From assembly GCA_025936825.1 (NCBI GenBank), contig JAICSO010000006.1, positions 124,001 to 188,000 of the forward strand: a stretch of 64,000 nucleotides of DNA. Direction: 5' to 3'. Below are positions 1 through 64,000 of the stretch, piece by piece. Under the pieces are notes generated by a model, which saw only the letters and a program-made list of their open reading frames with translations, made no database searches and had not been told where the DNA came from. Each line of letters opens with the position of its first letter. Positions within the stretch are counted from its first letter, which is position 1. Origin of the DNA: Terriglobales bacterium (lineage in GTDB: Bacteria; Acidobacteriota; Terriglobia; Terriglobales; Acidobacteriaceae). A program made the position numbers and the translations under genes.

Positions 1-434
1 AGTACCTGTCTGCAGCGAGGCTCGTTCCCAATCCTCGGGCGAAATGATGAGTGCCGTCGTGCGGCCGTACTTTGTTATTCTCTGAGGCCCTTCATTCTGA
101 GCTTGCGAAATAATTTTGCATAATTTCATCTTTGCTTCAGCAATTCCCCACCTGTTCTCATGCATTGGGCTGATCCTCGTTTCTCACGTTTAGCCATGAT
201 AGGTACTTTCACCATCAGATCACAAGTTACTATCGTGCGTCACAACCTAAACACTCCCAGGTAATAAGCTTCTGATAGCGCCGTGCATCACCGGCTGTAG
301 ACGTTGCCCGCAAAGCTGAACGCACTTCGCGTCGATTACGTTCGGGAATGCACCTTGGGTACCTGAGCGAGCTTCCGGATTCTTCGTATGATCGTACCCT
401 ATTAGCATCATCCAGCAGCCTTCAGGAGGCTGTC
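1..434. other. Left-edge region, no assignable gene
   Basis: No gene can be supported here. One reading frame on the + strand is open from base 2 to a TGA at 83-85 (28 codons) and could be the tail of a gene outside the window, but there is nothing to identify it. The rest is A/T-richer sequence that presumably holds the promoter of the minor-pilin operon. I looked for a -24/-12 sigma54 element and a GEMM riboswitch upstream of the pilins and found neither convincingly. The strong AGGAGG at 424-429 at the right edge is the ribosome binding site of the next gene. Confidence 0.35.
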
Positions 435-1082
435 GTGCGCAAAAGAGAATGCATAGTCTCATGTTTATCAATGTCCGCCAAATATTCTGAGGGTGAGATG
501 CCTTCCCATAGAACGAGGCGTGGCTTTAGCTTGATCGAACTGCTGGTTGTAATGGCGGTTATGTTGATCATCGCGGCGATTGCCACGCCCATAACCCTGA
601 ACACCATGGATGCTTACAAGCTCCGAGGCAGCATGGCCGGAGTCTCTGGACTTGCGCAAAGATGTCGGTTGCTAGCTCTCCAGAAAAACACCACGTCGCA
701 CCTGTATTTCCAGACCATTAATGGCGCGGTGACGATGTTCTGCAAAGCAAACAACGACCCAACCCAGTCATTGCTGCAATCGGATCCGCAGTTGTCGCTG
801 GACACGAGATTCTCGATCGGTGGGACCCCGGCCAGCGCGCTGAGTGCTAGCACCATGTGGGGTTCGAGCGGGTCGACATTCAGCGCAAACTCGGATCCAT
901 ATTTCAACTCGCGCGGTCTGCCGTGCAGCGCACCGAGCGCTGGTGCAGCGTGCTCAACCATTAATGGCTACGTCTACTACTTCAAATACAGCACCCACAC
1001 CACGCGCTGGGCAGCAATGAGCATTTCACCTGCGGCGCGCATGCAGAACTGGTTTTGGAACGCAAGCAGTTGGGGGAACTAA
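435..1082 (+). CDS. Type IV prepilin, FimT/GspH-like minor pilin
   Basis: Minor pilin expected in the inner membrane before assembly at the pilus base or tip. The class III (prepilin peptidase) signature is plain: basic residues, Gly, then FSLIELLVVMAVMLIIAAIA with the Glu at +5 and one hydrophobic helix; the rest is a Ser/Gly-rich globular domain with a few cysteines. Start choice: GTG at 435 has a perfect AGGAGG five bases upstream but gives a 30-residue leader; ATG at 498 gives the more usual short basic leader ending RTRRG but a cramped GAGGG. I prefer 435 weakly. It is first of four minor-pilin genes, with a 3-base gap to the next. The family is clear; exact FimT versus GspH orthology is not. 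Confidence 0.8.
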   Translation: MRKRECIVSCLSMSAKYSEGEMPSHRTRRGFSLIELLVVMAVMLIIAAIATPITLNTMDAYKLRGSMAGVSGLAQRCRLLALQKNTTSHLYFQTINGAVTMFCKANNDPTQSLLQSDPQLSLDTRFSIGGTPASALSASTMWGSSGSTFSANSDPYFNSRGLPCSAPSAGAACSTINGYVYYFKYSTHTTRWAAMSISPAARMQNWFWNASSWGN

Positions 1083-1085
1083 CTC

Positions 1086-1658
1086 ATGAGCCGGACGATG
1101 CTTCGGAGAAAACTTCATCGTGAATCGGGCATGACGCTGATTGAGTTGGCAATTGCCGCCGTCGTGCTGATCGTCGGCATGCTGTCGATCATGGGCGTGC
1201 TGCTGGTGGCGGTTGGCAACAACGGCCGCAGCAAGATCGACAGCTCGGCGACCATGCTGTCGCAGGCCGTCCTTGAGCAGCTGCGTGCAAAACTGGCAGG
1301 CGGAGGCCCAGGTTCACTCACCGACAATGCAAACTGCAATGGCACTGGCACGGCACACCAAATCGGATATGACATCGGGGCGGCCGCCAGCGGTGGCGCA
1401 AACATTTCCGGCAGCGGCATCAACTTTTCGCAGTCGCAAGCCACTATTGGAAACGACGCTTTTGGGAATCCGTACTACATGAACTTCGTTGATTGCAATA
1501 ACAACGTAACAATGACTTACGATGTGCGCTGGAATATTCAGGACCTGGGAAACTCCACCTATTTGGTGACGGTGGGGTCCCGCCCTGTGAGCGGTCTACC
1601 CACTCAGTATTCTTTCTCGCTTCCAGTTAATATGCGCACCTACGTCGGAGGCCTGTGA
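1086..1658 (+). CDS. pilV: Type IV prepilin, PilV-like minor pilin
   Basis: A 190-residue prepilin. A 15-residue basic leader ends in Gly, followed by MTLIELAIAAVVLIVGMLSI, with Glu at +5 and a single transmembrane helix. The later part (a stretch ending in GLPTQYSFSLPVNMRTYVGG) resembles the beta-rich PilV/GspI-like fold. PilV-type proteins prime or cap type IV pili together with PilW and PilX, and the gene order FimT-PilV-PilW-PilX seen here is the classic one. The start follows the previous stop by three bases; the end overlaps the next gene by four bases (GTGA), implying translational coupling. The symbol is given on order and signature, not on detailed similarity. Confidence 0.75.
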   Translation: MSRTMLRRKLHRESGMTLIELAIAAVVLIVGMLSIMGVLLVAVGNNGRSKIDSSATMLSQAVLEQLRAKLAGGGPGSLTDNANCNGTGTAHQIGYDIGAAASGGANISGSGINFSQSQATIGNDAFGNPYYMNFVDCNNNVTMTYDVRWNIQDLGNSTYLVTVGSRPVSGLPTQYSFSLPVNMRTYVGGL

Positions 1659-2494
1659 TTCCTATGCCAAGCTTGCGCACATCTCGGAAGACGTATTTAC
1701 GCCCGGTGGCAGCGGGTTTCTCGTTGATCGAAATGATGATCGTGGTTTTCGTGCTCATGATCATCATGGGTGCGGTCTTCCAATCGATCAACATGACGCA
1801 AAAAACTTCCAATTCGCAGCAGATTAAGCTGGACTTGACCCAGCAAGCCCGTGAATTCGTAGACCAAATCACCACTGACTTGAGGAACTCTGGCTACCCG
1901 TACAAGCGAAACATGACGCTGGGAACAGTTGATGCGAGTACTGCGCAAGCCTCGCCGTACAACACCTTCACGAGTGCATATGACGCGAACAATGCGCCCG
2001 GACTCATCTACGTAGACAACGGATCCTTGTGGTTTGCTGCGTCAATGGATGGCTCCAACGGGTCGAATGGCGCAGGAAGCGCAAATGTGAAGATCGTCCG
2101 TTATGATTACGCGGCCGCCGGCACAAATTGTCCCTGCCTGCGGCGTACGGAATTTACACGCAGTGGCGGCGATCCGCTGACGGATGCCCAAAACCCAGGG
2201 ACGGCTCCAGCACAGTTGGAGATTCAAGGCGTGCAGGGTGGGACAAGCGCTTCTAATGCAATTTTTACAGTCTATGACGCAACCGGGGCGGCTATTACGC
2301 TGCCCATCGATTTTGATAACAACGCTCAAACGCTGGCGTCTATCAACTCCATCAAGATCAATCTGAGCGTCCAATCGCCTAACAAAGATTTTACTGGGGG
2401 ATACCCCGTCACCACGGTGCAGTCCAGTATGGCGCTCATGAACAGCTGTTCCGAAGCGCTGCTCAATGGCTACACGCCACCGTTCTGCGAATAG
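1655..2494 (+). CDS. pilW: Type IV prepilin, PilW-like minor pilin
   Basis: A 279-residue prepilin. The leader (about 21 residues) ends in Gly before FSLIEMMIVVFVLMIIMGAVF, Glu at +5. It is followed by the amphipathic segment typical of PilW (QQAREFVDQITTDLRNSGYP), where Arg/Asp-rich heptads continue the N-terminal helix. The C-terminal half carries cysteine pairs (NCPCLRR; a last one two residues from the end). The GTG start at 1655 overlaps the pilV stop as GTGA; GGAGG at 1647-1651 is close to it and would suit the in-frame ATG at 1664 less well. It probably acts with its neighbours as a minor-pilin priming complex. Confidence 0.75.
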   Translation: MIPMPSLRTSRKTYLRPVAAGFSLIEMMIVVFVLMIIMGAVFQSINMTQKTSNSQQIKLDLTQQAREFVDQITTDLRNSGYPYKRNMTLGTVDASTAQASPYNTFTSAYDANNAPGLIYVDNGSLWFAASMDGSNGSNGAGSANVKIVRYDYAAAGTNCPCLRRTEFTRSGGDPLTDAQNPGTAPAQLEIQGVQGGTSASNAIFTVYDATGAAITLPIDFDNNAQTLASINSIKINLSVQSPNKDFTGGYPVTTVQSSMALMNSCSEALLNGYTPPFCE

Positions 2495-2517
2495 TGAGTT
2501 TCGAAGAGAGGAAAGGT

Positions 2518-5136
2518 ATGAGAACAAGCAATCCAATCCGAAATGAGCAAGTTTTGCCGGCGGTTGCACGCAAGCAACGCGGCATAGCACTTTTGCTGAC
2601 GATCTTCGGTTTGCTTCTGCTCACGGCAGTCGCCGTCGCGATGTTGTACTCCTCCAACTCCGAAACTCTGATCGCGGTGAACTACCGCGACAAGCAAGTG
2701 GCAACCTACGCCGCGCTCTCTGCGCTCGAGGAGGGACGCCAGCGTATTCATCCGACCTTCGGTGACCTTGTCACTCTAGGATACGTGCCCACGCAGATAC
2801 CTACGACGACAAACGGAGCGGTTCTGTACATTCTGAATCCCGATACCACGAACGGTGAAACAGCGGCCAGCATTGCTCCCTGGGATCCGAACAGCTCCTA
2901 CTTTGACGCAGAGCTCTGCCAGGAAAACATGCTTGGGTTGACAGGTGTTCGCGGAGTAGCGTGCACCGGATCGACTGCAGTGCCGTCCTCCAATTGCTCA
3001 GCAGTCGGCAGTGGTGGTTCGGGCTGGTGCCAATACTACGACAACAGTGCACATGCTACGAGTTGGAAGCTTGCTGCCCCGCTCGACTACAAGTGGATTC
3101 GCATCACTCTAAAGCAAGACTGGAATACCCCTATGTACGTGTACCCGAGCGGCGGGGCCGCATCAGGTAAGCAGGTCTGTTGGGACGGCGGCTACCAGAA
3201 CCAGATTCCCTCGGGCTACAACACTAGTTGTCAAGCGACTTCAGGCAATTCGGTCATTGGTGTCAACCTCATCAGCCCAGGGGCGGGCTACACGTCTGCA
3301 CCTACAGTCACTCTTTCCGGCGGAGGTGGCAGCGGCGCGACGGCAGTTGCAAACACTGCGACCGCATCGGGTGTCATCACGAGTGTTACTTTAACCAACG
3401 GCGGATCTGGCTACACTGCCCAGCCGAATGTAACGATCTCCCCGGCTGGAGCCACATTCCAGGCTATCGTTTCGAGTCAGGCAGTCACTGGCGTACAGCT
3501 CTCTGGCAGCAACTATTGCTACAGCACAACTGCGGCACCGACTATCAGCTTTAGCAATAGCCCGACAGGGAGCAATGCCAGCGGTACTGTGAACATGAAC
3601 ACCAGTGCCAAGTGCGTGTACGCGTTCAATTACAGCGGTTCTTGCAAGAACACGACGGCGGGCAAGTTGTATACCGTTACCGCGAGTTCCGCTCCGGGGG
3701 GAAGCGGTTTTGCCGCGGGAACGGCGAGCTTCTCCAACGGTAGCGGCAAACTTAATGGCCTCACCATCTCCAGCGTTGGGAGTGGCTATACGAATGGTGG
3801 GACCGCCAGCATAACCATCGTCGACGATAAAGGGAACAATTGCACTGTGTCACCTACCATCGCCACCGGCAATCAGATCTCGAGTTTCACGATCTCCAGC
3901 GGCGGGACTTATATGAGCCAGCCGACCGTGACCCTGGGTAATGCAACCGTTGTCGGTACAGCGCCGACAGTGACAGCCCAGCCTAATCCCTGGCCTTCAA
4001 CCTCGTCGGCAGTTTCGGCCATCAACATTCTTTCAGGTGGCAGCGGTTACGCGAACGGAAACTATACCCTGACGATTACTCCCAGCAATGGCGTGGGCTC
4101 CGGCGCAACTGCTTATGCGACGGCATCAGGCGGCGGCCTCGTGATAACGGGTTTCACGGTGACGAACGGTGGTTCCGGGTATACTTCAGCGCCGAGCGTC
4201 ACCTTCAGTGGAGGGGGCGGTGGCACCGGAGTTAGCGCCACCTCAACGATTGCAGCCGGTAGTACTAACACATCTATGGGAGCAGTTTACCTGCTCACGT
4301 CTTTTGCGCAGACCAGGACTGGATCGAAATCAATGGCCCAGATGGAAGCCGGCGTGAGACCTCCGTTTACCATGAACATCGGCGGAGCCATCACACTGGC
4401 AGGTCCTTCGCCGGCCTTCATTTCTCCCAACTCGAACAACTTCACAGTGAACGGTAACGATGCGGCCGGGACGCTCAGCAGCGAGCCGACCGGCTGCAGC
4501 GGAACCTCGCCGGCAAAGCCGGCAATCGGCGTCTGGGACAGCACGTCGCAGACATCCGTGATAAGTGCGCTGGGCAAGCCAAACAACTACACAGGAGCTG
4601 GAGGCACACCCTCCGTTGAGAACGTGTACGCGTCGCTGGGCGGCGCTGACGTAACTCCGGCAAACCTAAACGGTTTTGTTCAGAACTTGCAGTCCTACGC
4701 TACTAGCCCAGTGTTAAGCGGCTCGGTAACGAGCTTGCCCACTACCACATCGAGTTCGCTCACGTACATTGATGGCAATTTGAGCTTGAGCGGCAATGTG
4801 ACTGGATATGGTGTGTTGGTGGTCACAGGGACCCTTGAGTTTTCAGGCAACTTTACCTGGAATGGTATTGTGCTGGTGATCGGCAAGGGCGTTGTCATTC
4901 ATGACGGCGGCGGCAATGGAAACTTCAACGGCGCGATCTACGTTGCGCAAACGGTTGATGCGTCTGGCAACCTGCTCCCGGTGGTTCCTGGCTCACCCTC
5001 ATACACGTGGAACGGTGGCGGCGTTAATAGCATTCAGTACGACCACTGCCTGGCTGACGGCCTGCTGCAGAAGTACAACGGCAACCCCAGTTCGTATGCG
5101 CTGCAGGTACTGAGCACCCGTACGCTGCAGTTCTAG
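2518..5136 (+). CDS. Giant PilX-like pilin with Gly-rich repeats
   Basis: An 872-residue protein, several times longer than ordinary PilX (about 150-200). Residues 1-50 are PilX-like: basic leader, KQRG then IALLLTIFGLLLLTAVAVA and the segment RDKQVATYAALSALEEGRQR; as in PilX the +5 Glu is absent. From about residue 240 to 590 there are imperfect repeats with a core like GGSGYTSAPTVTFSGGGG, in pieces at about 3250-3480 and 3760-4260. The C-terminus (about 730-830) has a parallel-beta-like stretch (SLSGNVTGYGVLVVTGTLEF). ATG 2518 follows GAGAGGAAAGG and is preferred to a GTG at 2494 that overlaps the pilW stop. Probably a surface-exposed pilus-tip or adhesin-like pilin; no PilY1 gene is seen nearby. 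Confidence 0.7.
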   Translation: MRTSNPIRNEQVLPAVARKQRGIALLLTIFGLLLLTAVAVAMLYSSNSETLIAVNYRDKQVATYAALSALEEGRQRIHPTFGDLVTLGYVPTQIPTTTNGAVLYILNPDTTNGETAASIAPWDPNSSYFDAELCQENMLGLTGVRGVACTGSTAVPSSNCSAVGSGGSGWCQYYDNSAHATSWKLAAPLDYKWIRITLKQDWNTPMYVYPSGGAASGKQVCWDGGYQNQIPSGYNTSCQATSGNSVIGVNLISPGAGYTSAPTVTLSGGGGSGATAVANTATASGVITSVTLTNGGSGYTAQPNVTISPAGATFQAIVSSQAVTGVQLSGSNYCYSTTAAPTISFSNSPTGSNASGTVNMNTSAKCVYAFNYSGSCKNTTAGKLYTVTASSAPGGSGFAAGTASFSNGSGKLNGLTISSVGSGYTNGGTASITIVDDKGNNCTVSPTIATGNQISSFTISSGGTYMSQPTVTLGNATVVGTAPTVTAQPNPWPSTSSAVSAINILSGGSGYANGNYTLTITPSNGVGSGATAYATASGGGLVITGFTVTNGGSGYTSAPSVTFSGGGGGTGVSATSTIAAGSTNTSMGAVYLLTSFAQTRTGSKSMAQMEAGVRPPFTMNIGGAITLAGPSPAFISPNSNNFTVNGNDAAGTLSSEPTGCSGTSPAKPAIGVWDSTSQTSVISALGKPNNYTGAGGTPSVENVYASLGGADVTPANLNGFVQNLQSYATSPVLSGSVTSLPTTTSSSLTYIDGNLSLSGNVTGYGVLVVTGTLEFSGNFTWNGIVLVIGKGVVIHDGGGNGNFNGAIYVAQTVDASGNLLPVVPGSPSYTWNGGGVNSIQYDHCLADGLLQKYNGNPSSYALQVLSTRTLQF

Positions 5137-5161
5137 TTCGGTTCTCCTCAGCAGGGAAATA

Positions 5162-5184
5162 GGGTGGACAAAGGATGTCCACCC
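5162..5184. terminator. Stem-loop between convergent genes
   Basis: An 8-bp perfect inverted repeat (GGGTGGAC at 5162-5169, GTCCACCC at 5177-5184) with a 7-base loop lies just after the PilX-like stop and before the end of the convergent gene. The flanks have only weak T runs on either strand, so it is a plausible bidirectional terminator rather than a textbook one. Confidence 0.5.
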
Positions 5185-5246
5185 GATTCTTGGCCTCCCT
5201 TAGTAGACAAATCCACATTAAGCGGAGCGGCGTCCGGAGACCGATT

Positions 5247-5945
5247 TCACTGGAAGCTTGCGGTAATAGTCGTGTCTACATCCAGTGCGTTGATCGTGCA
5301 CTGAAGTCCCGCCTGGGTCTGGCAATTTGAATATCCAGCGAAACTGAAAGTGCTGTTTGGCGCAGCTGTGAGCGTAATGGGCCCGGTACCGATAGCAAAC
5401 GATAGGGTGCAATTCTGGGTGCATGTAACGGTAGATTGGCCTGGAGCGGAAACGGAAACGGAGCCATCACCCGCAGGTGTAATAAGAATCGTCAGGAGCG
5501 CAGTGTTTCCATTCGATCCGGTAAAGCAGACAACATTCGCGGTCATCTGACCCGTTACAATGGCGCCCTTTGAAGGCCGGTTTCCCGCGCTGGAATTAGT
5601 ATTCACGGTCGCAAAGACCAGTGAATTCCCGCAGGCCCCCCCAACCGCACTCAGAACACCGCTAGGGGTAACCGTCACCATTTGTCCCTGTACATCGTCC
5701 GTTGTCCAAACCACCTGACTGGTTATGTCCTTTGTGACCGGAGGGTGAATGTAGTGGCCAAGTGCTCGCAGTTGAACGCTCAATCCTGCATCAGCCGGGA
5801 CGGGGATATTGGAGGCTCCGAAGGTCTGGGTGTCTGGCTGTACGGTGATGGACACCAACTGTTGGTCGCGCGCGCAGCTCAGCGACATCGTCAGGGCGCC
5901 GGCAATAAGGAATGCGGCGAGCCCGCGTAGCAAGCAAGTTCTCAT
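5247..5945 (-). CDS. Secreted Ig-like (Big-type) protein, probable lipoprotein
   Basis: A 232-residue exported protein. Residues 1-24 are a signal sequence ending MSLSCAR; the cysteine fits a lipoprotein site, though Ser at -3 departs from the usual Leu/Val/Ile. What follows is beta-rich and repetitive: an Ig-like unit (VSITVQPDTQTF, SQVVWTTDD, VTVTPSGVLSAVG) of the type common in acidobacterial surface proteins, then two cysteine-pair units (TCTQNCTLSF, CQTQAGLQC). A strong GGGGAGGGG precedes the ATG. It converges with the pilin operon and need not belong to it. Function beyond a cell-envelope beta-sandwich protein cannot be stated. Confidence 0.7.
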   Translation of the reverse strand: MRTCLLRGLAAFLIAGALTMSLSCARDQQLVSITVQPDTQTFGASNIPVPADAGLSVQLRALGHYIHPPVTKDITSQVVWTTDDVQGQMVTVTPSGVLSAVGGACGNSLVFATVNTNSSAGNRPSKGAIVTGQMTANVVCFTGSNGNTALLTILITPAGDGSVSVSAPGQSTVTCTQNCTLSFAIGTGPITLTAAPNSTFSFAGYSNCQTQAGLQCTINALDVDTTITASFQ

Positions 5946-6233
5946 CGAACTAACCCCTCCCCTTTAAGGCAGGAATTCTAGCATTCGCGCGCTCAGGTGA
6001 GTACCCCGAAACTGCATAAGTTTCCTTGAGAGACACGAACCGCCGCAGCAGGTTCGTGCAACCAGTATTCCAATTAGCAATTGCCCCTTTGTTGATTGTT
6101 TTCATGTATTTGCCAAGCATCCAAGGAGCAGGCATCTGACGGCTAAAGAAGATTGTCTTCAGTTTTCCGGAGCACACTGACAACAGAAGTATCCAGTCAC
6201 CCAGATTCAAGCAAAGAACTCAGATCGCCCCTA
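5946..6233. other. Intergenic region with two inverted repeats
   Basis: No protein gene is convincing here; an 86-codon open frame on the - strand (5950-6210) has no family features. Two inverted repeats stand out: GAAACT/AGTTTC (6008-6013, 6019-6024) and the better CACGAACC/GGTTCGTG (6034-6041, 6051-6058, 9-base loop). They lie downstream of the 59-residue gene and upstream of the lipoprotein gene, so one may be a leader or termination structure. Confidence 0.4.
6034..6058. repeat. 8-bp inverted repeat (hairpin)
   Basis: CACGAACC and GGTTCGTG pair perfectly around a 9-base loop. The - strand transcript would carry it between the small basic protein gene and the Ig-like gene. No T-run follows, so a terminator role is uncertain. 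Confidence 0.4.
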
Positions 6234-6413
6234 CTACGATTTCGGAGCAGACTTCTGCGCCTTCCTTTTATGCCAGCGCGCCTGGGCCGCCTTGCGGGCC
6301 ACTTCCGTGCGCTGCTCGGGGGTCATCTTCCTCGCGGTAGCCTTGCCGCCTTTTTGGCCCTGCTTCTTAAAGAACTCGATCAGCTCTGGCGGAAATGCTG
6401 GCATCTTGGCCAT
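6234..6413 (-). CDS. 59-residue Lys/Arg-rich small protein
   Basis: A small gene found by reading the - strand directly. The product is 59 residues, begins MAKMPAFPPELIEFFKKQG, continues GGKATARKMTPEQRTEVARK and AAQARWHKRK, and ends in tandem stops (TAGTAG). The pattern GGKARAxxMTPEQRxEVARKAAxARW is a recurring short basic motif in bacterial small proteins, often suspected to bind nucleic acid; I know no proven function. Codon usage is clearly coding (Lys/Arg/Gln in frame without stops, sensible third positions). The ribosome binding site is weak. It is monocistronic and divergent from the recombination cassette to its right. Confidence 0.7.
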   Translation of the reverse strand: MAKMPAFPPELIEFFKKQGQKGGKATARKMTPEQRTEVARKAAQARWHKRKAQKSAPKS

Positions 6414-6479
6414 GTCGGAACGTTAACACCTGGCACAGGGGTCCGCAATCGAGGAATTCGGCGCAGCAGCAGAATCACC

Positions 6480-6509
6480 TTGACATGCACAGGGGGGTGC
6501 GCATAGGAT
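6480..6509 (+). promoter_or_regulatory. Sigma70-like promoter of recombination cassette
   Basis: A perfect TTGACA (6480-6485) is followed after 18 bases by TAGGAT (6504-6509), with transcription expected to start near 6516 and a leader of about 70 bases to the first gene. It is the only good -35 box I found in this interval and sits just ahead of the six-gene + strand cassette. Confidence 0.5.
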
Positions 6510-6588
6510 ACAGCTGTCCGAACGGCCCGACTAGGTGTTGGAAGCACCCAGCCGAGCCTAACCAAAGCGACCTAACAAGGAGGTCCCA

Positions 6589-6792
6589 ATGGCTGATCGC
6601 AAGCCTACACTCGTTTTCTCTCCTGCGTTTTCCACAATTCACACCGCAGGCCGCATCGAGCAATTGATTCGCGAAGTTGACACTGTCGCCGACCGCGTCG
6701 AACAGGACGCGCAGCTCAAACGAACTCACGGCATGACGCGAAAAGATTGGGATGCTGCCTTGTCGCTGCATCTGCATGGAGATCTGCGATGA
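6589..6792 (+). CDS. 67-residue protein, first gene of cassette
   Basis: An unrecognised 67-residue soluble protein. It contains a helical, charged stretch (GRIEQLIREVDTVADRVEQD) that could be a short coiled coil, and ends in a basic/aromatic tail. It is very probably real: AAGGAGG at 6577-6583 sits five bases before the ATG, and its stop overlaps the next start as ATGA. As leader of an operon of DNA-annealing and nuclease genes it may be an accessory or regulatory subunit, but nothing in the sequence proves it. Confidence 0.6.
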   Translation: MADRKPTLVFSPAFSTIHTAGRIEQLIREVDTVADRVEQDAQLKRTHGMTRKDWDAALSLHLHGDLR

Positions 6793-7562
6793 GAAGGCGT
6801 TCAGCACTCACCGATCTACGTCGTCAAAACAAAACCGTCGCCCACGCGATCTGGGGCGCTCTTGCGCCGGTTCTCGACCGGGCACTCGAGCAAATAACGA
6901 ACAGATTTTCGTTCTGCATCGCAACTGGAGACATCATCCTGCTGAATGGTCGATGGTACGTGACGCACAGCGGACTAATCAGTCTTGCCTTTCGCGAAGG
7001 ATGCAACGGAATCTCAACGTCCGTGGTGCGAAGGTATTCGGAAGCAGGTTCCCGAACTTGGACCTTTAGAGCAACCGTTTACAAGAAGAACGCAAAGCGA
7101 GGATTCGTCGGGTATGGCGATGCAGATCCATCAAATGTTTCGCCCTCTGTTCATGGTGCAGAAATGAGAGTAGCGGAGACTCGAGCAGTAAACCGGGCGC
7201 TCCGCAAAGCTTACGGAATTGGGATTTGCTCGATTGAGGAGCTCGGAAGTCAGAGATGTGACCAGGCGCCGCAACGCGATCTTCGGAAACTTCCGCCGGA
7301 GAAGGTCGATACGGGCAATAGCAACGGGAACGGCGCGCGTCTGCGCGACCGACTCTGCCAGATCATCCGTAAACACGAACTGGATGGTGAGCTGGTTAAG
7401 GCTTACGCCACAGATTTCTGTGGAACCAAGACTCTTCGAGAGGCTACTCGGGAGCAAGTCGAAGCCTTCGTTGTCCACATTGCCGACTGGGCCGAAAAAG
7501 ACCGCAATGCCCTGCTCTGTCAGCTGAACAGCTACGCGCGGCCGCAGGCAGGTGCGGCATGA
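6789..7562 (+). CDS. Putative single-strand annealing protein (Rad52/RecT-like)
   Basis: A 257-residue protein starting at the ATG that overlaps the preceding stop. The core (about residues 40-155) reads CIATGDIILLNGRWYVTHSG, then FRATVYKKNAKRGFVGYGDA and AEMRVAETRAVNRALRKAYG. An aromatic/basic beta region ending in an Ala-Glu-Thr-Arg-Ala-x-x-Arg-Ala-Leu helix is what one sees in phage-type annealing proteins of the Rad52/ERF kind, but I assign it by pattern and context, not by a definite family hit. The C-terminal third is charged and variable, as in such proteins. With the SSB-like gene and the PD-(D/E)XK nuclease downstream it would form an annealase-nuclease recombination module. Confidence 0.55.
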   Translation: MRRRSALTDLRRQNKTVAHAIWGALAPVLDRALEQITNRFSFCIATGDIILLNGRWYVTHSGLISLAFREGCNGISTSVVRRYSEAGSRTWTFRATVYKKNAKRGFVGYGDADPSNVSPSVHGAEMRVAETRAVNRALRKAYGIGICSIEELGSQRCDQAPQRDLRKLPPEKVDTGNSNGNGARLRDRLCQIIRKHELDGELVKAYATDFCGTKTLREATREQVEAFVVHIADWAEKDRNALLCQLNSYARPQAGAA

Positions 7563-7999
7563 AGCGCTACGTGTCGGGACTCAGCAAAGCTGATCCGGCG
7601 CCAGAGCAGGGCATGCGAGACGGCATGTTCCTTGTTCGGGTTGAGCACGCCCAACACCGTTGGCAGCCTCAAAAGCCGTATTTTTCTGTCTTATTTCTTG
7701 TCCTTGAGCCAAATGAAACACGAGGCCTGCGGTTCTCCGCACGACTCTACGCCACGGCCAAAGCTCTCTGGAAACTCAATTGGTTTCTGCACGACTTTGG
7801 CTATGACGGGGAGCTGCTAGGACGGGACGAGATTGACGACAAGAACCTGGTCGGGCTCTCCGGAGTCGTCAAGGTAAGCCACCCCGTGGTGAACGGCACT
7901 TCCCTGCTCAACCTTGACGCATTTGCGACGAAAGACCGGTGGGCCGAATTAGGAATCGCTACAGGTGGGTTGGCCGACCCTACGCGGGTGGCGTCATGA
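7559..7999 (+). CDS. SSB/DUF669-like phage-type protein
   Basis: A 146-residue soluble protein with a beta-rich N-terminal half (PYFSVLFLVLEP, RLYATAKALWKLNWFLHDFG) and a segment YDGELLGRDEIDDKNLVGL followed by GVVKVSHPVVNGTSLLNLDA. This layout of compact beta strands and a Lys/Asn-Leu edge before a Gly-Val-Val strand resembles phage DUF669-type proteins, thought to be single-stranded DNA-binding partners of recombination systems. Both ends overlap neighbours by four bases, so it is translated with them. I consider the DNA-binding role an inference from resemblance and neighbours. Confidence 0.5.
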   Translation: MKRYVSGLSKADPAPEQGMRDGMFLVRVEHAQHRWQPQKPYFSVLFLVLEPNETRGLRFSARLYATAKALWKLNWFLHDFGYDGELLGRDEIDDKNLVGLSGVVKVSHPVVNGTSLLNLDAFATKDRWAELGIATGGLADPTRVAS

Positions 8000-8799
8000 T
8001 CTACAGCTTCACCCAACTCAGCCACTACATCAGCTGCCCACGCCGCTATCGGCATCGCTATCTCGACGGCTGGCAAGAGAAAGACACACGGGCCGCCATG
8101 CTTTTCGGGCGAGCTTTTGAGCAAGCCCTTGCTGCCTACTTCCGCAAGGAAGACGCAGCCCCCACCCTCTATCGCGAATGGGCCGCCTACAAAGCACAAC
8201 CACTTCACTACTCCGAGCGTGACAGCTGGGACGGCATGCTGCAGCAAGGCATTCAGCTCCTCGAACGCTTTTGTCAGGACGACCGGGTTCGTGTGCGGCA
8301 ACCAAGAAAGAACCTGCAAATTAAGTTCGTCAGACCGATCGGAGACGGAAACGAGTTCGTGGCCTACGTAGACGCGATTGGCAAGCTCGACGGAACAGGA
8401 TGCTTGCTCGAGTGGAAAACAACCTCAAGCCGCTATGCCGAGGAACCTCAAGGCCTTCTCGGCCTTGACCCTCAATTGCTCTGCTATTCGTGGATCACAG
8501 GAATCTCTGAAGTTGCGCAAGTCGTGTTCGTGCGGAAACGACTGGTCGAAGTCCAGTACCTTCGCACCATGATCACTGATGAGCAGCGTCGGGAGTTCAG
8601 TTCCCTGGTTCACGAAACCGTTCGGCAGATTGAATCCGCCCAGTTTCTGCCGCACAGCGGGATTCGTTTCCCGCAGAACCCATGCAGCACCTGTCCTTTC
8701 GTCGGGCTTTGCCTACATAAACCTCAATTGATCGATGCCGGCCTCATCCGCCGACCCGGAGCCCAGAACTTTGGTATGTTTGACGAACTTGCATACTAG
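7996..8799 (+). CDS. PD-(D/E)XK nuclease, Cas4/RecB-like, four-Cys
   Basis: A 267-residue RecB/Cas4-family nuclease. It opens MIYSFTQLSHYISCPRRYRH, the usual first motif with a cysteine, has FGRAFEQAL soon after, and carries the active-site pattern VAYVDAIGKLDG then LLEWKTTSS (Asp; Glu-x-Lys) about residues 120-145. The C-terminus has CSTCPFVGLC, so the four cysteines expected of an Fe-S-clustered AddB/Cas4-like fold are present. Such enzymes degrade one DNA strand to leave tails for annealing proteins, which suits the preceding genes. No cas1/cas2 or repeats are present, so this is not a CRISPR Cas4. The ATG overlaps the previous stop (ATGA). Confidence 0.8.
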   Translation: MIYSFTQLSHYISCPRRYRHRYLDGWQEKDTRAAMLFGRAFEQALAAYFRKEDAAPTLYREWAAYKAQPLHYSERDSWDGMLQQGIQLLERFCQDDRVRVRQPRKNLQIKFVRPIGDGNEFVAYVDAIGKLDGTGCLLEWKTTSSRYAEEPQGLLGLDPQLLCYSWITGISEVAQVVFVRKRLVEVQYLRTMITDEQRREFSSLVHETVRQIESAQFLPHSGIRFPQNPCSTCPFVGLCLHKPQLIDAGLIRRPGAQNFGMFDELAY

Positions 8800-8809
8800 T
8801 ACACCTCCT

Positions 8810-9511
8810 ATGCCGCCCAAGGTGAACGACAAGCGAGCGCTCTTCGTGCTGTCGAAGATTGACGAGATTCTCGCCTGGGAGAAGCGCCAGGAAGCAGAGA
8901 AAGATACGCGCTTCGTCGAATTGGGACGATATCTTTGCGAAGTTCGTGCTGGACAGTACTGGCGTTTGGAGAGATTGTCGTCGTTTGATGAGTTCCTCGA
9001 GAGACGCTTCCCAGAATCTCGACGCAAAGCTTACTACTTGATGTCCATACACGAACACCTTCCGCCAGAGGCGAAACGCGAGCTCAAGCAGGTGGGATGG
9101 AGCAAGGGTTTGGAATTGGCGAAACTGGCCCGACGAAATGACGGTCAGGATTTCGATTGTGCAACCTGGTTGCACAAAGCACGTGTACTTCCCAAAGAGC
9201 AGTTTCGCCACGAAGTGGAGAAGGAACTGACGGGAAAGGATTCAGAACCTTCCGAACTCATCTACTTCAAGGTTTATAAGAGCCAGATTCCGGTCATCGA
9301 GCAGGCACTCGAAGCCGCTTCCTTGATGCTGGGCACCGACAAGTCTCGCGGCTACTGTCTGGAGATGATCTGCGCAGATTTCTTAGCGGGAGCGAATCTC
9401 GATCACGCAAAACCCGAACAGCTCTTGCGTTCTGCCCTGCACTTTTTCAGGTTCCTACCTAGAGAGCAGCAACACTCTTTTCTCACATCAATTCAGACGA
9501 AACTGGCTTGA
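8810..9511 (+). CDS. Unknown helical protein in recombination cassette
   Basis: A 233-residue, mostly helical protein, not recognised. It has a charged N-terminal helix (SKIDEILAWEKRQEAEKDTR), a segment reading RFPESRRKAYYLMSIHEHLP that looks like a helix-turn-helix or DUF3102-type DNA-binding element, and a C-terminal helical bundle. It follows the nuclease by ten bases and overlaps the HNH gene by four, so it belongs to the same operon. The start at 8810 lacks a clear ribosome binding site; an upstream in-frame ATG at 8735 would lie inside the nuclease gene. A DNA-binding or replication-linked role is plausible but unproven. Confidence 0.6.
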   Translation: MPPKVNDKRALFVLSKIDEILAWEKRQEAEKDTRFVELGRYLCEVRAGQYWRLERLSSFDEFLERRFPESRRKAYYLMSIHEHLPPEAKRELKQVGWSKGLELAKLARRNDGQDFDCATWLHKARVLPKEQFRHEVEKELTGKDSEPSELIYFKVYKSQIPVIEQALEAASLMLGTDKSRGYCLEMICADFLAGANLDHAKPEQLLRSALHFFRFLPREQQHSFLTSIQTKLA

Positions 9512-9732
9512 GTCCTTCATATTTCAAAACGACACCTATGCGGCTGTCGCCGACTGCGTACGAAACAGTCCGAAGACAGATCCTCGAACGCGACGGCTGG
9601 AGATGCCAATCCTGCGGATCAATGAAGAATTTGGAAGTCCATCATCAGCAGTATCGAAGCCACTCAGGGGAAGACACCCAAGAAAACCTGATCACGCTTT
9701 GTTCGAAATGTCATAAGTGCCGTCACTCATAG
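9508..9732 (+). CDS. Small HNH endonuclease
   Basis: A short HNH protein, 74 residues from the TTG that overlaps the previous stop (TTGA), or 64 from ATG 9538. The motif is complete: RDGWRCQSCGS (first CxxC), LEVHHQQYR (the two histidines), ENLITLCSKCHKC (Asn and second CxxC). The protein ends three residues after the motif, without the C-terminal extension many HNH proteins have. HNH enzymes nick or cut DNA; stand-alone small ones are common in phage and plasmid modules and sometimes serve repair. It is last in the cassette. Neither start has a convincing Shine-Dalgarno sequence; coupling favours 9508. Confidence 0.75.
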   Translation: MSPSYFKTTPMRLSPTAYETVRRQILERDGWRCQSCGSMKNLEVHHQQYRSHSGEDTQENLITLCSKCHKCRHS

Positions 9733-9828
9733 CACGAAAGGCTTCCGGCACAGACATTTCTGCACCAAACTTTTGGCGGCGCAACGCAATGAGGCGAGCG
9801 GCGCCGTCCCACAAGAGGCCAGGACTTC

Positions 9829-11670
9829 TCAATTCCTTGCCGGAGCTACTGAGCACACACGCACACGAATGGCACCGCTCTTGTAGTCCTCGTTTACTCT
9901 CAACACCCGACTGACATGAGAATCATCAAAAATAGGGTGGCCGACATCGTCGAGCACAATCACTCGATGGGAAAGAGCAAATACCGGTGGAATCACCCCA
10001 CTATCCAAAGCCACCATCCGCGGAAGCAGGTTCAGTCTCACTTCTTGCTCCAACAGGTCTGGGCGCCGGCGGTATTGCAAGGCAAATCGTTGTCCTAGGG
10101 TCAAAATCGCGGAAGGAAGAAGACGTTTGGACAGTTGCATCTCAATCCAGCTCGAATCCCGCCCTGATAAGAACAGATACGTAGACTGACGTTCCCTCAT
10201 GAGACTTTCGTCCCCGGGCCCCAGCAGGATTTCGGCTTCGGGTGTATACAGCACATGCGCCCGGCTCAGGAGCGGGACCGTGGTGCTAACGTCATCGACC
10301 TCTTTTGCCGGAGCTATCACCAAGTCTTCCGAACTCAAGTTCAACCCGCTCATAACCGAGGCAAACTGTCCAAGACTCGTGTTCGTTTCAGCACTCCTTC
10401 GGACAGCAGCCCAACTCGCCAGCACTCCATTCAGAATAAAGAATATCGACGCTGTTGCTGTCGCGACAGTGAAGAGACGTCGAGAAAAGAGATTTTGCGC
10501 CCAAAAAACGACTGCGCACAGTTCCAGTCCCAACGAAAGCTGAACAAAATATCCGGCGTGATGAGAAACAAGGAGGCGTGGGTCAATGAGGCAGTCGGCG
10601 AGAAGCAGGCAAACACTTGCCAAGCCAATAGCCGCAATCAACAAATGGGACGATCCTTTTTGCCGCACTACAAGCAGGGGAATGGCAAAAAGCAATAGCA
10701 GCACGACCGTACCACCGAAATCTGTCTGCAGCTGAGTAAGGTCGAAATGGAACAGAGGAATCGCAGTCGGGGCGGGTTCTGTCGCAACTCTAGCGTGCGG
10801 AACAACAAGCCACAGATACAGCGCGTCGGCGAGCAGTGAGAAGACGCCCATCGCGCCAAACTGCAGCACGCGTGTTCTCAAATCGAGTCTTTTCGCGATC
10901 AGCACCAGAAAAAGGAAGGTGGCCAATCCCATGAAAACGGAACCGTAGGGAAACGAAAGAAAAGTGGCAATCTGAATCAGGACAAGTGGAACAAAGTCTC
11001 TTATGTAGCCCCGATCCCAGGCCTTTTTACAAAAGAAAAAATAAAAGGCCAGCAAAGGAATGGCGATTTGCGGGAAGAACATGCGAATGAACGGCAGCGG
11101 AAGATCACCGGGAATACCGCCGGACGGCAGATGAAGCCAATCGACCATGTTGATCTTCAGCGTACTCAGGCTGAAGAAAATGATCATCGACGTTCCCGCA
11201 AACAGGAAGAGCGAGGAACCTTCTTCGAAAACCGCCCGTAATAGTAGCCACACACTGCACCCGATCAACACGCTCCAGCTGACACTCCAAACGATGGATG
11301 TAGCCACGTCACTTCCAAAAACCGATCGTGCCGCGCCAAAGAGCACGAACGCCGCCTTGAAGGTTGAGTGACCAAACTTCGGCTGAATGGGAACGCCATA
11401 CCAAGGGTCGCGATCGGGAAAACCGGAGACAGTAAATACGTGTGAGAGGTTCAGATACGCATAGAAATCGGCGCCGAATATCGGTGGCAGCCCAGCTCTC
11501 GCGGAGTGAGAAGCGGAAATCCACGGCAAAGAATAAACAGTTGCAGTCAGCAGCAGGGCGCCAATTAGGCTGACATTTCTGAAGGTCCGCCTTCGGGTAA
11601 TGGGCTGTATTTCGCGGCACGACGAGACCTCATCATTGCGCACCGCTACCATCGTTCCGGAAGCTGCCAT
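9829..11670 (-). CDS. Polytopic membrane protein, possible GT-C enzyme
   Basis: About 613 residues with roughly a dozen hydrophobic segments, a soluble loop early on (ADFYAYLNLSHVFTVSG, then FPDRDPWYGVPIQPKFGHST) and a hydrophilic C-terminal domain (about the last 150 residues, including LLSRAHVLYTPEAEILLGPG). The shape of membrane helices plus periplasmic C-terminal domain resembles the acidobacterial GT-C-like proteins encoded at 26.1 and 36.1 kb. No family assignment is certain. An open frame extends to 11877, into the divergent gtrA leader; ATG 11670 (or 11652) is more likely, though neither has a good ribosome binding site. Confidence 0.6.
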   Translation of the reverse strand: MAASGTMVAVRNDEVSSCREIQPITRRRTFRNVSLIGALLLTATVYSLPWISASHSARAGLPPIFGADFYAYLNLSHVFTVSGFPDRDPWYGVPIQPKFGHSTFKAAFVLFGAARSVFGSDVATSIVWSVSWSVLIGCSVWLLLRAVFEEGSSLFLFAGTSMIIFFSLSTLKINMVDWLHLPSGGIPGDLPLPFIRMFFPQIAIPLLAFYFFFCKKAWDRGYIRDFVPLVLIQIATFLSFPYGSVFMGLATFLFLVLIAKRLDLRTRVLQFGAMGVFSLLADALYLWLVVPHARVATEPAPTAIPLFHFDLTQLQTDFGGTVVLLLLFAIPLLVVRQKGSSHLLIAAIGLASVCLLLADCLIDPRLLVSHHAGYFVQLSLGLELCAVVFWAQNLFSRRLFTVATATASIFFILNGVLASWAAVRRSAETNTSLGQFASVMSGLNLSSEDLVIAPAKEVDDVSTTVPLLSRAHVLYTPEAEILLGPGDESLMRERQSTYLFLSGRDSSWIEMQLSKRLLPSAILTLGQRFALQYRRRPDLLEQEVRLNLLPRMVALDSGVIPPVFALSHRVIVLDDVGHPIFDDSHVSRVLRVNEDYKSGAIRVRVCSVAPARN

Positions 11671-11878
11671 ATTCCGAGGAAAACACGTCTGCGAGTGGAT
11701 AACTATTGCTAGAAAAGGAACGCCATCTACTTCCGCTGCGCTCGAAGCCCAGCCAAGAATTCTCGGCTTTGCCGTCTTCGGCCGCCGTGCCGCACGAGAC
11801 CGTGCGTGCACTTCTTCTCGCCCGGGTACCGTGCTAAACTGCCGCCACAACGTGCCTAACCTTTGGCGAGAGCCCACT

Positions 11879-12334
11879 GTGCCGACAGAACAACAAACCT
11901 TGTTCGCACGGCTGACCTCTCACATACCTCCAGCCCAGTTCAGCCGATACACCCTGGTAGGAATCTGGAACACGATTTTCGGATATGGAAGCTATGCGGC
12001 CCTCACGGCACTGTTGATGCCACGCATGACGCATGGATATTTGGTGGCGGCTGTTCTTTCCAGTCTAGTCAGCATCAGCGTGGCTTTTCTGGGATATAAG
12101 TGGCTTGTGTTCAAGACTAGAGGCAATTACTTACGCGAGTGGCTGCGCTGCCACGTGGTGTATGGAACCGCCGCGCTGATCGGAATAATCGTTTTACCCG
12201 CATTTGTGTACGGCTATCATCGACTTGTTGGGCTTGAGGCTTCCGCGCCATACGTAGCGGGCGCAACCGTTACCGGATTAAACGTCATCGTTAGCTTTCT
12301 GGGACACCGACATTTCTCGTTCCGACGGAATTAG
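11879..12334 (+). CDS. gtrA: GtrA family flippase
   Basis: A 151-residue membrane protein of the GtrA/DPMS family: about four transmembrane helices, with family signatures RYTLVGIWNTIFGYGSYA near residue 20, FLGYKWLVFKT in the middle and FLGHRHFSFRR at the end. GtrA proteins are thought to flip undecaprenyl-phosphate-linked glucose (or similar) across the inner membrane for O-antigen or other surface glycosylation. It starts at a GTG. Its last four bases overlap tail-to-tail the convergent GT2 gene, whose product is the GtrB-like partner that would load the sugar on the lipid carrier. Confidence 0.85.
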   Translation: MPTEQQTLFARLTSHIPPAQFSRYTLVGIWNTIFGYGSYAALTALLMPRMTHGYLVAAVLSSLVSISVAFLGYKWLVFKTRGNYLREWLRCHVVYGTAALIGIIVLPAFVYGYHRLVGLEASAPYVAGATVTGLNVIVSFLGHRHFSFRRN

Positions 12335-13326
12335 ACGGAAGTTGATTTCTGTTCACGCGATTCCGGCACCTTCAGCGGTTCTCCCGGCCCATATTCAAAA
12401 TTGATTCGTTCTTGCTCGACGACCAGAGGGCGGCGCTGGACGAGGGTATGAATTGTACCGATATACTCGCCCACCACCCCGATGAAGATCATCTGCAGCG
12501 ACATGAAGAAAAAGATGCCGATGACAAGCGGGGCCAATCCTGCCGAAAACCGGCTCCAGAACAGAATCTTGTACACGGCATACGCCATCGAAATCAGAAC
12601 GCAAATCCCGGCAGAAGCAAATCCAGCGAACGTGACCAGGCGCAGTGGGACCTTTGAAAGATTCGTAATGCCCAGCATGGCCATGTCATAAAGGGAATAG
12701 AAATTGTTTTTTGTGATTCCCCGCTTACGCAAAGGCTGGTGATATGGGATTTCGTACCGCGGCAACCCGATCTCGGCAATCATTCCGCGAAAATATGGAT
12801 ATGGATCGTCAAATTGCTTTACCAGATCCATGACCTTACGATCGTAAAGACCAAAACCAGTAAAGTTTTCAATCGTCTCAAGACCTGAGAGGCGTTGAAT
12901 CAGCCGGTAATATTGCTTGCGAATCCAGAACATCAGCCCGCTCTCATCGCTCGCAGCCTTTACAGCGATGACTATGGGATACCCTTCCGCCCATTTTCGA
13001 AGGAATTCAACGATCATCTCGGGAGGGTCCTGGAAGTCAGCAGCAATACCGATAACGGCGTCGCCTGTTGCCTGATACACGGCATGCATGGGGGAGCGAA
13101 TCTGGCCGAAGTTTCTTGCGTTACGTATTATCTTGACGTTGCTGTCCTGGGCAGCGATTGCTTTTAATTGTTGCCAGGTACCATCGCGGGATGCGTTATC
13201 GATGAAGATGTGTTCGTACCTGTAATTCCCCGCTTCGCTAATCGCCGCACGCACCCTTTCGTACATGTCGCGGACGTTTTCTTCTTCGTTGTAGCAGGGA
13301 GTCACCACGCTTACGGTTCTAGACAC
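12331..13326 (-). CDS. GT2 transferase, GtrB/ DPM1-like
   Basis: A 331-residue family 2 glycosyltransferase. The N-terminal GT-A domain has VSVVTPCYNEEENV, the FIDNASRDGT loop and the DFQDPPEMI metal/nucleotide region; two C-terminal membrane helices (about 235-310) make it like GtrB or dolichol-phosphate sugar synthases, which move a sugar from a nucleotide onto undecaprenyl phosphate. The GTG start at 13326 has GGAGG six bases before it and overlaps the previous gene by eight bases; longer forms lack a ribosome binding site. It is the last gene of the long sugar operon and the probable partner of the convergent gtrA. Confidence 0.8.
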   Translation of the reverse strand: MSRTVSVVTPCYNEEENVRDMYERVRAAISEAGNYRYEHIFIDNASRDGTWQQLKAIAAQDSNVKIIRNARNFGQIRSPMHAVYQATGDAVIGIAADFQDPPEMIVEFLRKWAEGYPIVIAVKAASDESGLMFWIRKQYYRLIQRLSGLETIENFTGFGLYDRKVMDLVKQFDDPYPYFRGMIAEIGLPRYEIPYHQPLRKRGITKNNFYSLYDMAMLGITNLSKVPLRLVTFAGFASAGICVLISMAYAVYKILFWSRFSAGLAPLVIGIFFFMSLQMIFIGVVGEYIGTIHTLVQRRPLVVEQERINFEYGPGEPLKVPESREQKSTSV

Positions 13327-14257
13327 TTGGGCCTCCGCTCTGCGCAGTGACGATATTCTGACCCACACGCTTTTTCGCCAGGCACCAAACCACGTTTCCA
13401 GCTGCAATTTTGTACGGTCCGAAGCTGCATCCCTCGCCCGGATACAGTCCACTAGCCAGTACCGTAAACCCGCAGGTTTGCATGAGGGTCTCCAAAGCGC
13501 GCATTGAAAAAAAGTTTATATGCTCATGGACTTGCCGCAAAAAACCAAATGGCAGCATTGAGGCTGCGGTCGTGGGACGCCGAAAAAGCAACCACATTTC
13601 CTGCACCGCGCGCTTAGCATAGGTTCGCATTCCCATGGGATTCTCGCTGGGAACCTCCACAAAAACCAGAGTGGACGGAGAGGCAATGCGGTGAAGATCC
13701 GACACCAGATTTCTTGGATATGCCACGTGCTCGAGAACGTTGCTACAGCCGACAAGGTCAAACCCTACCTGGGTGCATTCGTCAACGGTGTGAAGCACCT
13801 TTACTCCCGGTGCGGGCTCTACACCAGAGATATCGTAGACGAAGGTTTGGGCTCCGGGCAGTAAACCATCAAAAAGGTCACCTCGATCGCCCCCAAAATC
13901 CAAAACTGATTTAATCTCTGAGGGAACGTGCTCCCGAAAAATCTTGGCCAGCGGGGCGCGGCGTTTCTCCATGGTTCCCGTGGACAGCTTGGCATTAAAG
14001 TCCGCGGTGTACCATGGCTCGTATTTCTCTCGCAGTGCCTGATAATCGTGACCTCGATACCCATCGTACAGTCTTCGTTCCTCGTCGGGATCGAAGCGTG
14101 AATCTGAAAACATAAAGTCACATTGACGGCACTTCATCAGCCGGATAGCAACTGATGTGCGCCGCCAGATCCGACTCCCGACGAACGGCGCAAACATAGC
14201 CCGGTACCGTTGAAGTGAATCTGCGCTACAAATCAGGCATCTTTCCGCCACCTGCAT
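13319..14257 (-). CDS. SAM methyltransferase with N-terminal CxxC pairs
   Basis: A 312-residue class I methyltransferase of the Methyltransf_23 kind found in surface-sugar clusters. It starts with zinc-ribbon-like cysteines (RCLICSADS and KCRQCDFMF), has motif I as VLDFGGDRGDLFDGL (a slightly unusual GGDRGD in place of GxGxG), an acidic VYDIS segment, and the typical SNVLEHV and HEHINFFSMRALETLM. Such enzymes C- or O-methylate nucleotide-linked deoxysugars. It lies between the reductase and the GT2 gene, with a 9-base gap upstream and an 8-base overlap downstream. Substrate unknown; a methylated 6-deoxysugar is a fair guess. Confidence 0.75.
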   Translation of the reverse strand: MQVAERCLICSADSLQRYRAMFAPFVGSRIWRRTSVAIRLMKCRQCDFMFSDSRFDPDEERRLYDGYRGHDYQALREKYEPWYTADFNAKLSTGTMEKRRAPLAKIFREHVPSEIKSVLDFGGDRGDLFDGLLPGAQTFVYDISGVEPAPGVKVLHTVDECTQVGFDLVGCSNVLEHVAYPRNLVSDLHRIASPSTLVFVEVPSENPMGMRTYAKRAVQEMWLLFRRPTTAASMLPFGFLRQVHEHINFFSMRALETLMQTCGFTVLASGLYPGEGCSFGPYKIAAGNVVWCLAKKRVGQNIVTAQSGGPSV

Positions 14258-14266
14258 CTGCTTTTC

Positions 14267-15160
14267 CTAGGACACTGGCGTTTCGTCAAATCGCAAAGAC
14301 TCAAGACTGACGCTGTGCTCTCGAGTCGCGTACCACTCGTACAATTCGGCAATGCACTTGCGCGTATCCGCAAACTGGTACGGCGAAACTGCACTCAGGA
14401 GCAAAGAGTTGTCGGCGGAATATTCCTGGGCCAAGCCCGGATCGCGGACGACGATTTGCGGGTTTCGGCCCGACACTTCTGCCACCAGGTCTGCCAACGC
14501 ACTCAAGGCTATTCCTTCTCCTCGGGCGACGTTATATGCCTTACAACGCGGCTGGTGTTCCACGAACCACGATGTGATCCTCGCCAGATCGTCGACATAA
14601 AGATAATCGAAAATCACATCCCGCCTAATAACAATCGGTAGCCCTTTCAATACCCGGCAACAGGCGTTGGATATGAACCGAACGGTGTAATCCTCATACT
14701 TGCCGAAGACACCAAACAGCCGCAGGTTCACAATGCGATCCGAGCGATCGACGAGCTTAGCGCAAATATATTTTGAAAAACCGTAAGGGTCAGTTGGAAC
14801 GCAAGTGTCGAAATACTCTTCGCGCACACGCGGAGGCAGATGTGCCAGACCGTATTCCGCTCCAGACCCGAAGTAAATCATCTTGCCGAACAGATTCTCG
14901 TTGCGGGCTAAGTTCAGAAACATACGGCAGTTGCGATCGAGGAGATCTGCCGGTGCGCCTATGCGCCGATTCGCTCTGGTTGTTGCCGCGTGCAGAACTG
15001 TGTCGGGCGAGTTTTCTCGGAGGTAGTTGCGGACAGCATTTGCATCGAGCAAATTCAGTTCCGTCTGAGAAGGCGCAAGAACGCGATACTCGTTCGAAAG
15101 CAGTTCCGCCAGATTACGACCAATGAAGCCTCCGCCTCCTGTAATGAGCAGCTTCATCAT
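14267..15160 (-). CDS. NAD(P)-dependent sugar reductase/epimerase
   Basis: A 297-residue extended short-chain dehydrogenase acting on nucleotide sugars. The Rossmann motif is LLITGGGGFIGRNLAELL; the catalytic triad is visible as FGSGAEYG and PYGFSK (Tyr-x3-Lys). Length and architecture match CDP-abequose synthase/paratose synthase-type 4-ketoreductases and 4-epimerases. With rfbFGH in the same operon it is a good candidate for the final 4-keto reduction of a 3,6-dideoxyhexose, though that is inference. The ATG at 15160 overlaps the FkbM stop as ATGA; the longer open frame upstream is inside that gene. Confidence 0.7.
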   Translation of the reverse strand: MMKLLITGGGGFIGRNLAELLSNEYRVLAPSQTELNLLDANAVRNYLRENSPDTVLHAATTRANRRIGAPADLLDRNCRMFLNLARNENLFGKMIYFGSGAEYGLAHLPPRVREEYFDTCVPTDPYGFSKYICAKLVDRSDRIVNLRLFGVFGKYEDYTVRFISNACCRVLKGLPIVIRRDVIFDYLYVDDLARITSWFVEHQPRCKAYNVARGEGIALSALADLVAEVSGRNPQIVVRDPGLAQEYSADNSLLLSAVSPYQFADTRKCIAELYEWYATREHSVSLESLRFDETPVS

Positions 15161-16371
15161 TGAAGTTTGTGAGCGGGGCGACCTTCTGGTATTGCGTAAC
15201 AGACTAGGTCCCAAACTTCCAGCAAATGCGGACGCAGAAAAAATCTGTAGTGAGGATTGATCGAGTGGATCAGCAGCGGAACCTTCCAGACGTGATCTTG
15301 CTGATGATAGCTGCAAACCGATAGGACCGGTGAGTTGCGTTGAATGAGCCGTTTTGCCCCAGTCAATGCGTCCAGTTCCGCGCCTTCGATGTCCATTTTG
15401 ATGTAGGTCGGATCGACGCTGCCGAGCGCATCGTCCAGCGTAACGGAATCGACTTGGATTCCGGAGCCACGCTGTGAAACAAACGATGATTCGTTGCCCG
15501 ATGAGCAAAATGAAACCTTGCCGTTGAAGGCTCCGACAGCGGCGTTCGTTATCTTGATGGAATCACCTTGAGCATAAGTAGAAACCGTGCGTTTCAACTT
15601 CGCAAAATTTTCGGGATCTGCTTCAAAGGCGTGAATCTGAGCAGAGGACGCACCTGGTTGCTGCAGAAAAACTTGGATTGTATCCCCGTCGAAAGCCCCG
15701 CAATCGACGAATCGTTCGTTGGCTGCCAATTGGAACAGGTCGGGCGGAAAGTATGTCGGGTGCTTCACTGGATTGGGCAGGTTATCAAAGTCCGCAAAAA
15801 GTCTCCATCGCAATTGAGCCAGGTACTCCAAACGCGAGGCTTCGTCACTCCAAAGCGCGCATGCGCTCAGGACCTGCTCCACCTGTTCATGCACTTTGTG
15901 CGGAAGATCGGCAGCATAGTGCGGCAAGAACGTATCGGGAAATTTCCAGAACAGCGGAAGGAATGACGAGACGTGCTTACATCCCAAGCTGCGCAGCTTT
16001 TGCTCCCGTTGGCCCATTCGGTCGTAGCCTTCACCGGTCCAAATGGTGATCACAAAGACGGCCGTCACCCCATAGAGAGAAGCGGCCTTCTCCGGAGGCA
16101 GGACTAGGAGGTCCTCTACCTTCGTGTTCCATAGACGAGGGTTGCTATCGGTAAACGCGGCCGGCTGGATACCAATCTTTCGCAGTCCAGCCAAGGTCTT
16201 GCGACCGAGATTTCCGGCGCCGAACAGCACCACTGGTTTGTCGCCGGGTCCCGCGAGACTGTCGAATGCCGAGCGCTCGCGCTCGACAACTGCGGACTTC
16301 TCTTCCCTAAGCAGATCTTTCACTGCGCTCAACAGGGTTGCCGCACTCATGACCTCGGTACCGGACTGCAT
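15157..16371 (-). CDS. FkbM methyltransferase with N-terminal Rossmann domain
   Basis: A 404-residue two-domain protein. Residues about 45-125 form a nucleotide-binding-like domain (VVLFGAGNLGRKTLAGL, AAFTDSNPRLW), related to the extra domain seen ahead of some sugar-cluster FkbM proteins. The C-terminal part is FkbM: FVDCGAFDGDTIQVF (motif I), IHAFEADPENFAKL, and YIKMDIEGAELDAL. FkbM enzymes O-methylate sugars, polyketides or glycans. The ATG overlaps the SDR stop by one base (TAATG) with GGAAGGAG upstream. It probably decorates the sugar built by this operon. Confidence 0.8.
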   Translation of the reverse strand: MQSGTEVMSAATLLSAVKDLLREEKSAVVERERSAFDSLAGPGDKPVVLFGAGNLGRKTLAGLRKIGIQPAAFTDSNPRLWNTKVEDLLVLPPEKAASLYGVTAVFVITIWTGEGYDRMGQREQKLRSLGCKHVSSFLPLFWKFPDTFLPHYAADLPHKVHEQVEQVLSACALWSDEASRLEYLAQLRWRLFADFDNLPNPVKHPTYFPPDLFQLAANERFVDCGAFDGDTIQVFLQQPGASSAQIHAFEADPENFAKLKRTVSTYAQGDSIKITNAAVGAFNGKVSFCSSGNESSFVSQRGSGIQVDSVTLDDALGSVDPTYIKMDIEGAELDALTGAKRLIQRNSPVLSVCSYHQQDHVWKVPLLIHSINPHYRFFLRPHLLEVWDLVCYAIPEGRPAHKLQ

Positions 16372-17207
16372 TACCAGCAACTCCTTCCCCCATCGACAAC
16401 TAGATTCGCGCCCGTCATGTAGGACGACGCATCCGAGCACAAAAACAAGATTGCGCCGCGATACTCGTCCGGTTGTGCCATCCTGCCGAGCGGAATTCTG
16501 TGCGCGACTTGCTCGACAAAGGCTTCGTGCTGGCCGGCAAAGACACCGCCGGGAGAAATGGAATTCACACGCACGCCCGCATCGGCCCAGTAGGTTGCCA
16601 AATATCGCGTCAATCCGATTAACGCTGTCTTCACGACGGAATAGGTAACCGGCTTCACCGGCTGATTTTCCTCAGCAACCCCCGGCTGCCTGTAAATACG
16701 CTGGTCAGGCGCAATCACGGCGAGATCCGAAGCGACGTTCACGATGACACCTTTATGGCGGCGAGCCATCTCAACCCCAATCACTCGACTGCACAAAAAC
16801 GCTCCCGTAAGCCCGACTGCCAGATCGGCATCCCATTGCGACAGGGGAAAGTTCTCCAGGCGCGTAAAGTTCTTGCCGGAATCGTTCTCCACCTTCGGAT
16901 TGTTTGCGGCATTGTTGATCAGAATCTCAATGTGGCCGAACTTCGCCAGAACTTGATCTCGGAACGCGCAGATGTCATCTTCCTTGGTGATATCGAGATG
17001 CATTCCCCAGGCGCTGACGGAAAACTCGCGCTGGATCTGGCTGGCAGCATCTTGGGCACGCTCCAAACAAATGTCGGCCATGACAACCGTGCCGCCGGCG
17101 CTGGCAATTGCTGCCGCATGCTGCTTTCCGAGAAGACCTGCGCCGCCGGTAATCACTGCTACCCGGCCGGTCAAGTCGAACGTTCCGTTAGCAATTTGTG
17201 TTGTCAT
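16371..17207 (-). CDS. SDR family oxidoreductase
   Basis: A 278-residue classical short-chain dehydrogenase. Visible motifs: VAVITGGAGLLGKQHAAAI (TGxxxGxG), LINNAAN, VNVASDLAV, and YSVVK with the catalytic Tyr and Lys, then a PGGVFAGQ tail and a C-terminal VVDGGRS. It resembles PtmA-type SDRs of flagellin/O-antigen sugar clusters, but substrate cannot be told. It overlaps the FkbM gene by one base and follows the Gfo/Idh gene by ten bases. Two adjacent oxidoreductases plus an isomerase suggest an oxidation-isomerisation-reduction sequence on a sugar. Confidence 0.75.
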   Translation of the reverse strand: MTTQIANGTFDLTGRVAVITGGAGLLGKQHAAAIASAGGTVVMADICLERAQDAASQIQREFSVSAWGMHLDITKEDDICAFRDQVLAKFGHIEILINNAANNPKVENDSGKNFTRLENFPLSQWDADLAVGLTGAFLCSRVIGVEMARRHKGVIVNVASDLAVIAPDQRIYRQPGVAEENQPVKPVTYSVVKTALIGLTRYLATYWADAGVRVNSISPGGVFAGQHEAFVEQVAHRIPLGRMAQPDEYRGAILFLCSDASSYMTGANLVVDGGRSCW

Positions 17208-17217
17208 CTTCTTTCTG

Positions 17218-18270
17218 TTACACCCTCGGGGCCTGTTCTATTTCCACAACGCGCCGGCTCGAGATGGACTCTTTTGCCGCCAATGCGATGCGCAGGCTCT
17301 GCATGCCGTCGTCAAGCGTGATCATTGGCTGCTGTCGTGTTTTCACGCAATTCAGGAAGTGCGCCAACTCATCCAGGAAAAGCTGATTACGCTCAAATCC
17401 TTCATACTTGCAGCGCTCTGGAACCAGGTTCCGATCGCGATAGATCAACACTTCGTTGGTCACGAAATCTGCTGTGACCTTGCCGTTGTCTCCGACGACC
17501 TCGCACTGCCTGGTAGGCGGGTATTGCAGATAATCCAACTGCAAATGCACAGGTAAAGGCCTTCCACCCCAGCTGAATTCCATCAGCACACTGGCCGTAT
17601 CTTCGACGTCAATGTCCAATTCGCTCCAGTGCCCTCCCATCGCGAACACACGGCGCGGCACGCCAAAAAGCGAGTAAAGATAATCCATTTCGTGGATCTG
17701 CGACAGGACGACACCCCCGCCCAAATCCGCACGCGCCGCGTACATTTGGCGATAGTCTTCATAACGGTGCCAGAACGGCAGGTACTCCCCAATGATGGCA
17801 CGTACAGCAAGCACCCGGCCAATTGCCGCCTGCTTCAATACCGAACTCAGCTGCTTCAGGCATGGATGAAACCGTAACTGATAACCAACCATGGCAACGA
17901 GTGACTTCTTTCTTGCGAGCTGAATCAAGCTTTCAACACCCGCAAGACTGTTGGACAGGGGCTTCTCGATAAAAATATGGCAGCCCGCCTCAGCACACTT
18001 GAGCGCGATATCGACGTGGAGACCGCTGGGATTGCAGATGAATGCGAGTTCCGGACCTTCAGCGAGAGCAGCCTTCAGGTCATCGAAGACGCGGATCCCG
18101 TACTCCGATTCCGGATTTCTGGTTTCGTCGATGCCCAGAGTAGCGGTGATCAGATGTGAGAGCCGACGCGTGCGGTATGCCAGCAACTCCGCATTGCCGC
18201 CCAAGATGCTCCGCAGATTCCGCGCGTGGCGCTGCCCGATGCCGCCGAGTCCAATGAAAAGGATTTTCAT
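17218..18270 (-). CDS. Gfo/Idh/MocA family oxidoreductase
   Basis: A 350-residue NAD(P)-dependent sugar oxidoreductase. The N-terminal Rossmann motif is ILFIGLGGIGQRHARNL; HIFIEKPLSNSLAGV contains the catalytic Lys-Pro pair of the family near residue 100; the C-terminal domain is the expected beta sheet with GGGVVLSQIHEMDYL. These enzymes oxidise or reduce one hydroxyl of a sugar, inositol or sugar acid. Start ATG 18270 overlaps the TIM-barrel gene stop (ATGA). Its position beside a TIM-barrel isomerase recurs in polyol and sugar pathways. Confidence 0.8.
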   Translation of the reverse strand: MKILFIGLGGIGQRHARNLRSILGGNAELLAYRTRRLSHLITATLGIDETRNPESEYGIRVFDDLKAALAEGPELAFICNPSGLHVDIALKCAEAGCHIFIEKPLSNSLAGVESLIQLARKKSLVAMVGYQLRFHPCLKQLSSVLKQAAIGRVLAVRAIIGEYLPFWHRYEDYRQMYAARADLGGGVVLSQIHEMDYLYSLFGVPRRVFAMGGHWSELDIDVEDTASVLMEFSWGGRPLPVHLQLDYLQYPPTRQCEVVGDNGKVTADFVTNEVLIYRDRNLVPERCKYEGFERNQLFLDELAHFLNCVKTRQQPMITLDDGMQSLRIALAAKESISSRRVVEIEQAPRV

Positions 18271-19130
18271 GACGCCGACTCGTGAACTCGCTCGCGGACT
18301 GCCTCCAAATAACCGGTCACTATCTCGCGAACACTGCGCACCCACTCAACCTCGTGACTCGATTCGCCACGCGCGACCTGTAATATCAAGTCCCCGGAAT
18401 AGCCGAGCCGGTGCAAACCTGCGAGCAATCCCCTGATGTCGGCATTCCCAGTCCCCAGCGGAACTGTACCCCCTCCCCGAATACGATCCTTAATGTGCAC
18501 GCTGCCGATTCGTTCACCATAAGCTGCCAATTCTTCATGAAGCCCGTAGCCGAGCGAAGCACTGTTCCCGCTGTCGTAGTTCACCTTCAAGTTGGAGAAC
18601 GGCAGCCTCTCGAGCAATTCGGCGAATTCTCGCGGCGGCAGCGAGGTTTCCAGGTGAATCTCAAGTTCGTATTTTGCGGCTAATGGCAAGGCCTCATCAA
18701 GAACGCTGATCACTTCCTGCATTTCCTGTTGCGATCGAATGGCGGAGTTGTCGACAAATGGCAGGACCATACGAGCGATGCCAAACTGTTGACAGCGACC
18801 AATAAGCCAACTGAGGTGTTCTGTACGATCCCGCCGGTCGTGGTCGGTGACACGGATCAGAGGCTTGTCCATGAAGTAGTCCGCACAGAGAGAAACAACC
18901 GCAACATTGTGGCGCCGAGCCAGGGCGCGAACTTGCTCCTCGCCGCGCTCCAGGACGAGCGGATTCACGTCTTGGCCCCAAACGTCATAAATCCACTCAA
19001 TCGAGTCGAGGCCGCATCTGGACGCCAGTTCGAATTCCTCCATCCATCTTTCACGTGGGAAACACTGGAAGTGACCCGCTTCGGGAGGCAAGAGGCGTCC
19101 TTGCATGACGCCTATGTAACGAACATTCAC
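18267..19130 (-). CDS. Sugar isomerase/epimerase, TIM barrel (AP-endonuclease-2 fold)
   Basis: A 287-residue xylose-isomerase-like TIM barrel. It opens NVRYIGVMQGRLLPPEAGHF and has GLDSIEWIYD, the LEIHLETSLPPREF strand, LKVNYDSGNSASLGY and IGSVHIKDRI, giving the usual Glu/Asp/His/Glu metal site pattern. Relatives interconvert ketoses and aldoses or epimerise inosose-type sugars. The C-terminal Gly-rich part (GGGTVPLGTGNADI) is a family hallmark. Overlap with neighbours at both ends is four bases. Which sugar it acts on is not knowable from sequence; it should feed or follow the Gfo/Idh step. Confidence 0.75.
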   Translation of the reverse strand: MNVRYIGVMQGRLLPPEAGHFQCFPRERWMEEFELASRCGLDSIEWIYDVWGQDVNPLVLERGEEQVRALARRHNVAVVSLCADYFMDKPLIRVTDHDRRDRTEHLSWLIGRCQQFGIARMVLPFVDNSAIRSQQEMQEVISVLDEALPLAAKYELEIHLETSLPPREFAELLERLPFSNLKVNYDSGNSASLGYGLHEELAAYGERIGSVHIKDRIRGGGTVPLGTGNADIRGLLAGLHRLGYSGDLILQVARGESSHEVEWVRSVREIVTGYLEAVRERVHESAS

Positions 19131-20953
19131 CGGCGGCCCCCGTTTTCAAGCGGCGGGACGATCATATTGCTCGCAAATTCCTCGTCCGAAAGAAATGGCC
19201 ACAAGTCTTCGAGGGGCTTGGACACGAAAGAACCGTCTGCGAGCTGCACGGATGTAACGCGGGGGGCGCGGACTTCGTCCGGAATGACTTTCACGTCACA
19301 CACAACGGGACCAGGTTTCCGTAAGATCTTCTCCACTTTTTGACGGAGATTGCGCTGATTGGAGATGGCCGCGGTTCCTAACCCATAAGAGCGCGCGACT
19401 TTGCGAAAGTCAGGCAAATGCAGACCGCTCTTTTCGCCGCATCCGATGTTCGCCTGTCCGAAAAAATTGCTTTGTGAAGCGCGAATGGACGCGTATCCAT
19501 CGTTGTTCAAAATAAAAAACTTTATGGGAAGATTGTGCTGCGCAATCGTAGCCAGCTCTTGAATATTGAACTGGAAGCCACCGTCTCCGTCTACGCAAAC
19601 GGTCGGACGATTTCGGCCCGCAACCGAAACTCCCAGGCTAGAGGGCACTGCAAATCCCATTGCGCCAAGGGCCGTCGTATGAAACACCTTTCGACCGGCT
19701 TTCAATTTGTATGCGAGCAGGAACACTTCGATGCCGCTGCCAGAACTGCCCGACACGATGTATTCGTCAGCAGGAACGAGATCAGAAACAACCTCGGCGA
19801 GGTGATAGATGCTCACCCGCCCCGGCCCCCGGTGCTCTCGAAGAACTACCGGATACCTCTGCTTCCAATCGGCGCACCGGCGAAGCCAACAACTTCGATC
19901 CCGTGCTTCAATGCCATTGCTCTGCGCGAGGAACTCTCGCAGAAAAGCTCCTGCATCCGCACAGACAGGCATCTGGATAGAATCCCCAAACTTTCGAATC
20001 TCGGCAGCGTCGACATCAACGATGATTTTGTACGCTCCCCGTGCGAGGTGTTGCGGGGAGTAGCCGATGACGGGAATGTCCATGCGAGTGCCTATCGCAA
20101 GGAGAAAGTCGCAGTTCTGCAACGCAAAGTTCGCGCCGCGGGGAGCTACGGTACCGGGACGGCCAACGAAGAGGGGGTGATCCTCCGAAATGAGGTCCAG
20201 CGCCAGCCATGTGGTCTCGACCGGAACGTGGAGTCGTGAAACGATGTCATTGAATTCCTGCTGCGCGTGCGCCAGGCGAACGCCGTTGCCCACCATCAGC
20301 AGCGGCCGTTCGCTGGCGTTGAAGCGCTCGATGATTTCGCGAACTTGCTGGCCAAGATCAGCGGCCGGAGCGGGCGGAGGAAGTTCCGCTGCATCGAAGG
20401 CCTGCAATGAATTCTCGTCAACCGGCGCGCCTTGCACATCAATCGGGATGTCGATCCAAACCGGACCGGGACGCCCGCTGCGCGCCAAGTGGACGGCTTT
20501 TTCCAGGTGATAGCGAATGGAAGTTGGATCGAGAATAGTCGTGGCGTACTTCGTCAAAGGACGCACAACAGAAATGATGTCGATTTCCTGAATGCCTCGC
20601 TGGCGAACGCCTAGTGGCGTTCCGTCCGGTTTGAACATGCGGTCCGCACGCTTTACTTGACCAGAGAGGAACAGGCACGGAGTGGAGTCACACCAGGCGC
20701 CTGCAAGTCCTGTAATGGCATTTGTGCCACCCGGACCGGTGGTGACCATGCACACGCCTAGGTCGTTAGTCGCTTTCGCGTAAGCTTCCGCTGCAATCGC
20801 GCTGGCCTGCTCGTGATGGTTGCAGATGTATTGCAGATCGGGGCAGCGAGCCAGGGCGTCATTCAAATGCATAGCACCGCCGCCGACAACCAGGAAGACG
20901 TGCTTCACGCCCTGGCTGGCGACAAACTGCATTACATAATCGGCCAGTCTCAA
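19127..20953 (-). CDS. TPP-dependent enzyme, acetolactate-synthase-like
   Basis: A 608-residue three-domain thiamine-diphosphate enzyme. The N-terminal Pyr domain has the catalytic Glu in CNHHEQASAIAAEAYA and TTGPGGTNAITGLAG; a central domain follows; the PP domain has GDGGFQFNIQEL and NNDGYASIRASQ (the GDG-x-NN diphosphate motif). The family decarboxylates pyruvate-like acids and joins the unit to a carbonyl. In surface-sugar clusters such enzymes include YerE, which adds two carbons to a CDP-3,6-dideoxy-4-ketohexose. With rfbFGH upstream a YerE-like role is attractive, but simple AHAS-like or other ligase roles are possible. Confidence 0.75.
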   Translation of the reverse strand: MRLADYVMQFVASQGVKHVFLVVGGGAMHLNDALARCPDLQYICNHHEQASAIAAEAYAKATNDLGVCMVTTGPGGTNAITGLAGAWCDSTPCLFLSGQVKRADRMFKPDGTPLGVRQRGIQEIDIISVVRPLTKYATTILDPTSIRYHLEKAVHLARSGRPGPVWIDIPIDVQGAPVDENSLQAFDAAELPPPAPAADLGQQVREIIERFNASERPLLMVGNGVRLAHAQQEFNDIVSRLHVPVETTWLALDLISEDHPLFVGRPGTVAPRGANFALQNCDFLLAIGTRMDIPVIGYSPQHLARGAYKIIVDVDAAEIRKFGDSIQMPVCADAGAFLREFLAQSNGIEARDRSCWLRRCADWKQRYPVVLREHRGPGRVSIYHLAEVVSDLVPADEYIVSGSSGSGIEVFLLAYKLKAGRKVFHTTALGAMGFAVPSSLGVSVAGRNRPTVCVDGDGGFQFNIQELATIAQHNLPIKFFILNNDGYASIRASQSNFFGQANIGCGEKSGLHLPDFRKVARSYGLGTAAISNQRNLRQKVEKILRKPGPVVCDVKVIPDEVRAPRVTSVQLADGSFVSKPLEDLWPFLSDEEFASNMIVPPLENGGRR

Positions 20954-21591
20954 CGGTTCTGCTCCCCCGATCCGAACAATTGACGATCTACGATTTCGCA
21001 GAGAATGTGGCCCGTCAGGATGTGCGCCTCCTGAATGCGAGGCGTGCTGTCCGATGGAATCCGTATGCAGTACTCGGCCGCACTGCTGAGCTTGCCGCTG
21101 CGTCCGGTCAGCCCCACCGTCACCATCTGAAGTTTGCGCGCAACTTCGATTGCACGCAGCACGTTCGGTGAATTGCCGCTGGTGCTTATGCCGATTGCGA
21201 CATCACCGGGCTTACCCAAAGCTTCAACCTGGCGCGCAAACACCAGCTCAAATGAGTAATCGTTGCCGATAGCGGTCAAAGACGAAGTGTTCACGGTAAG
21301 AGCTAAGCCGGCCAGAGGGCGACGCTCGATCAAAAAGCGGCCGGTGAATTCGGCGGCAAGATGCTGCGCGTCGGCGGCGCTACCCCCGTTGCCAAAAAAT
21401 AATACTTTTCCACCTCTTTGAATGGCGTCTGCCAGAGCGCAACCGACTGCCGACACCATGGAAAGGTAATCCTGATCTTGAAACAGGCTCTCCTTCAGGG
21501 CGATGTTATCTCGCAAGGAAGTCAACGCAACCTGGCGAGCGTCGGAGGCCTGAGACGCGGAGATGTCGGCCATACCCCTTCTTTTTATCAT
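20950..21591 (-). CDS. gmhA: SIS-domain isomerase, GmhA-like
   Basis: A 213-residue SIS-domain protein close to sedoheptulose-7-phosphate isomerase (GmhA): FFGNGGSAADAQHLAAEFTG is the phospho-sugar-binding signature, followed by GISTSGNSPNVLRAIEVA and, near the end, the metal/active-site region IQEAHILTGHILCEIVD. GmhA makes D-glycero-D-manno-heptose 7-phosphate. Here the next genes upstream are a phosphatase and a PEP-dependent synthase, so the isomerase may feed a phosphorylated aldose into that synthase. ATG 21591 overlaps the phosphatase stop (ATGA); a second start at 21573 is possible. Confidence 0.8.
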   Translation of the reverse strand: MIKRRGMADISASQASDARQVALTSLRDNIALKESLFQDQDYLSMVSAVGCALADAIQRGGKVLFFGNGGSAADAQHLAAEFTGRFLIERRPLAGLALTVNTSSLTAIGNDYSFELVFARQVEALGKPGDVAIGISTSGNSPNVLRAIEVARKLQMVTVGLTGRSGKLSSAAEYCIRIPSDSTPRIQEAHILTGHILCEIVDRQLFGSGEQNR

Positions 21592-22079
21592 CTCGGAGCG
21601 GCGGTACCCGCGGCTCGAGTCTGTGCCAGAATCATGTCAATAACTTCTCGCGCGGCGCCATTCCCGCCGTTTGCCTTCGCCACGTAGGCGCACTTCTCAA
21701 TGACGACGGGTCGCGCGTCGGCAGGAGCAGCCGCAAGTCCGGCAATCTCCAGTGCGGCGAGGTCATTCACGTCGTCCCCCATGAAGCAAACTTCTCTTAG
21801 CTTGAGTTGCCTGCTTTCTACGAATGAACGGAGGGCCTGCGCCTTGTCTTTGCAGTTCTTGTAGACGTCGGTGATTCCCATCTTCCCGGCAAGTCGATCG
21901 ACCAGTGGACTGTCTTCACCGGAAATGAGAGCCAACGTCAAGCCGGCTTTGCGAGCTAAGGAGAGCCCCATAATGTCGGCGAAGCAGAAACGCTTCCATT
22001 CTTGGCCGTCGGGTCCCCACCAGAAGCCGCCGTCCGTAAGCACGCCATCGACGTCAAAGGCGACTGCCTTAATTGGCAC
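21588..22079 (-). CDS. KdsC-like HAD phosphatase
   Basis: A 163-residue class C0 HAD phosphatase of the KdsC type. It begins with VAFDVDGVLTDGGF (catalytic Asp-x-Asp), has SGEDSPLVDR, and ends with CFMGDDVNDLAALEIAGL, all landmarks of KDO-8-phosphate or Neu5Ac-9-phosphate phosphatases. The preferred start, GTG 22079, has GGAG six bases upstream and overlaps the synthase gene by eleven bases; longer readings are inside that gene. A phosphatase of this kind implies that the partner synthase makes a phosphorylated ulosonic acid. Confidence 0.8.
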   Translation of the reverse strand: MPIKAVAFDVDGVLTDGGFWWGPDGQEWKRFCFADIMGLSLARKAGLTLALISGEDSPLVDRLAGKMGITDVYKNCKDKAQALRSFVESRQLKLREVCFMGDDVNDLAALEIAGLAAAPADARPVVIEKCAYVAKANGGNGAAREVIDMILAQTRAAGTAAPR

Positions 22080-22980
22080 GCCCAGCTCCGACACGCCGCA
22101 GCTTGTGAATGATCGGCTGCTCGCGTTCCAGCACGCGTTTGACGCCGTCTCCCATAGACCGCTCGACCAGCCTAACATCGCGAACCAAGCGGCTGATGCC
22201 ATTCGGCTCGAGCGACGCTGCGTGGTCGGAGCCCCACATTGATCTGTCCATCGTGATATGCCGCTCTAACATGCAAGCGCCCATCACGGCGGCTGCCACG
22301 CTCGAAGGCAAGCCGGTCTCATGTCCGGAGTAGCCAACGGGAACACCGTAGCGTTCTTTGAGCGTCAGCATGGCACGGAGATTTAGTTCTTCGTAGTAGG
22401 CAGGGTACGTGCTGCAAGCGTGGAGGATGAGCAGGTCTTCTTTGCCCAGCACATCTACGGCACGGTCAATTTCGTCCAGAGTGCTCATTCCAGTTGAGAG
22501 GATGATGGGTTTACCCACTGCCCGGGTGTGGCGCAGAAGATTATCGTCGGTCAGTGACGCAGACGCGACTTTGAAGCAGGGCACGTCAAATCTTGCGATC
22601 ACGTCGACCGAGGCTTCATCCCAACAGGACGCGAACCATGGCATTTTGACCTCGCGGCAGTAGCGGTCGATCTCTTCGTATTCCTCTGCCTCGAACTCTA
22701 GTCCACGCTTAAGGTCGCCATTCGTGTTTCCGAAGGGACTTTCGCGGGGTTTTGCCAGTTCCGCCTGGGAGTAGACCACATGAATGGTGCGTTTTTGAAA
22801 CTTCACCGCATCGCAACCGGCAGCGACAGCGACACTGATGAGACGCTTGGCCAAATCGATATCGCCATTGTGATTGATGCCGATCTCGGCGACGATATAG
22901 CAAGGTTGTCCATCGCCGACCAACTTCTTGCCCATTCGAATGGCTGGGGAGGAGCTTCCATTATTTGTGTGTTCAGACAT
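22069..22980 (-). CDS. NeuB-family PEP-dependent ulosonate synthase, no SAF
   Basis: A 303-residue NeuB-family synthase. It has [32 protein letters not shown], and the C-terminal [13 protein letters not shown] and YSGHETG motifs of the TIM-barrel condensing enzyme, which joins phosphoenolpyruvate to a sugar aldehyde. NeuB, LegI and PseI proteins are typically about 340-350 residues with a C-terminal SAF (antifreeze-like) domain. That domain is missing here: the protein ends about 25 residues after the [14 protein letters not shown] region. ATG 22980 follows AGGAGAG and overlaps the RfbH gene by eight bases. Product unknown. Confidence 0.8.
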
Positions 22981-24304
22981 GAGCGACAACTCTCCTGTTG
23001 GAAACGAACGAGTGAAACGATGTGGCCACATACTCCAGTGCGTCCGAGCTCAAACCCGGGTACACGCCGATCCAGAAAGCTTGATTCATGGTTACGTCGG
23101 CATTCGTGAGTTTGCCGACTACACGATGCCGGATTTTTTGGTACGCAGGCTGGCGAACCAAATTTCCACCGAAAAGCATTCGACTCGCAATCTTTTTCTG
23201 CTCCAGAAACGTAACGAGTTCGGTACGACCGAAAGGCGCGCCACTCCTGACCATCAGCGGAAATCCAAACCAGCTCGGATCGGAACCGTCTGTTGCCTGT
23301 GGAAAAACGAAAAATTCTCTCAATTCCGATAAACCGGCCATCAGGGTGGCAAAATTCTTCTTGCGGGCCTCGATGAAGCCCGGAAGCTTCTTCAATTGTG
23401 CCACTCCCACCGCGGCCTGCATGTCGGTCGCTTTCAGGTTGTAGCCGATATGCGAGTATATGTACTTGTGATCGTAACCATGCGGCAGTTCGCCGAGCTG
23501 CCAATCGAAACGTTTCCCACAAGTATCTGCCTTGCCAGGAGCACACCAGCAATCTCGTCCCCAGTCGCGGAACGACTCAACAATCGTGCGCAGCAGAGGC
23601 TTATTTGTGAGGACGCAACCGCCTTCGCCCATGGTGATGTGGTGTGCGGGATAGAAGCTGACGGTTGCCAGATCGCCGAAGGTGCCAACCTTCTGACCGC
23701 GGTAGGTCGAGCCTACGGCGTCGCAGCAATCTTCGATGAGCCAAAGATTGTGCTTCTTGGTGAATGTCGTCATCGCGTCGAGATCAAAGGGATTGCCCAG
23801 CGTATGAGCGAAGATCACAGCGCGGGTACGCTCCGACACCGCTGCCTCGAGTTGTGAAACATCGGCATTGAAAGTCGGGATATCGACATCGATGAACACC
23901 GGCACAAGGCCGTTTTGAATGATCGGGTTCACGGTGGTCGGAAACCCAGCAGCCACGGTGATCACTTCGTCCCCTGGTATTAGCCTGCGGTCACCGAGTT
24001 TCTCTGAAGTCAACGCGGAAACGGCAAGAAGGTTTGCCGAAGAGCCTGAGTTGACAAGGATGGCCTCGCGAACTCCGATGAACTTTGCGAATTCGCGTTC
24101 GAACTGATCGGCGAAGCGACCGGTGGTTAGCCAAAAATCGAGGGAAGAATCAACCAAGTACTGGATTTCTTCCTCGTCGAACACTCGCCCGGAGACCGGA
24201 ACGGGAGTTTCGCCGGGAACGAACGGCCCTGCTGGAAAAACTTCCCGGTGGTAGGCGCTCACCATTTCCCGGATCTGACTGCGCAATTCCTTTGCTCGCG
24301 ACAC
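22973..24304 (-). CDS. rfbH: CDP-4-keto-6-deoxyglucose-3-dehydrase (RfbH/E1)
   Basis: A 443-residue fold-type I PLP enzyme with an Fe-S cluster. The key features of E1 are all visible: His instead of Lys at the PLP position ([14 protein letters not shown], near residues 221-222), and four cysteines spaced as C194-x57-C252-x-C254-x7-C262, the [2Fe-2S] pattern of this family. E1 removes the 3-OH of CDP-4-keto-6-deoxyglucose, the first committed step to 3,6-dideoxyhexoses (abequose, paratose, tyvelose, ascarylose, yersiniose). Start is GTG 24304, one base into the rfbG stop. Its usual reductase partner (E3) is not in the window. Confidence 0.9.
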
Positions 24305-25278
24305 TACTGCAGCGCCTTTCGATACCAGGCTATGGTCTTCTCGAGCCCTTGATCCAGGGTGAACATTGGTTTCCAGTTTAGTTCCTTGCGAGCACGCTCG
24401 GCGCTGAGGAACTGATGGCGAATTTCGTTCGAGGCCTGATTCAGGATCTCAGGTTTCAGCTGTGAATCCAATTTAGCAAGAATCTTCTCAACGAGCTCAA
24501 GGACGCTGATCTGCGCCTCGTTGGAGAAATTGTAGGCCGCACCGCGAATCATGGCATCTTCCAGCAGACGTCGCGCCAGGAGCATGTATGCTGCTGCGCC
24601 GTCCTCCACATAGAAGTAGTCGCGAATGAATTGACCGTCTGATCGGATGATTGGGGGTTCGCCACGAAGCACGGAACGGATAGTTCCAGGAACGACCCGG
24701 TTCCAATTCAGGTCGCCGCCGCCATAAAAATTGCCGCAGCGGGTGATCCCCACGGGGAGCCCAAACGTATGCGCGTACGATTGCGCAATCAGGTCGGCAC
24801 AGGACTTGCTCACATCGTAGGGGTGCCGCCCTTGCAAAGGCATGGCTTCGTTGTACGGAAGCGTCGCCTGGTCCCCATAAGCCTTGTCCGACGACGCCAG
24901 AACGATGGATTTCACCAGCGGCGAGCGACGGCACGCCTCGAGCAAGTTCCACGTACCCCGAATATTGCTTTCAAATGTGGACAATGGATTGCGGTTGGCG
25001 ATCCCGACGATCGTCTGCGCGGCGAGATGAAAGACTACTTCAACTTCGTATTCTCCTAGTGCGCGCTCCAGCAGATAAGAACTGGCTAGTCCTCCCCGAA
25101 CGATGTTGACCCGCTCGGCTAGCCCGGCGTGAACCAACTCACTGGCTGGGACCCAGTCGCGGACGAGCGTAGTCACGTGTGCTCCCTGATCGAGCAGATG
25201 CTTTGTAAGCCATCCGCCTACCAGGCCGGTCGCTCCGGTGACGAATACACTGCGATCGCGCCAAAAGCTCGACTTCAT
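24304..25278 (-). CDS. rfbG: CDP-glucose 4,6-dehydratase
   Basis: A 324-residue extended SDR of the RfbG family. Signs: [18 protein letters not shown] (Rossmann), [29 protein letters not shown] (the Ser-Asp-Lys typical of CDP-glucose dehydratases where others have Thr-Asp-Glu), [13 protein letters not shown], and [18 protein letters not shown]. It oxidises C4 and removes water at C5/C6 to give CDP-4-keto-6-deoxyglucose, the RfbH substrate. It is somewhat shorter than the usual 355-360 residues. ATG 25278 overlaps the rfbF stop (ATGA), and an upstream in-frame ATG would lie inside rfbF. Confidence 0.85.
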
Positions 25279-26054
25279 TCCTGCCATACTTTCCAAGGCG
25301 CCTGATTGGCGTTCCACAGCTGATTCAGGTACTCGTACTCGCGATATGTATCCATGGCGTAGAAGAAACCGCCGTGCTGGTAAGCCATTAACTGGCCTTC
25401 ATTGGCCAAACGCTCGAGTGGCTCTTTCTCAAAAATGCAGTTGTCGTCGTCGATGTAATCCAACACGCGGCGATCCAAGACAAAAAAGCCAGCGCTGGCG
25501 CGACCGCTCGTCTTGGGTTTCTCCTGGAATTGGATCACGCGACCTATAGAATTTGACTCAATCATGCCGAACCGAGAGCTGGGGTTAATCGTCGTCACCG
25601 TGGCAAGCTTTCTGTGATGGCGGTGGAATTCGAGTAACGCAGGTATGTCCACGTCGCCCACGCCATCGCCATACGTCAGCATGAACTGATCTTCCCCGAT
25701 ATATTTTGCGATCCTCTTCACTCGGCCGCCAGTCATGGTGTTCAGACCGGTGTCCGCGAGCGTGACTCGAAAATCCTGCTCCCGATGATCATTCCTGTAT
25801 TCGATTCGGGAATTACGGCCGAGGCAAATGGTGAAATCATTGTTCATCGCCTCATAGTTCAGGAAATATTCCTTGATCATGTTGCCGCGATAGCCAAGGC
25901 ATAGCACGAAGTCACGAAATCCGCTGTGCGCGTAGATTTTCATGATGTGCCACAGGATGGGACGGCCTCCGATCTCAACCATCGGTTTGGGGCGAAACTC
26001 AGTTTCCTCACGCAACCGGGTGCCAAGCCCGCCGCACAGAATGACTACCTTCAT
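25275..26054 (-). CDS. rfbF: Glucose-1-phosphate cytidylyltransferase
   Basis: A 259-residue nucleotidyltransferase, full length for RfbF. The N-terminus is [20 protein letters not shown] then [20 protein letters not shown], with [11 protein letters not shown] and [20 protein letters not shown] (metal/nucleotide site), and a C-terminal [16 protein letters not shown]. It makes CDP-glucose from CTP and glucose 1-phosphate. GGAGG sits six bases before the ATG. It is the first enzyme gene of the operon proper, 36 bases after the membrane-protein gene, and fixes the sugar route as CDP-linked. Confidence 0.9.
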
Positions 26055-26090
26055 CGAGTTCCTCCCCCGAGTTTGGCAACAACAATTAAT

Positions 26091-28205
26091 CTATCTGCGG
26101 GGCTGGCTCAATCCAGCCTGTCGAATCGCGTCGCCACAGGCGAAAGCACGAACATACTCATCGGCAAATAACGGGGTTCGCTTCCAGACCCAAGTATTAC
26201 CCCGGCCCCAAACTTCATCAGTATTATCCACTAGCAGCGCACTAATCCCGTATTGCCGACAAAGGTCATCCAATGTGGCATCTTCCGACGGAGTTGGATT
26301 TATGAACAGCGGCATAACCTCCTTGAAACGTTTGCCGCAAACATTGGAGTTTCCTCCAAGAGCAGAGGTGCAGTCCGGGCCGCCGACGGCTGCTTCGTGA
26401 TCCGAGTAGATCTCGTGGGAAAGGAAGCTGATCGCATAAGGATTGTATTGCACAATTGAATTGACGGGCAGCAACTGGTTCAAATGTTCGTACGCTGACC
26501 TAAGAGCATAGGTGCGCTCCCCAACCTTCTGGTCTGGGTAGACCCAGTCGAAAAGGGTTGGATCAGCTTTCGAATAGTCGTGCAGGAGCGGATAGATGCG
26601 AAGCATCGTGACCTGATAAAGCGTCCCGACCACACCCAGGACAACGCAAACCTGAGCCAACCGAAACACAAAACGAGATCGGGCCGGGCGCGGACTAGTC
26701 CACCACTCTTCAACTAGCAACGCGCCCCAAAGCAGAAGGACCAATTGCGCAAGCAGAAAGCATCTCCAGCCAAGATCGTTCGAACCGATGGTCGTCGAAC
26801 GCAGGAACGTCCCCACCAAAAAGCTCGCTAAAACCATCAGCCATGCGGTCGCTTCATTTTGCGTGATGGGAATACGACGTTTCCATAAAGCGCTGAACCG
26901 AATCGTTCCGACCAGGAAGAAAAAGCCGAGTTCCAGCAGATAGCCGATCGGCAAGAGACAATGAGACACAAAAAGCGAAGTGTCAGGGCTGCGGTGGAAG
27001 GTTTTTGCCAGCACCAAAACAGCGAGGGGAAAATCCCGGACGCTGAAGACTGCGAATGCTCCTCCTCCTGATGCACCGGATGGCATGGTCAGCATTTTAA
27101 GAAAAGGAAGCGCCAGCAACAGAGCAATCCCGCCCGCAGCAGTGAAACTCAGAATGTCATTGAACCACCTGCGGTAGACTGCCAACAGCAGGAGGAGCAT
27201 AATAAATACCGCGAACGTAAAGGTCACGAGAACCGACAGGCCTGCGGCGCTAGCAAACGCAAAGCCGGCCAACAAAATACTCACCGTACGTTGACGTTTG
27301 CTCTCGACGGGTTCTCTCAACGCGAGAAAGCCCACGACACACGCGACCAGACACATCACGTGGTGAGGCGTCCAGAGCAGTGCGTCCATCCATGACGTTA
27401 TCTGCACGTCCCACCATTCCATGTCCGCCGAGATCCAGTCTTGGCGGACATACATATATAGGGTGGGCAGGATGTCCAGTCCCGTCACCAGGAGTAGCCC
27501 GCATCCAATCAGCACCTTGCGTTCAATGTTCTCGCGCGCTCTAAGGAAGAACTTCACGCAAATCGCAATTAGCGACATCAGAATCATGCCGGCACAAACG
27601 GTGCCTCCGTACATGGCACTACGGCCTGAGAGATGTGCCAGCCGCATCGGCAACGCGCAGATCAGCATCCAGAAATAGTGATATTTAAGCGGAACTGGCG
27701 GAGCGCTGGCGAAGAACGGATTGCTGGGAGGGATCGTCCTGGCGGCTTCAGCAGTAATCGCGGTGCGGAGCGAATAATCGTATGCAGCGACGCTGTAATA
27801 TAGCCGATGCTTAAACTGGAGGTCGGCCAAGGATGCAATCGCGATGAGAGCCCAAATAGCGGCAAGCGAAATCGCGACTCGGAACTCTCGTGGGAACTGA
27901 CGGGCTTCTCTTTTCCAAACACCTTTCCAGTTTCGGACAATCACAAGCCCAAAGCCGATCCACGTCACGGCGAATACCGACCAAAGCAGCAAAGGATAGC
28001 GGCCAATAAGGTAAACAACAATGGGGATCACGGCCACTGCCAACGGAGTGCTCAAGACCAGTTGCGTAACGGCTCTCCGTCTCCGGAATGCGAACACATT
28101 GGTGCTCCAGCCGATTACATAGCCGGGCACAAACAGGAACAGCCCGAGCAGGATTGAAGCCTCGATGGTCCCCAGAACATCCGTGACGGTAAAGTTGGTC
28201 AGCAT
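26091..28205 (-). CDS. Large polytopic membrane protein, GT-C-like
   Basis: A 704-residue protein with about twelve or more transmembrane segments and a soluble C-terminal domain (about the last 140 residues, with VGGPDCTSALGGNSNVCGKR and CRQYGISALLVDNTD). A loop after the early helices reads AYDYSLRTAITAEAARTIPP, then KYHYFWMLICALPM, the sort of acidic/aromatic periplasmic loop found in GT-C transferases. I cannot name the family. It is 36 bases upstream of rfbF and may begin the sugar operon. Its start codon is preceded by A/T-rich sequence with no clear Shine-Dalgarno site. Confidence 0.6.
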   Translation of the reverse strand: MLTNFTVTDVLGTIEASILLGLFLFVPGYVIGWSTNVFAFRRRRAVTQLVLSTPLAVAVIPIVVYLIGRYPLLLWSVFAVTWIGFGLVIVRNWKGVWKREARQFPREFRVAISLAAIWALIAIASLADLQFKHRLYYSVAAYDYSLRTAITAEAARTIPPSNPFFASAPPVPLKYHYFWMLICALPMRLAHLSGRSAMYGGTVCAGMILMSLIAICVKFFLRARENIERKVLIGCGLLLVTGLDILPTLYMYVRQDWISADMEWWDVQITSWMDALLWTPHHVMCLVACVVGFLALREPVESKRQRTVSILLAGFAFASAAGLSVLVTFTFAVFIMLLLLLAVYRRWFNDILSFTAAGGIALLLALPFLKMLTMPSGASGGGAFAVFSVRDFPLAVLVLAKTFHRSPDTSLFVSHCLLPIGYLLELGFFFLVGTIRFSALWKRRIPITQNEATAWLMVLASFLVGTFLRSTTIGSNDLGWRCFLLAQLVLLLWGALLVEEWWTSPRPARSRFVFRLAQVCVVLGVVGTLYQVTMLRIYPLLHDYSKADPTLFDWVYPDQKVGERTYALRSAYEHLNQLLPVNSIVQYNPYAISFLSHEIYSDHEAAVGGPDCTSALGGNSNVCGKRFKEVMPLFINPTPSEDATLDDLCRQYGISALLVDNTDEVWGRGNTWVWKRTPLFADEYVRAFACGDAIRQAGLSQPRR

Positions 28206-28568
28206 TTCTTATTTACAAAGTGGCACTCTCTGGGTCGCAGTGGAGTTGCCGCAAAAGACTGGTGTAGCTCTGCCCTGAAAAGGCTGGGACAACCATGGCA
28301 GCCTCTTAGTCCCACCGCCCCTTGCTGATTTTGCTTTGGAACCAAGTACTGACCTGAGATCAGAGGTTCCCACGCGGCGGGAATCATTGCACCTAATTGT
28401 ATCCACTCGGACGTATCGATCAGACCTTACCGATGTACAAGAGACTCTGGAGCGTCAACAATTGGTCTTTTTCGCAAAAGCCTTTGGATAAATTCGGTTC
28501 TCAGCAGGCGACTCCGAGAGGATACAACTGTGCAGCTGTAATCCCGGAGCAGTAGCTCGGAAGGACGC
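28206..28568. other. Intergenic region between sugar operon and tonB-like gene
   Basis: About 360 bases upstream of the sugar operon and downstream of the TonB-like gene, all on the - strand. I see no convincing gene; short - strand open frames (28199-28406) have no family features. GGAACC (28338-28343) and GGTTCC (28365-28370) form a weak inverted repeat. A promoter for the sugar operon is expected here, but I find no clear -35/-10 or -24/-12 element. Confidence 0.35.
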
Positions 28569-30935
28569 CTACGTGAGCGGGATACCAAGCAGGATTTTCA
28601 CAGAAACCGGCTGGTTATTGACCAGGGCGGGATGGAAGACCCACTTTTTCAGGGCGGCGGCAATGGGGTCGCTCACGCGCGGGTCGGGCGTGCGCTTCAC
28701 CGATACTCCCGACACTTTGCCGTCTTTGCCCACGATCGCGTTGATGACGACTTGATGTTGCGCATACTTCTTCGCGATAGCCGGGGAGAGTTGCGGCCAT
28801 TCACTGCTGGCAATCGAAGGTGGAACCACCTGCTGGGAGCCAGCCTCAGGAATGCTCCCGTCATTAACCACGGCATACTGCATTGTCCAAGTGGGATCGG
28901 CGAGGTCCGGCGAAGGCTTCACCGGCAGATAAACAGTGAAGATGCGTTCGTCATGGAAAACGCCGAAATCTTCCAGTCCGCCGCCACTGCTGGCAGTTGA
29001 AACGATCGTCAGGTTGTAAGAGCCTTGCGGTTCGATGGTGAAGGCGGGCTTGTCCTTGGCATTGGCCTGCTCATCCTCACCACCCTGAATCGTGATTCCC
29101 GGGAATGCGCCACTGCCGGAACCGCTGCCTGCACCAGCGCCACTGCCGCTTCCCTGCCTGCCTCCGGCGGCACCCGCGTCTTTGCCGGTTGCGCCGTGTC
29201 CTTTACCGGTGCCCGCGCCACCAGTGCCGGTGCCAACGGTTGCGCCAGTCCCCCCGCCAATTCCGGAAGTACCAGTTCCCGACGCAATCGTTGCGTGACC
29301 AGGACCACCGGCGCCCGATGTCCCCTTTCCGTTTGCGTTTCCGTTTTGCGACGCAACCTCACTGCCGGCGGCGTTAGGAGCTTTGGCGTTCTCTTGTCCA
29401 GTGCCGGGCGTCGTCGAAGGCATACCATTTGCTTTGCCCGGAGTGATCGAACTTGGATTCAAAGTGCCACCAGGAGCGATGGCAAATTTTCCAAGCGCCT
29501 CGCCATTGGGAACCTTCGCATTTGGCCCATTCGGAAGAGGCATGGGACTAAGCGACAGCAGAGGCTCCTTGGCTTTTCCATGCATCTGGAGCCGAGCGAT
29601 TTGGGCCGTTGACGGGGGCGCGGTTTCCTTCCGCGGCTTCTCTGCGCGTTTCTCTGACGAGACCTTGATCGGTGTAGGCGAAGGCTTCTCGACTTCGCGC
29701 TTCTCTTCCTCCTGCTTAGGCTGTGGCTGAACCTTGGGAGCTTCAGGGAGAGGCTGTTCGGCGGCAGGCAGCACCGGCATTTCAGCTTTGGCAACGAGCT
29801 TCGGTGCGTTGACCGGAATGTCGAATTTAGCGTCACGATGCGCAAGCGAATCCTGCTTCACACGTATTGGTTTGGGTACTTCCCTCAGCTGCGGCATCAC
29901 GGGCTTCGGCGCAAGGAGATCGCTGGGAAGCCGAGTTTCGGCATTCTGAACTATATTTGGCGCCGGGATCAGCTTCCTGATCGGCTCGGGATGGACGAGC
30001 AATGGACGCTGAATCGTTTGAAATGTGTTTGTCGGGTTGGGCGGGTTCGAAAGAATTGCCTGCTTCCCGGGATACGCGAACCCTTTGCTGGCTCTCGCGG
30101 GAGCCGCGGCGGGCTGCTGGGGAGCACTCTCGCCGGCACCGGGACTCTTTTCGCCTTCGGAGCCGCCACCGAGTTCAGGCAGAAAAATAACGCGGTCCTG
30201 AGGATTGTCCCGCGCGATAAGGCGCGGCGGGTGCAGCATGGGAAGTACGCGCGTGACCAACAGGAATAATCCGAAAAGTACCACTTCATGGCTAATGATC
30301 GAGTACAGCAGGCCCTTGCCGGGGAGATATCCGGAGCCGAAGGTGGCGAAGGTGGGCACCCACTGGCGTTCAGATGACGATAGGTTATCAACCGAGGCGG
30401 TGAGCGGCGCCGGTGCTCGGCGCCCCGCACGCTCCTTTTCTTCTTCAGCCAACTTGCGGCGCAACAGCTCGACACTGGCGGGAAGCGCGGCTGAAGCGAC
30501 GGGCGCCTCCGCTCGTCGTGTTTCGAGTCGGCCCGTAGAGTCCGACTTTAGTGGTTCAGAGGTTGACCTTGCTCCATTCTTGCTTTCTTGGAGCGGCCCA
30601 TTTGCCGCCAACCATGCCCGGAGCATTTCCGGTGATTGCGGCGGATCCGCTTCGTCCTCGAAGCTGTCCGCTTCAAACTCGTCGAACGGTGCTGAGGAAT
30701 GGCCGTTGCTATTCGCGCCCGTTGCCGAGCCATTTCCATTGCTGGCGTTGGGCAAACCGGAAACGTGACGTTGCTGAGCGGCGATCGAGGCCGGCGCGAC
30801 CTCAGGTGAGGAAGGACCAAGCGAGCTGGGCCCCACCGCGTTCGCCTTTTTATTCGAACGTGGAGACTCATACTTCCCTGGATCCGAAGATGCTGGTGGT
30901 TCGTCGTTATGTAGGCCGAGGGAAAGAAACGCCAT
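28569..30935 (-). CDS. TonB-like energy transducer with long Gly-rich linker
   Basis: A 788-residue TonB-family protein. The C-terminal about 75 residues are a TonB C-terminal fold (AIVGKDGKVSGVSVKRTPDP then KKWVFHPALVNNQPVSVKIL). One transmembrane helix (about residues 207-227) lies after a hydrophilic N-terminal segment of some 200 residues, much longer than in classical TonB. Between helix and C-terminal domain is a Pro/Lys-rich region then a Gly/Ala/Ser/Thr stretch (GTGTGGAGTGKGHGATGKDA). It would span the periplasm to open an outer-membrane partner or serve an envelope role. It is 146 bases after the TadG gene and may be co-transcribed with it. Confidence 0.75.
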   Translation of the reverse strand: MAFLSLGLHNDEPPASSDPGKYESPRSNKKANAVGPSSLGPSSPEVAPASIAAQQRHVSGLPNASNGNGSATGANSNGHSSAPFDEFEADSFEDEADPPQSPEMLRAWLAANGPLQESKNGARSTSEPLKSDSTGRLETRRAEAPVASAALPASVELLRRKLAEEEKERAGRRAPAPLTASVDNLSSSERQWVPTFATFGSGYLPGKGLLYSIISHEVVLFGLFLLVTRVLPMLHPPRLIARDNPQDRVIFLPELGGGSEGEKSPGAGESAPQQPAAAPARASKGFAYPGKQAILSNPPNPTNTFQTIQRPLLVHPEPIRKLIPAPNIVQNAETRLPSDLLAPKPVMPQLREVPKPIRVKQDSLAHRDAKFDIPVNAPKLVAKAEMPVLPAAEQPLPEAPKVQPQPKQEEEKREVEKPSPTPIKVSSEKRAEKPRKETAPPSTAQIARLQMHGKAKEPLLSLSPMPLPNGPNAKVPNGEALGKFAIAPGGTLNPSSITPGKANGMPSTTPGTGQENAKAPNAAGSEVASQNGNANGKGTSGAGGPGHATIASGTGTSGIGGGTGATVGTGTGGAGTGKGHGATGKDAGAAGGRQGSGSGAGAGSGSGSGAFPGITIQGGEDEQANAKDKPAFTIEPQGSYNLTIVSTASSGGGLEDFGVFHDERIFTVYLPVKPSPDLADPTWTMQYAVVNDGSIPEAGSQQVVPPSIASSEWPQLSPAIAKKYAQHQVVINAIVGKDGKVSGVSVKRTPDPRVSDPIAAALKKWVFHPALVNNQPVSVKILLGIPLT

Positions 30936-31081
30936 GCGTCACTGCATCCAAACGTGAGAAGTTGAAACGCGGGGGAGCCGCCGGTAAACCGCGAAGCAGA
31001 GTTCTGAAGCGGGTTGCTCGACTACAAAAACAGCGATAGCCCAGGGGCCCGCTTCAATCGATAACGAGTTTGGGAGGATCT

Positions 31082-32887
31082 TCATTGGTACAAAGATGCC
31101 TTGTACACCGTGAGGACTGATGTCGGAACCAAGTCCATGTAAATGGACGCGTTTCCCTTCAATTGCACATTGTCTGTGATGATCTCGCCTAAGACGTAGG
31201 ATGAAGTCCCTGTTCCTCCATCCATTACAATCGTGTCCGTGTAATAAGCCGTTCCCGTCGATGTGTCGCAACCAGTGGCTGTCCCTCCCGCTACGATGCC
31301 GGATTTGCATGAGTGAACATAAAAAGTGCCTGCCATCGCGTACGCACCTTGTCCGCCGTAGTTCACGGTAACGCCTGTCCTCGAACGGCCAACGAAGAAT
31401 AGTATCCCGCGTTGCTGGCCCGGATTAGACGGTGGGGTGTTGCCCGCGGCCAAAAAGGGGTCTCCATAGGTCCCAGAGCAAGGAGCTAAAAGGACGTTGC
31501 CGGTGAGCTGGTTGGGCAGGTTAGTCGGCAGATTCGTGAGGGCATTACTATCACAAGCGACCCCAAGTGGCAGAACTCCACTGCCCAACTTAGTGTTGAA
31601 CGGTTGAAGTGGGTCGCAGCGGCCTCCGCTATTTGCGTCGATGTTAAGCGTAGCACCGCTAGCAAAGTAGAAGATGACCCCACCAATGTGATTAGGTGAG
31701 GCACTCGCGTTCTGGCTTATTCTCAAACACGAGTTTGAATTTGCCGAGAGGTCACCCCCAAGATAGTAGAGACCTTCCCTAAAGATGGCAGTGCCATTGG
31801 CCGTGGACGCTGCACTGCCGCATCCCCCCCCGGCCTTGACGCAAATACCATTGGGGTAGTAGCCGGGAAGGAATTCGTCACAGTTCACTGGGCTGCCTGA
31901 GCCAGTCACGCTCGAGCACCCGGCACTGCCGTCTGCTACCGAAAGCGTAGCTGGCGCCGATCCCCCCGGGCTCGCTGGCTCTACCACGTTCTGCAAGGGA
32001 TCGGAGATCGGACTCGAATTCATCCATTGCCCCGGTGCATTTGTGCAAAAACCGCTTGTGGGTACACCGCTGGAATTGGTGCCGCAAGCCGTAGGACTCA
32101 AAGGACCTCCGGATGTGCCGAAGCTGCTACCACTAGCACTCGGTCCGCCTTGAGTTAAATCAACAACCGAGCTCCCAGCGATCGAAGCAGCAGGGGAAAG
32201 CTGCGAGTTCACCTGGACGCTCTGCTGCGGCCCACCATAGATTCTTACCTTAGGGTTGCCCGTTACGTCGAAGGCGCTGGTGCTGCCGGAGGGATTAGTT
32301 GGGTCTAAGACCAGCAAAGGAATCGGAGCTGCCACAGAGTCTAGGCCACATTTCGCAAATGCGTGAATTGTTTGGGAACTCTTGCCTTTTAAGAACGGCA
32401 ACAAGAAAGCGGGAAAGTTCTCGACGACATCCACCTCCATAACTCTGGTAGCGCTTACGCCCGGCGGCGCTGTGCCGTTGAAAATGACATCGATGTTGTC
32501 GCCAAGGACTCCCGCAGCCGCATTCACTTTGGTTATTGAGCTTGGATAGCCATTCAGTGCGGCGTAAATGCATGGCACGGGTGGGTTTGAGCCACTACCA
32601 GGCGTGTAGCCGTTCGGGGTAGTGGAGTTGCAGTTGAAGTTCGTACCAGGAGTAAAATACCCCGCAGTTCCTCCGTCCGTCACGATACGTAGCCAGTCCA
32701 TCGCACCCGCCGTGCAGGCGGCATCAGCAGCGGTCTGGGCATTTTGACGATGAAACCACATGTTGCTCAGGTCGATAGCAAAAGCCATGGCCCCAATCAA
32801 AAACAAGGCCAATGCGAGCAGGACAAACAGCATTACCTGACCTGATTCTTTGCGTCCTCTTGGCCTTCTAAATTTGTTGGTCTTCAT
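31082..32887 (-). CDS. TadG-like pilus assembly protein
   Basis: A 601-residue TadG/Flp-assembly protein. The N-terminus is KESGQVMLFVLLALALFLIG followed by FAIDLSNMWFHRQNAQTAAD, the characteristic membrane anchor and the Asp/Gln-rich segment of TadG. The large C-terminal part is periplasmic, Ser/Gly/Asn-rich, with several cysteine pairs and a parallel-beta-like end. TadG helps place or retain the Flp pilus. It is 56 bases after a TadE-like gene; the core tad operon is about 21 kb away on the other strand. Confidence 0.75.
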   Translation of the reverse strand: MKTNKFRRPRGRKESGQVMLFVLLALALFLIGAMAFAIDLSNMWFHRQNAQTAADAACTAGAMDWLRIVTDGGTAGYFTPGTNFNCNSTTPNGYTPGSGSNPPVPCIYAALNGYPSSITKVNAAAGVLGDNIDVIFNGTAPPGVSATRVMEVDVVENFPAFLLPFLKGKSSQTIHAFAKCGLDSVAAPIPLLVLDPTNPSGSTSAFDVTGNPKVRIYGGPQQSVQVNSQLSPAASIAGSSVVDLTQGGPSASGSSFGTSGGPLSPTACGTNSSGVPTSGFCTNAPGQWMNSSPISDPLQNVVEPASPGGSAPATLSVADGSAGCSSVTGSGSPVNCDEFLPGYYPNGICVKAGGGCGSAASTANGTAIFREGLYYLGGDLSANSNSCLRISQNASASPNHIGGVIFYFASGATLNIDANSGGRCDPLQPFNTKLGSGVLPLGVACDSNALTNLPTNLPNQLTGNVLLAPCSGTYGDPFLAAGNTPPSNPGQQRGILFFVGRSRTGVTVNYGGQGAYAMAGTFYVHSCKSGIVAGGTATGCDTSTGTAYYTDTIVMDGGTGTSSYVLGEIITDNVQLKGNASIYMDLVPTSVLTVYKASLYQ

Positions 32888-32943
32888 GGTGGTGTGCCCT
32901 CTGTTCCGTAGTTCTCGGATTGCTCGGTTTTCGAATCAAGCGC

Positions 32944-33489
32944 TCAGTTCATAATTGTACCTTCCGCAGATGCGTAAAGCGTGAAGTTAGGCCACGGGAG
33001 ACCAAACAGTGGCGTATAGGGATGGCCAATGCTTACCCGCACAATGCATCCGGGTGCGCTGCACCCTGGATTAGCTGGCGGGGGTGACCCGCTGCCCTTC
33101 GTACAGGTGCCATTTGCGCATACTCCATTCTGGTCTTGCGGATTCCAGCTAACTGTCACCTCGCTGGTGGAAACATTCTGGATGGAAACCGCTGCGAAGT
33201 TAATCACCGCTGCCTGAACATTCGCTCCTAGCGCATCGGTGCAGGTTTTTGCCGGCGTTTGAGTAGGATCTCCTGGTCCGCTGCAGTTGCCGTTCTGGGT
33301 GCCGTGCACAATTGCGTAACGGACGCCTTCTTTGGCAGAATCGGCGAGCGTGTTATAGGCATACATAAGCATGATCATCTGCACCATACTCACGAACAGG
33401 AGAAAAATAAAGAAAGTCACCAGCGCAAACTCGACGAGGGCTTGTCCACTCTGTCGATCAGCAACCCGAGTTTGAAACGTTCGCGCCAC
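32944..33489 (-). CDS. tadE: TadE-like pseudopilin
   Basis: A 181-residue TadE-family protein. The N-terminus QSGQALVEFALVTFFIFLLF has the pseudopilin processing site (Gly-Gln-Ala-Leu-Val-Glu) and one membrane helix, followed by DSAKEGVRYAIVHG. TadE and TadF are processed like Flp and needed for pilus assembly. The C-terminal part has cysteines (GVCANGTC, CSAPGC). It lies 12 bases after its homologue in the same operon. Confidence 0.8.
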   Translation of the reverse strand: MARTFQTRVADRQSGQALVEFALVTFFIFLLFVSMVQMIMLMYAYNTLADSAKEGVRYAIVHGTQNGNCSGPGDPTQTPAKTCTDALGANVQAAVINFAAVSIQNVSTSEVTVSWNPQDQNGVCANGTCTKGSGSPPPANPGCSAPGCIVRVSIGHPYTPLFGLPWPNFTLYASAEGTIMN

Positions 33490-33501
33490 TTTCCTCCTGC
33501 A

Positions 33502-34134
33502 TCACTGCATCGAGCGCATCTCGGCGTGACGAGTTACGGTACAAGTCCCGGCGTTGCAGAGCGCCGAGGCCTGTAATGGGAGATTGAAAATTGTGCCGGG
33601 AATCAAAGTGCTGACGCTATACGAAATGTCGACTCGGTTGAGCAATGTCCCGAAAGTGGGGGCTTCAGGATCAACACTGGGCTGCGGAGAGCCGCCTCCC
33701 ACGCTGCCACAACCCGGGTTGGCTGTGCTACATGTCACGCAGTTGGTTCGGAGAGTAGTTCCACTGCCATTGGTCCCCAGCTTGGTAGAACTGTCCAGAT
33801 TAATGTCACTGCAAACTTGAACCGTAACGCTGGTAGGATTGCGGAGCGAACCAGTCAAATCTTGAAAAATGACGTACGCTACCGTTTTTGGGTCAGGTGT
33901 CGGATTGGAACCCCACGGAGGAGGCAACGCTGTTGCCGCTGGGGTAGCTGGGCCTTCAATGGCGTAGAGTGTGCTGCTTCTCGTCGCCCCAGACATGTTT
34001 ACAAAAACGAAGAAGAAATAACCCAGGTTGACAACGTTGAACACCAGCAGAATCAGCAGCGGGAGCATGATAGCCGTTTCCACAAGGCTCTGCCCGCTGG
34101 AGGCATTCGTGCGAACTTTAAAGCGGCCTGTCAT
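33502..34134 (-). CDS. TadE/TadF-like pseudopilin
   Basis: A 210-residue TadE/F-family protein. N-terminus SSGQSLVETAIMLPLLILLV with a pseudopilin site and a single helix, followed by FFFVFVNMSGATRSSTLYAI and a Thr/Pro/Cys-rich periplasmic domain (CVTCSTANPGC). It is the first structural gene after the NtrC-like regulator (72-base gap) and probably pairs with the next TadE. Its exact TadE versus TadF status cannot be fixed by eye. Confidence 0.75.
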   Translation of the reverse strand: MTGRFKVRTNASSGQSLVETAIMLPLLILLVFNVVNLGYFFFVFVNMSGATRSSTLYAIEGPATPAATALPPPWGSNPTPDPKTVAYVIFQDLTGSLRNPTSVTVQVCSDINLDSSTKLGTNGSGTTLRTNCVTCSTANPGCGSVGGGSPQPSVDPEAPTFGTLLNRVDISYSVSTLIPGTIFNLPLQASALCNAGTCTVTRHAEMRSMQ

Positions 34135-34206
34135 TTGGCTCTAGCTTCAGGCGTCAGGTACCAGGCTTTAGCCTCGAGCACCTGACAACTTGTGACTACA
34201 AATCTC

Positions 34207-35790
34207 CTACGCGATCCGAGCGTTCGGACGCAGCGGACGGCTCGCTGGAAGTCCGTGGCCGTTTGGACGGGAAAGGCGGGTTTCCGCGGCTTTCTCGTCC
34301 GGCGTATCGCCCTCGAGACGCAAATCGTCGAAAGCGGTGTCTGCTCCGACGGGGTCGTCCACGAACTCCGCTAATTCTTCTTGCAATTCTGGTTCCTCTT
34401 CCACGGCGTCGGTGACGCTTAATTGATTCAAAAGACGGTGCAAATAGCAGCGGCTGATACCCAAATCCTTGGCCGCTTGCAATTTATTGCCGCCATGCTT
34501 TGCCAAGGCCGACTTCACCAGGTCACGCTTAAAGGCGCGGAGGGCGTCATGAAAAGAGCCAGTCGGCAGCTCGTCGGAGGCGCTCAGCCCCTGAAGTTCG
34601 GGAGGCAGGTCCTCGATCGATAACTGCTGTCCGCCGTTCGCCAACACCACGCTGCGCTCGATCACGTTCTGAAGCTCCCGCACATTGCCTGGCCAGGAGT
34701 GCCGGGTTAGAGCATTCAGGTAGCCGGGCGTCATGCTGCGCTGTTGCTTCTTGTGCGCCTTAGCGAAAGTGCGCAGGAAAAAATCAGCTAGGAGCGGGAT
34801 GTCGTCGGCACGCTCTCGCAAAGCCGGCATCTGGATCTTGACTACCGAGATTCGGAAGTAGAGGTCCTCCCGGAAGGTACCTTCGCGAACCATCTGCTCC
34901 AGGTTGCGGTTCGTGGCGCAGACCACGCGGATGTCAACTTCACGCGAGAGATTCGATCCTAGGCGCTCAACTTTTCGCTCCTGGAGCACCCGGAGCAGCT
35001 TTGCCTGTAATGGAAGCGGCAGATCGCCAATCTCGTCGATGAAGATGGTTCCAGCATTCGCCTCTTCAAAGCGGCCTCGTCGGCTCTGGCTGGCACCAGT
35101 AAAAGCGCCGCGCTCATGGCCAAAAAGCTCGTCATCGATCAGCGTGTCCGGAAACGAGCATACGGAAAACGCGACGAACGGCTTGTTCGTACGGGGACTA
35201 AGCTTGTGGATGGCATTCGCCACAACTTCTTTGCCCGTCCCGCTTTCGCCGGTTACCAACACTGTGGTTGAAACAGCTGCAACCTTGTGAATGACGTCAT
35301 GAATCCGCATCATTTGCTTGCTATTCCCAAGCAGGCCATCCACGCGGTTGCTGATCAAAATTCGCTGGGCAGCCGCCAGCTCGCGAGCAAGTTCCGCGCG
35401 ACGACACGCGCGATCAATGGCAAACCGAAGCTCCTGAATATCGAGTGGTTGCTGCAAGAAGTCGACCGCACCATCGTGAAAAAGCTCAAGTGCTGCTTTA
35501 AATTGCTTACGCCATCCAAAACTGATGATGGGAGGTGCAGATATGCGTTCCGCTGCAGCATGAAGCAACTCGCGACAGGAATCTATGGCATTGGGGCTGG
35601 AATCGAGGTTTAAGAGGATGACATCGGTCTGATCGCAATTGAGTTCGCCAATGGCGGATTCTGGTTTGAAAACCTGCCGTATGTCGTAACCCGCGCCAGC
35701 TAGAACCTCGCCTAGGACATTTCCGAATGCTTCATCCGCGTCAACTAGCACGACGCGCTTCGGACTTTCAGCAAGCGTTGGACTCGCCAA
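34207..35790 (-). CDS. Sigma54-dependent NtrC-type regulator, degenerate receiver
   Basis: A 527-residue response-regulator-like activator. Residues 12-130 are receiver-like, with Asp63 in ILLNLDSSP as the likely phosphoacceptor, but the conserved Lys is replaced (FLQQP, Gln114) and the acidic pair is VDADE. The AAA+ domain (about 150-390) is intact: GESGTGKE 181-188, GAFTGA 228-233 for sigma54 contact, IFIDEIGD 249-256. A Fis-type helix-turn-helix (GGNKLQAAKDLGISRCYLHR) lies near 440-470. It heads the tadE-tadG operon and has a -24/-12 element upstream, so it probably controls Tad pili; the degenerate receiver suggests unusual input. Confidence 0.85.
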   Translation of the reverse strand: MASPTLAESPKRVVLVDADEAFGNVLGEVLAGAGYDIRQVFKPESAIGELNCDQTDVILLNLDSSPNAIDSCRELLHAAAERISAPPIISFGWRKQFKAALELFHDGAVDFLQQPLDIQELRFAIDRACRRAELARELAAAQRILISNRVDGLLGNSKQMMRIHDVIHKVAAVSTTVLVTGESGTGKEVVANAIHKLSPRTNKPFVAFSVCSFPDTLIDDELFGHERGAFTGASQSRRGRFEEANAGTIFIDEIGDLPLPLQAKLLRVLQERKVERLGSNLSREVDIRVVCATNRNLEQMVREGTFREDLYFRISVVKIQMPALRERADDIPLLADFFLRTFAKAHKKQQRSMTPGYLNALTRHSWPGNVRELQNVIERSVVLANGGQQLSIEDLPPELQGLSASDELPTGSFHDALRAFKRDLVKSALAKHGGNKLQAAKDLGISRCYLHRLLNQLSVTDAVEEEPELQEELAEFVDDPVGADTAFDDLRLEGDTPDEKAAETRLSRPNGHGLPASRPLRPNARIA

Positions 35791-35950
35791 TGAAAAACCC
35801 TTTCCGCAACTGCTACTGCTCAGCTCGCGATCTCTGGCGTCTGCGGAGGAGGCGGTGCAGCTAACTGTTTACACTCACGACGTGGTGACCGTGTCGTCTG
35901 CAAGACTCCACGATGACAATTCCCGGAGCTCAGGGAATGTGCAGAGAATA

Positions 35951-35968
35951 ATACAGACAACTCTGTAT
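35951..35968. promoter_or_regulatory. 7-bp perfect dyad near -24/-12 element
   Basis: ATACAGA (35951-35957) and TCTGTAT (35962-35968) flank CAAC, an 18-bp operator-like dyad just downstream (on the - strand) of the -12 element of the regulator promoter. It could be the site of a repressor or autoregulator. Function is inferred from position only. Confidence 0.35.
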
Positions 35969-35985
35969 GGCAATAGAAATGCCAA
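35968..35985 (-). promoter_or_regulatory. Sigma54 promoter candidate for regulator operon
   Basis: On the - strand this reads TTGGCATTTCTATTGCCA: GG and GC are separated by exactly ten bases, and the TTGGCA/TTGC boxes match the -24/-12 consensus. Transcription would start near 35956 and run into the NtrC-like gene after a leader of about 165 bases. Because the site is itself a near-palindrome, a poorer + strand version (TGGCA/ATGC) exists too; direction is therefore an inference. Confidence 0.5.
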
Positions 35986-36146
35986 GAGAAACCGCTCTAA
36001 ACAGGTGGAAACACAGGTAAATACATTAGCTGAGGCGAGCCGAGAAGTGTAAACTTCTGCACATTGCAACGAAACTGGTGCAAGTGGAATGGTAAACCGT
36101 CCCGCCTGCGCCCGACGGCGGCGAGAACTGTTTAGGCGCCGTTTGT

Positions 36147-36182
36147 GTGCTTGGAAATGGAATTGTGCTTGGAAATGGAATT
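36147..36182 (+). repeat. 18-bp perfect tandem repeat at gene start
   Basis: The unit GTGCTTGGAAATGGAATT occurs twice head to tail (36147-36164 and 36165-36182), each beginning with GTG, so each copy could act as an in-frame start. Confidence 0.8.
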
Positions 36183-37784
36183 GCACAAATCGAACGGGGT
36201 GGTTCGTTGACAACAGCTTCCGGGAGCATGGGGGCAGCAGGGGTGGACACAACAGCTGAATCCTTGCCCCGGGGGGATGTCCTTGATTTCGGCGCTGGCG
36301 CAAAGGGCGTACTTCGCGCCAGCACATCCTTTCTTGCGGTTCTTGTTCTCCTGCTCATCGGGCTTGAATTCGTTTTCAGCATATATAAGCCGGACATGAA
36401 CGACCCGGATATTTGGTGGCACATGCGGAATGTGCAGTACTTGCTTCAACACCACCAATTTCCTCGAACAGATCTTTATTCGTTTACAGTCGCCGGGCAT
36501 CCGTGGATCAATCACGAATGGTTGAGTGAGATTCCATATTACTTTGCCTTCCGTGCGTTCGGGCTTAGCGGTCTGAAAATGCTTTCATTCGCGGTTTGGA
36601 CCGCGATTTTTCTTCTCCTGCTCCATACCTGCTTCAAAGAAAGCAGCAACTTCAAGGCGTCGGTCGTTTGCTGTAGCTACGCCATTTTTTTAGCAACGGT
36701 CTCGTTTGGTCCGCGAACCATTATCTTCGGGTATTTATTCATTGTCATACTTCTGGCGATCCTGCAGCGATTCCGCCGGGGCGAACGGGCTCTACTCTGG
36801 CTTGTGCCTATCCTGTTCTGCATTTGGATAAATACTCACGGTTCCTGGTCGATTGGATTGATTCTGTTTTTCCTCATCAGCATTTCTGGCCTAATCGAAG
36901 GCTCTTGGGGAAGAGTTGACGCAGTACGATGGAGCCCGACGCAGCTTCGCAAACTGATCGTCGTCGGTGCAGCATCCGTCGCGGCACTTTTCGTTAACCC
37001 CTTTGGTTGGCGCCTGGTCTACTATCCGTTCGACATGGCTTTCAAGCAGAAGCTCAACATAGCCCACGTTCAAGAGTGGGTTTCTGTCGATTTCCACGAC
37101 TTACGCGGCAAGTTGGTGATGCTCCTGGTTCTCGGACTCATTGGCGGTGCTTTGCTACGGAGAAGACGCTGGAACTTAGGCGAGTTGTTGGTGCTTTTGT
37201 TCGCGTTGTATAGCGGTCTGACGTATGTTCGCTTCCTTGTGCTGCTGGGTATTGTTGCGGCACCAGTGCTAGCCAGAACATTGGATTTTTTTCCGCTCTA
37301 TCGTCCCAAGGATGAAGTCTATGCGGTAAACGTGGGTGTGATTTTGGCGGCGATCGCGACAATGATCTATTTCTGGCCCCGCGAGCAACGGATCAGGTCC
37401 TCGATAAACGAGACCTACCCTGCGGGAGTGCTGTCGTACATCCAACAACATCCCCTTCAGGGAAACACTCTGAACTTCTACCTATGGGGTGGTTACCTTG
37501 AGTGGCATGCGCCCGCGGTCAAGGTCTTTATAGACAGTCGCGTAGACATTTTCGAATATGCAGGAGTTCTAAAAGACTATTTGGATCTTCTGGGCGTGGA
37601 CACTGAGCAACATCGTCCGGATGCGCTGCTGGATAAATACAACGTTCGTTATGTACTCTTTCCGCCGAGTGACAGCAAGAATCCGCTTCACCCTGGCGGC
37701 TCACTCGTTTACGTGCTGCAAAACGATCCTCGTTGGAAGACGATATACCGGGACAACGTCTGCGTACTGCTCGAAAGGCAATAG
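36147..37784 (+). CDS. Polytopic membrane protein, GT-C-like
   Basis: Up to 545 residues. About ten to twelve transmembrane helices follow an N-terminal hydrophilic stretch, with a large first periplasmic loop (DMNDPDIWWHMRNVQYLLQH and WINHEWLSEIPYYFAF) containing the Asp-x-Asp and Glu residues typical of GT-C transferases, and a soluble C-terminal domain with FYLWGGYLEWHAPAVKVFID and the DSRVDIFEYAG turn. No family can be named confidently. Start is uncertain: GTG 36147 lies in an 18-bp tandem repeat, TTG 36207 has GGGGTGG four bases ahead, ATG 36228 is also in frame. It leads the + strand glycosyltransferase array. Confidence 0.6.
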   Translation: MLGNGIVLGNGIAQIERGGSLTTASGSMGAAGVDTTAESLPRGDVLDFGAGAKGVLRASTSFLAVLVLLLIGLEFVFSIYKPDMNDPDIWWHMRNVQYLLQHHQFPRTDLYSFTVAGHPWINHEWLSEIPYYFAFRAFGLSGLKMLSFAVWTAIFLLLLHTCFKESSNFKASVVCCSYAIFLATVSFGPRTIIFGYLFIVILLAILQRFRRGERALLWLVPILFCIWINTHGSWSIGLILFFLISISGLIEGSWGRVDAVRWSPTQLRKLIVVGAASVAALFVNPFGWRLVYYPFDMAFKQKLNIAHVQEWVSVDFHDLRGKLVMLLVLGLIGGALLRRRRWNLGELLVLLFALYSGLTYVRFLVLLGIVAAPVLARTLDFFPLYRPKDEVYAVNVGVILAAIATMIYFWPREQRIRSSINETYPAGVLSYIQQHPLQGNTLNFYLWGGYLEWHAPAVKVFIDSRVDIFEYAGVLKDYLDLLGVDTEQHRPDALLDKYNVRYVLFPPSDSKNPLHPGGSLVYVLQNDPRWKTIYRDNVCVLLERQ

Positions 37785-37791
37785 GCTGCAT

Positions 37792-38241
37792 ATGTTTTTT
37801 CGGCACAGCACTGACAAATTGATCTACCCGCTACTATTTGTCGTCCTGCTGTTTTTCGTTTCGTATCGACCGCGATATCATCTGCGCAAAAACATGCCGA
37901 CGGGTTTTTATTCGGACGCAAGCACCGTGCAGAAGCGTTCGACAGAGCAACGGATCGCATGGGCGTACTGGGAGAGCGCTCAGATGGATGTTCAATTCCA
38001 GTATCCCCACGGCCATCCGCTCCCGATCGAACCACCTCCGCAGTTTCACGTGGACGCTCAGGTTTTCGGTCCGGAAGCTTCTGATCCTGTGACGCGCAAG
38101 CGCTACTGGCAGCGACTGCAGGCGATTTGGGACACACCAGAAGCATGGGAGACGGGCTATGAATGGGATTGGAGCTGGATCCGTGATCCAATTGACTTCG
38201 GTGCCCAGTGGTTACGAGACAAGGCCCACAATCTCCTATGA
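37792..38241 (+). CDS. Single-pass membrane protein of unknown function
   Basis: A 149-residue protein with one N-terminal helix (LIYPLLFVVLLFFVSY) and an outside-facing, aromatic domain rich in Trp, Tyr and acidic residues (AYWESAQMDVQFQYP, WETGYEWDWSWI). Not recognised. It starts seven bases after the previous gene. The longer open frame that begins at 37621 would lie inside that gene; ATG 37792 fits better. A small partner protein of the neighbouring membrane transferases is plausible. Confidence 0.55.
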   Translation: MFFRHSTDKLIYPLLFVVLLFFVSYRPRYHLRKNMPTGFYSDASTVQKRSTEQRIAWAYWESAQMDVQFQYPHGHPLPIEPPPQFHVDAQVFGPEASDPVTRKRYWQRLQAIWDTPEAWETGYEWDWSWIRDPIDFGAQWLRDKAHNLL

Positions 38242-38327
38242 TTCAATCCCAATCAACAGATGCCCGTGAGGCCGCAGGTTGGATCCCCAACAATGGAATC
38301 GAGTGCTAGGCAGGCGACCGATAATCC

Positions 38328-40070
38328 ATGCTTCTTTTAATTGAGACTGGCTTGGTTGTCATCGCAGTTCTGATCGCGATTGTCTACCCGCGCCTAGGAG
38401 AAAACTGGTTTTCGGCCATTGAAAGGAGATTCACGCAGCTCGCTCGCCGGCGCACCCTCTCCGTGTTCATCGTTGGCGCGACCACGCTCGGACTCCGTGT
38501 TCTCTTGCTGCCCGTTTTGCCGGTTCCGGAACCCGCAGTTCACGATGAATTCAGCTACCTCCTCGCTGCAGACACGTTCGCGCACGGCCGCCTAGCGAAC
38601 CCTACCCACCCCATGTGGGTCCACTTCGAGACATTTCACGTAAACCAAAAACCGACCTACGTCTCGATGTATTACCCGGCACAAGGGATGTTCCTAGCAC
38701 TGGGTCAGGTGGTGCTCGGGCATCCGTTCTGGGGTGTTTGGCTAAGTGCGGGTCTGATGTGCGCAGCAATTTGCTGGATGTTGCAAGGCTGGCTTCCGCC
38801 GGTCTGGGCATTACTCGGCGGTTTCTTAGCCCTGATCCGGCTGGGAACGTTCAGCTATTGGATGAACAGTTACTGGGGAGGGGCAGTTGCCGCCCTCGGC
38901 GGCGCACTCGTGCTAGGCGCTTTGCCACGAGTTAAACGACATCAGCGATTGCGAGATATCGTATTGATGGGCGTCGGTTTTGCAATCATCGCCAATAGTC
39001 GCCCCTACGAAGGCGTTTTCTTTTCGATCCCAGTCTTAATAGGGTTGACTCTTTGGATGCGCCGTGTCCGCACGGGGCCGCCATTTCGAACCATTGCTTT
39101 GCGAGTGATTGCGCCTCTTCTCGTGATGCTTGTTCTCACGCTTGGCTTCATGGGCTACTACTTCTGGCGCACAACCGGAAGCCCGCTTCGTACGCCGTAT
39201 TCGGTCAATACTGAGACTTACCGGCCTACTCCGCTCTTCCCATGGCAGGTGGTCAAACCAGCGGGAGAATACCAAAATGAAGTAATGAAGAACTACTATC
39301 TCGGATGGGCTGTGCGGCAGTATGATGTTGCGCGTTCCCACCCGATAGTACTTCTGATTTTGAAGGCGATTGGATTCTGGTTCTTCTTTCTAGGACCGAT
39401 CCTAACGATTCCGTTGATCGCCGCATGCTTCGTATTACCCTACGGAACGTCATTTCGCGATTTCAGCGGGCGAACGCAGTTTCTTCTCATTATCTGCGCA
39501 GCCATGGCGGTTGCTGCGCTCCTACCAGTTTGTTTTGATCCTCACTACATTGCGGCCGTAACGTGCGTCATCTACGCGTTATTAGGACTGGCAATACAGA
39601 GAGTGCGTAATGGGAAACTGAGATCCAAGCCAGTGGGGCTGGCTTTAGTTCGGTTCTCGTCTTCGCTCGCGATTTTGATGGTGGTGCTGCTTCTGGCGAG
39701 ACCATCGTTAGCGCCCGCCTCAACTCCGGAAACGTGGTGCGGACCCGCACTTTTTGAAACTTACAGAGGTGACATCGTCCGACGTCTGTTAAAGACACCT
39801 GGTCGCGACCTGGTCATCGTTCGCTACTCACCTGCTCACCTCGTACAAAATGAGTGGGTTTACAACAAGGCAGATATCGACGATTCCGATATTGTTTGGG
39901 CGAGAGACATGGGCCCGGACAAGAATCTTGAGCTCATCCGCTACTTCAAAGATCGAAAAGTGTGGCTGGTAGAGCCAGACATGTTGGCGCCGAAGCTCAC
40001 GCCATATCCGAATGCCGAAAACGTTACGTCAATCGCAGAACAGAGTTCGACCCACCACGAGGTGCGATAG
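38328..40070 (+). CDS. GT39-like membrane glycosyltransferase, paralogue 1
   Basis: A 580-residue polytopic protein, first of three close paralogues. N-terminal helices surround a loop with HDEFSYLLAADTFAHGRLAN and PTHPMWVHFE (acidic catalytic residue in HDEF, as in GT39-type enzymes), followed by SYWGGAVAALGGALVLGALP and a Pro/Tyr-rich loop. The C-terminal about 90 residues are soluble and carry a conserved block: EWVYNKADIDDSDIVWARDM, then FKDRKVWLVEPD. Such enzymes transfer a sugar from a polyprenyl-phosphate donor on the outer face of the inner membrane. Acceptor unknown. It ends three bases before its paralogue. Confidence 0.7.
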   Translation: MLLLIETGLVVIAVLIAIVYPRLGENWFSAIERRFTQLARRRTLSVFIVGATTLGLRVLLLPVLPVPEPAVHDEFSYLLAADTFAHGRLANPTHPMWVHFETFHVNQKPTYVSMYYPAQGMFLALGQVVLGHPFWGVWLSAGLMCAAICWMLQGWLPPVWALLGGFLALIRLGTFSYWMNSYWGGAVAALGGALVLGALPRVKRHQRLRDIVLMGVGFAIIANSRPYEGVFFSIPVLIGLTLWMRRVRTGPPFRTIALRVIAPLLVMLVLTLGFMGYYFWRTTGSPLRTPYSVNTETYRPTPLFPWQVVKPAGEYQNEVMKNYYLGWAVRQYDVARSHPIVLLILKAIGFWFFFLGPILTIPLIAACFVLPYGTSFRDFSGRTQFLLIICAAMAVAALLPVCFDPHYIAAVTCVIYALLGLAIQRVRNGKLRSKPVGLALVRFSSSLAILMVVLLLARPSLAPASTPETWCGPALFETYRGDIVRRLLKTPGRDLVIVRYSPAHLVQNEWVYNKADIDDSDIVWARDMGPDKNLELIRYFKDRKVWLVEPDMLAPKLTPYPNAENVTSIAEQSSTHHEVR

Positions 40071-40072
40071 CC

Positions 40073-41809
40073 GTGCTGCGGATCGAAACCGGCCTCGTGC
40101 TTTTGGCGTTGCTCGTCGCGTGGGTAAGCCCGAAAACTGGCTTCCGTTTCGGCTGCGCGATCGAGCGGTCACTCGCGCCAATCGCTCGTCACCGGTTTCT
40201 ATCGGTTCTTGCCGTCGGTGTTCTCGCATTGGGCTTGCGCCTGGCAGTTCTGCCTGCCTTGCCCATACCCCAGCCAGTGATCCACGACGAGTTTGGGTAT
40301 CTACTCGCCGCCGACACATTTGTTCATGGACGCCTTACGAATCCGACCCACCCTATGTGGATGCATTTCGAGAGTTTTAACATTCTTCAAAAACCAACGT
40401 ATCAGAGCATTACACCCCCGGCGCAAGGACTGGTCCTCGCACTTGGAAAGGTGTTGTTCGGAAATCCGTTTTGGGGCGTCTGGCTGAGCGCTGGCCTAAT
40501 GTGCGCGGCGATTACATGGATGTTGCAGGGATGGGTGGCACTCGAATGGGCACTAGTTGGAGGGATTCTCGCGGTGCTGCGTTATGGGGTTCTGACCTAC
40601 TGGGCAGACAGCTACTGGGGCGGTGCGGTGGGCGCGATTGGTGGTGCGCTCGTGCTGGGAGCGCTTCCCAGAATTAAAAAGGAACCGCGCGTCAGTCATT
40701 CCGTGATGCTTGCGCTTGGTTTAACGCTCCTGGCCAATAATCGTCCATACGACGGCTTCGTGTTAAGCGTTCCTACGTTGCTCGTGCTTTTGATTTGGGT
40801 TTTTAAACGAGAGAGCCCGCCTCGCCGCGTGCTCGTGCGCCGTTTCGCATTACCGCTCGCAGCCGTTCTGGTTATGACCGCCGCTGGCACCACCTATTAT
40901 TTCTGGCGAGTAACCGGAAATCCCTTCACGATGCCGTACCAGATCGAGCGAGAGACCTACGCTGTTGCACCCTATCTGCTGTGGCAGCCTTTGCGGCCCG
41001 AACCCGCTTATCACCACGTCGTGATGAGAAACATGTATATTGGCGAGGAACTTGTGGGTTATCGAACCGGCCGAACAATTGCCGGACAGATGATGAAAGC
41101 CTACTTTGCCTGGAGGTTTTATCTCGGGCCGCTGCTGACATTTCCTCTGATTGCCTTAGCTTTCGTTCTGCCGTACGGCTTCTCGTGGAAGCAGATTTCC
41201 GGCAGTACCCGCCTTCTTTTGATTACGCTGGGTATTTTTGCAGTTGGATGCGCCTTCGAATCATTTTATGTGGGCGCACATTATTCTTCTCCGGTGACAG
41301 GACTGATATTGGGGCTGGTTGTGCTCGCGTTGCAGGTACTGCGAAAGTCGGGAGAACGCGGCGTGTTTCTGTGCCGTGCTTTAGTTGCATGTGCCGTCAC
41401 CGTCTTCGCGTTGCGAGTATTCGCTGGCTCCTTGCACATTCCGCTGACGAATGCGCTGGGAGTCGGATTATATGAGCGCGGGCCCACCAGTTTCGGGCGC
41501 AGCGAGATCGAACGACGATTAAAGTCATTTCCCGGCAAGCAACTCGTGGTCGTACGCTACGCGCTGACGCATGAACCCTTTGAAGAATGGGTTTACAACG
41601 ATGCCGATATTGACGATGCCAAAATCGTCTGGGCGCGAGAAATGGACCCTGCTGAAAACCAGAGATTGCTGGCCTACTTCAAAGATCGGACTGCCTGGCT
41701 GCTAGAAGCGGATAAGAAACCGCCTGCCCTTTCACCTTACTTAACTGCAGCCCTTCCGAACGCAACTAGCGATGCTGCAAGACGTCCACAGGGTCGCGAT
41801 GGAAACTAA
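40073..41809 (+). CDS. GT39-like membrane glycosyltransferase, paralogue 2
   Basis: A 578-residue paralogue of the preceding protein. Its GTG at 40073 follows the previous TAG by two bases and is preceded by GAGGTG. It retains the HDEFGYLLAADTFVHGRLTN loop, HPMWMHFESF, SYWGGAVGAIGGALVLGALP, and the C-terminal EWVYNDADIDDAKIVWAREM and FKDRTAWLLEAD. The close resemblance over the whole length, with clear sequence divergence, points to an old tandem duplication, perhaps with different donor or acceptor preference. It overlaps the next start by eleven bases. Confidence 0.7.
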   Translation: MLRIETGLVLLALLVAWVSPKTGFRFGCAIERSLAPIARHRFLSVLAVGVLALGLRLAVLPALPIPQPVIHDEFGYLLAADTFVHGRLTNPTHPMWMHFESFNILQKPTYQSITPPAQGLVLALGKVLFGNPFWGVWLSAGLMCAAITWMLQGWVALEWALVGGILAVLRYGVLTYWADSYWGGAVGAIGGALVLGALPRIKKEPRVSHSVMLALGLTLLANNRPYDGFVLSVPTLLVLLIWVFKRESPPRRVLVRRFALPLAAVLVMTAAGTTYYFWRVTGNPFTMPYQIERETYAVAPYLLWQPLRPEPAYHHVVMRNMYIGEELVGYRTGRTIAGQMMKAYFAWRFYLGPLLTFPLIALAFVLPYGFSWKQISGSTRLLLITLGIFAVGCAFESFYVGAHYSSPVTGLILGLVVLALQVLRKSGERGVFLCRALVACAVTVFALRVFAGSLHIPLTNALGVGLYERGPTSFGRSEIERRLKSFPGKQLVVVRYALTHEPFEEWVYNDADIDDAKIVWAREMDPAENQRLLAYFKDRTAWLLEADKKPPALSPYLTAALPNATSDAARRPQGRDGN

Positions 41810-43598
41810 GAATTCTGCGACCGACAAGACCTTGTCGCTGGCAAAACCTTTCTCCCCCACAGAATGGGACTCACACCAACCCGGCCACCAGCTTCTACGC
41901 GTCGCATTATGGATCGCCGCACTAAGCTTGGGTGCCGCCGATGCATGGGTTTCCCGTTACACAATGTACCCGGATGGCATTTCCTATCTCGATCTCGGAG
42001 ACGCGCTCTGGCGGGGAGATTGGCACAATGCTATCAACGGATATTGGAATCCCCTTTACCCGGCAATCGTGGGTTTTTTCTTCAAGATCTTCAAGCCCCC
42101 CCTTCACCGAGAATATCCGTTCGTCCACGCGGTCAATTTTGGGATATACGTTGTCGCGTTGGTCTGCTTCGACTTCTTCCTCCGTCGGTTTATTGAAGTG
42201 CACACCAAACGAAACGCACGATCCGCCACGCACTCCGAGATCGGCGTTCCGATCTGGGGCTGGTATGTGGCGGGCTATTCGATCTTCGTCTCTTCATCAC
42301 TGTTTCTCATCTCGACAAGCTTCGTTTCGGGTGACATGGTCATTGCCGCCGTCGTTTATCTAGCTTTCGCTCTGATCCTGAATGTCAGGAGCGGCAACGC
42401 GAATTGGAGGACGTTCGCCCTGCTTGGTGTGGTCCTCGGAGCCGGCTATCTGACGAAGACGGTAATGTTTCTTCTCGCGATTCCGTTCATTCTTACCGCG
42501 TGTGCACACAAACCCAGTTCAAAGACACTGAAGCAGGCTGCCGTCGGATTTGCTTTCTTCGCGCTGATCGCAGGGCCATTCGTTGTTGCATTGTCCATCC
42601 AGAAGGGCCGGCTGACTTTCGGGGACAGTGGCACTATCAATTACCTCATCAATGTCGACCGTGGGCAGTTCTATATTCCGCGCCAGGCTGACGCGAAACA
42701 CGCCATGCGTAACTTGGGGTTCATACCCGAGGCGTATGAATACGCTAAGCGCGTCAGTGGAACGTATCCGCTGTGGTATGACCCATCGTATTGGCACGAA
42801 GGCATTCATCCGCATTTCACCTTTAAATTGCAGCTTCGCGCTATAGCCCTGTCGCTCGCGAGTTGCGCATGGATCCTATTCAACCCCTGGCTTGGGCTGG
42901 ACATCACGGTAGCCATCCTCGCTTTGTACATGACTGCGCCGTCGCCATACGTATGCGTGAAGCACCTCAGAGCATACTGGCACCTTTGGGTCCCGGCGAT
43001 AACCGGAATCTGCCTCTATTGTCTCGTTGTCGTTGAGTACCGCTATGTCGGAGCGTTCTTTGGTGTTCTTTGGATGATAGGAATGGCTGGAGTTCGACTT
43101 CCCCAGGCTAATTCTTCGCGCCGGATAATCTCAGGAGCGGTTTGTCTCTTGGCGATTACAACCCTTGCCACAGCGATGCGACAGATTGCCAGAGAGGCAG
43201 GTGGCGCGGATTTTGTCGAGCGGCGCATCGCGACAGCAGAAATTCCAAGAATAGCCGAGTTGCTGCAATCGTACGGAGTGCAACCAGGAGACAAACTCGC
43301 GGTGGTTTCGGATTGGCTTTTTCCGTCCCGCGAAGGTGCGTATGTGTGCCGACTAGCGCGGGCGCAGATTATCGGAGAGGTTCGCCCACAGCAATTCTGG
43401 TCGGCGGACGAGACCACCCGCGCTAAACTGATTGAAATCTACAAGAACGCTGGCGCAAAAGCTCTGTTCGCCTACGAGCCCTCGCGAGTGGAGCCCGGAT
43501 GGGAGAGGTTGGGGAGCAGCAACTACTACCTGTATCTGATGCGCAGCAAGGCGCAGGAGGGTAGAACGGTAAAAGATGCCGATCGAGCTCCGCATTAA
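41799..43598 (+). CDS. GT-C-like membrane glycosyltransferase
   Basis: About 599 residues with about eleven transmembrane segments. The periplasmic loop near residue 55 is MYPDGISYLDLGDALWRGDW then YWNPLYPAIVGFFF, a DG/DL-type acidic loop of GT-C enzymes, and the C-terminus is soluble (VVSDWLFPSREGAYVCRLAR). It is not an obvious paralogue of the triplet. ATG 41799 overlaps the previous gene; an upstream in-frame ATG at 41772 is also possible. Ribosome binding sites are weak at both. Confidence 0.65.
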   Translation: METKNSATDKTLSLAKPFSPTEWDSHQPGHQLLRVALWIAALSLGAADAWVSRYTMYPDGISYLDLGDALWRGDWHNAINGYWNPLYPAIVGFFFKIFKPPLHREYPFVHAVNFGIYVVALVCFDFFLRRFIEVHTKRNARSATHSEIGVPIWGWYVAGYSIFVSSSLFLISTSFVSGDMVIAAVVYLAFALILNVRSGNANWRTFALLGVVLGAGYLTKTVMFLLAIPFILTACAHKPSSKTLKQAAVGFAFFALIAGPFVVALSIQKGRLTFGDSGTINYLINVDRGQFYIPRQADAKHAMRNLGFIPEAYEYAKRVSGTYPLWYDPSYWHEGIHPHFTFKLQLRAIALSLASCAWILFNPWLGLDITVAILALYMTAPSPYVCVKHLRAYWHLWVPAITGICLYCLVVVEYRYVGAFFGVLWMIGMAGVRLPQANSSRRIISGAVCLLAITTLATAMRQIAREAGGADFVERRIATAEIPRIAELLQSYGVQPGDKLAVVSDWLFPSREGAYVCRLARAQIIGEVRPQQFWSADETTRAKLIEIYKNAGAKALFAYEPSRVEPGWERLGSSNYYLYLMRSKAQEGRTVKDADRAPH

Positions 43599-43765
43599 AT
43601 GCCTCGCCTTAGCCCGCGTGGAGACACCGGTGCGTGTTCCGAAAGCGTGCGTCGGTGCCGAAATTGCACCAGCAACAAACATTTGATGAACCACTGTGGG
43701 TTAGGACTAGCAAGCGATTCAGATTAGTTCATCGATCGTTGTGTTCCAGTGAAGGTCGTGAGTAA

Positions 43766-45367
43766 ATGAACCCAGTAATCGATTCTCGTCCGAAGGACGC
43801 GTTCTGTAAATGGCTCAATATCCTTTGTGCCCGCCTCGAAAAATACGAGGACAAAGACCCAACCCCGTTCGGGCCCTTAGCCCTTGTCTTTTGCTGCTAT
43901 CCATTCATTTTACTCATGATCGGCAGTCACCCCCTCTGGCATGACGAACTATATACGTACTACATAGCTAAAGCTCCGACGCTCAAGCAATTCATCACTG
44001 AAATCACGCACCTCGACTTACAGCCTCCTCTAGGATACGTGCTCACCCGGATTTCGCTGAAGTTGCTAGGTGACAATCAGTTTGCCACTCGGATGCCGTC
44101 GATGCTCGCTTTTACTGGAGCGAGCATCTGCCTATATTACTCTGTCCGGCGCAGGCTCGGGCGGTTCTATGGCTTGCTTGCCACGCTGGTGTTCTGGCTG
44201 ACTCCATTCTTGTACTACGCGACCGAGGCTCGCCCCTATGCGTTGGTGGTGGGTTTTTTCGCTTTGGCCATGTTGGGCTGGCAAGAGGCAACCGAGGGTG
44301 GTCGGCGCCGGTTCGGCCTTTTCGCAATTGCGTTTGGCGTATGGGGAATGATCGTGAGTCAGGTGTTCAGCCCCCTACTAGTCCTAATTCTCGGATTAGC
44401 AGAGCTCACCCGCTCTCTTGAGCAGCGGAAGGTACTGTGGCCTTTCTGGCTCGCCTTGCTCGCTCCCTGCGCGTTCGTAGTCATGTACATTCCGATATTC
44501 CGCCGATTCGAGGCCTGGACCGTGGTTCCACCCGAGTTTCGCGCTTCCCCCCTCAAAGTCCTCTTTTTTTACGGCGACATCTCGTCCGCGGTGAGTGTTG
44601 TTCTTCTGGTCGCGCTAACTGCGGCGCTCTTCGTATATCGCTCGCAACCGCTAGAACTTGCGCAATCTCAGTTTTCAGTTCGTAAACATGAAATAGCCTT
44701 GGTGGTCGGGCTTCTGTTACTTCCCGTCATCATTAATCTCGCCTTGATGCGAAGCGGCGGCGCGTTTTGGCCGCGTTATTGCATTCCCACGGGGATTGGC
44801 GTGGCACTGATATTCGTGTATGTACTGGCGAAACTCACTAACGGTAGCCGCGCAGCCGCGGCTATTGCCAGTGGCTGCGTGTTCCTTGGAATGATAATTG
44901 GAATTGTGCAGCAGGTGGTGCAACCACGCAGAAAGGCAATGGTCCCAGAGATATCGCTGGCACAACTGGATCACAGTTTGCCGGTGGTGGACGCTAGCGG
45001 TCTGACGTTCCTGGAAATGAACAAGCGCGAGAGCAATGAATCGCTATCACGCGTCTTTTATTTAACCGACCGCGGGGCAGCTATCCATTACGCTCAGGCA
45101 ACGATTTTTGAGGGTACGGCCAGCCTTCGGCAGTACTGGCCGATTCGCGGCACAGTCATGCCCTATCAAGATTTTGTTGGGAGTACGCCTCATTTCTTCG
45201 TCCTCGGCACTCCAGACTATCCTGAGGACTGGCTGATTCCTAAGCTGCTGGACGACGGCGCCAAATTGGATTTCAAAGGCGAATTGCGCGCTAGCAGCTA
45301 TAAAGACAGCATGATCTTTGAAGTAATGATGCCGCCTGCGAACAACTCGCTGGCCCCGAGAAAGTAA
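43766..45367 (+). CDS. GT39-family (PMT-like) membrane glycosyltransferase
   Basis: A 533-residue protein that fits the dolichyl/polyprenyl-phosphate-mannose-type GT39 pattern: HPLWHDELYTYYIAKAPTLK with Asp-Glu in the first loop, ITHLDLQPPLGYVLTR, and YYATEARPYALVVGFFALAM. About ten helices, then a periplasmic C-terminal domain. The 167-base gap upstream makes it a separate transcription unit candidate, but no promoter stands out. Likely an outer-face sugar transferase acting on lipid or protein. Confidence 0.75.
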   Translation: MNPVIDSRPKDAFCKWLNILCARLEKYEDKDPTPFGPLALVFCCYPFILLMIGSHPLWHDELYTYYIAKAPTLKQFITEITHLDLQPPLGYVLTRISLKLLGDNQFATRMPSMLAFTGASICLYYSVRRRLGRFYGLLATLVFWLTPFLYYATEARPYALVVGFFALAMLGWQEATEGGRRRFGLFAIAFGVWGMIVSQVFSPLLVLILGLAELTRSLEQRKVLWPFWLALLAPCAFVVMYIPIFRRFEAWTVVPPEFRASPLKVLFFYGDISSAVSVVLLVALTAALFVYRSQPLELAQSQFSVRKHEIALVVGLLLLPVIINLALMRSGGAFWPRYCIPTGIGVALIFVYVLAKLTNGSRAAAAIASGCVFLGMIIGIVQQVVQPRRKAMVPEISLAQLDHSLPVVDASGLTFLEMNKRESNESLSRVFYLTDRGAAIHYAQATIFEGTASLRQYWPIRGTVMPYQDFVGSTPHFFVLGTPDYPEDWLIPKLLDDGAKLDFKGELRASSYKDSMIFEVMMPPANNSLAPRK

Positions 45368-45509
45368 CCAGCCGCCACAGTCGTAAATCGTGCCGGAGCG
45401 AAATGGCAGAACGCTGTTTTATTGCTCGGTGTTGTGAGAGCATGGACTGGATCTGCGGACGCTCTAGACTGCTGTTGTGAACGGCAACAACACTTCTTGC
45501 CCCTGATCC

Positions 45510-47201
45510 ATGGTCTTTCTGGCAATTGAGCTTTGTCTGACGGCGATGTGCGTTGCGCTGGCGCTGGTGCGCCCCGCGCTGGGAGATATGTGGTTCAACT
45601 CGATTGAGACGCGCCTCTCCCACTACGCCGTGCATCGCGCTAAGACCATTGTCACCATCGGTCTGCTGGCGCTCGGGATACGGCTCGCTCTACTCCCCCA
45701 GCTTCCGATTCCCCAACCGAAGGTCGTGGACGAGTTCGGATACCTTCTGCTGTCAGACACCTTCTCGCATGGACGTTTGGCGAATCCAACTCACCCCATG
45801 TGGGTTCATTTCGAGACATTCCTGGAAAACTGGAATCCCACCTACGCATCCATGTACTACCCCGGGTACGGCCTATTCCTCGCCTTCGGCCAAAGTGTAT
45901 TGGGACATCCGTTCTGGGGTGTATGGCTCAGCTCTGGCCTGATGTGTGCCGCGATCTCCTGGGCCCTGTACGGGTGGCTGCCTCCGGGATGGACGTTGCT
46001 GGGGAGCCTGCTCGCGGTGATCCGCGTGGCTTCTTACTCCTATTGGGTGGATAGCTACTGGGGGGGGACAGTCACGGCAATTGGTGGCGCGCTGGTTCTC
46101 GGAGCATTACCGCGAATCAAGCGAGAGCTGCGTGTGCGCGACTCGGTCTTACTGGGGTTAGGAATGACGATCCTGGAGTACACGCGTCCCTACGAAGGGA
46201 TTTTCTTCAGCGTCCCCGCTCTGACAGTGCTTATGGTGTGGCTGCTTCGGCGAAAGTCACCTCAGCCGAAATCTGCTGTTGCGCATGTGGCTGTTCCGTT
46301 TCTCTCAATCATGGTCATCTCTACCGCAGCGCTTGCGTACTACTTCTATCGCGTGACCGGTAGTCCGTTCACCACTCCATACCAGGTGAATATGAGCACG
46401 TACGGACTGTTGTATTTCCCCTGGCAGAAGATCGCGCCGGTACAGTTCCACCACGAGACTATGCGGATGTTCTACAGAGGAGGAGCTGTTGTTGGCTGGT
46501 ATGAGGTTGCTCGTCATCATCCACTGAAGCTGCAGTTTCTAAAACTGTGGGTATTGTGGCTTTTCTACTTTGGCCCAATCTTTACCTTGCCTTGCCTGGC
46601 GTGGATCTTCACCCGGCCAAAAGGCGCTTTGTGGAAGTCCCTTTCTCCGGAACTTCGTCTCCTGCTGGTGTTATGTGCGGCGACGTGGTTCTCCTGCGCG
46701 TTGACGATCTACGTCGGGCAACCCCACTATGTCGCACAGCTCACGGTTGTGTTTTATGCAATTATGCTGCTAATGATGCGAGACATCTATGAGAGTGGCA
46801 GTGCAAGCTTGAAATTTCTTGTGCGATCGGTCTCGTTCGTTTGTTTTGCCTTGTTTGTCGCACGCGTCGCTGCACCTGCATTTCATCTCACTCCACAGCC
46901 CAGTTGGACGCGCACCTGGTGTTCGCTGGACGAGCAGAACCTGGAGCGAGCGCGGTTGCTGAATAAGCTCGAGCAGATGCCAGGGCAACAACTAGTAATT
47001 GTGCGTTACGGCTCAGAGCACGATTTAATTCTGAATGAATGGGTGTTCAACAAGGCCGATATTGATGGATCGAAGGTAATTTGGGCGCGCGATATGGGCG
47101 CGCAGAACTCCGAACTGATGCACTATTTTTCGAACCGCCGCGCGTGGCTTGTAGAACCGGACTTAGAGCCGCCCAGGTTATCTCCATATGTCGAGCAATG
47201 A
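45510..47201 (+). CDS. GT39-like membrane glycosyltransferase, paralogue 3
   Basis: A 563-residue third member of the paralogue set (others at 38.3 and 40.1 kb), separated from them by two unrelated membrane-protein genes. It has VDEFGYLLLSDTFSHGRLAN, HPMWVHFETF, SYWGGTVTAIGGALVLGALP and the C-terminal EWVFNKADIDGSKVIWARDM then FSNRRAWLVEPD. The third copy is nearest paralogue 1 in the loop region by eye. It overlaps the next gene by 14 bases. Role as for the others: transfer of one sugar at the outer face of the inner membrane. Confidence 0.7.
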   Translation: MVFLAIELCLTAMCVALALVRPALGDMWFNSIETRLSHYAVHRAKTIVTIGLLALGIRLALLPQLPIPQPKVVDEFGYLLLSDTFSHGRLANPTHPMWVHFETFLENWNPTYASMYYPGYGLFLAFGQSVLGHPFWGVWLSSGLMCAAISWALYGWLPPGWTLLGSLLAVIRVASYSYWVDSYWGGTVTAIGGALVLGALPRIKRELRVRDSVLLGLGMTILEYTRPYEGIFFSVPALTVLMVWLLRRKSPQPKSAVAHVAVPFLSIMVISTAALAYYFYRVTGSPFTTPYQVNMSTYGLLYFPWQKIAPVQFHHETMRMFYRGGAVVGWYEVARHHPLKLQFLKLWVLWLFYFGPIFTLPCLAWIFTRPKGALWKSLSPELRLLLVLCAATWFSCALTIYVGQPHYVAQLTVVFYAIMLLMMRDIYESGSASLKFLVRSVSFVCFALFVARVAAPAFHLTPQPSWTRTWCSLDEQNLERARLLNKLEQMPGQQLVIVRYGSEHDLILNEWVFNKADIDGSKVIWARDMGAQNSELMHYFSNRRAWLVEPDLEPPRLSPYVEQ

Positions 47202-48432
47202 GGCGAAGGGGCAAGGATTCCGAATAGGCTTGAATGACGGCACGCTGGGTTTGGCGATGGCGGCGATCTTGCTGTTCACCGCCGTCTTTTGGTCAGCCCG
47301 CAGTCCTAACGTCGAAAAGGCTGACTTCTCCCTTACGTACGTTGGCGCGATGCTTGTCCATAACGGTTTAGGAAGCCGTCTTTATGATCTGAACCTGCAG
47401 AAGCAAACACGCGACGCGCTATTCCAGCACCCGAGCCCATTGTTTTTTGAACATCCACCGTTTGAGGCGCTAATCCTTGCGCCACTCGCGCATTATTCGT
47501 ATCGAACTGCGTACATGATGTGGGGCCTCGCGAACGCGGCAGTCTGGTTTGTTTTGATGCTTCGCATGCGTTCCCACTTGCATTGGCCACGTGAAGACCT
47601 GGGTTACATCGTCCTATGGTTTCTGTTTGCGCCGATCGGTGTAGCCTTGTACCAGGGGCAATCCTCAATCTTGTTGTTGGGAGTTTACGCAACGTGCTTC
47701 CTGCAGTTGCGGAGAGGAAATGACTTTCTCGCAGGCTTACTGTTGGGATTCGGTCTAATAAAATTGCAGTTTGTTCTGCCACTCGTCGCCATAATTGTGA
47801 TGCGCAAGAAATGGTCTCTCGTGGGTGGATTTGTGACTACGGCGATTTTTCTGGCTTTCCTCTCAATCGTGACGGTTGGGTGGCGAGGTGTTGTGGATTA
47901 CGCGGGGTTTCTAGTCGCAATCGGCAGTCACCCAAATAACCTCTCGTTCGGTTCGGGAGTTGACATGCCGACAATTCATGGTTTCTTCTTTGCAACATTC
48001 GGACATTGGGTGAATCCATACGCCCTCCAAGTTCTAGTCGCAGGGACGTCATTGTTGCTGTTGGGGTGGGTCGCCTGGCGCTGGTATTCCATCGAGTCGC
48101 AACCCGGCACGGATTGGATGTTTACATCGGCCATCGCTGCATCCCTTCTCGCCGGTTCACATATGTTCACGCACGATTTCAGCCCGCTTTTGCTGGGACT
48201 GTTTATAGTGGGTGCCGGGCTCACGTCTCTGCAAACCAGAACGGCACGACGCCTTTTGAAAGTCGTCCTCGCGATTTTCTGGGCGTTTCCCGTTTACTTC
48301 TTTTGTGTGGCCTGGCATTGCATGTTTCTCCTATGTCCAATCTTGCTGTTACTCACATGGGTTGCCGCTGAGAGTGCTCGCAAAGCGGCGCGCAGCGACG
48401 CACATCACCTTGAGCTCGCAGTCAACGGATAG
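47188..48432 (+). CDS. DUF2029/GT87-family membrane glycosyltransferase
   Basis: A 414-residue GT87 (DUF2029) protein. Its family signs are a first loop KADFSLTYVGAMLVHNGLGS then LYDLNLQKQ, the PPFEAL turn, and a chain of about ten helices with YQGQSSILLLGVYATCFLQL in the middle and HMFTHDFSPLLLGL near the end. The best-known relatives (PimE-like, MptB-like) use polyprenyl-phosphate-mannose to extend lipid-linked glycans. It overlaps the paralogue-3 gene by 14 bases. Confidence 0.75.
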   Translation: MSSNEAKGQGFRIGLNDGTLGLAMAAILLFTAVFWSARSPNVEKADFSLTYVGAMLVHNGLGSRLYDLNLQKQTRDALFQHPSPLFFEHPPFEALILAPLAHYSYRTAYMMWGLANAAVWFVLMLRMRSHLHWPREDLGYIVLWFLFAPIGVALYQGQSSILLLGVYATCFLQLRRGNDFLAGLLLGFGLIKLQFVLPLVAIIVMRKKWSLVGGFVTTAIFLAFLSIVTVGWRGVVDYAGFLVAIGSHPNNLSFGSGVDMPTIHGFFFATFGHWVNPYALQVLVAGTSLLLLGWVAWRWYSIESQPGTDWMFTSAIAASLLAGSHMFTHDFSPLLLGLFIVGAGLTSLQTRTARRLLKVVLAIFWAFPVYFFCVAWHCMFLLCPILLLLTWVAAESARKAARSDAHHLELAVNG

Positions 48433-48435
48433 CGA

Positions 48436-50106
48436 ATGTCGCTCGCATCGGAAATCTCGGTCCAACAGACGGGGCGGCGGCCAACCCCTTCCATGAGACC
48501 CTCCGTGAGAAATATCTGCCGCCCTGACCCGCTGATTAGCTTTGCCATTTTTCTGGGCTGCTTGGGATATCTGTGTTTATTTCTTCGGTATTCTTCCCTG
48601 GAACTTGACGAGGGAATTGTTCTACAGGGAGCTGAACGCGTTCTTCGCGGACAAATACCTTATCGCGATTTTTTTACCTTCTACACTCCAGGCTCGTTTT
48701 ACCTCGTTGCTCTGGTGTTTCGCATTTTTGGTGATTCGTTTACTGTTGCCCGCTTTAGTATCGCTGTTTGCGGTGCGGTATGTTCAGTTCTGACATATGC
48801 ACTCTCACGCCGCGTATGTGGCCGCGGAATTGCCGTTCTTTGCGCTATGCTTGCGACGCTGGCCGGAGCTGCTTTTCGCTTCCTGGTTTTACACAACCCG
48901 TACAGCACGGTGTTTGCGTTTCTCGCACTGTACGCAGCGCTCCGCGCCATCGAGACTCGCCGGTTGCCTTGGATGTTCGCGGCTGGTTCGCTGGCGAGTA
49001 CAACATTACTCTTTGAACAGTCAAAAGGCGTTGGGGTCTTTGCCGGACTAGTTCTGGCGTTGGTATTGTTTAGGATTTTCGATAATGGCTGGCACGGTAT
49101 CACCGACTGGGTATATGGATTACTCCTCGGTGGATGCTGGCCTCTTGTTTTAACGTGTTGGTTCTTCGGCGCGCACCATGCCCTTGGTGTGATGGCGCAT
49201 GATTGGATCTGGCCCCTCCAGCATTATACGAAAGCCAACCATGTACCTTATGGCTTCCAGAACTGGTCGGACCAAACACGCGAGTTGATTTTCCACTCTG
49301 GACCGCTTTGGTTGCGCGTTGTTAAAGTGCTGACGGTTTCTCCGACAGTCATCGTTCCTATTTTGCCGCTTATTGCTATTGCGATCCTAGGTCGTTTGGC
49401 TTGGAAGGGATGGGCCAGAGATGTACGTTCGCAACAGTTCGCGTATTACATTCTCGTGTGCTCAGTTTGCGCAGGCCTTCTGGCTTCGGTGTACGTGGTC
49501 AGGCCCGATAGCTTGCATTTCATGTATCTGGCTCCGATTTGGTATGTAGTTCTCGCATGGATACTGGATGCACAAGGCGCGGGTAGTAAATTTCTACAAA
49601 ATGCCCGCCCATATTTATTTGCATACGTAGTCATCTCATTCGGCATGTTGGCGCTTGCCAGTTTGTTGCCAGCCAGGGGTGCTCGGTATCGAGTTGAAAC
49701 GCGACGGGGAATCATCAAAACGAACGCTGAGGACACGGTTGTTCCGTACGCGCAAGCTCACCTCGCAACCGGGGAAGAACTGCTTGTCTATCCCTACCTT
49801 CCGCTGTACAACTACCTCACAGGGACTCTCAGCCCCTCGCGTTACGACTTCTTTCAGCCTGGAATGAATACACCAGATCAAGCCGATCAGATCATTCAAT
49901 CGCTGATTCCGGACAAAGCTGTTCTGTTACAACCGGCCTTTAGCGACACTATTCCTCACTCGTGGGCTGATACGCCTGTGAGCGCTATCGTTAATGATCC
50001 CGTCACGGACTTTCTGGTGCGGAATTATCGTACGTGCAAAGTCTTGAGGTCACCGGACAACTTGGGATTCTGGTGGATGGTGCCGAAGAACCGAAGATGC
50101 TCTTGA
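48436..50106 (+). CDS. GT39-like membrane glycosyltransferase
   Basis: A 556-residue polytopic protein. The first periplasmic loop reads LELDEGIVLQGAERVLRGQI then PYRDFFTFYTPGSFYLVALV, the pattern of PMT_2/GT39 transferases. A second hallmark is LFEQSKGVGVFAGLVLAL in mid-protein. A hydrophilic C-terminus (YPYLPLYNYLTGTLSPSRYD) follows the last helix. It starts three bases after the previous stop. The acceptor is unknown. Confidence 0.7.
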   Translation: MSLASEISVQQTGRRPTPSMRPSVRNICRPDPLISFAIFLGCLGYLCLFLRYSSLELDEGIVLQGAERVLRGQIPYRDFFTFYTPGSFYLVALVFRIFGDSFTVARFSIAVCGAVCSVLTYALSRRVCGRGIAVLCAMLATLAGAAFRFLVLHNPYSTVFAFLALYAALRAIETRRLPWMFAAGSLASTTLLFEQSKGVGVFAGLVLALVLFRIFDNGWHGITDWVYGLLLGGCWPLVLTCWFFGAHHALGVMAHDWIWPLQHYTKANHVPYGFQNWSDQTRELIFHSGPLWLRVVKVLTVSPTVIVPILPLIAIAILGRLAWKGWARDVRSQQFAYYILVCSVCAGLLASVYVVRPDSLHFMYLAPIWYVVLAWILDAQGAGSKFLQNARPYLFAYVVISFGMLALASLLPARGARYRVETRRGIIKTNAEDTVVPYAQAHLATGEELLVYPYLPLYNYLTGTLSPSRYDFFQPGMNTPDQADQIIQSLIPDKAVLLQPAFSDTIPHSWADTPVSAIVNDPVTDFLVRNYRTCKVLRSPDNLGFWWMVPKNRRCS

Positions 50107-50108
50107 TT

Positions 50109-51398
50109 ATGTCTCAGGCCACTTCAAACGTGACACCGAGTGGTAAAGCGGATCCCGGGAAGACATGGCGAGTGCCATACTACGTACGTGGTTTGGCTCT
50201 CGGAGTTCCAATTTACCTTGCTGCAATCCACCTGTGGACCTGGGCTCTTTACGTTCCGGATTTCCTTGTGAGGGGAGGATTAGACTTCAGGCAGAGCTAC
50301 TCCGCCGCATACATGCTCCGAACAGGACGCGGCAGCGAGTTGTACAACTATGAAGCACAGAAGCGATATCAAAACGTGCTGGTTTCTCAGCAAAACATCC
50401 CCCTGCCTTTCGTGGAACCTGCATACGAAGCAGTTCTGTTTGAACCGCTGAGTCGATTCTCATTTCGTGCAGCGTATTTCTTTTTCCTTGGGGTGAATGT
50501 GGCACTGCTTTGTCTCTGTTGTGGTCTTTTGAAACCGTGGCTGGCGAACCTGCACGCGGTCTACTGGTGGCTGCCTTACATAATGTTTGTTGGTTTTCTC
50601 CCTATCGCAGTCGCATTAATCCAAGGCCAAGACGCGATATTGTTGACCACTGGATTCGTAGTCGCTTTTGTCTTGTTGGTACGAGATCGGAAATTTCTGG
50701 CAGGTATAGCACTTGGGCTAACTATTTTTAAATTTCAAATCGTCCTGCCGGTAGCAGTTCTCTTTTTGGTCTGGCGCCAGTTGCGATTTGTGGCGGGGTT
50801 CGCAACGTCAGCGACGATAGCCCTTGGAATCGGGTTTTGGAGAGCCGGCATTGTGCAAACAAAGGCCTACTTCTCCCTTCTACTGTCCCTCTCAGGATTG
50901 AAGCCACCCTTGGCAGGCTTCGACTCATATCCCATTTCCTGGAATGGCATGTCTTGTGTACATGGGATCGTGTTTTCCTTTGGGCAGGGTCACGCGTCGC
51001 ACAGGGCTTTGACTATCGTGTCCCTGGCGCTATCTTTTGCGATTTTGGGATGGACCGCTTTTCGCGGTTCGAGCATCAAATCTGCTGCCACACAATTACT
51101 TCTTGCCTGTTTGTGCGGCGTCCTAGTGGGCCACCACGTAAATATCTATGATTTATCTATCCTGTTGCTTCCAATCTTCGTTGTGCTTAACGCATTCCTT
51201 CCGAAGGAGCAGAGTGGACGACGAGTTGATCGAGCGATAGCGGTCGCTGCGGCATTGATGTTTAGCGCATCACTTGTATTTTCATTTTTCCCATCCCATT
51301 TTTCTTTAGCTGCATTCGTTGAGGTTTTTTTTCTCGTAGCCATCGCATTGGCAGGTGCTGAAGGCTTCAACCCAGCTCACAGCGAAGCCGCTGGATGA
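50109..51398 (+). CDS. DUF2029/GT87-family membrane glycosyltransferase, tandem copy 1
   Basis: A 429-residue GT87-type protein. VPYYVRGLALGVPIYLAAIH opens the first helix, then LDFRQSYSAAYMLRTGRGSE, LYNYEAQKRYQNV, and a middle FVGFLPIAVALIQGQDAILL; near the end VGHHVNIYDLSILLLPIFVV. It is nearly a sister of the next gene, which has the same landmarks in the same order. Start is ATG 50109, two bases after the previous stop; ATG 50097 is an alternative. Confidence 0.7.
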   Translation: MSQATSNVTPSGKADPGKTWRVPYYVRGLALGVPIYLAAIHLWTWALYVPDFLVRGGLDFRQSYSAAYMLRTGRGSELYNYEAQKRYQNVLVSQQNIPLPFVEPAYEAVLFEPLSRFSFRAAYFFFLGVNVALLCLCCGLLKPWLANLHAVYWWLPYIMFVGFLPIAVALIQGQDAILLTTGFVVAFVLLVRDRKFLAGIALGLTIFKFQIVLPVAVLFLVWRQLRFVAGFATSATIALGIGFWRAGIVQTKAYFSLLLSLSGLKPPLAGFDSYPISWNGMSCVHGIVFSFGQGHASHRALTIVSLALSFAILGWTAFRGSSIKSAATQLLLACLCGVLVGHHVNIYDLSILLLPIFVVLNAFLPKEQSGRRVDRAIAVAAALMFSASLVFSFFPSHFSLAAFVEVFFLVAIALAGAEGFNPAHSEAAG

Positions 51399-51435
51399 GA
51401 AGGGCCGTTTTTGGATCAGAACGCGAGCATTGAAG

Positions 51436-52710
51436 ATGGTGAAGTCAGAGACTATCCGGCGATCAACTACGACGGCGGAACGAGAGGTGCCCTACTACGT
51501 CAAGGGTCTAGCGCTCGGCATTCCCATCTACTTCGTCGCCATTCACATGTGGACGTGGATCTTGAGTGTTCCGGTCGTTCTGCCGAAAGGAGGGTACGAT
51601 TTTCGCCAGATCTATGCAGCAGCATACATGGTGAGAACAGGGCATGCACACAAGCTTTACGATTATGATACGCAAAAACAAATTCAGGATGAAACGGTTT
51701 CGCCACAGCCTATCGCTCTGCCATACGTCAGTCCATCGTACGAAGCTCTAGCTGTCGCACCCTTGAGCTGGTTCCATTTTCGAACAGCCTATTTTCTCTT
51801 CCTCGCCGTTAATATGGCCGCGCTCGGGTTCTGTTTTGTCCTGCTACAGCCCTGGATGCACTTTCTCCGAAATATTTACCCGTGGCTGCCGGCTGCTTTG
51901 TTTCTGGGTTTCCTTCCCATTGGTGCAACGCTGATCGAGGGCCAAGATTCGATTCTTCTCACCACATGCGTTGTCGGTGCCTGGGTTCTGCTTAACGAAG
52001 AAAGCCCCCTTTTTGCAGGCATAGTGCTAGGTATCGCGTTGTTTAAGTTTTCTATCGTTCTTCCGATCGCTCTCCTATTCGTCTTCTGGCGCCAATGGCA
52101 ATTTTCATTGGGGTTCGCGGCTTCCGGAGCAACCTTCGCAGGAATCTCGATCTGGCTTACTGGAATCGCCCAGACCAAACTCTACGTCGAGACGTTGTTC
52201 TCGATTGCCGGTCTTCGTCCTGCAACAAATGGACTGTCGATCTATCCGGTGAGCTGGCAGATGATGGCTAATGTACACGGTTTTGTTTTTACACTAGCGA
52301 GTCAATGCCTTCCGAAGCACGTTGTTGAGTTCACCACAATCTTGATCTCTGTTCTGGTCATGGCTTGGACAATGATTTGTGGTTGGCGGTTTAGGCAGGC
52401 GTCGAAATTACTTCTGCTGGCAATACCGTGCAGCGTACTCATTAGCCATCACGCGTATTCTCACGATCTGAGCGTTTTGCTTTTGCCGATGATAATCCTT
52501 CTTGAGGATTTCCTTCCACGCGAGCCTCTGCCCCGGAATCGCGACCGCATGATCGCCGGATCGGCAGCGCTACTGTTTGTCGCGCCCGTCATGGAGTCGT
52601 ACTCGCGGAACCACTTTTATTTTGTACTGATCCCCGTCGTGTTCTTTCTTTGGGCAGTTGCAGCTTCCCTTTCTAAGCAGAGCCTTCCGCCAGACCGGTC
52701 GACTCTTTAG
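51436..52710 (+). CDS. DUF2029/GT87-family membrane glycosyltransferase, tandem copy 2
   Basis: A 424-residue paralogue of the preceding protein: VPYYVKGLALGIPIYFVAIH, YDFRQIYAAAYMVRTGHAHK, LYDYDTQKQIQDE, GFLPIGATLIEGQDSILLTT, and ISHHAYSHDLSVLLLPMIIL. Two adjacent GT87 copies suggest recent duplication in the array. ATG 51436 is chosen because the longer frame (51355) reaches into the end of the previous gene. Its last four bases overlap the convergent acyltransferase stop. Confidence 0.7.
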   Translation: MVKSETIRRSTTTAEREVPYYVKGLALGIPIYFVAIHMWTWILSVPVVLPKGGYDFRQIYAAAYMVRTGHAHKLYDYDTQKQIQDETVSPQPIALPYVSPSYEALAVAPLSWFHFRTAYFLFLAVNMAALGFCFVLLQPWMHFLRNIYPWLPAALFLGFLPIGATLIEGQDSILLTTCVVGAWVLLNEESPLFAGIVLGIALFKFSIVLPIALLFVFWRQWQFSLGFAASGATFAGISIWLTGIAQTKLYVETLFSIAGLRPATNGLSIYPVSWQMMANVHGFVFTLASQCLPKHVVEFTTILISVLVMAWTMICGWRFRQASKLLLLAIPCSVLISHHAYSHDLSVLLLPMIILLEDFLPREPLPRNRDRMIAGSAALLFVAPVMESYSRNHFYFVLIPVVFFLWAVAASLSKQSLPPDRSTL

Positions 52711-53843
52711 TCTGCCACAGGCACCGCTTCGACCACCAAATCAGGGTTCAGCGAAGCAACACTGGGCGGAGCAAGTGTCGGGATTGAGGTCGTGCTTTTC
52801 GAAGCGAGTGAAGGAAAGATCCGATTGCGCAGCCTGAGCGCGGGAATCTCGACCAATTTCGACATCCCCACTCCTAACAGTATGGTCGAACCTATAAACA
52901 GCGGGAATCTGATGACGTGAGGTACCGACCGTAGTGCAACGTCGAAGAAGACCTGTGCGGCTCCGTGCCAGAGATAAATCGAGTACGAGTAATACCCGAC
53001 CCAGGCGAGCGAGCGGAGGAGACGGTTGGCAGAATAAGCTTGATTGGCCGCCCACGCCACGATGCAGGCAAATGCCACATACGCAACGGTGACGCCCACT
53101 ACCGTTCCTGGAAAGAGGAATGCCGGGACGGCCAACAAAAGCCCAAGTACCAAGACTAATTTTCTGCTGCCCTCGGCAAAGGAACCTGCGTCAAAATGGG
53201 CGTAATACGCCAGCGTTACACCGGCAAAAAGCGAGTCCATTCGGAGGTGCGTGGGAGCAAACATGTCATCCCAGGTGCGGGCATGGTGCGACGCTAGGGC
53301 TCTCAGGTATACACAAAGGATCGATAGGGCGATTGACAGGATCGGAAGGGCCCGGAAAGCTTTTGGAGAATGCCGGCCAATGGCCAATAAGAGCAGGAAC
53401 AACAATGGCAAGGCAATATAGAAGTGCTCCTCAACAGCGAGCGACCAGCCATGCATCCACAGATGAGGAAAATAGTTCTGCACGAAGAAGATATCAGCAA
53501 CAACTTCGTGCGGTACTCCACCTGTTATGAGCCACAAAAACAGAGAAGTCAGCAAAAGAAATGTATAAAACGGAGGGTATATTTTGAATCCGCGACGGAC
53601 CCAGAAGCGCCAAACGTTAATGGTCCCAGTCGCCTTAAATTCTTGGAACAGCAAACCTGAAATCAGAAAACCGCTTAGCACGAAGAACAGGTCAACGCCG
53701 AACCCTCCAAATGACAGGAACGGGGAATAGTGACATAAGAGAACCAGCAGCACGGCAATGCCGCGCAGTACGTCAAGAGACTGGCTACGTTGCCTCACTC
53801 TAGGAGGGTTTGTGCAATCTTCAAACCAAACCCCATCGCCCAA
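52707..53843 (-). CDS. Acyltransferase 3 family, OafA-like
   Basis: A 378-residue integral membrane acyltransferase. Signs: QSLDVLRGIAVLLVLLCHY with the catalytic His, FGGFGVDLFFVLSGFLISGL, MHGWSLAVEEHFYIALPLLF, and about ten helices ending near residue 320; the C-terminal tail is soluble and Ser/Thr-rich. OafA-type enzymes acetylate O-antigen, peptidoglycan or other surface sugars. It is convergent with the glycosyltransferase array and overlaps its last gene by four bases. Start ATG 53843 has no clear ribosome binding site; a GTG at 53798 is the alternative. Confidence 0.8.
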   Translation of the reverse strand: MGDGVWFEDCTNPPRVRQRSQSLDVLRGIAVLLVLLCHYSPFLSFGGFGVDLFFVLSGFLISGLLFQEFKATGTINVWRFWVRRGFKIYPPFYTFLLLTSLFLWLITGGVPHEVVADIFFVQNYFPHLWMHGWSLAVEEHFYIALPLLFLLLLAIGRHSPKAFRALPILSIALSILCVYLRALASHHARTWDDMFAPTHLRMDSLFAGVTLAYYAHFDAGSFAEGSRKLVLVLGLLLAVPAFLFPGTVVGVTVAYVAFACIVAWAANQAYSANRLLRSLAWVGYYSYSIYLWHGAAQVFFDVALRSVPHVIRFPLFIGSTILLGVGMSKLVEIPALRLRNRIFPSLASKSTTSIPTLAPPSVASLNPDLVVEAVPVAD

Positions 53844-54235
53844 TCAAAGCCTGCTTCAAGAGTGCAGGCGGCTTGGAGAAGTCCGGGGAAATGGGCCATC
53901 GCGTCCGCCGACCCCAATCTCGCGACCTGGCAACAAACAGGTGACGACTGCTGTGAACAAAAGTACTCACCCCGTTTTGGCCCGAACTAACGAAAAGTAC
54001 CCATCGCGAAATCCGTTGCAGCATGCGCTCAGATAGCGTCGAACAATGAGGCGTAGTCCTCAGTGCCGTGCAGCCGTGTTCGCTATTTGTTTTCTTCAAC
54101 ATAGCTTGGTAATAGTTACGATGTTCGGCTTGCTAGTACTTTGGCGACGTACTTGCCATTACGTAGTCGGGATAAGAATCCGTCGCGAGCCCCCCAACGC
54201 GTTGGAATCCACAAAAATCTGAGGAGACTACGATT
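53844..54235. other. Leader region of the flp/tad operon
   Basis: About 390 bases with no convincing protein gene. It carries the -24/-12 sigma54 element at 54141-54157 and a leader of some 65 bases to the first pilin. Upstream of this (53850-54130) would be the place for activator-binding sites; I see no obvious repeated sites by eye. Confidence 0.5.
54141..54157 (+). promoter_or_regulatory. Sigma54 promoter of flp/tad operon
   Basis: TTGGCGACGTACTTGCC: the GG (54143-54144) and GC (54155-54156) are exactly ten bases apart, with TTGGC and TTGC boxes as in the -24/-12 consensus. Transcription would start near 54168. The NtrC-like protein encoded at 34.2-35.8 kb, which retains GAFTGA, is the natural activator; the gene itself also has a -24/-12 candidate. 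Confidence 0.65.
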
Positions 54236-54424
54236 ATGATGACATTCGTTTTGAGTTCTTTGGCTCGGCTACATAGAGATGAAGAGGGCCAGGGCTTGGT
54301 CGAGTACCTGTTGATTCTGGCTCTTGTTGCCTTCGCTGCTGTCGCTGGCATGAACCAATTGGCAAGCTTCCTGAACATCGCTTTTAGCTCGATCGGTGCC
54401 GCCGTCAGCAAGTACACGATCTAG
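54236..54424 (+). CDS. flp: Flp pilin 1
   Basis: A 62-residue Flp-family major pilin. The leader ends EEGQG, followed by the processing site and LVEYLLILALVAFAAVAGMN (Glu at +3 after cleavage, Tyr next), then QLASFLNIAFSSIGAAVSKY. This short, single-helix form is typical of Tad (type IVc) pili. GAGGAG sits about eleven bases before the ATG. The mature 42-residue part differs from Flp 2 at one residue (Lys/Ser), with about 23 silent codon differences. Confidence 0.9.
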   Translation: MMTFVLSSLARLHRDEEGQGLVEYLLILALVAFAAVAGMNQLASFLNIAFSSIGAAVSKYTI

Positions 54425-54436
54425 TTAGGTTTTTTT

Positions 54437-54478
54437 GTGGAGAGTTGTCGGGACGACCATCGCTCGACACCTCTCCAC
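54437..54478 (+). other. Hairpin between the two pilin genes
   Basis: A 14-bp stem with one mismatch (54437-54450 and 54465-54478, loop 14 bases) lies between the Flp genes. It is not followed by a T-run (CCAC then GCCAGT), so it is more likely an mRNA-stability or processing element than a terminator. Confidence 0.5.
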
Positions 54479-54514
54479 GCCAGTAGTGCAAAAAGTAAGC
54501 CCAGGAGAAAAACA

Positions 54515-54700
54515 ATGAATGTCGTGCGAATTTTCCTTGCCACGCTGCATAAAGACGAAGAAGGCCAGGGCCTAGTTGAGTACCTCTTGATTCTGGCTCT
54601 GGTTGCGTTTGCCGCAGTGGCAGGAATGAACCAGCTTGCCAGCTTCCTTAACATTGCATTCAGTTCGATTGGTGCGGCAGTTAGCAGCTACACGATCTAG
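54515..54700 (+). CDS. flp: Flp pilin 2
   Basis: A 61-residue second Flp pilin, nearly identical in mature form to the first (LVEYLLILALVAFAAVAGMN, then QLASFLNIAFSSIGAAVSSY). The N-terminal leader differs more (MNVVRIFLATLHKD). AGGAG lies seven bases before the ATG. A frame open from 54437 covers the hairpin and is not likely coding. Twin pilins could raise dosage or form mixed pili. Confidence 0.9.
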   Translation: MNVVRIFLATLHKDEEGQGLVEYLLILALVAFAAVAGMNQLASFLNIAFSSIGAAVSSYTI

Positions 54701-54719
54701 GCGTCGAGTTTTCCAGATA

Positions 54720-54770
54720 CTTCCGAACCAGTGCGTCGGGGATTCTTGCGCCGGTGCATTGGTTCGGAAG
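54720..54770 (+). other. Long hairpin after pilin 2, before cpaB
   Basis: CTTCCGAACCA (54720-54730) and TGGTTCGGAAG (54760-54770) pair perfectly, and the stem extends inward with G-U pairs to about 20 bp around an 11-base loop. The downstream flank is not T-rich, so it may be a partial terminator, attenuator or a stability element that raises pilin mRNA over the assembly genes. Confidence 0.55.
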
Positions 54771-54934
54771 CGGAACATTCTGCAGTACTGGCGGTTCGGC
54801 TCCGCCTGGGCTTAGAGTTATGGAAAATCGATTGTTGTTGCCTTCCTACCGCTACGGTGTCGTCGTGTGCACCGCCGAGAGTATGATGACATTTCTGGAG
54901 GTGTGTTACGGGCCTGCAAAGATTAATCACCGCA

Positions 54935-55738
54935 TTGATAATCGCTGCGCTGCTTGCGGGGGGCATTACGTATTTGTTTTATCGCCGCATGAGCGCAAGG
55001 GTATCGCAGCGAAAGGCAGTACAGATTGTGGCTGCAAAGGTAGACCTGTCCGTTGGAGTAACTCTTTCCGCAGACAACGTCATGCTGCTCGACTGGTACA
55101 GCGATGCCCTGCCCTCCGGCGCGTTTACAAATGTCGCTGATGTTAACGGTCACCCTCTCCTTTATCCCATGTCGGCAAAGGAGCCGATTTTACAGCGCGA
55201 CATAGGCGTGGTTGGCGCTGGTATTGGCCTCGCGGGGAAGATTCCGGAAGGCATGCGCGGCGTTGCAATCCGATCGAATGAAATCATCGGCGTTGCCGGT
55301 TTCCTATATCCAGGATCGAGAGTTGATCTGCTGATGACGTTTACTCCGCCCGGTGCGCCTCTGCCGGTGACGGAGACTGTTCTGCAGAATGTCGAAGTAC
55401 TTACCGCTGGACAGACGATCGAACCTGATCCTCAAGGAAAGCCACAAACGGTTAACGTAGTCACGTTGCTGCTCAGCCCTGAAAATTCCCAAAAACTGCA
55501 GCTCGCCAGCGCTCAAGGCAATATTCAGTTCGTACTGCGTAGCGGAGCAGACCAAAAGGAGATCGCGGACTTGCGTCCGACCCGGCTCGACGAACTGGTG
55601 GTGGGTGGAAAACCAGCGCCGCCCCCGGTGGTTGCAGCCCCAGGCGTGAAACACACTCCTCGCAAGCCCACTACGCAGAACCCCATCTATTTGATGGAAG
55701 TTATCCAAGGAACACAGCGGTCGGTTCAGAAGTTCTAA
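54935..55738 (+). CDS. cpaB: CpaB/RcpC pilus assembly protein
   Basis: A 267-residue protein by the TTG start, with a signal-anchor (MIIAALLAGGITYLFYRR), a SAF-like segment (residues about 28-90: IVAAKVDLSVGVTLSADNVM) and the RcpC region (GMRGVAIRSNEIIGVAGFLY, PGSRVDLLMTF). CpaB stabilises the secretin and is needed for Flp pili. The TTG lacks a ribosome binding site. A GGAGG at 54897-54901 is six bases from an ACG at 54908, which would give an N-terminus TGLQRLITALIIAALLAGG with the basic residue such anchors usually have. ACG 54908 may be the true start. Confidence 0.8.
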   Translation: MIIAALLAGGITYLFYRRMSARVSQRKAVQIVAAKVDLSVGVTLSADNVMLLDWYSDALPSGAFTNVADVNGHPLLYPMSAKEPILQRDIGVVGAGIGLAGKIPEGMRGVAIRSNEIIGVAGFLYPGSRVDLLMTFTPPGAPLPVTETVLQNVEVLTAGQTIEPDPQGKPQTVNVVTLLLSPENSQKLQLASAQGNIQFVLRSGADQKEIADLRPTRLDELVVGGKPAPPPVVAAPGVKHTPRKPTTQNPIYLMEVIQGTQRSVQKF

Positions 55739-55758
55739 AGGATCCTGTACCTACGAAG

Positions 55759-57135
55759 ATGAAAACTCGCGCGTTGGGAAATACCAAAACTCTTATCCTC
55801 GCACTCGGAATCGTGGCTTTGCTTTACGCGACCCCGGTAGCGGCTCAGTCTGAGGGTCAGGAACTGCATGTTTTCGTTGGCAAATCCGTTGTCATCAATC
55901 TGCAGTCTCCGGTGACGCGGATCTTGTCGAGTAATCCAGCCGTCATTGAGACGCTAGCCACTTCTCCAACGCAGGTCGTTGTGGAAGGAAAAGCCCCAGG
56001 AGCAAGCAGTTTGATTCTGTGGGACCAGGCGGGACACTCGCAGATGCTGGATGTGACCGTCGACGTAAATATTGCAAAACTACGCACAACCATCGAGCAG
56101 ACCTACCCGAATGAGCAGATTAGCATTCAGTCTGACGGAGCACATTTGATCCTCACTGGTACTGTTTCCGAAGCAAAGATTTCCGACGATATAGCGAAGA
56201 TGGCAGCGTCCTATAACCCTGCTGTCGTGAACTCGCTCATCGTTGCCCCGGTCCACGAGCAACAGGTGCTGCTCGAGGTAAAATTCGCCGAGGTCGACCG
56301 AACAAAACTTCAACAACTCGGGATTAATTTCTTCAGTACAGGCGCAACCAATACCACTGGCAGTGTCAGCACACAACAGTTTTCACCACCTACTTTGACC
56401 CCAACCGGTGGCAATACCGGTTCCATTGCTCTTACGGATCCGCTGAACGTCTTTGCGTTTAGGCCAGACCTCAATCTTGGCGTGACGATCAAAGCCTTGG
56501 AAGGTAAGTCTGTATTGCAGATCCTTGCCGAACCCAACTTGCTAGCGCTAAATGGGCAAAAGGCAAGCTTCCTCGCAGGTGGAGAGTTCCCTGTCCCTGT
56601 AGTTCAGGGTGGACAAAGTATCGGGGTTGTCACCATTCAGTTCCGCCCGTTTGGAGTGAGGCTTGACTTTACCGCCTACATTGGGAAAGACAACATTATC
56701 CGGCTGCATGTGCTGCCTGAAGTGAGCACGTTGGATTTCGCGAACGCAGCTATTATCTCAGGCTTCACAGTACCGGCCATGTCGACTCGTCGTGCCGAAA
56801 CCGACATAGAGCTTAAAGATGGCCAATCCTTTGGAATTGCTGGGCTTCTCGACAATCGCGCGCAAGTACAACTGAGCAAGGTACCGGGGATTGGCGACAT
56901 TCCAATCCTTGGAAACCTATTCCGGTCTAAGAGCATCAGCCGGAGCAATAGTGAGCTAGTCGTGCTAGTGACTCCTCACGTAGTGGATCCTGCCAAGTTG
57001 AGCGGCCCCGGTCCAGCTACGCCAGCAAATCCCATCAAGTTCCTTGACAACAACAAGTTTGACAAAGACTTACCAAACAAAAGTGACCCCGCAAAAAGTG
57101 GTCAAACGAGCGAACCGACTCCGAGCACGAAATGA
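55759..57135 (+). CDS. cpaC: CpaC/RcpA secretin
   Basis: A 458-residue outer-membrane secretin of the Tad system. Signal peptide about 1-30 (LYATPVAAQ), an N-terminal secretin-associated domain (ELHVFVGKSVVINLQSP; IETLATSPTQVVVEGKAPGA), a BON-like middle region, and the secretin domain ending with MSTRRAETDIELKDGQSFGI, SKVPGIGDIPILGNLFRSKS and SNSELVVLVTPHVVDP. Forms the pore through which the Flp pilus exits. Overlaps tadZ by four bases (ATGA). Confidence 0.9.
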   Translation: MKTRALGNTKTLILALGIVALLYATPVAAQSEGQELHVFVGKSVVINLQSPVTRILSSNPAVIETLATSPTQVVVEGKAPGASSLILWDQAGHSQMLDVTVDVNIAKLRTTIEQTYPNEQISIQSDGAHLILTGTVSEAKISDDIAKMAASYNPAVVNSLIVAPVHEQQVLLEVKFAEVDRTKLQQLGINFFSTGATNTTGSVSTQQFSPPTLTPTGGNTGSIALTDPLNVFAFRPDLNLGVTIKALEGKSVLQILAEPNLLALNGQKASFLAGGEFPVPVVQGGQSIGVVTIQFRPFGVRLDFTAYIGKDNIIRLHVLPEVSTLDFANAAIISGFTVPAMSTRRAETDIELKDGQSFGIAGLLDNRAQVQLSKVPGIGDIPILGNLFRSKSISRSNSELVVLVTPHVVDPAKLSGPGPATPANPIKFLDNNKFDKDLPNKSDPAKSGQTSEPTPSTK

Positions 57136-58391
57136 AACCAATGCCCATCCGAGAGACACCCAACGGCTCGCCGCGCGAAAGTTTTTCGACCAGCGAACCC
57201 ATTTCGGTGGTCGGAGTCTGCCTGGACGACGAAACTTGGACGGCATTGAAGCAGTTTGCTGAGTCTGCCCCGCTGATCCAGCTGCGTTCACATCTTTCGG
57301 ATTATCGGGTTCAGGAAAGTGAATCTCCTCTGGATTTGTTTGGCACATCCGTGCCGGACATCTGCATCATCGATTTCGACCGAGACCGGCGTAAAGCCGG
57401 TTTGGCTGCTGAGGTAATTCACGCGTCAGCTCATGATACTGCGCTCTTTGCTGTCTCCTCCGATCCGCAGCCGGACTTCATTATTCAGGCGATGCGTAGC
57501 GGGTGCAGCGAATACCTCCTTAAACCTGTTGGACGAGAACAACTCCTGAACGCCGTGGCGAGAGTAGGCGGACGCCGTCGCGAGCGGCTCCAGCCGAACA
57601 AAGCGCAAGTCTACGCCTTTATGGGCGCCAAGGGCGGATGTGGTGTTACCAGCCTCGTCACGCAGCTGGGCGCTCTTTTCGCCAGCTCCTTCTCGAAAAA
57701 GACTTTAGTAGTAGATTTGCACCCGGATTTCGGCGATGCGGCTTTGTACCTCGGGCTCACCCGTTACCGGTATCACTTTTTTGAGCTCGTCGAGAACACT
57801 GATCGGCTTGATGCCGAATTATTAGGAAGCTTCTTGGCTCATCATTCCAGTGGCCTTGATCTGATTCCTGCTCCCGAAGGCAACGACATGCCCAGACGTA
57901 TCCAGCCGGGAGCGATTGCGCAGACTTTCGACTTTCTAAAAGCGCGTTATGACTACATTTTAGTGGACATGGCACCAGGCCTGAGTGATGAGAACCTAGA
58001 AATGATCCGCCATTGCGACCACCTGCACGTGGTTACGGTGGCTGAGGTTTCGGCGTTAAGAAATGCGGTACGTCACTTTGATTATTTGACTCGCAAGGAG
58101 ATCCCGCGAGAGCGGTTCCGGGTGATCCTGAATCGACATCAAAAGCGTTCACTCATCGCTGATAACGAAATTGAAAAGACGATCGGACAAAGGATTTTCT
58201 GGAAAGTCCCGAATCAATACGCCCATGTCGTCAAGGCGATCAACGGTGGCGATCCAATTGCATCGCTTTCTAGTTCGGATGTAACAAAGAACCTCAAAGA
58301 GTTTGCGTCAACGCTAGGAGCAAAGCCTTCAACAGGTACGGAAAAGAGAAAAGAAGGCACAGGCCTGTTAGGACTTCTTGGTCGGTCGTAA
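57132..58391 (+). CDS. tadZ: TadZ/CpaE-type MinD-like ATPase, variant P-loop
   Basis: A 419-residue two-domain protein. Residues about 25-150 are a receiver-like domain (VPDICIIDFDRD, YLLKPVGRE) that in TadZ/CpaE has lost signalling. Residues 155-400 are MinD-like; the deviant Walker A reads GAKGGCGVTS (167-174): the first Lys is kept, but the second, in KGGxGK(T/S), is Val. LVVDLHPDFGDAAL and ILVDMAPGLSDENL are the Walker A' and B strands. TadZ places the pilus machine at a pole. ATG overlaps the cpaC stop. Confidence 0.85.
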   Translation: MKPMPIRETPNGSPRESFSTSEPISVVGVCLDDETWTALKQFAESAPLIQLRSHLSDYRVQESESPLDLFGTSVPDICIIDFDRDRRKAGLAAEVIHASAHDTALFAVSSDPQPDFIIQAMRSGCSEYLLKPVGREQLLNAVARVGGRRRERLQPNKAQVYAFMGAKGGCGVTSLVTQLGALFASSFSKKTLVVDLHPDFGDAALYLGLTRYRYHFFELVENTDRLDAELLGSFLAHHSSGLDLIPAPEGNDMPRRIQPGAIAQTFDFLKARYDYILVDMAPGLSDENLEMIRHCDHLHVVTVAEVSALRNAVRHFDYLTRKEIPRERFRVILNRHQKRSLIADNEIEKTIGQRIFWKVPNQYAHVVKAINGGDPIASLSSSDVTKNLKEFASTLGAKPSTGTEKRKEGTGLLGLLGRS

Positions 58392-58400
58392 GGGGGATGT

Positions 58401-59756
58401 ATGGGAGAATTTAACTCGGTTTCGACTCCAATCAGCAGTTCCGGGATTGCGATGGCGACTGAAGCCAAGCGCACCGGGCTGAGCTTCAAGGAATACCAGG
58501 AGTTGAAAACCAGTGTGCACCGCGACCTGATCAGCCGGGTCGACCTGGAACGTGTAGCGACGCAACGTGACGAATACACCCGCGGGCAGGTACTCTCTGT
58601 CATACAGGATTTAGTTGCAAACCTGAAGACGCCACTAAGCGGCCGCGAACGAGAGCGACTGTCCCTCGAAGTTCTCGACGAAGTTTTCGGGTTGGGACCT
58701 CTCGAGCCCCTTCTGCAGGACCCCACTGTAAACGACATCCTCGTGAATGGCCCCAAGCAGGTTTACGTCGAACGCGCTGGCGTACTGGAAGAAAGTAATG
58801 TGATGTTCAAGGACAATGGGCACCTGATGAACATCATCGACAAGATCGTGTCTGCAATTGGTCGCCGTGTAGATGAATCATCGCCAATGGTCGATGCGCG
58901 CCTGGCAGACGGTTCCCGAGTGAACGTCATCATTCCGCCCCTGGCGATTGATGGCCCACATATTTCAATCCGCCGGTTTGGACACATTCCAATCACGGAA
59001 GACGACCTACTACGTAACCAAACCATTACGCAGCCGATGCTCGAGTTGTTGCGTGGCGCAGTAAAGGCGCGATTGAACGTGATTATCTCGGGCGGCACGG
59101 GCGCCGGAAAAACGACTCTACTGAACGTTCTTTCTGGGTATATTTCGGAGAAAGAACGAATCGTTACGATCGAGGATTCCGCCGAATTACAGATGAAGCA
59201 GCGGCACTGTGTTCGTTTGGAAACACGGCCGTCGAATATCGAGGGTCGCGGCGCAGTATTGCAACGGCAACTTGTGATCAACAGTCTACGTATGCGACCT
59301 GATCGCATCGTGGTCGGCGAGGTGCGCGGTGAGGAAGCACTAGACATGTTGCAGGCCATGAACACCGGCCATGACGGATCGTTGACTACCGTACACGCGA
59401 ACAGTCCTAGAGATGCTCTTGCCCGTATCGAGACGATGGCAATGATGGCGAATTTGAACCTGCCGGAAAAGGCTGTGCGTCGACAGATCGCTTCGGCTGT
59501 TCAGCTTGTCGTTCAGATCTCTCGATTTAACGATGGCACACGCCGCGTGACGTATCTCTCCGAAATCACCGGCATGGAAGAGGACATCGTCAGCATGCAG
59601 GATGTGTTCGTGTTCGAGAAGCAAGGAATATCACAGGACGGACGGGTGGTTGGTTCGTTCCAGGCAACGGGTATTCGTCCAAAATTCGCAGACCGATTAA
59701 AGGCGTCGGGCATCAATGTTCCTGCCTCCTGGTTTGAGCACTCGTTTACGATTTAG
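58401..59756 (+). CDS. tadA: TadA/CpaF secretion ATPase
   Basis: A 451-residue type II/IV secretion ATPase of the TadA family. The N-terminal domain ends [20 protein letters not shown]; Walker A is [20 protein letters not shown] (about residues 230-240), Asp box [12 protein letters not shown], Walker [20 protein letters not shown], and the His box [20 protein letters not shown]. It drives assembly of Flp pili. AGGGGG sits four bases before the ATG. Full length and complete. Confidence 0.95.
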
Positions 59757-59766
59757 GAAAATCCGA

Positions 59767-60711
59767 ATGTTACTGTTCATATTTCTAATGTTGCTTTGCT
59801 TCGGTATCGTCTTCTATGTGCTACGGCCGACGAAGACGGAGAGTGCCGTTCAGCAGCATCTAGAGAACATTCAGGAAAGCCGCCCTGAAGCCATAAATCG
59901 GACGATTCTACGATCGGAGGGATATAGCCAGAATGCCGAAGTTACGGAATTCATCCGAGAACTTCCCGGTGCGCAAGAAACACTGAGTCTGATCCGACAA
60001 TCAGGTGTGAACTGGACCGTTGCGCCGGTTATGGGAGCTTCGCTCCTTGCTACAGCTCTTACCGCCTGGATCGCGTCCTACTTTCTGCCTGGTATTTTGC
60101 TCGCGATAATCGTGGGAGTTGTCGCTGGAGCTGTACCGTACGCATACCTGCTGATCATGCGAGAGCTGCGCTTTCGCAAGTGCGATGAATTACTGCCAGA
60201 GGCAATCGATCTTATGGCGCGTGGTCTGCGGGCGGGCCACGCACTCACCGCAGTTATCGAAATGGTTGGAAGCGAAATACCCGATCCTATTGGGTCTGAG
60301 TTTACTCGCCTGCACGAGGAACATTCACTTGGCTTGCAACTCCGCGATGCCACGATGAACCTTGTGGACCGCCTGCCTCGCGACGATGTTCGGTTTCTTG
60401 CAACCGCCATTTTGTTGCAGAAAGAAACAGGCGGAAATCTTGCTGTGATTCTCGATAAGACTTCCGCGGTAGCGCGCGAGCGTGCGAGATTGCGTGGCCA
60501 ACTCAAAATCTATACCGCGCAGGGACGTATAACCGGATGGATTCTCTGTTTTATGCCGTTCATTATGTTTGGCCTATTAAGCGCTTTGAACTGGAACTTT
60601 GAGAAGCTGCTTTTTACCGAACATATTGGGCGGGTATTGATTTACATCGGACTCACTTTGATGGGGTTCGGTGTTTTTGTAATTCGCAAGATTATCGACG
60701 TGAAGGTCTAA
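59767..60711 (+). CDS. tadB: TadB inner-membrane platform protein
   Basis: A 314-residue GspF/TadB-family membrane protein: an N-terminal helix, PVMGASLLATALTAWIASYF, a cytoplasmic domain with LPEAIDLMARGLRAGHALTA and VIEMVGSEIPDP, LQKETGGNLAVILDKTSAVA, and C-terminal helices. It pairs with TadC to form the platform for the pilin and ATPase. ATG 59767 is preferred to the frame start at 59716, which lies inside tadA. It follows AGGA by eight bases. Confidence 0.9.
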   Translation: MLLFIFLMLLCFGIVFYVLRPTKTESAVQQHLENIQESRPEAINRTILRSEGYSQNAEVTEFIRELPGAQETLSLIRQSGVNWTVAPVMGASLLATALTAWIASYFLPGILLAIIVGVVAGAVPYAYLLIMRELRFRKCDELLPEAIDLMARGLRAGHALTAVIEMVGSEIPDPIGSEFTRLHEEHSLGLQLRDATMNLVDRLPRDDVRFLATAILLQKETGGNLAVILDKTSAVARERARLRGQLKIYTAQGRITGWILCFMPFIMFGLLSALNWNFEKLLFTEHIGRVLIYIGLTLMGFGVFVIRKIIDVKV

Positions 60712-60713
60712 GC

Positions 60714-61613
60714 ATGGGTTTCTGGATCCTAGGCATTTGCCTATTCGTGGGCTTTGTCTTCATATTCCTGCTGTTAGCGCCTCGCCCGACAGCGGCGGGA
60801 GCTCTTTTGCAGGAAGCAGTTCGACCTGTACGCGCGGCCGAGACCCCAGCATGGCGTGGTGCACTCGACGTCGATTTTGTGGCGAAGCCATTCACCTTTA
60901 TTCGCTCACTGATCGCGTCTGAACCGAACCCAGAACTCGTCCGTCGACTGATGTTAGCCGGCTATAGAAAGCCAGCTCATGCTGACATATTTCTTGGATC
61001 TAGACTGGCCATTCCCGCGGTACTCGGACTTTTGGTAGCTCTTTTCATCAATACCAGCACGATCATTTTTTTCATGGTGGCGATTGGAGTGGGATTTTTT
61101 GCTCCGGATTTCTGGCTGAGCTGGGCCATCAACAAACGCCGTGAACGCATTCGGCTGAGTCTGCCTGACGGTCTGGATTTCTTGGCTATTTGCCTGGAAG
61201 CGGGCCTCGGCCTCGACCAGGGCATCATCCGTTTGGGTCAAGAATTGCGAGTGAGTCATCCGGCGTTGTCGGAAGAGTTGCTCCAGATCAACTTCGAGCA
61301 GCGAGCTGGAGTGCCACGAATCGCGGCTTGGAAAAGCTTCGCGGATCGAGTTGACTTGGAAAGCGCCCGTTCTTTTGTCGGCATGCTGGTTCAGACAGAC
61401 AGGTTTGGCACTCCCATCTCCAAGTCTCTAGGAGCTTTCTCTGATTCATTGCGTACGCAAAGGCGTCAGAAAGCAGAGGAGCTGGCGGCAAAAACCACTA
61501 TTAAATTGCTCTTTCCGCTGGCTTTGTTCATAGCTCCCTCGATGGGCATTGTGCTCTTAGGGCCTGCGTTTATATCGCTTGTGAAAGGCTTTTCGAGAGC
61601 TTTTGGGGTCTGA
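60714..61613 (+). CDS. tadC: TadC inner-membrane platform protein
   Basis: A 299-residue TadC-family protein (T2SSF domain). N-terminal helix, a cytoplasmic part with RIRLSLPDGLDFLAICLEAG and LGLDQGIIRLGQEL (the family core), SFVGMLVQTDRFGTPISKSL, and the final helices LLFPLALFIAPSMGIVLLGP. Two bases after tadB. Role as for TadB. Confidence 0.9.
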   Translation: MGFWILGICLFVGFVFIFLLLAPRPTAAGALLQEAVRPVRAAETPAWRGALDVDFVAKPFTFIRSLIASEPNPELVRRLMLAGYRKPAHADIFLGSRLAIPAVLGLLVALFINTSTIIFFMVAIGVGFFAPDFWLSWAINKRRERIRLSLPDGLDFLAICLEAGLGLDQGIIRLGQELRVSHPALSEELLQINFEQRAGVPRIAAWKSFADRVDLESARSFVGMLVQTDRFGTPISKSLGAFSDSLRTQRRQKAEELAAKTTIKLLFPLALFIAPSMGIVLLGPAFISLVKGFSRAFGV

Positions 61614-61650
61614 AACAAGTTTGGCAGTTCAATTCAAGGAGAGGTGACAA

Positions 61651-61749
61651 ATGGATAACGTAACACTGATTCGCGTCGTATCGGGCGTGCTGGCAGTCGT
61701 CGTTTTCTTCACGCTGGTATACCGCATGAAGAAAAAAGCACCTCGCTAG
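61651..61749 (+). CDS. 32-residue membrane peptide in tad operon
   Basis: A 32-residue open frame with one helix (RVVSGVLAVVVFFTLVYR) and a basic tail (MKKKAPR), unrecognised by family. Support: AAGGAGAGG lies nine bases before the ATG, it sits between tadC and the DUF192 gene in the same direction, and the hydrophobic/basic layout follows the positive-inside rule. Could be a small subunit or regulator of the Tad platform; equally a leader peptide. Too short for firm assignment. Confidence 0.6.
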   Translation: MDNVTLIRVVSGVLAVVVFFTLVYRMKKKAPR

Positions 61750-61782
61750 ACCAACTATCCCCACTTCGTGGAAGGACCACGT

Positions 61783-62319
61783 ATGTTCGAGAAGCAGCGG
61801 CACGTTTTTGTCTATAACAAGACGAAGGAGACCTTTCTCGCCTTCAAGGTCAAGGTGGCCGACTCCATTCTGGGGCGGCTCGTTGGCCTGCTGGGGCGAA
61901 GGTCTCTACAGCCGGATAGCGGCGTCTGGATCGTGCCCGCCAATGCGGTTCATACCATCGGGATGTTGTTTTCCTTCGATCTGGTTTTGATCGACAAGGA
62001 TTTCAAGGTGGTGGGCCTGCGCGAACTTGTGCGTCCTTTTCGGGTGACCTGGCCGGAACGCCACGCCGAAAGCGTTCTGGAGCTGCCTGCCCACACGATC
62101 TTCAGAAGCCGTACTCAAATCGGGGACCAGCTTCTGATTGAACGCTATGAGGCCAAGAAGCCCGTCGAAGCAAGTATTCCAGTGAAACTGGAGAGTGTCC
62201 CGCCGGTGGTGGAACGTCCGGATTCGCTTGCAGCGCGGACTCCGGTGGTTCCGATCGCTCCCCAGAGCGAAAGTGCGGATACCCAACGTTCCAGTTTCGC
62301 GGCTTCGAAAAACCGATAA
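61783..62319 (+). CDS. DUF192 family protein
   Basis: A 178-residue DUF192 protein: LAFKVKVADSILGRLVGLLG, LQPDSGVWIVPANAVHTIGM with the family's conserved Val-His turn, FSFDLVLIDKDFKVVGLREL, and ESVLELPAHTIFRSRTQIGD. The C-terminal 50 residues are a Pro/Ser-rich extension not usual in the family. It follows the Tad genes in the same direction and is likely co-transcribed. ATG 61783 has GGAAGGA close upstream. Its function in pili is unknown. Confidence 0.8.
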   Translation: MFEKQRHVFVYNKTKETFLAFKVKVADSILGRLVGLLGRRSLQPDSGVWIVPANAVHTIGMLFSFDLVLIDKDFKVVGLRELVRPFRVTWPERHAESVLELPAHTIFRSRTQIGDQLLIERYEAKKPVEASIPVKLESVPPVVERPDSLAARTPVVPIAPQSESADTQRSSFAASKNR

Positions 62320-62333
62320 GATTTGCCGCACTG

Positions 62334-62358
62334 CGGGCGGTGCGTCCAGAACCGCCCG
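62334..62358 (+). terminator. Rho-independent-like terminator of the tad operon
   Basis: CGGGCGGT (62334-62341) and ACCGCCCG (62351-62358) form an 8-bp GC-rich stem with a 9-base loop, followed by TTCTCTT. It lies 15 bases after the DUF192 stop, at the place where the long tad operon would be expected to end. Confidence 0.6.
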
Positions 62359-62363
62359 TTCTC

Positions 62364-62391
62364 TTGCATTCCTGCGTCTTCCCGTTACAAT
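62364..62391 (+). promoter_or_regulatory. Sigma70-like promoter of GH30 gene
   Basis: TTGCAT (62364-62369), 16-base spacer, TACAAT (62386-62391), giving a start near 62398 and a leader of about 70 bases before the GH30 ATG at 62469. Confidence 0.45.
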
Positions 62392-62468
62392 CCTTTCGAA
62401 TTCCTGAGCGCGTCCACTAACACGCGTCCGCAGGCATAAGGTGTCCGCAGTCATAAGATGGAGGTCCG

Positions 62469-63902
62469 ATGAAGAACGAAAGCACGCGGCGTCATTTTCT
62501 GAAGTCATCCGGAACGGGTATAGCAACCTTGGCAGCGACCTCGATTCTGCCCGCCAGCATCGCCACAGCACAACCGACTGCTGGCAGCAGTGGTGATGTT
62601 TCGGTGTGGACCACCGGGGGCGAAGACAGGCTCAAGAAACAATCCGCTATAAAGTGGAAAGCCGTGCACGGAGCGGGCGGTGCCAACACCGTCGTAGTAG
62701 ATCCCGGCAAGTCGTATCAGGAGATCCTCGGCTTCGGCGCGGCGTTCACGGATGCCGCGTGCTACACCTTCAACCGCCTGGATCCCTCTGCTCGGAAAAC
62801 CCTCTTCCACGAGTTGTTCGATCCAGCGGAAATAGGGCTCAGCGTCTGCCGTACCTGCGTTGGCTCAAGCGATTATTCAACCGAAGCCTTCACCTATGAC
62901 GAGGGCGATCCCGATCCCGAGCTCACGCGATTCTCCATCGCTCACGACCGCCCTTACGTTCTGCCGATCTTGCGGCAAGCGCGCAAGGTGAACCCCGATC
63001 TGTTCCTCTTCTCTTCCCCGTGGACCCCGCCGGGCTGGATGAAATCGAACAAGTCAATGCTCGGCGGAAATATGCAGCGGCATTACATGGCCTCGTATGC
63101 GAATTATTTTGTGAAATTTCTGCAGGCCTACGAGGCAGAAGGCGTGTCGGTGAATGCAGTCACTGTGCAGAACGAGGTCGACACCGACCAGGATGGTCGC
63201 ATGCCCCAGTGCACCTGGCCTATGGAATACGAAGCCGACTTCGTCCGGCAATATCTCGGCCCGACCTTTGAGAAGAACGGGGTCAAGACGAAAATCTGGA
63301 TCATCGATCACAACTACAATCTGTGGGGTCGCGCGATGGGGGAACTCGAAACTCCCGGCGTCCACAAGTACACGAACGCGATTGCCTGGCATGGGTATGT
63401 CGGTAAGCCCGAGTGGATGATGCGCGTCCTCCAGGCGTACCCAGAGGTTGAGATGTATTGGACCGAAGGGGGCCCGGAGTATACCGATCCGAACTACGCG
63501 AAAGACTGGACGACGTGGAGCAATACTTTCATTGGAATCCTGCGAAACGGATGCCGTTCAATTACGGGATGGAATCTTGCGCTCGACGAACATGGAAAAC
63601 CGAACATCGGTCCCTTCAACTGTGGCGGGATGGTGACCATTCATTCGCAGACGAAGGAAATTACTCGTAGCGGCCAGTACTGGGCGTTTGCGCACTTCTC
63701 GCGCTTCCTCAAGCGAGGGGCACATCGAATTGAAAGCAGTGGTGCGGCGAATGTTGAACACGCAGCTTTCCAGAACCCGGATGGTTCGCGAGTGTTGGTC
63801 CTGGCCAACACCGGGCCGGCGCACGAAGTTGAGGTCCGCGTTGGGCAGAAGGCGACATCTGTTCAGATGGGGCAGAGTGCGGTCGCCACGCTCAGTTGGT
63901 AA
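62469..63902 (+). CDS. GH30 glucosylceramidase-like glycosidase, Tat-exported
   Basis: A 477-residue GH30 enzyme. The leader has twin arginines (RRHFLKSSGTG) and a hydrophobic stretch ending IATA, so it is probably exported folded. The catalytic acid/base is Glu236 in VTVQNEVD and the nucleophile Glu333 in YWTEGGPEY; WHGY and GFGAAFTDAACY are further family marks. GH30 subfamilies include glucosylceramidase, beta-1,6-glucanase and xylanase; this one is closest in layout to glucosylceramidase-like members. GGAGG sits four bases before the ATG. Independent of the Tad operon. Confidence 0.9.
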   Translation: MKNESTRRHFLKSSGTGIATLAATSILPASIATAQPTAGSSGDVSVWTTGGEDRLKKQSAIKWKAVHGAGGANTVVVDPGKSYQEILGFGAAFTDAACYTFNRLDPSARKTLFHELFDPAEIGLSVCRTCVGSSDYSTEAFTYDEGDPDPELTRFSIAHDRPYVLPILRQARKVNPDLFLFSSPWTPPGWMKSNKSMLGGNMQRHYMASYANYFVKFLQAYEAEGVSVNAVTVQNEVDTDQDGRMPQCTWPMEYEADFVRQYLGPTFEKNGVKTKIWIIDHNYNLWGRAMGELETPGVHKYTNAIAWHGYVGKPEWMMRVLQAYPEVEMYWTEGGPEYTDPNYAKDWTTWSNTFIGILRNGCRSITGWNLALDEHGKPNIGPFNCGGMVTIHSQTKEITRSGQYWAFAHFSRFLKRGAHRIESSGAANVEHAAFQNPDGSRVLVLANTGPAHEVEVRVGQKATSVQMGQSAVATLSW

Positions 63903-64000
63903 TCCTAGATTTTGACCTGCTGTTCAGGATGGCATCGCAGGTACCAGCATGGTTCCGGAGGAGGTCAAGCGTATACACCTTCGTCCCGGATGCCTCAACG
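63903..64000. other. Right-edge remainder
   Basis: No gene can be supported in the last 98 bases. A weak GGAGGAGG (63956-63963) occurs but no start follows it convincingly before the window ends. Confidence 0.35.

Follow-up and report, generated by a model that had tools for sequence, protein, structure and literature searches.

A gene cassette in the window, by which we mean the whole 64,000-nucleotide stretch of Terriglobales DNA analysed here, probably serves as the recombination core of a family of small mobile elements in Acidobacteriota that derive from prophages or satellites, with a putative parS/KorB-like site lying inside the gene of its ParB-like protein. Our literature search found no paper that describes this system. 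Below we describe the organization of the cassette and its predicted proteins, its copies and their insertion sites, and a palindrome that is maintained within one of its coding sequences.

Organization of the cassette

The cassette belongs to a run of open reading frames on one strand (6589-9732) in which successive genes are joined by stop/start overlaps. The preliminary description had read this run as a six-gene operon; the single strand and the overlaps stood, and the number of genes did not. The first open reading frame, P0001 (67 aa; 6589-6792, + strand), was matched by tblastn neither in the genome's three other copies nor in nine loci of related genomes, and the conserved unit is therefore P0002 to P0006, with P0001 probably outside the core of the element. 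The promoter proposed earlier was recovered in our scan as a sigma-70-like match, TTGACA-18-TAGGAT, at 6480-6509 (+ strand; 18 bp spacing), where 1.4 such matches were expected by chance in the region. Divergent from the operon is P0007 (59 aa; 6234-6413, - strand; phrog_2384, E 6e-8), a basic protein of the GGKxGGK...ARKAxxARW type that occupies the slot held by RHH/Arc or XRE regulators in other copies; the same family fills the same slot in other loci. No Rfam or tRNA feature was found within the window. A chance origin of the operon is excluded, because the same gene order recurs in about 80 loci and the dN/dS values of P0004 and P0005 (0.04-0.09) denote strong purifying selection.

Predicted proteins

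P0002 (6789-7562, + strand) had been described as annealing-like, and this stood at the level of fold, in a predicted model. The protein has no Pfam match, and Foldseek alone gave weak matches for its AlphaFold model (pLDDT 78.7) as well as for that of P0005. The model contains the annealase core fold, a beta-sheet with a long helix, as a fold-level match, together with a helical C-terminal part. By VIA Z its best match was human RAD52 (8.8), with lambda Red-beta (8.3 over 121 residues) and Mgm101 (7.1) below it; the RAD52 matches are of middling Z, and dsRNA-binding domains, which have the same core topology, tie just below the annealases. Since three annealase families stand near the top of this ranking, P0002 is likely a single-strand annealing protein of the Rad52/Red-beta type. 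Its viral relatives, none of which was found from the single sequence, emerged from the alignment: gp49 of Paenibacillus phage API480 (hhalign, 97.7%) adjoins SSB and primase genes. The N-terminal third of P0002 (6789-7100 in the window) varies much more than the remainder and looks as though it had been swapped between copies.

P0003 (7559-7999, + strand) is a protein of 146 aa, conserved in the alignment. It matched nothing among protein families or PDB sequence profiles and showed no similarity to the SSB that adjoins the P0002 homologue in phage API480, which leaves the earlier assignment of P0003 as SSB-like without support; such a role is a guess from gene position.

The four-cysteine PD-(D/E)XK nuclease reported earlier was confirmed in P0004 (7996-8799, + strand), a Cas4/AddB-like exonuclease by its matches to PF12705 (E 9e-19) and to the exonuclease family phrog_1218 (E 1.6e-12). 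The catalytic residues D126, E139, K141, Q160 and Y164, which form a PD-(D/E)XK motif with QxxxY, are invariant in the alignment, as are the N-terminal C14 and the C-terminal C230, C233 and C239 in eight copies; this cysteine pattern fits the Fe-S cluster of Cas4/AddB-type exonucleases, and such a cluster is predicted for P0004. The score against the NCBIfam cas4 model was 23.8 bits, below the cut-off of 65, which places P0004 outside the CRISPR Cas4 family. No phage record matched P0004, and PDB sequence profiles matched neither P0004 nor P0005. The last gene, P0006 (9508-9732, + strand; TTG start), forms the right end of the homologous unit and encodes a small HNH nuclease, as had been proposed (PF01844, E 2.5e-10), with conserved HH, N, H and Cys pairs.

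Two proteins had been left without assignment; one of them, P0001, is not conserved, and the other, P0005 (8810-9511, + strand; 233 aa), is predicted to be a DNA-binding protein of the ParB/Noc/KorB type. Its all-helical AlphaFold model (pLDDT 80.6) has the fold of the ParB HTH DNA-binding domain, and its 12 best structural matches are all ParB, Spo0J or Noc chains (Z 8.3-11.2), among them Spo0J-parS at 11.2 and Noc and ParB at 10.4 each, with KorB (7.3) and SopB below. Residues 1-143 align to the HTH domain of ParB only; the N-terminal CTPase domain is absent, and the cassette contains no ParA-like gene. P0005 matched a protein of Vibrio phage KarBoss (hhalign, 97.5%), and its relatives in this phage and in Stenotrophomonas phage DLP_3 lie near genes for RecA/UvsX, a Cas4-like exonuclease and RuvC. 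No plasmid relatives of P0005 were found.

Copies and distribution

The preliminary description had seen no repeats nearby, but the genome contains three further copies of the operon, which forms a dispersed repeat of its own; the four lie on contigs of 213, 52, 1122 and 44 kb. In one of them (C140), P0002 is reduced to 32 residues and P0003 is frameshifted. We found 154 relatives of P0005 in the genome collection, of which the best 80 are all in Acidobacteriota records; among these 80, soil Acidobacteria carry from one to six copies per genome, and several genomes hold four to six. The order of genes, for which other Acidobacteriota were to be checked, is conserved, with all five genes present in 53 of the 61 loci uncut by contig ends. 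Presence is patchy: the cassette occurs in 9 of 61 relatives, and a sample of 396 from the phylum yielded it in this genome alone. The P0005 tree groups the copies of a given genome together and places those of Korobacteraceae among those of Acidobacteriaceae.

A recognised small DNA-binding protein adjoins P0002 divergently in 42 of the 53 loci with enough upstream sequence. By a cluster count over these 53 loci, the regulators are of RHH (29, one of them also XRE), XRE (8) and GGK (5) type. Further upstream, some copies have DUF5763 or a gene of the STGPRT family. In 15 of 53 loci, a protein of this 'STGPRTxxGK' family is encoded upstream of the cassette (for example L005, 6352-7578, and L029, 6670-7467), and the two that were scanned matched no Pfam family.

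Insertion sites

DNA homology between copies stops near the operon ends, even at 93% identity, and the flanks are unrelated. The flanks of the copy in the window are too divergent at the DNA level in relatives for an empty-site comparison. Empty sites were found for the C139 copy. In two genomes of the same genus, the genes that flank this copy are joined directly, with 158-263 bp between them, while the occupied site holds 7.1 kb comprising aminotransferase, TPR, STGPRT and XRE genes and the cassette, with its right junction no more than about 145 bp from the HNH stop. These empty sites imply insertion of the whole 7.1-kb stretch, including the aminotransferase and TPR genes, and not of the cassette alone.

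The earlier view that integrase and capsid genes were lacking nearby held for integrases on the contig of the window; for structural genes, no recurrent family was found beside the cassette among the neighbour clusters listed, which does not describe a complete prophage. We found the cassette accompanied by no integrase, transposase or capsid gene and by no conserved terminal motif; no conserved motif follows the HNH gene, and the loci compared share no conserved element ends.

Two tRNA-Leu(taa) genes that are 92% alike flank the C105 copy (L007, 8296-8385 and 14192-14281), and the one near its HNH end has a mismatched acceptor stem and resembles a decayed duplicate. Flanking tRNA genes as a general integration site were rejected, having been seen for this copy only. 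Elsewhere, this genome and genome G004 share a dispersed repeat, a stretch of about 57 bp (L005, 12174-12232) with dozens of occurrences.

Link to phages

On three viral contigs (L116, L117 and L119), DUF5763 and a split terminase large subunit (phrog_2, E ~1e-6; phrog_5653, E ~1e-5) lie upstream of the cassette and divergent from it, and on a bacterial contig of the same genus (L138) the same terminase is joined to P0002 and part of P0003. These terminase-joined cassettes point to a phage-like origin. Together with the annealase fold predicted for P0002, the Cas4-like exonuclease and the phage homologues of P0002 and P0005, they favor the earlier reading of a Red/RecET-type module, and we conclude that the cassette is of phage type and usually stands without phage structural genes. 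The split terminase accompanies few copies only, on short contigs, and is absent from 78 loci among the best 80 of the 154 relatives and from this genome. The same terminase family occurs in viral contigs of 40-80 kb, in which no match to P0002 or P0004 was found, an empty answer that carries little weight there. This terminase, which had no match in the phage record collection, has 107 relatives in IMG/VR, including the soil viral contigs L146 and L159; on a chromosome lacking the cassette (L137, G003:C22, 6484-10382), it stands with DUF5763 and an XRE and ImmA/IrrE-like pair.

It is possible, if hardly probable, that every copy is simply what was left over from a decayed tailed prophage, as the terminase-linked viral contigs, decayed copies such as C140 and the decayed tRNA-Leu duplicate beside the C105 copy would suggest. 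However, the five genes are intact and under strong purifying selection, other phage genes are unseen beside nearly all loci, and no cassette was matched in the large phages that carry this terminase, all of which argues against this reading.

A palindrome maintained inside the P0005 gene

The codons for CATWLH within P0005 contain a 21-bp palindrome, TTGTGCAACC-T-GGTTGCACAA (9157-9177, no strand assigned), that is exact in 47 of 83 cassettes. Conservation at third codon positions is 0.94-1.0 inside the palindrome and about 0.65 around it. Eight cassettes carry a paired change to TTGTGCACCC-T-GGGTGCACAA (the C-G form), which replaces Thr with Pro and Leu with Val, and one further cassette has a T-A version. 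Palindrome cells changed on both sides numbered 10, compared with 2.6 in shuffles (0/500), and, given the well-supported branches of the P0005 tree, the C-G form must have involved three or more changes. The palindrome is thus maintained by compensatory paired mutations. In 6.54 Mb of the genome, the motif is confined to the four P0005 genes and one further position, the outer end of the C105 element, where it has two mismatches; second copies also lie upstream in loci L059 and L108.

The simplest reading is that the palindrome is a candidate binding site, of parS/KorB type, for P0005 itself. An RNA hairpin tuning the expression of P0005 and P0006, with a 9-bp stem and a 3-nt loop, would likewise account for the paired changes, but we consider this explanation of the site unlikely, as the predicted P0005 fold is that of the DNA-binding ParB/KorB proteins and palindrome copies occur beyond P0005, at the outer limits of elements.

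In 20 of 86 loci, the cassette has another copy or remnant of itself nearby, and 47 of 51 such matches are on the same strand, mostly head-to-tail. Remnants that consist of the C-terminal part of P0005 with P0006 often break near the palindrome. The proposal that they break exactly at it was weakened, as the junctions are not identical and L059 and L070 share one event. Genes that by eye resemble toxin-antitoxin genes (zeta-like, PIN/RHH and a HigA-like C-terminus) lie just before or between such remnants (L063, 12305-13917; L041, 8875-9542; and downstream in L059 and L070).

These arrays and breakpoints, with the second palindromes at the far end of C105 and upstream in L059 and L108, the clustering of copies by genome and the lack of any integrase found, would fit an element that moves by itself: its HNH nuclease and exonuclease would cut and resect DNA, its annealase would carry out insertion at homologous cassettes or at palindromes, and its ParB-like protein would mark the site. 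Such integrase-free elements would increase in number in Acidobacteria through single-strand annealing of their own, with the ParB-like protein and the intragenic palindrome directing insertion beside older copies. We regard both this route and this wider picture as doubtful, since the breakpoints differ and those of L059 and L070 are one shared event, palindromes are prone to deletion anyway, element ends are not conserved, and most single copies lack a second palindrome.

Discussion

For the reading that we favor, a phage- or satellite-derived recombination core, the following order of events may be proposed. The divergent small DNA-binding protein, whether of RHH, XRE or GGK type, probably represses the adjoining cassette. 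Expression of the cassette would supply two nucleases, HNH and Cas4-like, to generate DNA ends and resect them, and the putative Rad52/Red-beta-type annealase would pair the resulting single strand with homologous DNA. P0005 may bind the intragenic palindrome and thereby autoregulate the operon or gather DNA ends, and insertion or packaging of the element may require a phage or some other partner.

The cassette would work like a Red/RecET module, and its predicted folds are those of the parts of such a module; it does not qualify as a complete prophage or, by the features tested, as a classical satellite or ParABS system. Like the Red/RecET modules of phages (lambda Exo-Bet, RecE-RecT), it combines an exonuclease and a predicted annealase in one operon, and Red-beta is among the best folds for P0002; unlike them, it has an exonuclease of the Cas4/AddB type with four cysteines and additional ParB-like and HNH genes, and its copies are scattered over chromosomes with no phage structural genes. 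The KarBoss and DLP_3 modules share a P0005 relative near a Cas4-like exonuclease, with RecA/UvsX and RuvC, but have a RecA-type recombinase nearby and no recognised Rad52-type annealase, and they belong to whole large phages. With ParB-parS, Noc-NBS and KorB-operator systems the cassette shares the predicted fold of P0005, a palindromic site and the location of this site within the protein's own gene (in Bacillus subtilis, a parS is located inside spo0J); it differs in lacking a CTPase domain and ParA, in the sequence of its 21-bp candidate site and in being a recombination operon. Phage satellites (PICI, P4-like, cf-PICI) are likewise small, with a divergent DNA-binding gene, and some cassette copies have a terminase and may lack capsid genes, but the cassette has no integrase or defined att sites, and the terminase is present in few copies.

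A single domesticated module, whether a host repair island or an anti-phage island, as had also been suggested, is very improbable: it would agree with the purifying selection and with the toxin-antitoxin-like genes near some remnants, but fits poorly with the patchy presence (among relatives and in the phylum sample), multiple copies without synteny, empty sites, head-to-tail arrays and repressor-type neighbor, and PADLOC gave generic Cas4/HNH matches only, with nothing pointing to defence.

The palindrome, kept by compensatory mutations that change amino acids, is a rare and directly testable intragenic DNA site. The element is compact and repeated, and it unites a putative annealase with a Cas4-like exonuclease, a ParB-like protein and an HNH nuclease in a phylum that is abundant in soil yet poorly known. 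The cassette offers a clear test case of whether annealases can drive the spread of an element without an integrase.
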